A stretch of 37,134 nucleotides of DNA from NCBI GenBank assembly GCA_023666885.1, contig JAMPBB010000001.1:206837-243970 (forward strand), in the 5' to 3' direction. Below the pieces are notes generated by a model. That model did not search any database, was not told where the DNA came from, and was given only the letters and a program-made list of their open reading frames with translations. The translations under genes and the position numbers were made by a program. Shown here piece after piece: positions 1 to 37,134 of the stretch. The DNA comes from Muribaculaceae bacterium. GTDB taxonomy: Bacteria; Bacteroidota; Bacteroidia; Bacteroidales; Muribaculaceae. How positions within the stretch are numbered: the first letter of the stretch is position 1; the number at the start of each line of letters is the position of its first letter.

Positions 1-146
1 AGTACCGCGTGCCGTTCTCCATGCACGTGGCAGGCTACAAGTACAACGAGATAGCTGAGAAGATGGACCTTCCCCTCGGCACGGTGAAGAGCCGCATATT
101 CTTTGCCCTTCAGGAGCTCCAGAACCGCTTCGCTGACTACAGGTAA
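1..146 (+). CDS. ECF-type RNA polymerase sigma factor, C-terminal fragment
   Basis: Only the last 47 codons (frame starting at base 3, stop TAA at 144-146) lie in the window; the 5' part is cut off by the window edge. The visible peptide is sigma region 4, the helix-turn-helix that binds the -35 element. It contains YNEIAEKMDLPLGTVKSRIF, the usual pattern in which the recognition helix follows a Gly-Thr-Val-Lys-Ser-Arg turn. This places it in the sigma-70 ECF (SigW/RpoE-like) group. The regulon, any anti-sigma partner and the gene's promoter are outside the window. The next gene is on the opposite strand, so it is not co-transcribed with what follows. Confidence 0.85.
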   Translation, partial: YRVPFSMHVAGYKYNEIAEKMDLPLGTVKSRIFFALQELQNRFADYR

Positions 147-257
147 GATGCCGTATGGTGGTTACAGCATCTCCTTCATAAACAAGAATTCAAGTAAAGT
201 TTCCATAGTTACATTGATTGGTTAATAATAGGTTATAGATTTAGGTTTAAAATTGGT

Positions 258-298
258 AAAAAATGAACATGGTGCAAGCGTGAGTTTGCACCATGTTC
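258..298 (-). terminator. Intrinsic terminator of the tatD-side operon
   Basis: A perfect 13-bp inverted repeat (265-277 with 286-298) with an 8-nt loop lies just beyond the stop codon of the TatD-family gene. Read on the minus strand, the stem is followed by six T residues (258-263). This is a textbook factor-independent terminator for the operon that starts near 3770. The opposite side has no T run, so it should not act strongly on the sigma-factor transcript. Confidence 0.85.
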
Positions 299-300
299 GT

Positions 301-909
301 TTAGTAAAATATGCGTTTTACATTACAAGCCACTTGCTCAGTCAATTCTGACTGTGTTATGCCGAGTGATTCACATACTGTATCAATAGTAAGCGATATA
401 TCTGATGATTCATCTGTTTCAATAAGCATACTGTCAGGATATGCTTCAGCTGCTGAAAGTTTATTGAATTTAGGTCCGAATGACAGTATAATTCCGGAGT
501 TGATAAGACGGCGCGCTATGTCAGGTTTGAGCCGGAATCCATGATATATCCACGGCATGCGTGCATCCGTCAGTCTTCTAATCCTTATAAGTTCCTGCCA
601 CGCCTTTACGCAGTGTATTATCATGGGCTTGCCCATGCATTCGCTCAGCTTTATCTGGCGCATGAATATATCTGACTGTACCTTGTGGTAAATATCCGTA
701 TTGTAATCCAATCCGCACTCCCCTATAGCTATAGCCATAGGGTGCTCAAGCGCCTTTGTGAGTTCTGCAAATGTTGCTTCAGTGGCTGTGGATGCATTCC
801 ATGGGTGTATTCCGCATGAAAAGGGCTGATCAGGAGGTATAGGATCGCCGGGCGATATGTTTAATATGGCCTGTGGTGAAGGTGTATGGGTGTGTGCATC
901 TATTATCAT
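301..909 (-). CDS. TatD family hydrolase (short form)
   Basis: A 202-aa metal-dependent hydrolase of the TatD (amidohydrolase superfamily) group, whose members include 3'-5' exonucleases acting on DNA. The metal-ligand pattern is visible: DAHTHT (His6, His8), GECGLDY (Glu64), IIHC (His99), IYHGF (His123) and ETDE (Asp166). Typical TatD proteins are about 260 aa. This one is shorter mainly because the loops between strands are reduced, and no catalytic ligand is obviously missing. Its start codon overlaps the yidD stop in an ATGA arrangement, so the two are probably translationally coupled. It is the last gene of the operon. The precise substrate cannot be told from sequence; the family call is firm, the DNase role is inferred. 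Confidence 0.88.
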
Positions 910-1145
910 GGTACGGGGTCATATCCGCTGCCTCCCCATGGATGACAGCGTAAAAGCCTGCGCACCGTAAGGTATAGCCCTTTTATGGGTCCATACTTCT
1001 TCAGAGCCTCTATGGCGTACTGGCTGCACGAAGGGGTGAAGCGGCACGAAGGGGGCAACATGGGTGATATGCACAGCTGATAAAATCTTACAGGCAGTAT
1101 CAGTACTGATGAAATTATTTCAGAAAATCTCATCATGGTTATCAA
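906..1145 (-). CDS. yidD: Membrane protein insertion efficiency factor YidD
   Basis: A 79-aa YidD protein, a small inner-membrane-associated factor that assists YidC-dependent insertion of membrane proteins. The family core is clear: a hydrophobic amphipathic N-terminus, then [15 protein letters not shown] with its conserved cysteines and the C-terminal [12 protein letters not shown] signature. It overlaps the end of rnpA by 26 bp, and the rnpA-yidD neighbourhood is widespread in bacteria. The start is uncertain: Met4 or Met5 (about 1133-1136) would give an N-terminus closer to the usual family length. The stop overlaps the next start as ATGA. Confidence 0.93.
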
Positions 1146-1557
1146 TGGGCTGCGGTGGTGTTACGGAACGGTTTATACGCTCCATTATTTTATGCATGGA
1201 GCGCAGTGTTGTATCATAGTCGGCTATCTTACGCTCGCCCACATATACGAATGCTATGTCTACAGGATGAAGTTCCGGCAGCATGTGACGGCTCAGACGG
1301 TATGCTTCACGGCAGAGCCTGCGTAAACGTACCCTGTCCACGGCATGGCGTACACGCTTCTTGGGCACGGATATAACGAATCTTGATACCATAGGAGCTG
1401 CGGCCGAATCAGTATCATCATCACGCATACGCCATACGGCTCTCCAAGGATAAGCCATTGTCCCGCTTCGTCCGGCATCCATGCTGTGGTGGAAAAGCGA
1501 GTCAATGGCTTTTATGCTACATAGCTTCTCTTTCTTGTAGAGTCGCAGTCCTTTCAT
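1120..1557 (-). CDS. rnpA: Ribonuclease P protein component
   Basis: A 145-aa RnpA, the basic protein cofactor that binds the RNase P RNA and helps mature the 5' ends of tRNAs. The N-terminus ([17 protein letters not shown]) and the [19 protein letters not shown] stretch followed by LCREAYR align with the family. The signature usually written RNR appears here as RVR: the codons AGG GTA CGT read Arg-Val-Arg, so the conserved Asn is replaced. The central segment (about residues 30-60) is longer than in enterobacterial RnpA, which is common in Bacteroidetes. It lies 21 bp downstream of the HemD-like gene and overlaps yidD, so it is part of the same transcript. Confidence 0.93.
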
Positions 1558-1578
1558 TCAGTTATTAGACAACCCCTC

Positions 1579-2331
1579 TTAATTTTCGGCATCCTCACGC
1601 AGGAAGTTGTCAAGCGCGGCTGTCATGGATGGAGATTTTACTGACGGTGCTTCTATGTCCAGACGCAGTCCGGCATCCTTCACTGCCTTTGCGGTGGTGG
1701 CACCGAAGCATCCTATCTTTATATCATCCTGCTTGAATTCAGGGAAGTTTTTAAGCAGCGAAGCTATTCCGGCAGGGCTGAAGAAAAGCAGCATGTCATA
1801 GTCAAACGGCTCGTCAGGACCGAAATCATTGCTTACCGTACGGTACATTACGGCACGGGTATAGTTGATTTTTATCTTGTCGAACACGTTGGTATCATCT
1901 TTGTGTACGTCGCTCACACAGTACAGGAACTTCTCCTTGTTATGCTTGGTAAGGGCAGGTACAAGGTCATCGAGTTTACCGGTGGTGCCATGGAATATCT
2001 TGCGCTTGCGGTACACGATATATTTCTGAAGATACAGTGCTATCGATTCCGTGGTGCAGAAATATTTCATGGTGTCCGGAATGGATATGCGCATCTCTTC
2101 GCAAAGACGGAAAAAATGGTCTATAGCTGTTCGTGCGGTAAAGATAATAGCTGTAAAGTCAGATATGTTTATTTTTGATTGGCGGAATTCTTTGGCAGAC
2201 AGTCCTTCTACTTTTATAAAAGGACGGAAGTCAATCTGTACTCCATATTTATCGGCTATTTCATAGTACGGTGACTTCTCGGAAGAGGGTTTGGGCTGAG
2301 ATACTAATACTTTTTTAACTTTCACGCTCAA
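1579..2331 (-). CDS. Uroporphyrinogen-III synthase family (HemD-like) protein
   Basis: A 250-aa protein of the HemD fold: two Rossmann-like domains that, in true HemD, close the linear hydroxymethylbilane into uroporphyrinogen III. The pattern SQPKP near the N-terminus, the motif FSPAGIASLLKNFPEF and the C-terminal segment with TTAKAVKDAGL identify it with the Bacteroidetes HemD-like family, which normally sits beside a DUF4271 membrane protein, as here. No other haem gene is in the window, so whether it works in tetrapyrrole synthesis or has another role is not settled by context. It starts 18 bp after the DUF4271 stop. A TACCTTTG box at 2420-2427 inside the upstream gene could be an internal promoter, but no matching -33 element is present. 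Confidence 0.85.
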   Translation of the reverse strand: MSVKVKKVLVSQPKPSSEKSPYYEIADKYGVQIDFRPFIKVEGLSAKEFRQSKINISDFTAIIFTARTAIDHFFRLCEEMRISIPDTMKYFCTTESIALYLQKYIVYRKRKIFHGTTGKLDDLVPALTKHNKEKFLYCVSDVHKDDTNVFDKIKINYTRAVMYRTVSNDFGPDEPFDYDMLLFFSPAGIASLLKNFPEFKQDDIKIGCFGATTAKAVKDAGLRLDIEAPSVKSPSMTAALDNFLREDAEN

Positions 2332-2349
2332 TGTTAATTAAGAGGATTG

Positions 2350-3213
2350 TTAATCAAATAATAATGTTAGGTACATTGCTGCCTTACATATAAATACAGG
2401 CGGCACAATTTCGAGTGTGCAAAGGTACAAAATAAAGTAGACAAGGGAGAAATAATTGTCGTAAAAAATTCTAAAACCTTTAAAAATAAAGATGATACGT
2501 GCAGTTACATACAGGGTGAGCCCTATGAATATCATGGCTCCTGCACTGCCGGGATTGAACAGTACTATCATGGCCGGAAGCACGAGTGTTATGGCCAGCA
2601 GGCACTGTGATGCACGGAATCCCTTTACCCACTGTGTGGTGCTCTCTTCCGTAGCAAATACGTATCCTATCGTGGCATATGCCACCCGCTGCCACAGATA
2701 GTACACTGCCGCCAATGCGCTTGTAAGTGCTATGGTTATGAATATATGATCCACCGGTATGGAACGTGCTATGGCGCTGTATATGATAATGCCTTCACAT
2801 ATGCACAGCAGCATTATCAGCGATACCTGTACACGCGTTTCGCTTACCGTGTGGTCATTGAATACGTTCTGGCGGCTGCGCACCTTCCACAGATCCTGAG
2901 CAAAGGTCTTTAGAAATGTGGAGTAGTGGCGGAAATTGGATGATATTATCAGAAATATGCCTATTATCAGACACATCACCCCGGTATTGTATCCGGGAAG
3001 CATGGGACGTGGCTCCGGGGTAATACCTTCGGCAAATGCCACCTTTCCGGTATGCATGCTGCCCACTTGGCGTAATACTTGCGGCGACTCATCTTCGCGG
3101 CACACTATAGGCTCAAATACACCGGGTGTGTCAAATGTCAGCGTGGCCGACAAAAGGGTGTCAGGCTGCGCCATATTCAGAGTATCAGTATGTAATGTGT
3201 CAGCTGAAGGCAT
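2350..3213 (-). CDS. DUF4271 multi-pass membrane protein
   Basis: A 287-aa integral membrane protein. The first 70 or so residues are polar and proline-rich. They are followed by several hydrophobic segments, the clearest starting near GVMCLIIGIFLIIS, then LIMLLCICEGIIIYSA, IFITIALTSALAAVYYLW, LAITLVLPAMIVLF and the last two near the C-terminus. The size, topology and position directly upstream of the HemD-like gene match the Bacteroidetes DUF4271 family. Its function is unknown. The start codon overlaps the stop of the LOG-family gene by one base (TAATG), which argues for coupled translation. Confidence 0.8.
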   Translation of the reverse strand: MPSADTLHTDTLNMAQPDTLLSATLTFDTPGVFEPIVCREDESPQVLRQVGSMHTGKVAFAEGITPEPRPMLPGYNTGVMCLIIGIFLIISSNFRHYSTFLKTFAQDLWKVRSRQNVFNDHTVSETRVQVSLIMLLCICEGIIIYSAIARSIPVDHIFITIALTSALAAVYYLWQRVAYATIGYVFATEESTTQWVKGFRASQCLLAITLVLPAMIVLFNPGSAGAMIFIGLTLYVTARIIFIFKGFRIFYDNYFSLVYFILYLCTLEIVPPVFICKAAMYLTLLFD

Positions 3214-3770
3214 TATTCATTGGATGACAGTGCCATGTCCACGGCTTGGGCCGGTGTGGCGGCCACTTGCCATAGCCTCTTTACCGAGCCTTCACGCATA
3301 AATCCTTTCTGTTCTATGCTTTGCAGCATTTCAAGCAGCGGATCATAATAACCGCAGGTGTTGAGTATCACCACGTTGCCTTTGTACAGTCCGAGCTGTC
3401 GCCAAGTTATTATTTCCATCAGCTCATCAAGCGTGCCTACTCCTCCCGGCATGGCTATGATGGCCGTGCTCAGGTGAGCCATAGTGGCTTTGCGTGAGTG
3501 CATGTCAGGCTCGGTTATCATCTCGGTAAGGCCGGGATGCTGCCATTGACGTTCGGTCATGAACCGGGGCAATACACCTATAGTGACGCCCCCGCTCTCT
3601 ATGGCTCCGTCTATGGCACTGCGCATCAGACCGCCACGTCCGCCTCCGCTTATTAGTGCGGCTCCGTGTATGGCTGTAAGGTATCCCACCTCATGGGCGG
3701 CAGCCTTGTATATGTCGTCTATGCTGTCACGAGAGGCTCCGTACACGCATATGGCTTTATCGTATTTCAT
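3213..3770 (-). CDS. LOG family (TIGR00730) nucleoside monophosphate phosphoribohydrolase
   Basis: A 185-aa Rossmann-fold protein of the LOG / TIGR00730 family. Characterised members cleave the N-glycosidic bond of nucleoside 5'-monophosphates, including cytokinin ribotides; the bacterial physiological substrate is usually unproven. The diagnostic motif PGGVGTLDELMEIITWRQLG (PGGxGTxxE) is present, along with GGGRGGLMRSAIDGA near residues 40-55. Length is normal. It is the first gene of the operon running down to tatD and has a good -7 box eight bases before its ATG. Confidence 0.92.
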   Translation of the reverse strand: MKYDKAICVYGASRDSIDDIYKAAAHEVGYLTAIHGAALISGGGRGGLMRSAIDGAIESGGVTIGVLPRFMTERQWQHPGLTEMITEPDMHSRKATMAHLSTAIIAMPGGVGTLDELMEIITWRQLGLYKGNVVILNTCGYYDPLLEMLQSIEQKGFMREGSVKRLWQVAATPAQAVDMALSSNE

Positions 3771-3778
3771 AGCTTGCG

Positions 3779-3786
3779 CAAAGGTA
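3779..3786 (-). promoter_or_regulatory. Candidate -7 box for the LOG-tatD operon
   Basis: On the minus strand this reads TACCTTTG, an exact fit to the Bacteroidetes -7 consensus TAnnTTTG. Eight bases separate it from the ATG at 3770. No clear TTTG -33 element is seen 19-21 bases upstream. Just upstream on the same strand is a short GCC/GGC hairpin with a run of seven T residues, which may weakly terminate the preceding transcript. Confidence 0.5.
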
Positions 3787-3812
3787 CGAAAAAAAGCCGT
3801 AAGGCACTGTTT

Positions 3813-4334
3813 CTATTTATTCATTATGTAGCGCAGAAGGAAGTATCCTCCTATTACCTGTATGGCCATACCGGCTATGCCTATACGGAAGTCCTGTACT
3901 GCTGTAAAGAAGCTGCCATATATGCCCCACTCGGCCATACAGCCCGCTATCTGCGATGTCAGTACTACGGCGGCCAATATCGGCAAGCTTATTGAACGGA
4001 ATCTATAGGCTGTATATCCTGCCACTGATGCCAATATAACGCTTTTTACTGTTATGGCCGGCAACACTTCAGCCGCAGGCATACCTGTGAGCAGTGAGTT
4101 TACTATAGGTGACAGCAGTGCTGTAAGCAGCCCTACTTTCCATCCGTATTTGTAGGCTCCCACCAAGGTGAAGAAATATATGGGCAGAAGCATGGGCCCC
4201 CCACCGGGTATGAGGTGGCATATCATGGGCAGAGCTACATTGCCCGTTATGAATAAGGCAGCCAATATCCATGCGCGTGTAGCCTTGAAGTCTACGGTAT
4301 ATAGTTGGACATTACTTGAGGTTGATGCGTTCAT
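3813..4334 (-). CDS. ECF transporter S component-like membrane protein
   Basis: A 173-aa, very hydrophobic protein with about five membrane segments, including WILAALFITGNVALPMI, LLPIYFFTLVGAYKYGW and LPILAAVVLTSQIAG. Size, the GPMLLPIYFF and GLLTALLSPIVNS patterns and topology resemble the substrate-binding (S) subunits of energy-coupling-factor vitamin transporters. No ECF ATPase or T-component gene is nearby, so if it is an S subunit it must use a shared module encoded elsewhere. The substrate is not evident. It follows the small exported protein gene by 20 bp and probably shares its transcript. Confidence 0.6.
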   Translation of the reverse strand: MNASTSSNVQLYTVDFKATRAWILAALFITGNVALPMICHLIPGGGPMLLPIYFFTLVGAYKYGWKVGLLTALLSPIVNSLLTGMPAAEVLPAITVKSVILASVAGYTAYRFRSISLPILAAVVLTSQIAGCMAEWGIYGSFFTAVQDFRIGIAGMAIQVIGGYFLLRYIMNK

Positions 4335-4354
4335 TGTATTTTGTTTTAGTTTAA

Positions 4355-4807
4355 TTATTCTTCTTCGCTAAGTTCCTTGAGTTGTTCGGCAAAATCGGCA
4401 TACACCTCACTGTCGGCTCCGGTAAAGAGCATGAGCATGGTGTCATTACCTGAATGCCCTACAAAGAAATACATCAATGCCGCCTCTGAGGTGTCTGTGG
4501 ACGGCTGGTAATAGTAGCGCTGTATGCGGTCATCCTCATCTTTCTGCTCCACTATAAGGAGTTCCGGCGGGAGCTTGTCAAGTATCTTGAGTACAGCTTC
4601 ACGAGGTTCGGAGTTACCGTAGCCGGTAATATCGGCAAATCCCAGATCGGATGGAAATCCGTAATCGCCCACCGATACCGGTTCGGTAGTGAATCCTTTC
4701 AGCTCTGACACTTCCTTGAACACATCTGTCAGGCTTACGGCACCCATTGATGTTACTGCCGAGCATAGCGCCATAAAGGATAGCAGTATGTAGCGTTTCA
4801 GTTTCAT
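4355..4807 (-). CDS. Small exported protein of unknown function
   Basis: A 150-aa protein with a clear Sec signal peptide (MKLKRYILLSFMALCSAVTSMGA, cleavage probably after about residue 22) and no lipobox. The mature part is acidic and mixed alpha/beta. A late segment, ALMYFFVGHSGNDTMLMLFT, alternates like beta strands and is faintly reminiscent of DUF4252 exported proteins, but I do not recognise it with confidence. The chain ends in an acidic tail (ELSEEE). It is the first gene of a two-gene unit with the S-component-like protein. A TATATTTG box lies five bases before its start codon. Confidence 0.75.
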   Translation of the reverse strand: MKLKRYILLSFMALCSAVTSMGAVSLTDVFKEVSELKGFTTEPVSVGDYGFPSDLGFADITGYGNSEPREAVLKILDKLPPELLIVEQKDEDDRIQRYYYQPSTDTSEAALMYFFVGHSGNDTMLMLFTGADSEVYADFAEQLKELSEEE

Positions 4808-4812
4808 ACGTG

Positions 4813-4820
4813 CAAATATA
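4813..4820 (-). promoter_or_regulatory. Candidate -7 box for the exported-protein gene
   Basis: On the minus strand this is TATATTTG, matching TAnnTTTG. Only five bases separate it from the ATG at 4807, so the transcript would begin at or next to the start codon. The expected -33 TTTG is not at the right distance; the nearest TTTG is 11 bases upstream. Confidence 0.45.
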
Positions 4821-4832
4821 TTAAATATCTAC

Positions 4833-4862
4833 AAAACATCCCGCCTCTTGTGGGGCGGGATG
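4833..4862 (-). terminator. Terminator downstream of ino1
   Basis: A perfect 9-bp GC-rich stem (4837-4845 with 4854-4862) with an 8-nt loop. On the minus strand it is followed by TTTT (4833-4836). It lies about 65 bp beyond the ino1 stop and separates ino1 from the next gene on the same strand. Confidence 0.75.
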
Positions 4863-4928
4863 CATTGGTTTTGGTTATGAATTTTGCAAAGGGAGGTTTA
4901 GCGCTCTATTTGCTATAGATCATATTTA

Positions 4929-6236
4929 TCAGTCTATCTCCTCATCAGCTTCGTAACCGCCCATTTCGCGTATGGCGTTCTTGAGCATTACATACTGCTG
5001 GAAAAGATGATTTACAGGTACTTCACCCTTGGTGTAGTCATGCATCGGGCTCTTGAGGAAGAAGCTCAGGAAGCGCTGTATGCCATGGCGTCCGGCGCGG
5101 GCAGCGAGGTCGCTAAGGAGTACGAGGTCAAGGCAAAGAGGAGCAGCGAGGATAGAGTCGCGGCAGAGGAAGTTGATCTTTATCTGCATGGGGTATCCCA
5201 TCCAGCCGAAGATGTCTATGTTGTCCCAGCCTTCCTTGTTGTCGTTGCGCGGGGGGTAGTAGTTGATACGTACCTTGTGGTAGTAGTCAGTGTAGAGGTC
5301 GGGCTGTTCTTCGGGCACCAGGATTGACTCGAGTGTGGAGAGCTTTGACACCTCTTTTGTACGGAAGTTGGCGGGCTCGTCGAGTACCAGACCGTCACGG
5401 TTGCCGAGGATGTTGGTCGAGAACCATCCGCTCAGACCCAGACAGCGTGTGCCTATGATGGGAGCGAAGCCTGACTTAACCAGAGTCTGACCGGTCTTGA
5501 AGTCCTTACCGGCTATGGGCATACCGGTCTTTTCGCTGAGCTCCCACATAGCGGGGATGTCAACGGTGGTGTTGGGGGCACCCATGATAAAGGGAGCACC
5601 TTCGCTGAGAGCTGCATAAGCGTAGCACATAGAGGGAGCTATGTGTTCCTTGTCATCAGCCTTCATGGCAGCTTCAAGAGCGTCGAGTGTATAGTGGATC
5701 TTTTCATCAACCGGTACATATACTTCAGTTGAAGCAGCCCAAAGCACTACTACGCGATCCAGATTGTTTTCTTTCTTGAAGTTACGTATGTCCTCACGGA
5801 GCTGTTCCACCATTTCCCAGCGGGTCTTGTCCTTCATGATGTTGTCACCGTCCAGACGCTTTGCATAGTTGTGGTCAAAAGCAGCCTTAAGGGGCTTGAT
5901 GTTTTCGAGCTCTTCCTTAACGGGGTTGATGTCTTTTTCTTTGAGGACTTCAGCGTTGATAGCGCTCTCGTATGCATTGGCAGGATATACGTCCCAAGCA
6001 GCGAATACTATGTCGTTAAGATCTGCTATAGGCACTATATCTTTATATTTAAGATATTTCTTGTCAGCACCTTTACCTACACGAATTTTGTCATATTGTG
6101 TCATGGAGCCTACAGGCTTGGCAAGTCCTTTGCGAGCCATGAGTACGCCGGTCATAAATGTAGTGGTAACGGCTCCGAGGCCTACTACCATAACACCAAG
6201 TTTACCTTCAGCAGGTTTAACGTTTGTTTTGTTCAT
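4929..6236 (-). CDS. ino1: Inositol-3-phosphate synthase (myo-inositol-1-phosphate synthase)
   Basis: A 435-aa NAD-dependent isomerase that converts glucose 6-phosphate to 1L-myo-inositol 1-phosphate, the committed step of de novo inositol synthesis. The N-terminal dinucleotide-binding loop is visible (VVGLGAVTTTFMTG, residues 18-30). Downstream patterns are characteristic of the family: AASTEVYVPVD, the phosphate-handling stretch GKDFKTGQTLVKSG, and NILGNRDGLVL. Length agrees with prokaryotic and Bacteroides forms. It is separated from the acyltransferase gene by 248 bp of AT-rich DNA, so it seems to be its own transcription unit, but it is on the same strand beside a set of inositol-lipid genes. 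Assignment is strong; its product probably feeds the phosphatidyltransferase at 8286-8975. Confidence 0.95.
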   Translation of the reverse strand: MNKTNVKPAEGKLGVMVVGLGAVTTTFMTGVLMARKGLAKPVGSMTQYDKIRVGKGADKKYLKYKDIVPIADLNDIVFAAWDVYPANAYESAINAEVLKEKDINPVKEELENIKPLKAAFDHNYAKRLDGDNIMKDKTRWEMVEQLREDIRNFKKENNLDRVVVLWAASTEVYVPVDEKIHYTLDALEAAMKADDKEHIAPSMCYAYAALSEGAPFIMGAPNTTVDIPAMWELSEKTGMPIAGKDFKTGQTLVKSGFAPIIGTRCLGLSGWFSTNILGNRDGLVLDEPANFRTKEVSKLSTLESILVPEEQPDLYTDYYHKVRINYYPPRNDNKEGWDNIDIFGWMGYPMQIKINFLCRDSILAAPLCLDLVLLSDLAARAGRHGIQRFLSFFLKSPMHDYTKGEVPVNHLFQQYVMLKNAIREMGGYEADEEID

Positions 6237-6341
6237 GATGATTTTAAAGTTATCTATATTATTCTGTTTTTATAGCGGCTTTTCACACGTGCGCTATCCG
6301 GTGTATTTATCGGATGCGTTCATTATTGGTGAAAATGCGTG

Positions 6342-6371
6342 TAAAAGTACTTGTAATTTTCGAAATGCAAA
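6342..6371 (-). promoter_or_regulatory. Candidate promoter of ino1
   Basis: In the 248-bp AT-rich spacer, the minus strand has TTTG (6368-6371), then 18 bases, then TACTTTTA (6342-6349). The second element matches TAnnTTTG except for its last base. It would give a leader of roughly 100 nt before the ino1 ATG at 6236. A second near-match, TAACTTTA, is at 6245-6252. Both are imperfect. Confidence 0.35.
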
Positions 6372-6484
6372 ATTATTTCTAATTTAATAATAGCTTATTT
6401 TTACTAAATTAAATTAAAAATATAATCAATTAGTAAATATAGTTTAAATTTAGTATGTTATACGTGTTATAATGTTTTTGTATG

Positions 6485-7336
6485 TTAACGGTACATATCA
6501 CGTAATTTGTATGTCTGCTCACGCAGATACTTGCCTAATTCCTCAGGTGTGGCACCGTGAGCGGCCTGCTCTTCGGGACTTATGGGCTGCCCTACGCTTA
6601 TATGCATTTCCTTGCCTACCTTTCTGAACACTTCGGCCGGCAGACGCAGAGAGCGCCCGGGCCAGAATGCATGACCTAAGAAGTTGAACCACCAGCTGTT
6701 GCTGCCATGGAAGAATATGGGTATCACCGGTACTTTGGCCCGCTGTATTATCTGCAATATGGTGGGCTGCCATTGGCGATCCTCAAGGCGTCCGTGCCAA
6801 TCGGTCTTGCTCATGGCTCCTGCGGGGAAGAATCCCACGGGTTCTCCCTCCTTGAGCATGCGCAGTGCCTGACGGATACCGTTTACGGATACCTGACGCT
6901 TCTTGGGGTCTTGGCTTGACCATGCGTCAACGGCTATGAAGTTAGGGCGCATGGCTGAAATCTGGTTCAGAATCATGTTCACCATCACTCTGAATTTAGG
7001 CCTGCGTGATGATATGAGGTATATCAAAGCTATACCGTCAAGTGCCCCGAAAGGATGATTGCTTATGGTTATGAAGGCGCCTTCAGGCAGATGATCAAGC
7101 ACCTCCTCACCGTCTATGCGCAGCTTGATCTTAAATTCCTCCAGAAGTAGACGTCTTACAAATTCAGGCCCGGGGGTATCACAGCATTTTGCGTGTACGG
7201 CATTGACCTTGTCCACTGACAGGAAGTGTAGCAGCCAGTTTACGAGCTTCTCATGTCCGTCAAGTTTAGGTACAAGGCGGCGTATATCATCATAGTTAAG
7301 TACGTCAGGACGTATCTCATAATTCTCTTCAGCCAT
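6485..7336 (-). CDS. Lysophospholipid acyltransferase family protein (PlsC/OlsA/GlsA-like)
   Basis: A 283-aa acyltransferase of the PlsC superfamily that would esterify a lysolipid or acyl-amino-acid lipid at the inner membrane. The acceptor/catalytic block is ISNHPFGALDG (residues 91-101), with His94 and Asp100 separated by five residues rather than the usual four. A second block FFPAGAMSK (169-177) matches the EGTRS-type phosphate-binding motif position. The NHPFGxxDG form is the one I associate with the 'hemolysin'/OlsA/GlsA-type acyltransferases that make amino-acid lipids, so its substrate may not be lysophosphatidate. Its start overlaps the stop of the PAP2 gene by one base, tying it to the inositol-lipid operon. 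Confidence 0.85.
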   Translation of the reverse strand: MAEENYEIRPDVLNYDDIRRLVPKLDGHEKLVNWLLHFLSVDKVNAVHAKCCDTPGPEFVRRLLLEEFKIKLRIDGEEVLDHLPEGAFITISNHPFGALDGIALIYLISSRRPKFRVMVNMILNQISAMRPNFIAVDAWSSQDPKKRQVSVNGIRQALRMLKEGEPVGFFPAGAMSKTDWHGRLEDRQWQPTILQIIQRAKVPVIPIFFHGSNSWWFNFLGHAFWPGRSLRLPAEVFRKVGKEMHISVGQPISPEEQAAHGATPEELGKYLREQTYKLRDMYR

Positions 7337-8277
7337 CAGGATATGTATTTAGTGTATCGGTTCATAAAACGGTTAAAGGCGGGTATGCGCATTATTACAT
7401 ATTCGAACAGTGCAAATCCACCTAAGGCACACAGTATGCCTCCTATCACGTCTATTATATAGTGGTGTGAAGTATACACGGCTGTAAGCCATATGCCAAG
7501 TGTTATCACAGATAGCGCCGTTATCCAAGCGGCTCCTGTGCGGTAACGTATGGCGTATACCAAGGCCACTAAAGTGTATGCTGAGTGAAGTGAAGGCAGG
7601 GCGGCAAATATATTGGAATTACGGGCATACAGTCCATCAAACACATGCCAACCTGTTATATCGCCGAATGCACCCAGCCCGGCCACTTCGCCGGTAGTTC
7701 CTGTCACAGCCTCGAATCCGTGTCCGGCTATATACCACGGTGGAGCCGCCGGATGTATGTAATATATGGTAAAGCCTATAAAATTAACCAGCAGAAATAC
7801 CACGGCAAAGTGCAGATACTCCATTCGGCGGTGCGTGAAATACATCCACAGCCCGAACAGTATTGGCACCGGTACCCAGCACAGGTAGAATACTCCTGCC
7901 ATGAAGTCGGCTATACGGCAGGTGTGGTGAGCCAGAAATTCATTAGGTGTAAGCAGTCCCCACTCGGCTGTGTTTATGCCGAAGAGGTTTTTCTCGGCGT
8001 TATAAAGCCCTTCGGTGTCTATTGGATTCACCATATAGTTAGGGCACAGGTTCATCCAGTCATATGATATGCCGAACAGGAAGAACGGCACCAAGGCCAC
8101 AGTGAGTTTGCGTGTAGCGGGCGATGCAAAGAACATACCCAATATCACCACGGCCATCACCGTGTGCTCAGGACGGAATCCGATGAACAGGGCTGTAACG
8201 GTAAGCCATATGGCCAGTGCAGCTATGCACCACACGCTTTCTTGTACGGTGGCTGATTTACGGGTGGCGTGGTTCAT
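7336..8277 (-). CDS. PAP2-superfamily membrane protein, candidate inositol phosphorylceramide synthase (AUR1-like)
   Basis: A 313-aa membrane protein with about six transmembrane segments. Conserved blocks run in the order expected for AUR1-type inositol phosphorylceramide synthases: HPAAPPWY (175-182), PSLHSAY (228-234, catalytic His231) and SHHYIIDVIGG (270-280, His plus Asp276). The APPWY block and the PSLH form separate it from ordinary lipid phosphatases, which carry PSGH. Such enzymes move the phosphoinositol group from phosphatidylinositol to ceramide. The neighbouring CDP-alcohol transferase and PgpA-like phosphatase match the Bacteroides thetaiotaomicron locus (BT_1522-BT_1526, from memory) where this activity was described. 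Activity here is inferred from motifs and context; a plain PAP2 phosphatase is the alternative. Confidence 0.85.
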   Translation of the reverse strand: MNHATRKSATVQESVWCIAALAIWLTVTALFIGFRPEHTVMAVVILGMFFASPATRKLTVALVPFFLFGISYDWMNLCPNYMVNPIDTEGLYNAEKNLFGINTAEWGLLTPNEFLAHHTCRIADFMAGVFYLCWVPVPILFGLWMYFTHRRMEYLHFAVVFLLVNFIGFTIYYIHPAAPPWYIAGHGFEAVTGTTGEVAGLGAFGDITGWHVFDGLYARNSNIFAALPSLHSAYTLVALVYAIRYRTGAAWITALSVITLGIWLTAVYTSHHYIIDVIGGILCALGGFALFEYVIMRIPAFNRFMNRYTKYIS

Positions 8278-8285
8278 AGGGCGTC

Positions 8286-8975
8286 TTATTTGCGGGCATT
8301 GAGCATACGTTTGCTGTGGCTTACGCGTGCAAACGCCGTGATATTGGCAAACACGGCTATGAATCCCATGGCTGCTATAAGTATTATGTCAGGGGCGTCA
8401 GTGGCACCACACTGTCCTGATATACCGGCGGCCAAAGTGGCCAGTGCTGTTATAACCACGCGCTCCGGACGCTGCAGGAATCCTATCTTGCACTCTATTC
8501 CCAGCCCTTCGGCTCGCGCTCTTACATAACTGACCATTATCGAACCTACCAGAGCCAAAAATGTGACAAGGGCACCAAATATGGAACCCGTCTGTATCAG
8601 ATAGTATGATATGGCTCCGAGTGTAGCCAGCTCGCAATAACGGTCGAGCACCGAATCATACATGGCGCCGAAGGTGGAAGCCATGTTGCCCAGACGGGCC
8701 ACCTGTCCGTCAAGCATGTCAAAAAGCGAGAATCCTATTATCAGAGCCCCGGCTATGGTGAGCAGTGAATAGTCTACCGTCCCGGTGTGTGCGCCGTCAT
8801 ATCCGGCCCATACGAGCACTGCGGCTGCGGCAAGGTTGCCAAGGAATCCTATAGTGGTAACCATGTTAGGTGTCACACCCATCTTTATGAGCAAGTACAC
8901 GAACGGGTTTATTATGCGGTATATGCCTTGCTGGAGCGATCCGCGGGTTTCTATAGCCGATTCTTTTATTTTCAT
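8286..8975 (-). CDS. CDP-alcohol phosphatidyltransferase, candidate phosphatidylinositol-phosphate synthase
   Basis: A 229-aa integral membrane enzyme with the complete family signature DxxDGxxAR(x8)GxxxDxxxD: Asp86, Asp89, Gly90, Ala93, Arg94, Gly103, Asp107 and Asp111 are all present. The four aspartates bind the metals that activate CDP-diacylglycerol. The family includes PgsA, PssA and PI-phosphate synthases. Position in a cluster with inositol-phosphate synthase, a PgpA-type phosphatase and an AUR1-like protein makes inositol 1-phosphate the likely acceptor, giving phosphatidylinositol phosphate. Its ATG overlaps the GtrA stop (ATGA), and it ends eight bases before the PAP2 gene. The family is certain; the acceptor is inferred. 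Confidence 0.9.
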   Translation of the reverse strand: MKIKESAIETRGSLQQGIYRIINPFVYLLIKMGVTPNMVTTIGFLGNLAAAAVLVWAGYDGAHTGTVDYSLLTIAGALIIGFSLFDMLDGQVARLGNMASTFGAMYDSVLDRYCELATLGAISYYLIQTGSIFGALVTFLALVGSIMVSYVRARAEGLGIECKIGFLQRPERVVITALATLAAGISGQCGATDAPDIILIAAMGFIAVFANITAFARVSHSKRMLNARK

Positions 8976-9505
8976 TGTTCAGTATCGTTGTGTTTGAACT
9001 TTAATAGGTCTACCAATTTTATGGCTATGGAATCGAAGCGTGTTATGCTGTACACGAAATAGCGTTGCAGCAGGAAGTTCCAGAACCATGACACGAGGAG
9101 TGACACCACCAGACGCGCAGCGGCGAAATATCCGTCAGGGCGGAAGCCCAAGCTCTCGAGCCAGTGCCACTTGCACAGTATGTAGTAAAGCGCCTGTGTA
9201 CCGAATGAGTTGAGCAGCAGACTGCCTACCCATACCATTGCATATTTCACAGCCACGGCTTTCCAGGGACATCCCTGTGCGTGGAAGGTGTATTTGTAGT
9301 TGATTATACAGTTTATCACGCCGCCCATCACCGCACCTATGGCTGTGGACAGCCACGGCGTCAGCCCTACGAAGGCGAAGAGTATGAAAGCTGTGCCCAG
9401 ATCCACCCATGAGGCTGTCTGCGATGATACGGCCGAGCGCAGGAATGTGTATATGAACTTGTCGCTCTTTATCAAGTTATTGCCTACCTTCTTAATGGTT
9501 CCCAT
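8972..9505 (-). CDS. GtrA family membrane protein
   Basis: A 177-aa protein with four predicted membrane spans and the GtrA-family patterns FILFAFVGLTPWLSTAIGAVMGGVINCIINYKY, split by short loops, and a C-terminal WNFLLQRYFVY. GtrA proteins are small polytopic membrane proteins often linked to movement of lipid-linked sugars across the inner membrane. Here it is embedded between the PgpA-like and CDP-alcohol transferase genes, with a 4-bp overlap on one side and a 6-bp gap on the other. A role in flipping or organising an inositol lipid is a reasonable guess but not shown by sequence. Confidence 0.82.
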   Translation of the reverse strand: MGTIKKVGNNLIKSDKFIYTFLRSAVSSQTASWVDLGTAFILFAFVGLTPWLSTAIGAVMGGVINCIINYKYTFHAQGCPWKAVAVKYAMVWVGSLLLNSFGTQALYYILCKWHWLESLGFRPDGYFAAARLVVSLLVSWFWNFLLQRYFVYSITRFDSIAIKLVDLLKFKHNDTEQ

Positions 9506-9511
9506 GAGAGT

Positions 9512-10024
9512 TCAGAGTATGAAGTTATTGAGAAGCAGCAATATGATTGCCGCGTATATTCCTGACAGTATGTCATCGGCCATCATGCCGTAGCCGCGTG
9601 GCAGGCGTTCCATGCTTCTTATGCCTAAGGGTTTGAATATGTCAAAGAAGCGGAACAGAGCCAATGACACTATTATTTCCCACCACGGAGTCACGCCTAT
9701 TCCTGACAGAGGGAGCAGCGATATCCACTGCCCTACCGTTTCATCGGCGCACGCGGCCACGGGATCTTTTCCCCAGTATTTCTCGGATTCGGAGCTGGCC
9801 CATGTGCCTGCTATGGTGTATATCACAGTGGCGGCTAACGTTACGCAGAATATGGTGGGCTGTGAGCACCACAGGTAGAGCGGGAGCCACAGTACTATGG
9901 CCACAAGGGCACCCCATGTGCCGGGAGCCACGGGCAGGAATCCTGCACCCATGGACGTGGCCAGCAGCTTTGGCAGCAGCGGGAATGGCTTGTCAGTGAT
10001 AGGTATGGGCCTGCGCGATTTCAT
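9512..10024 (-). CDS. PgpA-type phosphatase, candidate phosphatidylinositol-phosphate phosphatase
   Basis: A 170-aa PgpA-family membrane phosphatase. Signature segments are easy to see: GAGFLPVAPGTWGAL near the N-terminus, ADETVGQW in the middle, and FRFFDIFKPLGIR followed by GYGMMADDILSG. Classical PgpA dephosphorylates phosphatidylglycerophosphate. In this inositol-lipid neighbourhood the substrate is more likely phosphatidylinositol phosphate, by analogy with the Bacteroides locus. A housekeeping PgpA role cannot be excluded without knowing whether another pgpA exists in the genome. The start overlaps the ATP-grasp gene stop (ATGA). Confidence 0.88.
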   Translation of the reverse strand: MKSRRPIPITDKPFPLLPKLLATSMGAGFLPVAPGTWGALVAIVLWLPLYLWCSQPTIFCVTLAATVIYTIAGTWASSESEKYWGKDPVAACADETVGQWISLLPLSGIGVTPWWEIIVSLALFRFFDIFKPLGIRSMERLPRGYGMMADDILSGIYAAIILLLLNNFIL

Positions 10025-10902
10025 TTTCTTGCACTATTTTCGTTATACTCCTTGATCATGGACATGATGCGGCGTGCTATATGGGGTGCAGCTTCGGCTC
10101 GGCAAGGCGCAAAACTCGGCCAGTCCTTGAAGTCTATTATCTGTATGCTGCCGTCGGTGTCCGATACTATACAGTCGCCTCCGAATATGGTTATGTCAAG
10201 CTCCTCGGCGGCTTTACGGCATATGGATTTAAGCAGTTCCGGGTCAAATGGCAGTTCGCTGCTCTGTTTTTTGTGTGATATTGGCTGCTTGTCAGAAGTT
10301 ATATCATAAGGAAGGAGCCAATGGAAGTAAGTGGAGTCTGTGATACCGTAAAATTTTACCGGTGTGCCGGATACATGGCGGCTTATCACGGCACGTTTTA
10401 TACCGCGCATGAAGTATTCCTGAAGTACTTCCTGGGCTTCTTCAGGGTGGCGTGCCCGTGTCACATCCTCCTTGTGCATGGCGTGGCGGTCGCCCCGCTT
10501 TATCCAGCATGATGTGAATTTGCTGCGTACCAGTGTGTCACGTACCACCTCATCAGTGTTCACCACCAAGCTTTCAGGGCATGGTATTCCGGAGCCTACA
10601 AGTATGCGTGTCATACGCTCGCGAGTGCAGTTTTCTATACCGTAGGCCGAGTTTATGACTAAGGCACCGTTATCTTCCATGCGCTGCAACAGCTCTATAG
10701 AGCCCTGTTCGCGGCACATGTTTACCACTATATTTTCTTTTACACGTCCGGCCATGAGCTGCTCCTCGCTGTACACGTTTACGGCAGCCCCACGCTTGCG
10801 CAGCTGCTCGGCTACGAGGTTGAATATTGCGGCATCGTTACCTATATGGTTCGGCGAATAGGCTCCGGCACGCATCACACCGGCTATGTTTATCTCAGCC
10901 AT
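10021..10902 (-). CDS. ATP-grasp domain protein of unknown substrate
   Basis: A 293-aa soluble protein with ATP-grasp features: a Rossmann-like N-terminal part (IAGVMRAGAYSPNHIGND), a central part containing SKFTSCWIKRGDRHAMH that supplies nucleotide-contacting lysine/arginine residues, and a C-terminal ITIFGGDCIVSDTDG segment ending in IIDFKDWPSF, where the acidic and Asn/Asp residues would hold magnesium. ATP-grasp enzymes join a carboxylate to an amine or thiol, or phosphorylate a carboxylate. The gene is two bases after pdxA and overlaps the pgpA-like gene by four, so it is co-expressed with lipid genes. I do not recognise a precise subfamily, and no substrate is proposed. Confidence 0.72.
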   Translation of the reverse strand: MAEINIAGVMRAGAYSPNHIGNDAAIFNLVAEQLRKRGAAVNVYSEEQLMAGRVKENIVVNMCREQGSIELLQRMEDNGALVINSAYGIENCTRERMTRILVGSGIPCPESLVVNTDEVVRDTLVRSKFTSCWIKRGDRHAMHKEDVTRARHPEEAQEVLQEYFMRGIKRAVISRHVSGTPVKFYGITDSTYFHWLLPYDITSDKQPISHKKQSSELPFDPELLKSICRKAAEELDITIFGGDCIVSDTDGSIQIIDFKDWPSFAPCRAEAAPHIARRIMSMIKEYNENSARK

Positions 10903-10904
10903 GG

Positions 10905-12011
10905 CTATTGCTCATCAGATGATTTGGTCAGGTCAAGCACTACATTGTCATGCTTGCTTTTCTCGAAATACTGTTTGCGCAGAGGGTTGCGTGTGGCAGT
11001 GTGGTAGCGCCGCCGGTTACGCAGTACATCTATGGCCGTGTATATGGCATTGCGCATGGAGTCAGGGTTGGCTTTGCCTGTGCCGGCTATGTCAAACGCC
11101 GTACCGTGGTCAGGCGATGTGCGCACGTAGTCAAGACCGGCCGTGAAGTTTACGCCCTCATCCATAGCCAAGGCTTTGAAAGGAGCCAAGCCCTGATCAT
11201 GGTACATGGCGAGCACTCCGTCAAATTTGCTGAAGAGTCCGTTGCCGAAAAATCCGTCGGCAGGATACGGACCGAAGCAGTTTATCTTCTTGGTACGTGC
11301 CTGTTCTATGGCCGGTATTATTATGTCCTTCTCCTCGGTGCCGAGCAGCCCTTCCTCGCCTGAATGAGGGTTCAGGGCCAGAACCGCTATGCGCGGATGC
11401 GGTATGCCGAAGTCTTTCTCAAGTGACAGGGCAAAGCTCTCTATCTTTTCAAGTATGCCTTCCGTGGTCAGTGACTCGGATACCTTTGAAACGGGGACAT
11501 GGGTGGTGGCCAAAGCTATCCTCATAACCTGATTGCAGAGTATCATCAAGGCGTGCTCCCCTTCGCTTCCTAACGAGGCTTCAAGGTATTCCGTATGGCC
11601 CGGAAATGTAAAACGCTCACTCTGCATGGTGTGCTTGTCAATGGGAGCGGTGACCAGAAGGTCGATAGTGCCTTCGCGCAGATCCGCTACGGCACGTTCA
11701 AGTGCTTCAAATGCGGCCTCGCCGGCGGCGCGTGATGCTACACCGGGCTCCACTTTGGTGTCCTCGGACACTACGTTGATTATGTTATATTCGCCTATGC
11801 GGGCATCGGCTGCCTGCGATATTTGGTTCATGGGCTGCTGCGTGAGTCCGAAGTTTTTCCGGTAGAAGGCGGCTATCTTGGCTGAGCCGTATAGCACCGG
11901 AGTGCACAGCTCGAGTATGCGGTTATCGTCAAGTGCTTTAAGGATAACCTCATAGCCTATTCCATTGATGTCGCCGTGAGTGATCCCTATCTTTATGCGA
12001 TTATCTGACAT
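10905..12011 (-). CDS. pdxA: 4-hydroxythreonine-4-phosphate dehydrogenase
   Basis: A 368-aa PdxA, the NAD-dependent enzyme that oxidises 4-phosphohydroxy-threonine to the aminoacetone phosphate that PdxJ condenses with deoxyxylulose phosphate in pyridoxine 5'-phosphate synthesis. Landmarks: GITHGDINGIGYEV at the N-terminus, FPGHTEYL, LNPHSGEEG and MYHDQGLAPFKAL with the metal-binding histidines, then TSPDHGTAFDIAG near the C-terminus. Length is slightly above E. coli PdxA because of an insert after the first motif. It is first in the run of overlapping genes that continues through the inositol-lipid set. A 76-bp spacer with overlapping inverted repeats precedes it. Confidence 0.95.
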   Translation of the reverse strand: MSDNRIKIGITHGDINGIGYEVILKALDDNRILELCTPVLYGSAKIAAFYRKNFGLTQQPMNQISQAADARIGEYNIINVVSEDTKVEPGVASRAAGEAAFEALERAVADLREGTIDLLVTAPIDKHTMQSERFTFPGHTEYLEASLGSEGEHALMILCNQVMRIALATTHVPVSKVSESLTTEGILEKIESFALSLEKDFGIPHPRIAVLALNPHSGEEGLLGTEEKDIIIPAIEQARTKKINCFGPYPADGFFGNGLFSKFDGVLAMYHDQGLAPFKALAMDEGVNFTAGLDYVRTSPDHGTAFDIAGTGKANPDSMRNAIYTAIDVLRNRRRYHTATRNPLRKQYFEKSKHDNVVLDLTKSSDEQ

Positions 12012-12040
12012 TTGAGCGGTATTGATATTGTAACATAGCT

Positions 12041-12066
12041 ATTTGGCACAATATACCAAATTGTGC
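12041..12066. promoter_or_regulatory. Overlapping inverted repeats upstream of pdxA
   Basis: In the 76-bp gap between queG and pdxA, two inverted repeats share bases. One is a 7-bp perfect repeat (12046-12052 with 12060-12066) and the other a 6-bp repeat (12041-12046 with 12056-12061). They cannot form at the same time. There is no T run after either on the minus strand, so an operator is as likely as an RNA hairpin. Confidence 0.4.
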
Positions 12067-12087
12067 GCTAAATTACATATTTTTCGG

Positions 12088-13023
12088 CTAATCCACAAAA
12101 TCAATTAGCTTTTCGGCATTTCGGCGCAGCCCTTCTAATTTGGCTCTCTTCATGGGGCTTCCGCTGAACATTTCGCGAAAGGCTTCTTCATCAAGCTGAA
12201 GAACTTTCTCCGGTGTCAACCGAAGCAGTGCGGCATTCGGTGTGAACTCATCCAATGTGGTCATGGCCGGGTGCGAATTATGCGGACATACATCGGCACA
12301 TGTGTCACAGCCATACAGCCGCCCGTGCAGGCTGACACCATCGGGCACAGGCCCACGATGCTCTATGGTGAGGTACGATATGCATTTCCGGGCATCGAAT
12401 CCGTCCTGCGCCCTGAGTGCGCCTCCGGGACAGGCATCTATACATTTCCGGCACGTGCCGCATGGATCGCCGCCGAGTGGCTGCGTAGCATTGAATGGCA
12501 CTGTGGTGAGTATTTCAGCAAGGAAGCAGTATGACCCCGCGCCCGGCACTATCAGCAGGCCTGAACGCCCCACTCGCCCCACACCGCTGCATACGGCCCA
12601 GTACCGTTCGTAGATAGGCGCCGTGTCAATACATATCCGGGTACATCCTCCGTATCGGCGCACTATTTCCTCGGCTACCGGTCCGAGCTTCTTGCGCAGT
12701 ACCTTATGATAGTCCTTGCCGAGTGCGTATGATGCTATGCGGGCATTGGCTTGGCTACGTCCGCTGTCAGGGTGTCTGTAAGGTATGGCCACGCTTATTA
12801 CCGATTGGGCACCCTCTAAAAGCGTGCGAGGGTCACGGCGCAAATCATGGTAGCGGTCCATGTAATCCATGCCGCCGTAGTGGCCTTTGGACAGGAGCCG
12901 GAGATATACCTCATGCACGTGCGGCTCTACCGGACAGGCGTGAGCCACGCCAAGACGTATCACTCCGGCCTGCGCCAGCAGGCTCTGCATGTGTGCGTCA
13001 GCGGGGAATGGTGAAGAATTCAT
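12088..13023 (-). CDS. queG: Epoxyqueuosine reductase
   Basis: A 311-aa QueG, the cobalamin and iron-sulfur enzyme that reduces epoxyqueuosine to queuosine in the tRNA wobble position. Two ferredoxin-like clusters are visible: CGTCRKCIDACPGG at about residues 188-201 and CDTCADVCPHN at about 239-249. The segment CIDTAPIYERYWA holds the conserved catalytic Asp, and the next stretch (GRVGRSGLLIVPGAGSYC) is typical. It overlaps the 3' end of the polysaccharide deacetylase gene by 26 bp. Other queuosine genes are not in the window. Confidence 0.95.
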   Translation of the reverse strand: MNSSPFPADAHMQSLLAQAGVIRLGVAHACPVEPHVHEVYLRLLSKGHYGGMDYMDRYHDLRRDPRTLLEGAQSVISVAIPYRHPDSGRSQANARIASYALGKDYHKVLRKKLGPVAEEIVRRYGGCTRICIDTAPIYERYWAVCSGVGRVGRSGLLIVPGAGSYCFLAEILTTVPFNATQPLGGDPCGTCRKCIDACPGGALRAQDGFDARKCISYLTIEHRGPVPDGVSLHGRLYGCDTCADVCPHNSHPAMTTLDEFTPNAALLRLTPEKVLQLDEEAFREMFSGSPMKRAKLEGLRRNAEKLIDFVD

Positions 13024-13615
13024 AGCCTTGTTCCAAAAGCCATTCTATGGCCTTAGGCAGCGCATACCGTAGATTACGTTCGGCCTTCAGGGAGTCGTGA
13101 AACACTATTATGGAGCCGTTGCGGGCATATCGGCGTACGTTTTTCAGCACCTGCTCTCCGCATAGCTTGCGTGAGTAGTCACGCGTCACCAGGTCATACA
13201 TCACTATGTTATAGTGATTCTTTATGGCTTTGGCCTGACCCCAGCGGATAAGACCGTGAGGCGGCCGGAACAGAGAGCTGTCTATAAGTGTATCGGCCTC
13301 GGTTATGTCACGCATGTACCGCATGGTGGACACTATACGCCCCTGCATATGGTGCATGGTATGGTTTCCGTAGCTGTGTCCGCGGCGGCGTATCTCCTCC
13401 AGCAGCTCGGGGTGCTTCTGCACATTCTCCCCTACCAAGAAGAATGTGGCCTTTACTCCGTAGCGTTCCAAAGTGTCCAGCACCCAAGGCGTCACCTCCG
13501 GAATGGGGCCGTCATCGAATGTCAGGTATACCGCTTTGCGGCCCCGCTGCTTTATGCGCCATACGGCTTCAGGAAAAAGCAGACGGTAGGCCAGCGGGGG
13601 CTGCTCTATAAGCAT
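12998..13615 (-). CDS. Polysaccharide deacetylase (NodB homology) family protein
   Basis: A 205-aa carbohydrate esterase family 4 protein. The metal-binding and catalytic motifs are present: TFDDGP (32-37, two aspartates) and NHTMHH (84-89, histidines), with FRPPHG later supplying the MT3 arginine. Such enzymes remove N-acetyl groups from chitin-like or peptidoglycan sugars. The protein lacks a signal peptide or membrane anchor, so it may act in the cytoplasm on a nucleotide- or lipid-linked sugar, or be exported by another route. It lies two bases downstream of the DUF2723 gene and overlaps queG, so the three genes form one unit. Substrate unknown. Confidence 0.9.
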   Translation of the reverse strand: MLIEQPPLAYRLLFPEAVWRIKQRGRKAVYLTFDDGPIPEVTPWVLDTLERYGVKATFFLVGENVQKHPELLEEIRRRGHSYGNHTMHHMQGRIVSTMRYMRDITEADTLIDSSLFRPPHGLIRWGQAKAIKNHYNIVMYDLVTRDYSRKLCGEQVLKNVRRYARNGSIIVFHDSLKAERNLRYALPKAIEWLLEQGYEFFTIPR

Positions 13616-13617
13616 GG

Positions 13618-16600
13618 CTACTGCCTTTGAGTAGTGGCCTCATAGAGGCTCTGTGAGCGGTCAAGGTTTACGCCTCGCTGCTGTAGCTCTTCAAGGAGTT
13701 TTGCGGCATCGCCTCCGTCAGTGTGATAGTTCTGTATCATATCCATGAAGAAGTATGAATCTATGGCACGATGATTGAGCGGCAGCATTGAATACAGGCG
13801 CGGTGATAGGCTCTGGAAGTACAGTATCAGGTCAGAGCACCGCAGTATCTGGTCACGCATTATCTTCAGTCCTGTTTCGGTGGCGTTCTTGTCGCCTGTG
13901 GCGGCACCTATGCGGGCATACAGGTCGCCCATGTCGGGGCCTACCTGATAGGAATATGGCATAGCCGCTTCAGGGAGCTTCTCACGTATCATGTCAAGTA
14001 CGTGGAGCGCCTTGGCAAGCCTATCGGCGGAGTACTCTGCCGATGCTGAATCACGTGCCATAATACCCTCGTTGTAAAGAGCCGTGGCAAGGTCAAGCAT
14101 GGATGATCGATGGGTGGTGACCATGCGGCGCACGGTTTCATCAAGATATATTTCACCCGGTTTGGTTACCTTGTCAAGTCCGCCCCAGCGGAAGCGTTCG
14201 GTTACGTTACGGTACATCTTGTCCGTATTTACGTTAGGATAGTTCGAGGCATTGCGCAGCGGAGTCACTTCGTAGGTGAGTCCGGTGTTGTGCATGTATG
14301 GTGACAGTCCTACGTAATATTCGTTGGGTACGGTCATGGCAAAGTATAGAGGACGGTTCCATCCGTTCTTGGCCGATGTGGCCAACATGTCAAGAGCCAG
14401 CAGGGAGCTCAGGCGGAGTCCGCGTTTCGATATTATCTCTTCATCAGCCAGCAGATTCAAATCCATGGTGTCAGGCAGCAGCGGACCCTGTCCGGCTGTA
14501 ACACGGCCGCTCTTCACGGCTGCGTCACGGTCCACAGGTATGTACATGTTGAGCTTCTGCATGAGCGGAGCGTCGAATATATGGTTGTTCTTGCCGCTGT
14601 ACACGTCAGCCAGACTCTCAAGCACACTTACGCGCGAGCTGTCCGGATCATAGAAATATGCGAACTGCATGCGGTCATATGCATAGTCGGCCGGCTTGGC
14701 AAGCATGTCAATACCGGGAGCCTCATACGATGCGCGGCGTATCTGGTCAGCGTACCAGTCAGTGGTAAGGTAGCTGAGGTTTACCACCTTAACGTCAGTG
14801 CGCGTACCCTCCACCTCCTGTGCATACCACAAGGGGAACGTGTCATTGTCACCGTTAGTAAACACTATGGCGTTTTCATCAAGGCTGTTCAGATAGTTCT
14901 GCCCGAAATCGCGTGTGGTGTAGCGGCCTGAGCGGTCATGGTCATCCCACGTCTGTGACACTACCTGTATCGGTACCAGTATGCCTATTATAGCGGCTAT
15001 TACTGCCCCTACCAGACTCATGCGGTTCTGCTTGGCCTCAGGTGCCTGCTCGGTAGCCGATGTGGCAGCGGCATTCTTCTTGCGTGCAGTGGCTGATATG
15101 AATATTCGCCATAGTCCGGCCACGCCCATACCTACCCATATAGCGAATGCGTAGAACGATCCGGCAAAGGCATAGTCGCGTTCACGCGGCTGTGCAGGAG
15201 TCTGGTTAAGGTACAGCACTATGGCTATTCCGGTCATGAAGAACAGGAAGAATATTACCCAGAACTGTTCTATGCCGCGCTTGGATGTGAATGCCTGCCA
15301 CAGCAGTCCTATGAAGCCGAGCAGGAGCGGAAGCATGTAGAATACGTTATGTCCGGCATTGCCCTTGCCCCATTCATCGGGAAGCAGGCTCTGGTCGCCC
15401 AGACGGGGATTGTCTATGAACGGTATGCCTGAAATCCAGTTGCCCTGATTGGGTTCGCCGTTACCTTGTATATCATTCTGTCGGCCGGCGAAATTCCACA
15501 TGAAGTAGCGCCAGTACATATGATTGAGCTGATAGGTCACCAAGTAGGCTATATTCTCGCTCATGGTGGGCTTGATGCGTGTGGTGCGCTGATACGTGCT
15601 TCCGTCAGGGTTTACGTATTGGGTGGCTTCCACGGGCTTGCCGCGCAGCCCGCCTATCCAGTCAGAATAGCCGGTGGCATGGGCGCTTGAATAAATTCGG
15701 GGGAATACCATGTTCAGCTCCGGCATCATCTCGTACTCTTTTTTGTGGCCGGTCATTATATAGCGGTCCGGCTCATCGGGCGAGTCCTTCACTTGGCGGG
15801 CATAGAGGGCGTGTCCCTCGCTTACCACAGGTGAAGTGGTGCCGTCAGAGTTCACCGTGTATACGGGCGAAGAGTTCAGCGTCTCGCCATAGAACAGCGG
15901 GCGGTCACCGTACTGCTCGCGGTTAAGGTACGAGCTGAGTGCAAATACGTTGTCAGGAGCATTCTGGTTCATAGGCGTATGTGCGCTAGAGCGTATGAGC
16001 AGCAGTGCGTAGGATGAATATCCGGCAAATATCACCAGTATGCTTATGGCCACGAGGTTGAGTATGCGCACCGGTAGCTTCTTGGCCATGAACAGCCACA
16101 CTCCGAGCGCTGCCATGAACAGCACGGGTATCAGCAGATTGTCACCTATGAATGGTATGCCTGACAGGAACACGCTTACCATAAATGATATGCGTATGGC
16201 GTTGGGGTTGTCCTGCTTGTAGAGTGTGCGTATGGTCCATATGAGTGCAGCCACAAGTATGGCGGCATATATCAGTACGCCTACGTTGAACGGCATTCCG
16301 AGCACATTTACGCAGAACAGTTCAAAGTATTGTGACACTTCTATGAATCCAGGCACGAGTCCGTATAGTATCAGGGCTACGATTACAAAAGATATGGCCA
16401 GGGCTATGAGCGAGCCCTTGGCAGTGGTGTTTTTCCACTTCTTGTAATATATTACCAGCACTATAGCCGGGATACACAGCAAGTTAAGCAAGTGTACGGC
16501 TATGGATATGCCTATTATGTAGGCTATGAATATCAGATACTTGTCACTGTGGGGCCGGTCAGCACGGTTTTCCCATTTGAGTATAAGCCAGAACACGAGT

Positions 16601-17070
16601 GCCGTACAGAAGGAGGAGAATGCGTAAACTTCGCCTTCAACGGCTGAGAACCAGAACGTATCACTCCAGGCATACATCAGAGCTCCGCATATTCCGGAGC
16701 CGAATATCACTATCATCTTTGTAAGGCTGATATCCGAAGCGTCATCGGGCACTATGAGGCGCTTGACCAGATGTGTTATGGTCCAGAACAGCAGCAGGAT
16801 GGTACCGGCGCTCAGCAGTCCGGACATGGCATTGACCATAAGAGCCACTTTCGTAACGTCGCCACCGGCAAAGTTTACGAAGAAACGTCCGGCAAGCATG
16901 AATATGGGGTTGCCCGGCGGGTGTCCCACTTCAAGCTTGAATGCCTGCAATATAAACTCGGGACAGTCCCAGAAGCTGGCCGTGGGCTCGAGGGTGAGCA
17001 GATAGCTCACGGCTGCTATAATGAAGCAAAGCCAGCCCAGGGAATTGTTGATTATGTTATATTTCTTCAT
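13618..17070 (-). CDS. DUF2723 large membrane protein (GT-C-like glycosyltransferase)
   Basis: A 1150-aa protein with about twelve transmembrane segments in the first 700 residues and a long soluble C-terminal half. The N-terminal motif LEPTASFWDCPEF is the hallmark of DUF2723, a family related to protein O-mannosyltransferases (GT-C fold) in which Asp and Glu of this loop sit at the active site. A later segment, ENAIVFTNGDNDTFPLWYA, is also typical. I start it at the ATG at 17070 (MKKYNIINNS), because this is where family members begin and because a -7 box lies at 17116-17123; an in-frame ATG at 17118 would fall inside that box. It probably transfers sugar from a lipid carrier at the periplasmic face, in line with the general protein O-glycosylation of Bacteroidetes, but this is inferred. 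Confidence 0.88.
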   Translation of the reverse strand: MKKYNIINNSLGWLCFIIAAVSYLLTLEPTASFWDCPEFILQAFKLEVGHPPGNPIFMLAGRFFVNFAGGDVTKVALMVNAMSGLLSAGTILLLFWTITHLVKRLIVPDDASDISLTKMIVIFGSGICGALMYAWSDTFWFSAVEGEVYAFSSFCTALVFWLILKWENRADRPHSDKYLIFIAYIIGISIAVHLLNLLCIPAIVLVIYYKKWKNTTAKGSLIALAISFVIVALILYGLVPGFIEVSQYFELFCVNVLGMPFNVGVLIYAAILVAALIWTIRTLYKQDNPNAIRISFMVSVFLSGIPFIGDNLLIPVLFMAALGVWLFMAKKLPVRILNLVAISILVIFAGYSSYALLLIRSSAHTPMNQNAPDNVFALSSYLNREQYGDRPLFYGETLNSSPVYTVNSDGTTSPVVSEGHALYARQVKDSPDEPDRYIMTGHKKEYEMMPELNMVFPRIYSSAHATGYSDWIGGLRGKPVEATQYVNPDGSTYQRTTRIKPTMSENIAYLVTYQLNHMYWRYFMWNFAGRQNDIQGNGEPNQGNWISGIPFIDNPRLGDQSLLPDEWGKGNAGHNVFYMLPLLLGFIGLLWQAFTSKRGIEQFWVIFFLFFMTGIAIVLYLNQTPAQPRERDYAFAGSFYAFAIWVGMGVAGLWRIFISATARKKNAAATSATEQAPEAKQNRMSLVGAVIAAIIGILVPIQVVSQTWDDHDRSGRYTTRDFGQNYLNSLDENAIVFTNGDNDTFPLWYAQEVEGTRTDVKVVNLSYLTTDWYADQIRRASYEAPGIDMLAKPADYAYDRMQFAYFYDPDSSRVSVLESLADVYSGKNNHIFDAPLMQKLNMYIPVDRDAAVKSGRVTAGQGPLLPDTMDLNLLADEEIISKRGLRLSSLLALDMLATSAKNGWNRPLYFAMTVPNEYYVGLSPYMHNTGLTYEVTPLRNASNYPNVNTDKMYRNVTERFRWGGLDKVTKPGEIYLDETVRRMVTTHRSSMLDLATALYNEGIMARDSASAEYSADRLAKALHVLDMIREKLPEAAMPYSYQVGPDMGDLYARIGAATGDKNATETGLKIMRDQILRCSDLILYFQSLSPRLYSMLPLNHRAIDSYFFMDMIQNYHTDGGDAAKLLEELQQRGVNLDRSQSLYEATTQRQ

Positions 17071-17115
17071 GATCGGAAATGTGATATTCCTGCACCGCAT
17101 AGTTCGGGGCGGCTG

Positions 17116-17123
17116 CAAATTTA
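17116..17123 (-). promoter_or_regulatory. Candidate -7 box for the DUF2723 operon
   Basis: On the minus strand this reads TAAATTTG followed by CA, a good match to the Bacteroidetes -7 element. It predicts a leader of about 40 nt to the ATG at 17070. The -33 element is not at the ideal distance. Confidence 0.45.
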
Positions 17124-17172
17124 GCGTTTTCCAAGCGTATTATCTACAATTTGCCACCGTTATTAACATTTT

Positions 17173-17928
17173 TCAGCGAATTATTGGCCATTTGAATCGC
17201 TTCAGCTCAGCCACAAGTTCTTTTTCACGGCCGTGGCAGAAGACATTGCACAGAGTGTGGAAATGCGCAGAGTGATCCATGTGTGTAAGGTGAGCCAGCT
17301 CGTGGCATATAATATAGCGCCTCAAGTGTTCCGGCAGGAACATTACAGCCCCTGACAAGCGAATTATGCCGCGTGAGCTGCATGTGCCCAATGTCTTGCG
17401 TCCGTAGCCCACATCCCAGCCTTTGGGGGTGCATCCCAGCTCGCACGCTATGCCCATGGCGTATGGTATCAGATATATACGAGTGGCATATGCAGCCACT
17501 CGCATCATGAGCGAACTGATGGCGGCCTGCACGTCAGGGCTGTCTATGTCAGCGTCAGCATCCACCTGTATGGTCATTTTGCCTTTAGGGCGCTTGTGCT
17601 TTGTGACCAATTTTACCGCACCGCCCGTATGTGAGGTATGATCTATTATGAAACGAAACTCTCCACAGTCCACCGCCATGCCGTGGCTGTAGAGGCCTGA
17701 CTCCCCTACCGGGATTTCTTTAGTGCGGTTTTTAAGGCGAGTCAAAATTTCATCAATGGACGCTACCGATGCTCCGGGAGGAACAGATACCTTCACTTGG
17801 CCGACCGATGAAAGTCGGGCCGTAATGTGGCGTGCGTTCCTGCGGACGGTTACACTTACTATACCTAAATCCGGATGGCAGAATCTGAACGACTGGTATA
17901 TGCATGCAGGGTTCAGTCGGAGCCCCAT
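17173..17928 (-). CDS. YgjP-like zinc metallopeptidase
   Basis: A 251-aa protein of the YgjP/DUF45 (SprT-related) family. The zinc site is the HELAHLTHMDHSAHF block around residues 206-220, where HExxH is followed by a further His in the usual spacing. The N-terminal half carries the family's beta-rich segment (VTVRRNARHITARL and VSVPPGAS). Members are cytoplasmic putative proteases with unproven substrates. Its 5' end overlaps the nadK 3' end by 16 bp, so it is co-transcribed with nadK. An in-frame N-terminal extension is possible, but the given start is the first ATG. Confidence 0.87.
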   Translation of the reverse strand: MGLRLNPACIYQSFRFCHPDLGIVSVTVRRNARHITARLSSVGQVKVSVPPGASVASIDEILTRLKNRTKEIPVGESGLYSHGMAVDCGEFRFIIDHTSHTGGAVKLVTKHKRPKGKMTIQVDADADIDSPDVQAAISSLMMRVAAYATRIYLIPYAMGIACELGCTPKGWDVGYGRKTLGTCSSRGIIRLSGAVMFLPEHLRRYIICHELAHLTHMDHSAHFHTLCNVFCHGREKELVAELKRFKWPIIR

Positions 17929-18782
17929 AACAGTTTTGTGCGTATAGTGTCAATGAACGTCTGCCCCTGGCGGTGCACCACATTTACGGTGTACGGTGCG
18001 CGGCTTATATGCAGAGTGGCGTCGATAGGAAGTACGGTGGCCTTGCCGTCAACACTGAGCAGGTACGATTCAGAACGTGCGCGTGCCGATACGCGCAGCG
18101 TGGAGGCATCGCTCACCACCAGCGGGCGCATGTTGAGCGAGTGTGGTGCTATGGGGGCTATTATCCAGCACGGTGCCGTAGGCTCCACAAGCGGGCCGCC
18201 CACTGACAGGTTGTAGCCTGAGCTGCCCGTAGGTGTGGATATGATAAGTCCGTCACCACGGTACGATGCCAATGGCTCACCGTTAAGCTCAGTGTCTACG
18301 GTAATCATTGAAGCGGTGTCACGCCGCAGTATGGCCACTTCGTTTAGGGCATACATTGTGTATCTTAAGGCCGGATGTCCTGACTGCACAGACAGCACTG
18401 AACGCGGTTCTATGCGGAAGCGCCCTGCGAGTATGTCAGCTATCACCTCGTTGCCGTCCGATAGGGTGGCTGCCGACAGGTATCCGAGGTGACCGGTATT
18501 TATGCCCATTATGGGGGTGCCGTGCTGGGCTATCAACCGGCTTGCACGCAGAAATGTGCCGTCGCCGCCTATACTCAGTGCAACATCGGCATCAGGTGAC
18601 GTGTCAGATATCGGTTCAGCATGTGGGTCTATACCCAGACAGTCAGTAAGGTATGTGTTGAATCGCGGTTCTATCAAGAGCCGTATGGAGCCTGAGTGAG
18701 AGGCGAGCGCATCAAGAAAGTCGGCCAGCTGAGAGGCGTGTGGCTCTTGATGCCTGCTACCGTATAAGGAGATGGTTATCAT
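17913..18782 (-). CDS. nadK: NAD kinase
   Basis: A 289-aa NAD kinase that phosphorylates NAD to NADP using ATP or polyphosphate. The catalytic GGDG loop is at residues 72-75 within LSIGGDGTFLRAS, followed by GINTGHLGYLSA. The NAD-binding NEV segment (ALNEVAILR) and TPTGSSGYNLSVGGP complete the family pattern. Length is normal. It lies 19 bp after the small ACT-like gene and overlaps the metallopeptidase gene. The promoter is probably in the divergent region shared with pdxJ. Confidence 0.96.
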   Translation of the reverse strand: MITISLYGSRHQEPHASQLADFLDALASHSGSIRLLIEPRFNTYLTDCLGIDPHAEPISDTSPDADVALSIGGDGTFLRASRLIAQHGTPIMGINTGHLGYLSAATLSDGNEVIADILAGRFRIEPRSVLSVQSGHPALRYTMYALNEVAILRRDTASMITVDTELNGEPLASYRGDGLIISTPTGSSGYNLSVGGPLVEPTAPCWIIAPIAPHSLNMRPLVVSDASTLRVSARARSESYLLSVDGKATVLPIDATLHISRAPYTVNVVHRQGQTFIDTIRTKLLWGSD

Positions 18783-18801
18783 GTGCTATGATTGGGATAT
18801 A

Positions 18802-19206
18802 TCAGATATTGATGTGGGCCATAAGTTCACCTAAGCGCTCACGTGTCACATCTACTGCGGCATCGTTTTCGGTACCGGAGTGTATTTCCACCACACGGTA
18901 TCCGTAGCGTTCGAGTGAACGAGCTACGGCCATGGGGTTGCGCATGCCTACACGCAGCATCACCGTCATCTCTCCGCCATCCAAAGGCTGTGAGGTGACG
19001 TTGAGGTTAAGCAGATGGGCATCACAGTCCTCCACGGCACGGGCTATGCGCGATGCGCTGTAGTCGGCGCGGTAGCAGGCCATGGTTATTTCGCAGCTGT
19101 CCTCCACGTGAGGAAACAGAAGCTCCTCACTGTGAAGCGGTGATACGGCTGTGGCCGATGGTATGTGGCCGTATGCCATAACTGATATGTCATCTTTTGC
19201 TGCCAA
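18802..19206 (-). CDS. ACT-like domain protein, apparent CBS-less version of the nadK-linked CBS protein
   Basis: A protein of about 134 aa starting at a TTG codon (19206); an in-frame ATG at 19179 would give 125 aa. Residues about 35-134 look like an ACT-type regulatory domain: SCEITMACYRADYSASRIAR, then a second beta-alpha unit (MTVMLRVGMRNPMAVARSLE), and a LMAHINI end. In Bacteroides the gene at this place next to nadK encodes, as I recall, a protein of about 220 aa with two CBS domains followed by this same kind of C-terminal domain. Here the CBS pair is missing, while the short N-terminal segment AKDDIS still resembles the usual AKDLIS beginning. An in-frame TAA lies three codons before the TTG. 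Function unknown; a small-molecule sensing role is likely. Confidence 0.65.
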   Translation of the reverse strand: MAAKDDISVMAYGHIPSATAVSPLHSEELLFPHVEDSCEITMACYRADYSASRIARAVEDCDAHLLNLNVTSQPLDGGEMTVMLRVGMRNPMAVARSLERYGYRVVEIHSGTENDAAVDVTRERLGELMAHINI

Positions 19207-19211
19207 TTCTC

Positions 19212-19242
19212 TTTAAATTTACCTTTTTTCTACCTATTTTTG
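19212..19242 (+). promoter_or_regulatory. Candidate promoter of pdxJ-exbBD-tonB
   Basis: TATTTTTG at 19235-19242 matches the TAnnTTTG -7 consensus. TTTA at 19212-19215, one base off TTTG, lies 19 bases upstream. Transcription would begin near 19248 and give a leader of about 95 nt to the pdxJ ATG at 19343. Confidence 0.5.
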
Positions 19243-19243
19243 C

Positions 19244-19261
19244 GTTCAAATTTGTTTGAAC
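19244..19261. promoter_or_regulatory. Operator-like palindrome between divergent promoters
   Basis: A 7-bp perfect inverted repeat GTTCAAA / TTTGAAC with a 4-bp spacer. It sits immediately downstream of the rightward -7 box and two bases from the leftward -7 box at 19264-19271, so one bound protein could cover both start sites. Confidence 0.45.
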
Positions 19262-19263
19262 TG

Positions 19264-19271
19264 CAAATTTA
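19264..19271 (-). promoter_or_regulatory. Candidate -7 box for the ACT-nadK-ygjP operon
   Basis: On the minus strand this is TAAATTTG, followed by CA. A TTG triplet lies 22 bases upstream, slightly beyond the normal -33 spacing. The predicted leader to the TTG start at 19206 is about 50 nt. Confidence 0.42.
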
Positions 19272-19304
19272 GGAATAATTCTTGACATTCCTTCAATACT
19301 TTAA

Positions 19305-19320
19305 CGCGCTTGACAGCGCG
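19305..19320 (+). other. GC-rich hairpin in the pdxJ leader
   Basis: A 6-bp perfect stem CGCGCT / AGCGCG with a TGAC loop in an otherwise AT-rich leader, 22 bases before the pdxJ ATG. It could influence translation initiation. It is too short and lacks a T run to be a terminator. Confidence 0.35.
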
Positions 19321-19342
19321 CTTGTTTACTTATAGTGTTAAT

Positions 19343-20059
19343 ATGACTAACCTGAGTGTTAATATCAATAAAGTAGCCACACTGCGCAATGCCCGTGGAG
19401 AGAACTGTCCGGATGTGGAGAAATTTGCCATGGACTGCGAGCGTATGGGTGCTCAAGGTATCACCGTACACCCGCGTCCTGATGAGCGGCATATACGTTA
19501 CGCTGATGTCTTTGCGCTGCGCCCGCTTGTAAAGACTGAATTCAATATTGAGGGATACCCGTCAGATGAGTTCATGAAGCTGGTGCTGCAAGTAAAGCCG
19601 GAGCAGGTAACATTGGTGCCTGACTCCCCTACTGACCTTACCTCACATGGAGGCTGGGACGTGGAGGCCAACATGCAGTTCCTTACCGATATAGTGGACA
19701 GACTGCGTGATGCCGGAATCAGATCATCTATCTTCGTAGAGGCTGATGTGGATGTGATTCGTGCAGCCGCCCGTACCGGAGTGGACCGTATAGAGCTGTA
19801 CACCAAGCCGTATGCCGATATGTTTCCTACTGATCCCGCCGCAGCCGTGGCTCCATTCGTAGAGGCAAGCAATGCCGCCCACCGCTGCGGTCTGGGCGTG
19901 AATGCCGGCCATGACTTGAATCTTGACAATCTGAAGTATTTCCATACCTCACTCCCCTATCTTAACGAAGTGTCCATAGGCCATGCTATTATATCCGATG
20001 CCCTTTATCTGGGCATTGAAGAAACCATACGCCGCTACCGACAGTGTCTTGTTAACTAA
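19343..20059 (+). CDS. pdxJ: Pyridoxine 5'-phosphate synthase
   Basis: A 238-aa PdxJ, a TIM-barrel enzyme that condenses 1-deoxyxylulose 5-phosphate with aminoacetone 3-phosphate to give pyridoxine 5'-phosphate. The N-terminus [16 protein letters not shown], the active-site block [11 protein letters not shown] (His43, Arg45, His50), Glu70 in FNIEGYP, and [15 protein letters not shown] near the C-terminus are all present. I use the ATG at 19343, because family members begin M-x-x-LSVNINK; the in-frame TTG at 19310 falls within the leader hairpin. It is the first gene of a rightward unit with exbB, exbD and tonB. PdxA, its pathway partner, is at 10905-12011. Confidence 0.96.
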
Positions 20060-20088
20060 TAATTCATTTATCATATACCATTACCTCC

Positions 20089-20832
20089 ATGATTCTTTCC
20101 GCTATCCAGACGGCCGCAGGGCAAGTGGCCGACACTCTTTCTACAGTTGCCGCCGACACGTTTACACCCACCGTAGCCGATGTAGCCGCAGCAGCTGCTC
20201 CTGTGGCCAAATCCATGTCAGTATGGGATCTTTGTGTACAGGGCGGCTTTATAATGATAGTATTAGCCGTGCTGGTGCTCATAAGCATATACGTGTTCGT
20301 AGAGCGGTTCGTGGTGATACGTTCGGCAGCACGTGAAGATTCCACTTTCATGAAGCGAATCAAGGATTATATCCATGACGGCGAGATAGAGTCGGCGCTC
20401 AATATGTGCCGCAGGACCAACACCCCGTATGCACGCCTCATAGAGAAAGGTATAAGCCGTATAGGACGCCCTATGAACGATGTGCTTGTGGCCATAGAGA
20501 ATGTGGGCAACATTGAGGTGGCCAATCTTGGCAAGGGACTTCCTTGGCTTGCCACTACCGCTGCCGGTGCTCCCATGCTCGGCTTCCTCGGTACGGTCAT
20601 AGGCATGGTGGAGGCTTTCTACAATCTTGCCAGTGTGGGGAGCAGTGCCAATATCGACATTCTGGCCGGGGGTATCTATGAAGCTCTTGTAACTACGGTG
20701 GCCGGCCTTATAGTGGGTATTGTGGCTCTGTTTGCTTACAATTATCTTGTGGCCAGGATTAACGGTGTGATGAATTCACTTGAGGGCAAGACCATGGAGT
20801 TTATGGATCTGCTTAACGAACCCGCAGCTTAA
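20089..20832 (+). CDS. exbB: ExbB/TolQ/MotA family proton channel subunit
   Basis: A 247-aa inner-membrane protein that with ExbD forms the proton-driven motor energising TonB. There is a long N-terminal segment rich in Ala/Val before the first membrane span (about 53-70). The family core GAPMLGFLGTVIGMVEAF (about residues 163-180) and a third span around LVTTVAGLIVGIVALFAYNYL are clear. It follows pdxJ by 29 bp and precedes exbD by 11 bp. Choice between Exb and Tol is made from the adjacent TonB-like gene. Confidence 0.92.
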   Translation: MILSAIQTAAGQVADTLSTVAADTFTPTVADVAAAAAPVAKSMSVWDLCVQGGFIMIVLAVLVLISIYVFVERFVVIRSAAREDSTFMKRIKDYIHDGEIESALNMCRRTNTPYARLIEKGISRIGRPMNDVLVAIENVGNIEVANLGKGLPWLATTAAGAPMLGFLGTVIGMVEAFYNLASVGSSANIDILAGGIYEALVTTVAGLIVGIVALFAYNYLVARINGVMNSLEGKTMEFMDLLNEPAA

Positions 20833-20843
20833 CCCTTACCGTT

Positions 20844-21305
20844 ATGGCGCTGAAACGACAATATGACATGACGTCAATTTTTTCCATGGCTTCCATGACT
20901 GACGTCATTTTCCTGCTCCTTATATTCTTTATGGTCACGAGTACGTTCGTGTTTCCTACTGCGCTGGAAATCAATCTGCCGCAGAGTTCCGAACAGACGG
21001 CCATCAAACCCTCCACGCGTGTGTACATTGACAAGCAGATGAATATGGCAGTATCCATATCAGGTTCTGATGATGAGCCGGTCATGGTACAGTCTACCGA
21101 TGAACTTCTGGGGTATCTGCAACTTGCAGCCTCGCAGGCTCCGGCTGACAGTACCGGCGTAAGCTCCGGTGTGATAGCCATATATGCCGATGAGGAGGTT
21201 ACATACGGCAAGCTTGTAGAGGTGTTGGACCTTGGGGCGCGTAATAATCTTAAGATGGTGCTTGCCACTAAGCCGGCACCGTCATCGGCCATACCCGCTA
21301 ACTGA
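20844..21305 (+). CDS. exbD: ExbD/TolR family biopolymer transport protein
   Basis: A 153-aa ExbD with a short cytoplasmic N-terminus, one membrane span (about 20-36) and a periplasmic domain. The critical protonatable aspartate is Asp20 in SMTDVIFLLLIFFM. The C-terminal domain ends with LGARNNLKMVLATKP, as usual. The last base of its TGA stop region overlaps the start of the tonB-like gene (TGATG), so the two are coupled. Confidence 0.93.
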   Translation: MALKRQYDMTSIFSMASMTDVIFLLLIFFMVTSTFVFPTALEINLPQSSEQTAIKPSTRVYIDKQMNMAVSISGSDDEPVMVQSTDELLGYLQLAASQAPADSTGVSSGVIAIYADEEVTYGKLVEVLDLGARNNLKMVLATKPAPSSAIPAN

Positions 21306-22102
21306 TGTGTCAGGTGAAAAGCAAGGCTCGAATATTAGCTCTGTGCGTCACGCTTCTCATTGCCGCGTCGGCTGTGGTGGGGATGCTTATGCTGCATCTT
21401 AATTTCAATCCTCAGGCTCTTGCCGAAAACAGAGAGTGGCCTCCGGTGGACTCATCAGAGCTCTTGTTTGCCGATGAGTTTGTAGTGGCAGGTGAGGTGA
21501 CTGCACCTGAGGTTACGAGTGAGCCGGCTCCGGTGGCTGAAAGCGCTCCAACACCTGAAGCTACTGACATGGAAAATGCCGGAGAGCCGGCCAAGGAGGC
21601 TCCGGAGGTAATTACGTCAAAACAGCCTGCTCCGATCAAGGTGACTGAGAAAAAGCCCAAGGAAAAGACCGGCCCCACTAAGGCTGAAATTGATGCTCAG
21701 GAGAAGGCTAAACGTGAAAAAGAAACGGCTCAGAACATCAGTAACCGAGTGAATTTCGGCAAACCGGCAGCCGGTGGGCAGGGCGACGGCACTCCCTCCG
21801 AAGCCGGTAAGGAGAGCGTAACCGGAGCTCGCGGCGGTACTGCTACCGGTAAGTTGGGCGGACGCACGCTTGAACGCTGGTCCAAGCCGTCGGCCACGGC
21901 TACAGGCTCTATAGTGATTACAGTGCGAGTGGATCGTGAAGGCCGTGTTACAAGTGCCTCATATAGCTCAGGCACAGGAGCTGTGGCTTCACTTCAAGCC
22001 GCGCGCCGCAGCTGCGAACAGGCTGCGCTAAAGTCACAATTCTCAGTGGCTCTTGACGGCCCGGCCACACAGGTGGGCACCATAACATACAGATTTAAGT
22101 AG
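21305..22102 (+). CDS. tonB: TonB family energy transducer
   Basis: A 265-aa TonB-like protein: a cytoplasmic stub, one N-terminal membrane anchor (about residues 9-31), a long Pro/Glu/Ala/Lys-rich periplasmic spacer (about 50-145), a Gly/Thr-rich segment, and a C-terminal domain (about 195-265) that would contact TonB boxes of outer-membrane receptors. The C-terminal domain has the beta-strand pattern GSIVITVRVDREGRV and ends GTITYRFK. Together with exbB and exbD it forms a complete energy-transduction set for outer-membrane uptake. Which of the many SusC-like receptors it serves is unknown. Confidence 0.88.
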   Translation: MCQVKSKARILALCVTLLIAASAVVGMLMLHLNFNPQALAENREWPPVDSSELLFADEFVVAGEVTAPEVTSEPAPVAESAPTPEATDMENAGEPAKEAPEVITSKQPAPIKVTEKKPKEKTGPTKAEIDAQEKAKREKETAQNISNRVNFGKPAAGGQGDGTPSEAGKESVTGARGGTATGKLGGRTLERWSKPSATATGSIVITVRVDREGRVTSASYSSGTGAVASLQAARRSCEQAALKSQFSVALDGPATQVGTITYRFK

Positions 22103-22116
22103 TATTGCTGATATAT

Positions 22117-22164
22117 TAAAAAGCAGTCAGCTGTCCGGAACATCTCCGATAGCTGACTGTTTTT
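22117..22164. terminator. Bidirectional terminator between tonB and cysS
   Basis: A 9-bp perfect stem (22124-22132 with 22151-22159) with an internal partly paired loop. T residues follow on the plus strand (22160-22164) and A residues precede it (22118-22122), giving a T run on the minus strand. It lies between convergent genes and should stop transcription from both sides. Confidence 0.85.
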
Positions 22165-22186
22165 CGTGTGGTAATCTATTGGCAGC

Positions 22187-23671
22187 TTATTTCAGGCTCC
22201 ATTCAAAGCCGTCCTTGGTGTCCTTTACGGCAAAACCTATGTCGGCAAGGCGGTCACGTATCAGGTCGCTGGTGGCCCAGTCCTTACGAGCCTTGGCTTC
22301 GGAACGTATCTGAAGAAGCAGGTCAACGGCGTCCTCAAACGGCTTGAGCGAAGCTGATGCCCCTTCCGTGCCGGCAAGCTCGGTACGTATGCCTAATATG
22401 TCGCGCAGGAAGGTGTCAAAAAGCGCGCGCAGGGCGTTTATATCGGCCTCTGTGGCCTTTTCGTGGCCATCGTTTATGCGGTTCACCATGGCGCATGCAT
22501 CAAACAGATGCGAGAGCAGTATGGGCGTGTTCAGGTCATCGTCAAGCGCCTCATAACATTTGGCTGTGAGTGAGGCTACATCTACGGTGGATTCTTCCGA
22601 TGGTTTCAGGGTGTTTATGCGGCGGTATCCTTCAAGCATGCGTTGGAGTGCTTTCTCGGCGCCTTGCAGAGCTTCATTGCTGAAGTCAACCGTGCCACGA
22701 TAGTGAGCCTGGAGTATGAAGAACCGGATAGTCATAGGGGAGTAGGCCTGATGAAGAAGCGGATGTGAGCCGCTGAAGAACTCATCAAGCGTTATGAAAT
22801 TGCCTAATGACTTACCCATTTTCTGCCCGTTGATGGTAATCATGTTGTTGTGCATCCAGTAGCGTACGGTATCATGTCCGTTATGAGCCACTGACTGCGC
22901 TATCTCGCATTCATGGTGAGGGAATTTCAGGTCCATACCTCCACCGTGTATGTCAAATGTCTCGCCAAGGTACTTCTCGCCCATAGTGGAACATTCGAGA
23001 TGCCACCCCGGAAATCCGTCGCTCCATGGCGAAGGCCAACGCATTATGTGCTCGGGCGATGCCTTTTTCCACAGGGCGAAGTCGGCCGGATTATGCTTTT
23101 CCTGCTGCCCGTCAAGTGTGCGTGTGGCTGACAGGAGTTCATCTATGTTACGGCCTGACAGCTTGCCGTAGTCATGGTCACAGTTATATTTCGGCACATC
23201 AAAGTACACTGAGCCGTTGCTCTCATAGGCATATCCGCTTTCCAGAATCTTCTTGATGTATTCTATCTGCTCTATTATGTGGCCTGAGGCGTGCGGCTCT
23301 ATGGAGGGGGGAAGCACATTGAGCTCATCCATGGCGCGATGATAGCGGTTGAGATAATACTGTACCACCTCCATCGGCTCAAGGCTTTCAAGGCGTGCCT
23401 TCTTGGCTATCTTGTCCTCGCCTTCATCCGCATCGTGCTCCAGATGCCCTACATCGGTTATATTGCGTACATAGCGCACCTTGTACCCAAGATGTGTAAG
23501 ATAGCGGTAGAGTACATCGAAAGTTATGGCCGGGCGGGCATGTCCTAAATGCCCGTCGCCATATACCGTGGGGCCGCACACATACATGCCTACACGGTCC
23601 TCATGTATGGGTCTGAACAGCTCCTTGCGGCGGCTGAGCGAATTGTATATAGTGAAATTATTAGGCTTCAT
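22187..23671 (-). CDS. cysS: Cysteine--tRNA ligase
   Basis: A 494-aa class I aminoacyl-tRNA synthetase that charges tRNA-Cys. The HIGH motif appears as HLGH (41-44) after the zinc-binding Cys in [10 protein letters not shown], and the KMSKS loop appears as KMGKS (around residue 282). [14 protein letters not shown] and [11 protein letters not shown] contribute zinc ligands. Length is normal. Its start codon overlaps the stop of the DUF3467 gene by one base (TAATG), so it is translated from a polycistronic message. Confidence 0.97.
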
Positions 23672-24000
23672 TATGCTTTTCCTCCGGTCATGAAGGGGTT
23701 AGGAATTTCGCCTCCGTTGTTTCCGTTAGGGCGGATTATAGGCTGCTTATGTGTTATTTCACCGAATGTCTGTTCGTACTTCTTTACATTGTCCATCAGC
23801 GCTCCCAAGAGGTTCTTGGCATTTTCGGGAGTCATGATTATACGGCTCTGTACCTTGGCCTGAGGCATGTTCGGTGCCATGGTTATGAAGTCAAGGAAGA
23901 ATTCATTGGGGCCGTGTGATATTACGGTGAAGTTCGAGTATATACCTCCGGCTACTTCCGGAGCCATTTCAATTTTTATCTCCTTGTTCTGTTTTTCCAT
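23671..24000 (-). CDS. DUF3467 domain protein
   Basis: A 109-aa acidic/neutral soluble protein matching DUF3467 in length and in the segments [21 protein letters not shown] and [17 protein letters not shown], here split by a short proline-containing loop. The function of the family is unknown. It sits directly before cysS with a one-base overlap and 21 bp after the lipoprotein gene. Found widely in Bacteroidetes, and this one shows no unusual feature. Confidence 0.88.
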
Positions 24001-24021
24001 TGTGGTAAAATGTTTTATATG

Positions 24022-24693
24022 TTATTTCTTGAATGTGAATTTCTGTCGGTTAGGGTTTGCAGTGTTGTTAATCCATACTTCTACGCCTTCTATATCAGCC
24101 TGTTCCCATATGGATGATATATCAAATGACGCTGCTGTGCGCACCTGATATCCGGCCGCGCTCCCCGCTGTGCTCTGTGTGGTTATGTATAGCCGGGGTG
24201 TAGGGGAGCCGAGTGTGCCTGCATCAGGTATTATGTAAAATGAACGCCTTTCGGTGTTCGTCACCTGTGCTATCAGATTTATATACTGTCCTGAGCGCCA
24301 CAGTGTGGTCACTCCTATGGGCTCGGTGTCCCATCCGGATGTGTCGGTGCTTCCATTGAGGGCAAGCGTCACTTCATAGATACGGCTTAATCCGTGGGTG
24401 GTGACTGTGCCGCTCTCGCCGTAACCTAAGGTCCCATCGGGCGAATAGGTAAAGAACAGGCGTGATCCCGGGGGGGTGGCTTGGGTGTCAATGGTGCCTT
24501 TTGATGTGAGGCGTACCACGGGGGAGTCATCTATCACCTGAAACTCAAAGTAGGAGTATGTGTCATCGCACCCTGTAAAAGTCACTATGTCCTGATACAG
24601 CGTTATGCTGTCCGGTTCATCGGTAGAGTCCGAACAGGATGTGGCGCATATGGACAGAGCCAAGATGAGTATGGTCAGTACCTTGTGTTTCAT
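24022..24693 (-). CDS. NigD-like lipoprotein
   Basis: A 223-aa lipoprotein with a signal peptide ([20 protein letters not shown]) whose Cys20 is the lipidation site. The following residues SDSTDEPD are acidic, which resembles the surface-export signal known in Bacteroidetes lipoproteins. The remainder is beta-rich. The strand pattern [22 protein letters not shown] and the C-terminal FDISSIW region resemble the NigD family. That link is by eye and moderate. The start overlaps the stop of the LolD-like ATPase gene (ATGA). Function unknown; NigD proteins are often small envelope proteins of no assigned role. Confidence 0.68.
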
Positions 24694-25364
24694 GGCTTGG
24701 GGCGTGTGTCTATTCGGGTTATGGTTCCGTCACGCATGGTTACCTTGCGGTCAGCCTGACAGGCCAGCGATTCATCGTGGGTCACTATGACAAATGTATG
24801 ACCCATGTCGCGGCGCAAGTCAAAGAACAGGCGGTGCAGCTCCTCACGGTTATGTGAGTCCAAGCTACCCGACGGCTCGTCGGCCAGCACTACACGCGGA
24901 TTGTTTATCAGTGCACGAGCCACGGCGGCGCGTTGCCGCTCACCGCCTGATAGCTGAGCAGGGCGGTGCCCGGCACGGGCAGTGAGTCCGAGGTATTCTA
25001 TAAGTTTTCGTGCTTTTTCTAAGGCAGCCGTACGTGTATCGCCGCCTATCATGGCCGGTAAAGCTACGTTTTCCTCAAGCGTAAACTCGGGCAGAAGCTG
25101 GTGAAACTGGAATACGAAGCCTATATGGGTGTTGCGGAAGCGTGCAAGCTTGCCGGCATTCATACTGAACAGATCCGCACCATCGTAGCGTACGGAGCCG
25201 CTGTCAGGACGGTCAAGTGAGCCTACTATCTGTAGCAGTGTGGTCTTGCCCGCACCGCTTGGCCCTACTATCGACACTATCTCGCCGCGCCCTATCTCCA
25301 AGTCTATGCCTCGGAGTACCTGAAGCCCGTCAAAACTTTTGGTTATACCGCGAATCTCTATCAT
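24690..25364 (-). CDS. lolD: ABC transporter ATP-binding protein, LolD-like
   Basis: A 224-aa ABC ATPase. Walker [10 protein letters not shown] (34-42), Q-loop region [19 protein letters not shown] (84-102), signature [15 protein letters not shown] (138-152) and Walker B VVLADEP (158-164) with a D-loop SLD. The Q-loop wording [13 protein letters not shown] is characteristic of LolD, the ATPase that powers extraction of lipoproteins from the inner membrane by LolCE. No permease gene is adjacent, so it would pair with LolC/E encoded elsewhere. It overlaps the lipoprotein gene, which fits but does not prove a lipoprotein-export role. A MacB-type ATPase is the main alternative. Confidence 0.85.
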
Positions 25365-25368
25365 TTTA

Positions 25369-25376
25369 CAAAATTA
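25369..25376 (-). promoter_or_regulatory. Possible -7 box upstream of lolD
   Basis: On the minus strand this is TAATTTTG, fitting TAnnTTTG, only four bases before the ATG at 25364. No matching -33 element. In such AT-rich spacers a chance match is possible. Confidence 0.3.
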
Positions 25377-25387
25377 ATGATAAATCA

Positions 25388-27052
25388 TCAGTATTTGAAT
25401 GAACTTCCGCCCAAAAACTCGCGCAGCAGTGATGTCGACGGCACAAACTCCTCGCTTATAGGAGTGAAATAGCTCAAAAATCGGCTCAGGCGCGATGCCT
25501 CGGCGTATTCAGGTACGTCGTGAGGTACACGCTTGAGTATCTCCTCGCCGCGTTCTTTCATCACACCGAGCTCGAATAGCAGCGAGGAGTTGAACGTGGA
25601 GTCGGCATTTTCCTGATAGGGGAATATCCACTTCTCTTCGCCGCGCCTTACGCTGGGCCAGCGGCGTATGGTGGATACCGCATCTGTGCCACGGTACTTG
25701 GCGTCACGTATTATGCGGCGCAGCAGGCGGTTGTCGGTAGTAGGAATCCAGTTGTGGTCATCAATGGATATGGTGGTCAGTGCCGATATGTACACACGGT
25801 ATTTCATATGGTCCGGTACATGTGATGTCAGTTCCGGATTCAGCCCGTGTATGCCTTCTATGAGCAATATGGAGCGGTCGCCGAGTTTTATGCGGTTGCC
25901 TCGGTATTCACGGCCTCCGGTGGCAAAGTTGTAATAGGGGAGTTCCACATCGCCGCCGTGTATAAGTGTGTTCAAGTCTGAGTTGAACTGTTCTATATCA
26001 AGCGCATAGAGCGATTCGTAATCAAAATCACCCGATTCATCGCGCGGAGTATGCTCCCTATCCACAAAGTAGTCATCGAGCGATATCATCTGCGGCTCAA
26101 GCAGATTGGTCATAAGATGTATGGCTAACCGCTTGGTAAACGTGGTTTTACCTGATGATGACGGGCCGGCTATGAGCACTATCTTGGCGCCTCCGGAGCG
26201 GAAACGTTCGGTTATGGCATCGGCTATGGTGGCTATACGTTTGTCATGGAGAGTTTCGCTCACGTTTATCAGCATGGGCGAGTGTCCGGCCTCCACGGCC
26301 ATATTCAGCTCGCCTACATCGCTTACGCCTACTATGCGGTTAAATGCCAGATAATCAGTAAATGCATGGTACATCTTCTCTTGCGTAACGTGCTGCGGCG
26401 GCACATCCGGATTTTTAGGGTCGAAGCCTGACAGCAGGAAGCCATCCTTGTATGGCGTGAGGTCAAATGTACGGAGCAGTCCGGTAGACGGTGCCAAGGC
26501 GCCATAATAGCTGTCGGCCAGATTGTCTAATCGGTAATATACCGTGTACAGGTCATGTCGGGTGCTCAGAAGAGTTACTTTGTCATGCAGTCCCTGCTCG
26601 CGGAATATCTCTATCACATCCTTGGTGAGGCGTTCGCAGCGCACAAAGGGTAGGTCACTCCGGATGATGGATGTCATATGGTCACGCAGGCGTGCCACAT
26701 CGGCCGCCTCGGGCACCATGCCTTTCAGGCGGCAGTAATAGCCGTTGGATATGGAGTGCTCTATTCTGAGGCTTTCCTGTGGCATCAGGTCATGTACGGC
26801 CTTGTACAGCACCATACAGAGCGACCGTATGTAGCACCGCTGTCCGGATGATGAGGTTACGGGCAGGAATTCCACCATTTTAGGAGCGTAGACCGGGAAG
26901 TTAAGATCCTCGGTCTTGTTGTTGACGCGTGCGCATATGGGCGTGAATGGTATTTCTGATGATATGCGGAAGTATATGTCCAGCAGCGTGTCGCCTCCGT
27001 GGGCATCAATGTAGCGGTTCAGATTGGTGCAGAATATCTTCAGTGTGGTCAT
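25388..27052 (-). CDS. Nucleoside (uridine-type) kinase with N-terminal TGS-like domain
   Basis: A 554-aa fusion typical of Bacteroidetes and some Firmicutes. The N-terminal ~60 residues look like a TGS/ubiquitin-like domain, and the next ~200 resemble the second additional domain of threonyl-tRNA synthetase (for example HSISNGYYCRL). The C-terminal half is a phosphoribulokinase/uridine-kinase domain with P-loop GPSSSGKTTFTKRL starting near residue 295, then SLDDYF and a Walker-B-like LLIEGIHGLNP. It probably phosphorylates uridine or another nucleoside with ATP. The role of the synthetase-like front half is unknown. It follows the WaaP/InaA-like kinase gene by 13 bp. Confidence 0.88.
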   Translation of the reverse strand: MTTLKIFCTNLNRYIDAHGGDTLLDIYFRISSEIPFTPICARVNNKTEDLNFPVYAPKMVEFLPVTSSSGQRCYIRSLCMVLYKAVHDLMPQESLRIEHSISNGYYCRLKGMVPEAADVARLRDHMTSIIRSDLPFVRCERLTKDVIEIFREQGLHDKVTLLSTRHDLYTVYYRLDNLADSYYGALAPSTGLLRTFDLTPYKDGFLLSGFDPKNPDVPPQHVTQEKMYHAFTDYLAFNRIVGVSDVGELNMAVEAGHSPMLINVSETLHDKRIATIADAITERFRSGGAKIVLIAGPSSSGKTTFTKRLAIHLMTNLLEPQMISLDDYFVDREHTPRDESGDFDYESLYALDIEQFNSDLNTLIHGGDVELPYYNFATGGREYRGNRIKLGDRSILLIEGIHGLNPELTSHVPDHMKYRVYISALTTISIDDHNWIPTTDNRLLRRIIRDAKYRGTDAVSTIRRWPSVRRGEEKWIFPYQENADSTFNSSLLFELGVMKERGEEILKRVPHDVPEYAEASRLSRFLSYFTPISEEFVPSTSLLREFLGGSSFKY

Positions 27053-27065
27053 GAGGGGTAGTGTG

Positions 27066-27821
27066 TTAATGATGGATACGTATGGCGTCCTTCAGGGCAT
27101 GGCGTATGCGCCGTGACCGCTCGAATCTGTTCAGCCCGCGCGCCACAGCCCCGGCTGTCAGTTCAGGATCGCGTCCGGTGGCTGTGGCATATTCGCGAGC
27201 CAAAGCATCGGACAATTTATGAACGTGCGTAAGGCGCACCAGGTTCGCTATGATTTCTTTTTCTGTGAAGTGTTTTTTGAATCGGCTCCGGTTTGTGTCT
27301 ATCACCTCGAATGTGTACGGCCTTGCCGATGTGTCCACCAGTATGTTGCTCAGATTGGGGTCGCCGTGTATCACTCCCTTGTCATGCATCTCGGCTATGA
27401 ATAGGGCTGTGGCTTTTATAAGCTCGGGAGCAGGGGAGTCGGCCTCCAGAATGCCCCGAAGAGCAGGCAGTGGGGTGAATACGCTTATGAAGTAGCTGTC
27501 AGTAAGCAGCCCGTGGGAATATATCTCAATGTACGCTACCCCTTCAGGGGTGCGTATGCCCATGCTTAGGAGAGTGGAGGCGTATTGGTAGGCTCGGCAG
27601 GCCTTGCTTTTGCGTAGCCACGTGTAGGCCATGCGCTGTATCAGCCGTGGGCGCCGATAGCTTTTCACCACTAATTTAGTGCCGTCAGGCATAGTGAAAA
27701 GTTTCACCCGGTTACGGGCCTCATACATAAGGCTTCCCTGGCTGTCAAATATATCCGGCAGCCTATGTATGAAGTCGGCATACCGGGTGTATGCAGGGTT
27801 TATTTCACAGCGTACGCTCAT
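27066..27821 (-). CDS. Lipopolysaccharide kinase (WaaP/InaA-like) family protein
   Basis: A 251-aa protein with the eukaryotic-type kinase fold reduced as in WaaP/KdkA/InaA. Lys53 in KLVVKSYRR would bind ATP. The catalytic loop is IHGDPNLSNILVD (151-163, HGD and Asn), and the metal-binding Asp is probably Asp175 in EVIDTNRSRF. Such proteins phosphorylate Kdo or heptose in the inner core of LPS. Its position at the end of four glycosyltransferase genes, overlapping the last by ATGA, supports a lipid A-core or related envelope-glycan role. The acceptor sugar is not determined by sequence. Confidence 0.82.
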   Translation of the reverse strand: MSVRCEINPAYTRYADFIHRLPDIFDSQGSLMYEARNRVKLFTMPDGTKLVVKSYRRPRLIQRMAYTWLRKSKACRAYQYASTLLSMGIRTPEGVAYIEIYSHGLLTDSYFISVFTPLPALRGILEADSPAPELIKATALFIAEMHDKGVIHGDPNLSNILVDTSARPYTFEVIDTNRSRFKKHFTEKEIIANLVRLTHVHKLSDALAREYATATGRDPELTAGAVARGLNRFERSRRIRHALKDAIRIHH

Positions 27822-28882
27822 CCTTGTACTGAAGCATAGAGAGCCTGAATGGAGGCTATATAACTGTCAAATGCGTTTATGTCAGGCGAAGGGGTATATC
27901 GGCTGTCAGTCCTGTCAGTGTATGCTGATTCTATGGCTTGAGCCAAGCTGAGGGGGTCGCCCGGCTTGAAGTATAAGGTGCCCTCCGGAAGTATGCTCCG
28001 GTGAGCTATGAGATCCGATGCTATGACCCTTACACCGAATGCGTCAGGCACGCTGAGCATCCAGTCATACAGCAACGCTGACTTGTCCGGTATCACTATG
28101 GCGTCAGCGCTGTCTATCAGTGTGTCAGGCACGGTTATTGCGCCTTTGAAGTCTATGCGGTCAATTATGCCGTTAGAGCGGGCCTCACGTATCACTGGCA
28201 TCACTACGGGGCCTTGGCCTTGTCCTGCTACTATGAGCCTTATAGGGCGGTGTTTGAGCGAGTTCATGGCTCGCACTAAGGTGTAAAGACCTTTTGAGGG
28301 GGTGATTTCGCCCGCAAACAGAAGGGTGAAGCTGTCAGGATCACGCACCGGCTGCACGGCGCTGTGCGAGTCTATTCTTGATGTCACGGGCTTGATGTAG
28401 TGCAGCTTTTCGTGTGGAATGTCTGGGTCGGTGGATGTGAACAGTTCCATTGACTGACGCGTAGGGAACAGTATGGCGTCCACATCGGCATAAATGGCTG
28501 ATGCCGGAACTGATTTCTTGGCTGGCGAGGTTATGTGCCGGGTTATGATTATGCGCGTCTTGGCGGCATTCTTGTCCAACATCCGTGCGCGTGCGGCTAT
28601 TACGGCATCGCGGAAGTCATGCACATGTATCACGGTAGGTGTGTCCGAGCTTCCGCGCAGAAGCTTTGAAACCCTTACGGGGCTTATCACATCCACGCTT
28701 CCTTTCAGTGGGGCGGTTACATAGTTTATGGCGGCCGACTTAAGCGGCGAAGTTATGCTGTCGGCGTTGCGGCATACTATGGTTACGTTATGGCCGAGCG
28801 CTTTCATGGCGCGGCATATGTCCAATGCATACCGCTCGCTTGAGCCCCATTCTTTATTGGATATTATATGTATTATGTTCAT
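27818..28882 (-). CDS. Glycosyltransferase family 4-like protein
   Basis: A 354-aa GT-B fold glycosyltransferase. The N-terminal domain opens with IIHIISNKEWGSSERYALDI and includes PTVIHVHDFRDAVIAAR. The C-terminal domain has the sugar-nucleotide binding segment FTLLFAGEITPSKGLYTLVR. The usual EGFG-x-E motif of group 1 transferases is degenerate here (PDKSALLYDWMLSVPDAFG), so the donor-binding end is atypical. Overlaps its neighbours on both sides by ATGA. Donor and acceptor unknown; probably builds LPS core or another surface glycan. Confidence 0.85.
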   Translation of the reverse strand: MNIIHIISNKEWGSSERYALDICRAMKALGHNVTIVCRNADSITSPLKSAAINYVTAPLKGSVDVISPVRVSKLLRGSSDTPTVIHVHDFRDAVIAARARMLDKNAAKTRIIITRHITSPAKKSVPASAIYADVDAILFPTRQSMELFTSTDPDIPHEKLHYIKPVTSRIDSHSAVQPVRDPDSFTLLFAGEITPSKGLYTLVRAMNSLKHRPIRLIVAGQGQGPVVMPVIREARSNGIIDRIDFKGAITVPDTLIDSADAIVIPDKSALLYDWMLSVPDAFGVRVIASDLIAHRSILPEGTLYFKPGDPLSLAQAIESAYTDRTDSRYTPSPDINAFDSYIASIQALYASVQG

Positions 28883-29637
28883 TTCTGTCGGTTTATACGT
28901 TTAGCGGCTTTCCATGCCAAGCGTGTGCAAGTGAAGCGTTCACGGCTTATGGCCAATCCGGTAAGCCCGTCGGAAAATCCACGGCTCCCGAAGTAGCATT
29001 TTACGAATTCCTTAAGCCCGTGGTACATGGGGGCACATATGCCCACCCGCTTTCCTGATGCGGCTATCACTTTGGCTTTCAGCGCGGCATGGCGGCGCTC
29101 GGTGCGTGCATACTCCACGGGGCTGTCGCACCGGTAGTGGAGTATGTCGCCGTCTATCAGTGACGGACGCACGGAGTCACGGAATATTACACGCTCCTGC
29201 ACGTCGCGCAGGTTCCAGTTGGCGTAGCGCTTGTCAAAGAGGCGTATCTGTACGTCAGGGTACCATCCGCAGTGTCTTACCGGACGCCCGCAGTAAAAGT
29301 TCAGGCGTGACAACGCATAGATACGGTGCGTAAATCCTGTCTTTTTCAGATCCATTATGGAGCGGGCCAATGCGGGCGACAGCACTTCATCGGCATCCAA
29401 GGCCAGTATGTAGCTGTGTGTGGCCAGCGATGTGGCATACTGCCGCTGTGCGCCGTAGCCACGCAGCTGGCGTTGCGTCACCCTGCATCCGTAGCGGCGG
29501 CATATGTCTACGGTTGAGTCGGTGGAATAAGAATCAACCACTATGATTTCATCCGCCACACCGGCAAGCGATTTCAGGCACGCTTCTATGCGGTTCTCTT
29601 CATTGTAGGTCAGTATGGTGGCGGTAATGGATCTCAT
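28879..29637 (-). CDS. Glycosyltransferase family 2, WaaE/KdtX-like
   Basis: A 252-aa GT-A enzyme. N-terminal ATILTYNEENRIEACLKSL and EIIVVDSYSTDSTV bind the nucleotide sugar; the DxD-type metal site is LALDADEVLSP. The arrangement and the RGYGAQRQYA segment match WaaE/KdtX-type LPS core beta-1,4-glucosyltransferases. It has its own possible -7 box 25 bp upstream and overlaps the next glycosyltransferase by ATGA. An LPS inner-core role is the best guess and is supported by the adjacent WaaP-like kinase. Confidence 0.88.
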   Translation of the reverse strand: MRSITATILTYNEENRIEACLKSLAGVADEIIVVDSYSTDSTVDICRRYGCRVTQRQLRGYGAQRQYATSLATHSYILALDADEVLSPALARSIMDLKKTGFTHRIYALSRLNFYCGRPVRHCGWYPDVQIRLFDKRYANWNLRDVQERVIFRDSVRPSLIDGDILHYRCDSPVEYARTERRHAALKAKVIAASGKRVGICAPMYHGLKEFVKCYFGSRGFSDGLTGLAISRERFTCTRLAWKAAKRINRQK

Positions 29638-29662
29638 AGTTATTGATGGTTTACTCTGATGG

Positions 29663-29670
29663 CAAATATA
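29663..29670 (-). promoter_or_regulatory. Candidate internal -7 box before the WaaE-like gene
   Basis: On the minus strand this reads TATATTTG followed by CC, in the 45-bp gap between two glycosyltransferase genes. It would give a leader of about 20 nt. No clear -33 element. Confidence 0.42.
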
Positions 29671-29682
29671 ATGTAAATTTCC

Positions 29683-30408
29683 TTATTTGCCACGTATTTT
29701 GAGCATTAAATATGTAGGAAGCAGGTGTAGCAGGTGTTTTGCGCCTCGCAGGGGGCCGTCCACTTCCATAATCACTTTCATATTGTCCTCCAGCCCGAGG
29801 GAGCGCCGTCTGTTGGATACGCCTCCGGTGTCAAATATGGCTATGGGGAAGTCTACACGGTGAAATGCCCGGTGCTCACGGATGAGTATCTTGAAAAATT
29901 TGAAGTCGGCTGACATTCGGTGGTTTATGTCGAACGGATGGCTTTCAAGTAATTCCCGGCGGCACATTACGCTTTGGTGGCAGAATATCATGCGGTGTGA
30001 GTCCCTTACAGGTGGCACCGGATATGTCACGGCCACCCCCTCGCGGTTCTTTTTAATGACTCCGCCGTAAAGCACATCGTCATCAGGCCGGGCGGCTTCC
30101 ATCATGCGGGCTACGGTGTCAGGCGCGGCAAAAGTATCGCCGGCGTTCATGAATATCATCCATTGTCCGCTTGCCATGCTCACCCCCTTGTTCATGGCGT
30201 CATATATGCCCCGGTCAGGCTCCGATACCCACTTGTCCACACGGACGGATTGCCGTATCAGCTCCACGGATTCATCGGTCGAGGCGCCGTCTATTACCAC
30301 ATACTCTATGCCGCCATAGGTCTGTTCGGCCACGCTCTGCATGGTGCGGGCAAGCTGTGCTGCACAGTTGCGGCACACGGTTATCACTGTAATTCTCTCT
30401 CCGTTCAT
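29683..30408 (-). CDS. Glycosyltransferase family 2 (WcaA-like)
   Basis: A 241-aa GT-A glycosyltransferase. The N-terminus ITVITVCRNCAAQLARTMQ and EYVVIDGASTDESVELI are typical, with FMNAGDTF at the position of the DxD-type metal site and later CHQSVMCRRELL. I start at the ATG at 30408, because it overlaps the TGA of the upstream glycosyltransferase as ATGA, as elsewhere in this cluster; an upstream in-frame Met (30456) would lie inside that gene. Donor unknown. Confidence 0.88.
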   Translation of the reverse strand: MNGERITVITVCRNCAAQLARTMQSVAEQTYGGIEYVVIDGASTDESVELIRQSVRVDKWVSEPDRGIYDAMNKGVSMASGQWMIFMNAGDTFAAPDTVARMMEAARPDDDVLYGGVIKKNREGVAVTYPVPPVRDSHRMIFCHQSVMCRRELLESHPFDINHRMSADFKFFKILIREHRAFHRVDFPIAIFDTGGVSNRRRSLGLEDNMKVIMEVDGPLRGAKHLLHLLPTYLMLKIRGK

Positions 30409-31484
30409 ATCAGTTTTCGATACACGTCGGTTGTCAGGGCGGCGCACTTGTCCCACGAGTATTCTTCAAGTTTCCGGCTGGCGGCGCTGAGCAGGGTCTG
30501 ACGGTAGGCTGAGTCAGTGATTACCCGTTCAATTACTGAGGCCATCTCTTCGGGCTCGTGTGGATTGAAGTAGGCGCCCCCCGGACCTGCTACTTCAGGC
30601 ATGACCGATGTATGGCTCAGCGCCACGGGGCATCCGGCAGCGAATGCCTCAAGTATGGTCATGCCGAATCCCTCCATAAGGGAGGGGAGTACGAAGCACT
30701 GCGCCCCGGCGTAGACAGCATGCATCTGCTCTGTGGCAAACAGTCCGTTTATCACTTTCCGCTCCATCCCGGCGCACTTCAGCGTCTGCTTTTCGTGAGG
30801 CTTGAATGGACGGCCTGTGCACACCAAGCGCAAGTCAGGATATTTCTGTGCCAATATCTTGAATGCCGTCAGCAGCGTGGCAAAGTTCTTGTAGCCGCCC
30901 CTTTCGCCCACGTAGAGTATGTATGGACCTATGCCGAGCGGTGATCCTTTCTGTGTGGTCGGGGCAGGGGAGTAGCCGTGGTGTATCACGCTTATGCGTT
31001 CCTGCGGTATGCCGTACATATTTACTATGTCAGCTTTGGTGGCATGGCTTATGGCTATTATGGCATCGGCGCTGCGTATGCACTGCTCCATGTCAAGCAG
31101 CTTTTGTGGCCGTTCGGTGCCCTTGGGGTGTATATGTTCGGCTATGAGGTCATGCACCGTTATTACGTATGGGCGGCGATTGCGCCCACGCATGAACGTG
31201 TTGTAGTCCGTGGGGTGCATCACGTCATAGTCAGCACAGCGCATTATGGCTGCGTCATACCGGTGATTTATCAGTCGGTTCAGTTTCCTATAGTCCGGTA
31301 TGCGGCTCAGGTTTATGTACCGGCCATGATTCCTGAGATTTTTCAGGTATATGTTGGCCGAGGCCCTTACGCCCATTTCGGCTGTCACTTCCGGGGGCAT
31401 GTGGTTTATCAGCTCTACGAAATATCGTGAGATGCCTCCGAATGCTTGACGCGAAAAAATGGTGCTGTCGTAAAATACTTTCAT
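30405..31484 (-). CDS. Glycosyltransferase family 4
   Basis: A 359-aa GT-B glycosyltransferase. The start MKVFYDSTIFSRQAFGGISR, the mid-protein VTVHDLIAEHIHP, the donor-binding start LYVGERGGYKNFATLL, and the EGFGMTILEAFAAGCPVA motif (with the E-x7-E glutamates) are all present. This group transfers mannose or related sugars from nucleotide donors. It is the first gene of the leftward glycan run; a TATATTTG -7 box is eight bases before its ATG. Confidence 0.92.
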   Translation of the reverse strand: MKVFYDSTIFSRQAFGGISRYFVELINHMPPEVTAEMGVRASANIYLKNLRNHGRYINLSRIPDYRKLNRLINHRYDAAIMRCADYDVMHPTDYNTFMRGRNRRPYVITVHDLIAEHIHPKGTERPQKLLDMEQCIRSADAIIAISHATKADIVNMYGIPQERISVIHHGYSPAPTTQKGSPLGIGPYILYVGERGGYKNFATLLTAFKILAQKYPDLRLVCTGRPFKPHEKQTLKCAGMERKVINGLFATEQMHAVYAGAQCFVLPSLMEGFGMTILEAFAAGCPVALSHTSVMPEVAGPGGAYFNPHEPEEMASVIERVITDSAYRQTLLSAASRKLEEYSWDKCAALTTDVYRKLI

Positions 31485-31492
31485 AGGTCATG

Positions 31493-31500
31493 CAAATATA
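31493..31500 (-). promoter_or_regulatory. Candidate -7 box for the glycosyltransferase run
   Basis: On the minus strand this reads TATATTTG followed by CA, eight bases before the ATG at 31484. Predicted leader is close to zero. No TTTG at the standard -33 distance. Confidence 0.45.
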
Positions 31501-31668
31501 ATAAAAATATCGTGTGTATTTCATGGCGTGAGAATCCGATATTTCCGTCCGTGATTACGTGCGCAGCTTTTTATGCCAATCTCACCGGCCTAAAATTTGT
31601 GTAAGCGATTGGTGTATAATCGTTAATGGCTTGTTTTGCGTGTCGTGATTTTGAGGCGAAAAGGAAAT

Positions 31669-31700
31669 TTTGCTATGTTTGCGGATATTTCTTATTTTTG
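31669..31700 (+). promoter_or_regulatory. Promoter of ybeY-mnmG-apt-uvrC
   Basis: TTTG (31669-31672), a 20-base spacer, then TATTTTTG (31693-31700): an exact match to both halves of the Bacteroidetes sigma-A consensus TTTG-N19-21-TAnnTTTG. It is the best promoter in the window. The ybeY ATG at 31712 is only 11 bases past the -7 box, so the leader should be very short. Confidence 0.7.
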
Positions 31701-31711
31701 TGTCCGGAAAA

Positions 31712-32140
31712 ATGAATGGACATAATATTCAATGGTTTGTTCTTGAGCCGGCTGTGATGCCGGAGCTTGACTTTGCAGCCATGGAGCGTTGGCTCATGGC
31801 CGTAGCTTCCGCACATGATAGGAATGTGGGCGCCATCAACTATGTATTCTGTGATGATGAGAAGATTCTTGAGGTCAACCGCCAATTCATCAGCCATGAT
31901 TACTACACGGATATAATTACATTCGACTACTCGCGTGATGACACCGTGAGCGGCGACGTATATATATCGCTTGACACCGTGGCCACTAATGCCGCCAAGT
32001 ATGCGCCTTCGTATGAGCGTGAATTGCAGCGTGTTATAGCTCACGGCTTGCTCCACCTGTGCGGTATTGACGATAAGGGGCCAGGTGAGCGTGAAATTAT
32101 GGAGCGGCACGAGGATGAAGCTCTTGCCATGCTTAATTAA
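31712..32140 (+). CDS. ybeY: Endoribonuclease YbeY
   Basis: A 142-aa YbeY, a metal-dependent single-strand RNase involved in 16S rRNA 3'-end maturation and ribosome quality control. The family motif is [20 protein letters not shown] (111-130): His111 and His115 are kept, but the third metal ligand, usually His in HGxLHLxGYDH, is Asp121 here. I recall that Bacteroidetes YbeY often has this Asp-Lys form. I chose the ATG at 31712 because the more upstream in-frame start (31670) lies within the promoter. The next gene, mnmG, follows after 26 bp. Confidence 0.93.
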
Positions 32141-32166
32141 ATATCTGTAGGTCAATAATATACTTT

Positions 32167-34044
32167 ATGGATTTTCGCTATGACGTCATAGTAGTGGGTG
32201 CCGGTCATGCCGGCTGTGAGGCTGCTTCGGCAGCTGCTCGCATGGGATCATCTACCCTGCTCATAACGCTTGATATGAACAAGATAGCCCAGATGAGCTG
32301 TAACCCTGCCGTGGGCGGAATAGCCAAGGGTCAGATAGTGCGTGAGATTGATGCCTTGGGTGGGCAGATGGGCATTATCACTGACCGTGCGTCCATACAG
32401 TTCCGAATGCTCAACCGCTCCAAGGGGCCTGCTGTGTGGAGTCCGCGTGCGCAGGCTGACCGCATGGTGTTCAGCCGTCTGTGGCGCGAAACGTTGGAGA
32501 ACACGCCCAATCTGCGCATGTGGCAGGATGATGTCACTGGTCTGATAATAGAGGATGGTGCCGTTAAGGGCGTCACTACGGCTTTTGGTGTCCGCTTCTT
32601 GGCTGATGCCGTTATTCTCACCGCCGGTACTTTTCTGAACGGACTTATGCACGTAGGCCGTGTTCAGATTAAGGGTGGCCGCGTGGCCGAGCTTGCATCC
32701 ACAGGGCTTACCGGGCAGTTGATAGAATTAGGTTTTACGGCTGACCGTATGAAGACGGGCACGCCTGTGCGTATTGACGGGCGCAGCGTTCATTTTGAGT
32801 TGACAACGCCCCAAAGCGGCGATGACGACTTCCATAAGTTCAGCTATCTGCCTTCGGTGCATCGCGAACTCAAGCAGCGGGAGTGTCACATCCTGCATAC
32901 CAACGCGGAAACGCACCGAATACTCCATGAAGCGCTGCCGGAATCGCCTCTTTACAATGGGCAAATTCAGAGTATTGGACCCCGATACTGTCCGAGCATA
33001 GAAACTAAAATAGTTACGTTTGCTGACAAGGACTCGCATCAGCTGTTCCTTGAACCGGAGGGCGAATCCACGCAGGAATATTATCTGAACGGATTCAGCA
33101 GTTCGCTGCCGCTTGACGTGCAGATAAGAGCTCTTTCTACTATTCCTGCGCTTAAGGATGTGCATATATACCGCCCCGGCTATGCTATAGAGTACGATTT
33201 CTTTGACCCTACACAGCTGCATCACACGCTTGAAACCAAGCTCGTGTCCGGTCTGTACTTTGCCGGACAGATTAACGGTACCACAGGTTATGAAGAAGCG
33301 GCAGGGCAGGGTATCGTAGCCGGAATAAATGCTCACATGAAGGTGCGCGGATTGCCGCCCTTTACTCTTGCACGCGATGAGGCTTATATAGGAGTGCTTA
33401 TTGATGACCTCGTGACCAAAGGTGTCGATGAGCCTTACCGTATGTTTACATCGCGTGCCGAGTACCGCATACTGCTTCGGCAGGATGACTGCGATATGCG
33501 CCTTACTCCTCGCGCCTATGAGATAGGGCTTGCTACCCGTGAACGGTATGAGTGTATGCTCCGGAAGAAATCGGCCATTGATGACCTTGTTTATTTCTGC
33601 TCGGTATATTCTGTGAAGCCTGAAGAGGTAAATGCTCAGTTGCGCCTGATGGATGAGTCGGAGCTTCGGCAGGCGATCAGGCTGCATGACTTGCTGCTGC
33701 GCCCGCGTATGAGTTTTGAATTGCTCGCCGGTTGGCTCCCTTGGCTTAAAGCACGCCTTGATGCCATTGAGCCGGATATGCGAAGCGAGATAATAGAGTG
33801 CGCTGAGATACTTATGAAGTACCAAGGCTACATTGACCGTGAGCGGCTAAATGCCGGGAAGCTCCACCGGCTTGAGGATGTGAAGCTGCGCGGCAAGATA
33901 GACTATGAATCCGTAAAGGCTCTATCTACCGAGGCTCGGCAAAAGCTCATCAAGATAGATCCGGCCACGGTGGGGCAGGCGTCGCGCATACCGGGAATTT
34001 CTCCGGCCGATGTGAATATCCTCCTGCTTTTGCTTGGGCGATGA
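32167..34044 (+). CDS. mnmG: tRNA uridine-5-carboxymethylaminomethyl modification enzyme MnmG
   Basis: A 625-aa FAD enzyme that with MnmE installs the carboxymethylaminomethyl group at wobble U34 of some tRNAs. The FAD-binding loop [11 protein letters not shown] (10-20), the [20 protein letters not shown] block (46-65) and [18 protein letters not shown] downstream (binding FAD and folate) are present, and the C-terminal helical domain for MnmE/tRNA contact is complete. Length is normal. It is often found near the replication origin in bacteria. A parS site begins ten bases beyond its stop codon. Confidence 0.97.
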
Positions 34045-34053
34045 CAAACGGTG

Positions 34054-34069
34054 TGTTTCACGTGGAACA
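34054..34069. promoter_or_regulatory. parS chromosome-partitioning site
   Basis: The 16-mer TGTTTCACGTGGAACA is the reverse complement of TGTTCCACGTGAAACA, the classical Bacillus subtilis parS sequence bound by ParB (Spo0J). It lies in the 67-bp gap between mnmG and apt, not inside a gene. ParB loads at such sites, usually in the origin-proximal part of the chromosome. No other copy is seen in the window. Confidence 0.85.
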
Positions 34070-34111
34070 TATATAACTAATGAAATTTCAAAACATTATT
34101 ACGATACTACA

Positions 34112-34630
34112 ATGGAATATGTAAAATCAAAAGTCCGTGACGTGATGGATTTCCCTCAGAAGGGAATCGTATTCAAGGATCTTACCACGGTGTTCAAGGA
34201 TCCCCGCGCCCTGCACATAATAGGCTGGGATCTGTCACAGCTCTATCGCGATAAGGGCGTCACCAAGGTGGTGGGTATAGAATCGCGCGGTTTCATAGGC
34301 GGCTCTATTCTGGCCTTTGAGCTTGGCGCAGGTTTCGTTCCGGCCCGTAAGCCCGGTAAGCTCCCGGCTGATACGGTGAGCGCATCGTATCAGAAAGAGT
34401 ATGGTCTTGACACTATAGAGATACATCGCGATGCCATAACCGAAGATGATGTGGTGGTGATTCATGATGACGTCCTGGCCACGGGCGGCACCATGGCTGC
34501 TTGCTATGAATTAGTAAAGAGCATGAATCCCAAAAAGATTTACGTCAACTTCATAATAGAGCTTGGCGCCCTTAATGGCCGCGCCAACCTGCCTGCCGAG
34601 GCCGAGGTAAGCTCACTCATTACATATTGA
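34112..34630 (+). CDS. apt: Adenine phosphoribosyltransferase
   Basis: A 172-aa type I phosphoribosyltransferase that salvages adenine with PRPP to AMP. The 13-residue PRPP-binding motif is VVVIHDDVLATGG, followed by TMAACYELV; the N-terminal DFPQKGIVFKDLTTVFKDP is typical of Apt. I start at the ATG at 34112 (MEYVKSKV), as in homologues; the in-frame upstream Met would put translation across the parS site and inside mnmG. The mnmG-apt-uvrC order is common in Bacteroidetes. Confidence 0.95.
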   Translation: MEYVKSKVRDVMDFPQKGIVFKDLTTVFKDPRALHIIGWDLSQLYRDKGVTKVVGIESRGFIGGSILAFELGAGFVPARKPGKLPADTVSASYQKEYGLDTIEIHRDAITEDDVVVIHDDVLATGGTMAACYELVKSMNPKKIYVNFIIELGALNGRANLPAEAEVSSLITY

Positions 34631-34662
34631 ACCTGATGCGCCGCCGGCGTGTTTCATCATTT

Positions 34663-34686
34663 GGGGCAATGCTTGTTCATTGCCCC
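34663..34686 (+). terminator. Strong hairpin between apt and uvrC
   Basis: A 9-bp perfect GC-rich stem (34663-34671 with 34678-34686) with a 6-nt loop. It ends ten bases before the uvrC ATG at 34697. No T run follows, so it may be an attenuator, an RNA processing or stability element, or a weak terminator rather than a full stop. Confidence 0.5.
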
Positions 34687-34696
34687 GATTCGTATT

Positions 34697-36511
34697 ATGC
34701 CTAAACACCGAAAGTCAGCTGAGCTTGAAGAGAAGATATCCATTCTTCCCACCACCCCCGGAGTGTACATGTATTTCGACTCTGAGGGCACTGTGATATA
34801 TGTGGGCAAAGCCAAGAACCTGAAGCGCCGCGTATCGTCCTACTTCAACCGCACGCACGATTCGCTCCGCACCAATTTGCTTGTGCGCGCCATAGCTGAC
34901 ATGAAATACATAGTGGTGCCCACTGAGGCCGATGCCCTTAATCTGGAGAACGCTATGATTAAGGAGTATCAGCCCCGCTACAACGTGCTGCTTAAGGATG
35001 ACAAGTCGTACCCGTGGATAGTGGTGACTAAGGAGCCGTTCCCGCGTGTGTTTATGACGCGCCAAAAAATCAAGGATGGCTCTAAATATTACGGCCCGTA
35101 CACCGATGCCGGAGCCGCCCGCGTGGTGCTTGACTTGGTGCGCACGCTTTACCGCTTGCGCTCGTGCCGCACGCTTATCACGCCGGAGTACGCGGCCTCG
35201 GGGCGGGGGAGGCTTTGCCTTGACTATCATCTGAACCGCTGCAGCGGCCCGTGTAAGGGGCTTATGAGCGTGGAGGAATATGCCGAGCAGATAGAGCGTG
35301 TGAAGCAGATACTGCGCGGCGATCTGGCTGAGCTAACCGCCTACCTGAGGGCTGAAATGGAGCAGTATGCATCCGAACTCCGCTTTGAGGAGGCGCAGGA
35401 TGTGAAGGAAAAGTTGGGCATATTGGAGCGCTACACGGCCAAGAGCGCCATAGTGAGCCAGACGGTGGATGACTTGGATGTGTTCGGCGTGTACGATGAC
35501 GGCTCGCCCGAAGTGTTCATCAATTATATGCATGTGCGCCGTGGGGCGGTGGTGCGCAGCCTTACGCTTGAATATCGCCGTCGGCTTGATGAGTCGCGCC
35601 CTGAACTTTTGGCCTACGCCATGGCCGAGGTGGAGCGTACGCTCGATGTGAAGTTTCGCGAAGTGGTGGTGGCCGAGCTGCCCGATGTGGATATGCCGTC
35701 AGTGCTGTTCACCGTGCCGCAGAGGGGCGACAAGGCCAAACTTTTGGAGGTGTCCGAGCGCAACGCCCGGCAGCACAAGGTGGATATGCTCAAGCATATG
35801 GAGAAGCGCGACCCAGAGCAGCGTACGCGTCGGCTGCTTGAACGCATACAGTCCGACTTCCGCCTCTCGCAGCTCCCCACGCATATAGAGTGTTTTGACA
35901 ATTCTAATATTCAGGGCACTAATCCGGTGGCATCGTGCGTGGTGTTCCGTGACGGTCGGCCGGCAAAAAAGGATTATCGCCATTTCAATATCAAGACCGT
36001 TGAAGGGCCTGATGACTTTGCCTCGATGAAGGAGGTGCTCACCCGCCGCTATACCCGTCTGCGCGATGAAGGGCAGGAGTTGCCGCAATTAGTGGTGGTT
36101 GACGGTGGCAAGGGGCAGCTGAGCGCCGCCGTGGAGGCTCTGGATGACATGGGGCTACGCGGCTCCATAGCCGTGGTGGGCATAGCCAAGCGCCTTGAGG
36201 AAATCTATTTCCCGGGCGACAGCATACCTTTATATATAGATAAGAATAGCGAAACACTGCGCGTGGTGCAGCACATGCGCGATGAGGCGCACCGTTTCGG
36301 CATAACCCACCATCGCAATCGCCGCAGCAAGGGGCAGACGGTGTCGGCCCTCGATTCGATAAAAGGCGTGGGCGAGAAGACGCGCGAGGCGCTGCTCACG
36401 CATTTCAAGAGCCTAAAGCGCATCCGCGAAGCCGATGCCGATGACATAGCCGCCGTAATAGGCCCCGCCAAAGCCTCGCTTGTATATAACGCCCTGCATG
36501 AATCCGTGTAA
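34697..36511 (+). CDS. uvrC: Excinuclease ABC subunit C
   Basis: A 604-aa UvrC, which makes both incisions around a DNA lesion during nucleotide excision repair. Domains in order: GIY-YIG nuclease (TTPGVYMYF then IYVGKAKNLKRR), a Cys-rich segment, UVR/UvrB-binding helix near ELRFEEAQDVKEKL, the RNase-H-like 5' nuclease domain (HIECFDNSNIQG, LVVVDGGKGQL) and two helix-hairpin-helix motifs at the C-terminus (SIKGVGEKTREALL). I use the ATG at 34697 (MPKHRKS); an in-frame Met upstream (34649) would place the start inside the hairpin region. Length is normal. Confidence 0.96.
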   Translation: MPKHRKSAELEEKISILPTTPGVYMYFDSEGTVIYVGKAKNLKRRVSSYFNRTHDSLRTNLLVRAIADMKYIVVPTEADALNLENAMIKEYQPRYNVLLKDDKSYPWIVVTKEPFPRVFMTRQKIKDGSKYYGPYTDAGAARVVLDLVRTLYRLRSCRTLITPEYAASGRGRLCLDYHLNRCSGPCKGLMSVEEYAEQIERVKQILRGDLAELTAYLRAEMEQYASELRFEEAQDVKEKLGILERYTAKSAIVSQTVDDLDVFGVYDDGSPEVFINYMHVRRGAVVRSLTLEYRRRLDESRPELLAYAMAEVERTLDVKFREVVVAELPDVDMPSVLFTVPQRGDKAKLLEVSERNARQHKVDMLKHMEKRDPEQRTRRLLERIQSDFRLSQLPTHIECFDNSNIQGTNPVASCVVFRDGRPAKKDYRHFNIKTVEGPDDFASMKEVLTRRYTRLRDEGQELPQLVVVDGGKGQLSAAVEALDDMGLRGSIAVVGIAKRLEEIYFPGDSIPLYIDKNSETLRVVQHMRDEAHRFGITHHRNRRSKGQTVSALDSIKGVGEKTREALLTHFKSLKRIREADADDIAAVIGPAKASLVYNALHESV

Positions 36512-36601
36512 AGTGTTGGTGGTCAGTGAGTAGATTGCGAAGCAATCGTTAATGTTTAGCCGTGGGCCGAAGCCGATAGGCGCAGACCAACAGCGTCTTC
36601 T

Positions 36602-36667
36602 ATGATGATGAGTTCAGCGCCTGGGATTAAGAACAATGCCATGCCTCCGGCACGTACCATCGGCTAA
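36602..36667 (+). other. Short reading frame in the repeat region
   Basis: A 21-codon frame (MMMSSAPGIKNNAMPPARTIG) between the 9-bp outer repeat arms; its stop codon overlaps the right arm. I have the impression, from memory only, that near-identical short peptides appear as hypothetical proteins in many Bacteroidales genomes. That would reflect conservation of the DNA element rather than a real protein. Confidence 0.3.
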
Positions 36668-36710
36668 ACAATCCGGCGCGAATAGTCCCGAAGGGACGCA
36701 TCAACGGAAG

Positions 36711-36744
36711 CCCCGCACCGAGCATGTAATGCGATGGTGTGGGG
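36711..36744. repeat. Left arm of long inverted repeat
   Basis: Pairs with 36971-37005 over about 34 bp with only one extra base in the right arm. The sequence is rich in CCCC/GGGG ends around a central GCATGTAATGCGATGG. The two arms are separated by 226 bp that contain a second pair of arms and several small hairpins. Confidence 0.85.
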
Positions 36745-36767
36745 GATGGAGGTACCGATGTACGATA

Positions 36768-36784
36768 GGGCTTCGGAGAAGTCC
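36768..36784. repeat. Left inner arm of inverted repeat
   Basis: GGGCTTCGGAGAAGTCC is a perfect 17-bp inverted match to 36932-36948. It sits inside the long arms, so the two pairs could form a nested stem. Confidence 0.85.
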
Positions 36785-36931
36785 GCCAATGTCTGCGGCG
36801 TAAATCGGCGTGCCTGCGGACGCCATGCGCGGGGGGGCGGTGTGGTCCCGTGACATCCTGCGCATGTCACGGGTTACGAGTAAATCCATGTCCTGTAGGA
36901 CATGAATCAGTCCGATAGGGGAATGTGTGAT

Positions 36932-36948
36932 GGACTTCTCCGAAGCCC
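36932..36948. repeat. Right inner arm of inverted repeat
   Basis: Perfect 17-bp inverted partner of 36768-36784. Confidence 0.85.
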
Positions 36949-36970
36949 GGTTTTGCTTGGATATCCTTTA

Positions 36971-37005
36971 CCCCACACCATCGCATTTACATGCTCGGTG
37001 CGGGG
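36971..37005. repeat. Right arm of long inverted repeat
   Basis: Inverted partner of 36711-36744 with one inserted T in the run at 36986-36988. Confidence 0.85.
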
Positions 37006-37134
37006 CTATGATTGTCACGTTCCTTCGGAACTATGTGTTCCTGCCGGACATGCCGAGATGGGGCGTGGCCGCGAGATGAGTTTGGGGTGAAAATTTGAAA
37101 AATTTTTATAAAAAGGGTGGTTTTTGTGATAAAT

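Follow-up and report, generated by a model that had tools for sequence, protein, structure and literature searches.

A single parS site adjoining mnmG in a draft Muribaculaceae genome and the place of the replication origin in Bacteroidales

A 16-bp sequence lying just past mnmG in the genome of a Muribaculaceae bacterium raised the question of whether it is a chromosomal parS centromere, and whether the DNA around it belongs to the region of the replication origin. The draft genome measures 2.17 Mb in 89 contigs and is 86% complete; the stretch analyzed here as a whole (the window, 37,134 nucleotides) occupies bases 206837-243970 of its 393-kb contig C11. The features of the window to which we refer are the following:

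1120..1557, minus strand: rnpA, RNase P protein (Pfam Ribonuclease_P, E 2.6e-11)
31485..31711, no strand: divergent intergenic gap (open reading frame list, judged by eye)
31712..32140, plus strand: ybeY, opening the rightward run ybeY-mnmG-apt-uvrC (Pfam YbeY, open reading frame)
32167..34044, plus strand: mnmG (gidA) (open reading frame; Pfam GIDA, E 1.3e-160; synteny with parS in relatives)
34054..34069, plus strand: parS, TGTTTCACGTGGAACA, a 16-bp ParB-nucleation site by sequence
34112..34630, plus strand: apt, phosphoribosyltransferase domain, the next gene downstream of parS (open reading frame, Pfam, tblastn)
34697..36511, plus strand: uvrC (open reading frame list; Pfam UvrC)

The gene names mnmG, apt and rnpA given in a first-pass annotation of this DNA were backed by Pfam, which returned MnmG/GidA, a phosphoribosyltransferase domain and RnpA, respectively. 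Past uvrC (36512-37134), no open reading frame of at least 80 amino acids was listed.

The site, TGTTTCACGTGGAACA, is a near-palindrome with T/G at both degenerate positions (5 and 12), and it matches the 16-bp motif TGTTNCACGTGNAACA exactly. Since mnmG ends at 34044, 9 bp (34045-34053) separate its stop codon from parS. Within the window, TGTTCCACGTGAAACA, the reverse complement of TGTTTCACGTGGAACA, was matched exactly once, and none of 100 shuffles contained a match. On the whole of C11 there was likewise one exact match and none at one or two mismatches; 20 dinucleotide resamples of the contig yielded on average 0 exact matches, 0.15 at one mismatch and 0.8 at two. A scan of the entire draft genome, which the first-pass annotation had proposed with one mismatch, found no scattered copies: at up to two mismatches from TGTTNCACGTGNAACA, the window site was the only match, while the reversed-pattern control matched in 7 places. 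According to the relevant part of a published report, the coding strand of B. subtilis parB contains the parS 16-mer TGTTCCACGTGAAACA (PMC4333373). The window 16-mer is the exact reverse complement of this parS, and the identity with it that had been claimed for the site was therefore confirmed to the last base.

We then asked whether the site is kept in relatives. Counting the genome itself and 60 relatives, 55 of 61 genomes contained parS at no more than one mismatch. The surroundings were looked at in 29 of the 54 relatives with a match, and the end of mnmG was found within 200 bp of parS in 28 of these 29 loci; the odd one, L010, had a one-mismatch site located 969 bp from a contig end. 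Within the genus, parS adjoined mnmG in all 12 loci considered (L020-L031; in total, 31 relatives from the genus had a match). As apt followed parS in only some of the 29 relatives' loci (tblastn), mnmG is the constant partner. The pairing extended to named Bacteroidales comprising Muribaculaceae, Barnesiella, Parabacteroides, Bacteroides, Dysgonomonas, Paludibacter, Prevotella, Porphyromonas, Odoribacter, Prolixibacteraceae and others: in 77 of the best 80 of 587 loci, parS lay at most 400 bp downstream of mnmG, compared to 0 of 80 for a reversed control. These counts bear out the earlier suggestions that the site just past mnmG is maintained and, together with the 100 shuffles without a match, that a chance match is very unlikely.

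In the best 80 of 587 loci, the median distance from the mnmG stop codon to parS was 8 bp, and the 77 sites comprised 61 exact and 16 one-mismatch copies. Information content fell to background within two or three bases outside the 16-mer, the flanks not being conserved. Apart from position 1 (T in 64 of 77), the fixed parS bases were kept in these 77 relatives with single departures at positions 7, 8 and 16, although taking the best match as the site favors apparent base conservation. The three exceptions differed from each other: L235 had two exact parS sites 3.6 and 4.6 kb downstream of mnmG, L264 had one exact site inside the span of mnmG, and in the L246 locus (Porphyromonas catoniae) no parS was present at up to two mismatches. 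In further Bacteroidales mnmG loci, parS was found in 7 of 7.

An exact parS was present in 53 of 70 genomes sampled from the phylum, counting the genome under study. The surroundings were examined in 29 of the 52 other genomes with a match, and mnmG was located within 150 bp of parS in 27 of these 29 loci, sometimes with parS at the 5' end of the gene; mnmG was not beside the site in L288 and L292, the latter site being 545 bp from a contig start. Eight genomes (G454, G427, G423, G443, G415, G447, G435 and G439) each carried two exact parS copies ∼1,900 bp apart. In the fetched loci of such genomes mnmG adjoined one copy and its length matched the gap, and parS thus seems to flank mnmG on both sides there.

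A functional parS needs a cognate ParB, and the first-pass annotation had named the absence of parB as an argument against its own reading. The genome search revealed one ParB HTH-domain protein, whose gene lies on contig C27 immediately downstream of a ParA gene, so that a cognate parA-parB pair exists in the same genome as the site. All three ParB domains (N-terminal, HTH and C-terminal dimerization) were identified by Pfam. The protein also contains GERRYR and ENIQR, which we take to be the CTP-binding motifs of ParB. Its R156 and G184 correspond to Caulobacter R173 and G201 when an alignment to a solved ParB is converted to Caulobacter numbering, a step that used a constant offset of 17 rather than a direct alignment. 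As far as the pertinent section of the source goes, R173 and G201 (Caulobacter numbering) are conserved in ParB and changed to Q and R in Noc (PMC7383237). By the same constant offset, the specificity residues of the protein are thus of the parS type (R...G) and not of the Noc type (Q, K, K, R). From what is established for ParABS systems, we infer ParB binding, CTP-dependent spreading and a segregation role at the window site: ParB dimers produced from the parAB genes on the other contig would nucleate on parS, load CTP and subsequently slide onto neighboring DNA, and ParA would pull the ParB-parS complexes apart after replication.

The distribution of the two partners was compared across 249 Bacteroidales genomes, own included, of which 246 had a ParB HTH match. 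In the remaining three, G091, G188 and G253 (near-complete; 1.2, 1.0 and 2.0 Mb), ParB HTH was not detected. These genomes also had no parS at mnmG: the best matches in their mnmG loci showed 3-4 mismatches, and the only one-mismatch matches were 296 kb from mnmG or on other contigs. In comparison, each of the 16 searched parB-bearing genomes assembled in one or two contigs had parS, at no more than one mismatch, no further than 12 kb from mnmG: the distance was up to 100 bp in 12 of them, 102 bp in one, 2.6 kb in G184, and 11.5 kb in G227 and G286. The Fisher test yielded P values of 0.001 for a distance of up to 12 kb (16/16 versus 0/3) and 0.02 for up to 102 bp (13/16 versus 0/3); two of the three parB-less genomes share a genus. 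In G227 and G286, which belong to one genus, the parS-like site nearest to mnmG, ∼11.5 kb off, carried one mismatch. Conservation of parS together with parB had two exceptions, the near-complete Bacteroidales genomes G037 and G054, in which ParB was present and no parS was matched at up to one mismatch; these two may have a diverged site or use another centromere.

Since the full-strength dnaA and parB matches of the genome itself are on contigs other than C11, which gave only a weak DnaA-domain match below the family cutoff, complete relatives were used to locate the origin. In 13 complete chromosomes, dnaA was 0.55-2.3 Mb away from the parS/mnmG region (for G184 and G286, the parS used lies 2.6 and 11.5 kb from mnmG). 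We determined the orientation of 16S rRNA genes relative to the replication forks in 14 complete Bacteroidales chromosomes, assuming that replication starts at mnmG/parS, or at dnaA, and ends opposite. With mnmG/parS as the origin, 58 of 61 16S genes were co-directional with the forks; with dnaA, 30 of 61 were, which equals chance. Random origins gave a mean of 30.5 (standard deviation, 5.7), and 58 was reached in none of 20,000 draws, some of the 16S genes being tandem pairs and hence not independent. With parB as the origin, the count was 23 of 31 in the eight genomes with a listed parB place. Per genome, 12 of 14 were fully concordant, the others being G184 (10/12) and G182 (4/5). In this count, the position of mnmG stood in for parS in G146, G182, G184, G227 and G286, fragmentary 16S matches falling at one place in G141 or G182 were counted once, and G002 as well as G265 and G292 (two contigs each; G265 without a 16S match) were left out.

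Closer to the genome under study, all 15 16S genes of five Muribaculaceae pointed away from mnmG/parS; multiplying, over the five genomes, the fraction of origins that would give 3/3 yields 0.0008. These five were chosen from the 18 of 118 genomes with a 16S match because they have few contigs and carry three full-length 16S genes apiece. Rounded chromosome lengths were used for them and for G227, and three of the five (G356, G312 and G313) are in 3-5 contigs. In G008, from the same genus, the one 16S gene on the parS contig (416 kb to the left, minus strand) was concordant.

GC skew was profiled along three complete chromosomes. At parS, the sign changed between 1.725 and 1.86 Mb in G170 (parS at 1.804) and between 2.42 and 2.52 Mb in G141 (parS at 2.469); in G226 the change was weak. 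Single samples taken ∼140-245 kb to each side in 10 genomes gave positive steps for 7 when centered on parS and for 5 when centered on dnaA, one step in each set being negligible; these samples are noisy and therefore do not discriminate between the two places. In G357 (Muribaculaceae), the skew was −0.023 to the left and +0.051 to the right of parS, which is the right sign but not significant (P 0.10). Six 5-kb samples from G002, a member of the same genus, were irregular. Linkage of mnmG/parS to the origin is thus supported in relatives by 16S orientation and by the skew in the two sharpest of the three profiles.

On C11 itself, GC skew did not change from negative to positive at parS: it was mostly negative from 30 to 210 kb, positive from 210 to 240 kb and mostly negative again from 240 to 393 kb. 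GC3 skew split by gene strand also showed no change of the right sign at parS, and skew on this contig was mixed with transcription-linked skew. A skew minimum at the locus was found in G170 and G141 and not on the contig itself. The most sustained change on C11 is a cumulative G-C maximum (positive to negative) ∼30 kb from its start, which may mark an inversion, a joint of the assembly or a point resembling a terminus. In the window, no exact DnaA box was present, and its 28 one-mismatch matches (33.9 expected) formed no cluster. Around mnmG in the 80 relatives, the listed bins held 45 exact DnaA boxes versus 25 reversed-pattern matches; 34 of the 45 lay more than 1 kb upstream of the mnmG end, no bin held more than 7, and there was no cluster near mnmG. 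At the gap at 31485..31711, the larger open reading frames on the left side run mostly leftward (with exceptions at 19.3-22.1 kb) and the genes on the right side run rightward, an arrangement compatible with an origin-proximal switch, though without a DnaA-box cluster.

Because the skew flip is absent from C11, origin proximity of the window is deduced from relatives, and with no DnaA-box cluster either, the exact origin is not placed. The earlier proposal that the window lies near oriC, which a GC-skew origin far from the locus was to refute, is by its relatives very probably right: 16S orientation and skew in relatives spoke for it, and the contig that carries the site lacked the skew flip there. 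Of a chromosomal parS, few copies clustered near the origin are expected; the draft held a single copy, with origin proximity seen in relatives and no skew change on its own contig.

Other readings of the 16-mer have to be weighed against these observations. That it is a chance match or a functionless relic would fit its single copy in the genome, but this is hardly credible given 0 of 100 shuffles with a match, parS in 77 of 80 mnmG loci (best 80 of 587) versus 0 of 80 for the control, and conservation that covers the 16-mer and leaves out its flanks. The palindrome might instead serve another factor, such as a CACGTG-binding regulator, or act as a hairpin terminator after mnmG; a near-palindrome immediately past a stop codon would suit that role, and ParB binding at this place is predicted. 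We consider this highly improbable, as the fixed parS bases are largely kept in the 77 relatives (best 80 of 587 loci), the 30 bp after the site hold no strongly conserved T-run, and in some loci the site is at the 5' side of mnmG. Furthermore, the three parB-less genomes lack the site, compared to 16 of 16 parB-bearing genomes that have it within 12 kb (Fisher P 0.001). This conservation pattern and the co-loss with parB led us to reject a terminator or the target of another regulator as the explanation.

A more serious alternative accepts the site as a true parS and supposes that the origin has moved away in this lineage, so that the window is not origin-proximal. C11 without the expected skew change and the irregular skew samples of G002 from the same genus are what this scenario would lead one to see. 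We nevertheless regard it as unlikely, since 15 of 15 16S genes point away from mnmG/parS in five complete or near-complete Muribaculaceae, the 16S gene of the same-genus G008 agrees, and parS is beside mnmG in all 12 same-genus loci (12 of 31 relatives with a match). Moreover, skew on C11 is mixed with transcription-linked skew, and the genome is a draft in 89 contigs. Origin proximity in this particular genome is thus very probable on the evidence of its relatives. Altogether, we hold with high confidence that the 16-mer is a chromosomal parS centromere in the origin region, and that the replication origin of Bacteroidales would lie near mnmG/parS rather than at dnaA.

The site resembles the Spo0J-parS system of B. 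subtilis in its identical 16-mer (reverse complement), in the ParA-ParB pair, and in the domains and R...G residues of ParB. It differs in number, as the B. subtilis chromosome carries several parS sites and only one was found here, and in arrangement: parAB is on a different contig from parS and mnmG, and parS follows mnmG, whereas a B. subtilis parS is inside parB.

Published predictions, cited here from the portions of the reports that concern the origin, already place Bacteroidota origins similarly. In the Flavobacteriaceae Mariniflexile litorale (PMC11278836, where one figure legend is labeled oppositely) and Algorimicrobium (PMC12843772), the predicted origin is at mnmG and matches the GC skew. 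In Prevotella intermedia, the origin is away from dnaA, which is called common in Bacteroidetes, and is said to hold multiple DnaA boxes (PMC4755523). All three resemble the 14 complete Bacteroidales chromosomes studied here in having the origin at mnmG or off dnaA; the multiple DnaA boxes described in this part of the Prevotella report differ from the lack of a cluster beside mnmG in our data. None of these three reports mentions parS or ParB in its main text. A study of OMM12 gut bacteria that include Muribaculum intestinale describes, in the sections considered, clusters of parS as marking ori, which is not always at dnaA, and states that the two Bacteroidetes of the set lack homologs of known condensins (PMC10197239). 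It thereby shares with our analysis parS as an origin marker and an ori sometimes off dnaA; mnmG and gidA are absent from its main text. Another report lists gidA (mnmG) among genes often near origins (PMC2099444), similar to the origin-linked mnmG found here, where, in contrast, parS stays with mnmG and dnaA and parB are elsewhere. That parS marks origins is already known, and Bacteroidota origins at mnmG and off dnaA have been predicted in print. The portions of the open-license literature examined contain no statement of a fixed mnmG-parS pairing, which may nonetheless be in print.

In kind, the window site is an ordinary parS; what is noteworthy is how constantly it is placed and that it is of use for marking the origin where dnaA is not. 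For draft genomes from a major gut phylum, mnmG and parS together provide a sequence handle on the replication origin; dnaA, the usual origin marker, did no better than chance in the 14 complete Bacteroidales chromosomes. To estimate growth rates from read coverage and to map chromosomes correctly, one needs to know where the origin lies. With some reservation, we favor the view that mnmG-parS in Bacteroidota is an ancestral origin-centromere unit which stayed together while dnaA and parAB moved away. A single parS may accordingly be the whole centromere in many species, and the unit would be a better marker of the origin than dnaA across the phylum, draft genomes included.
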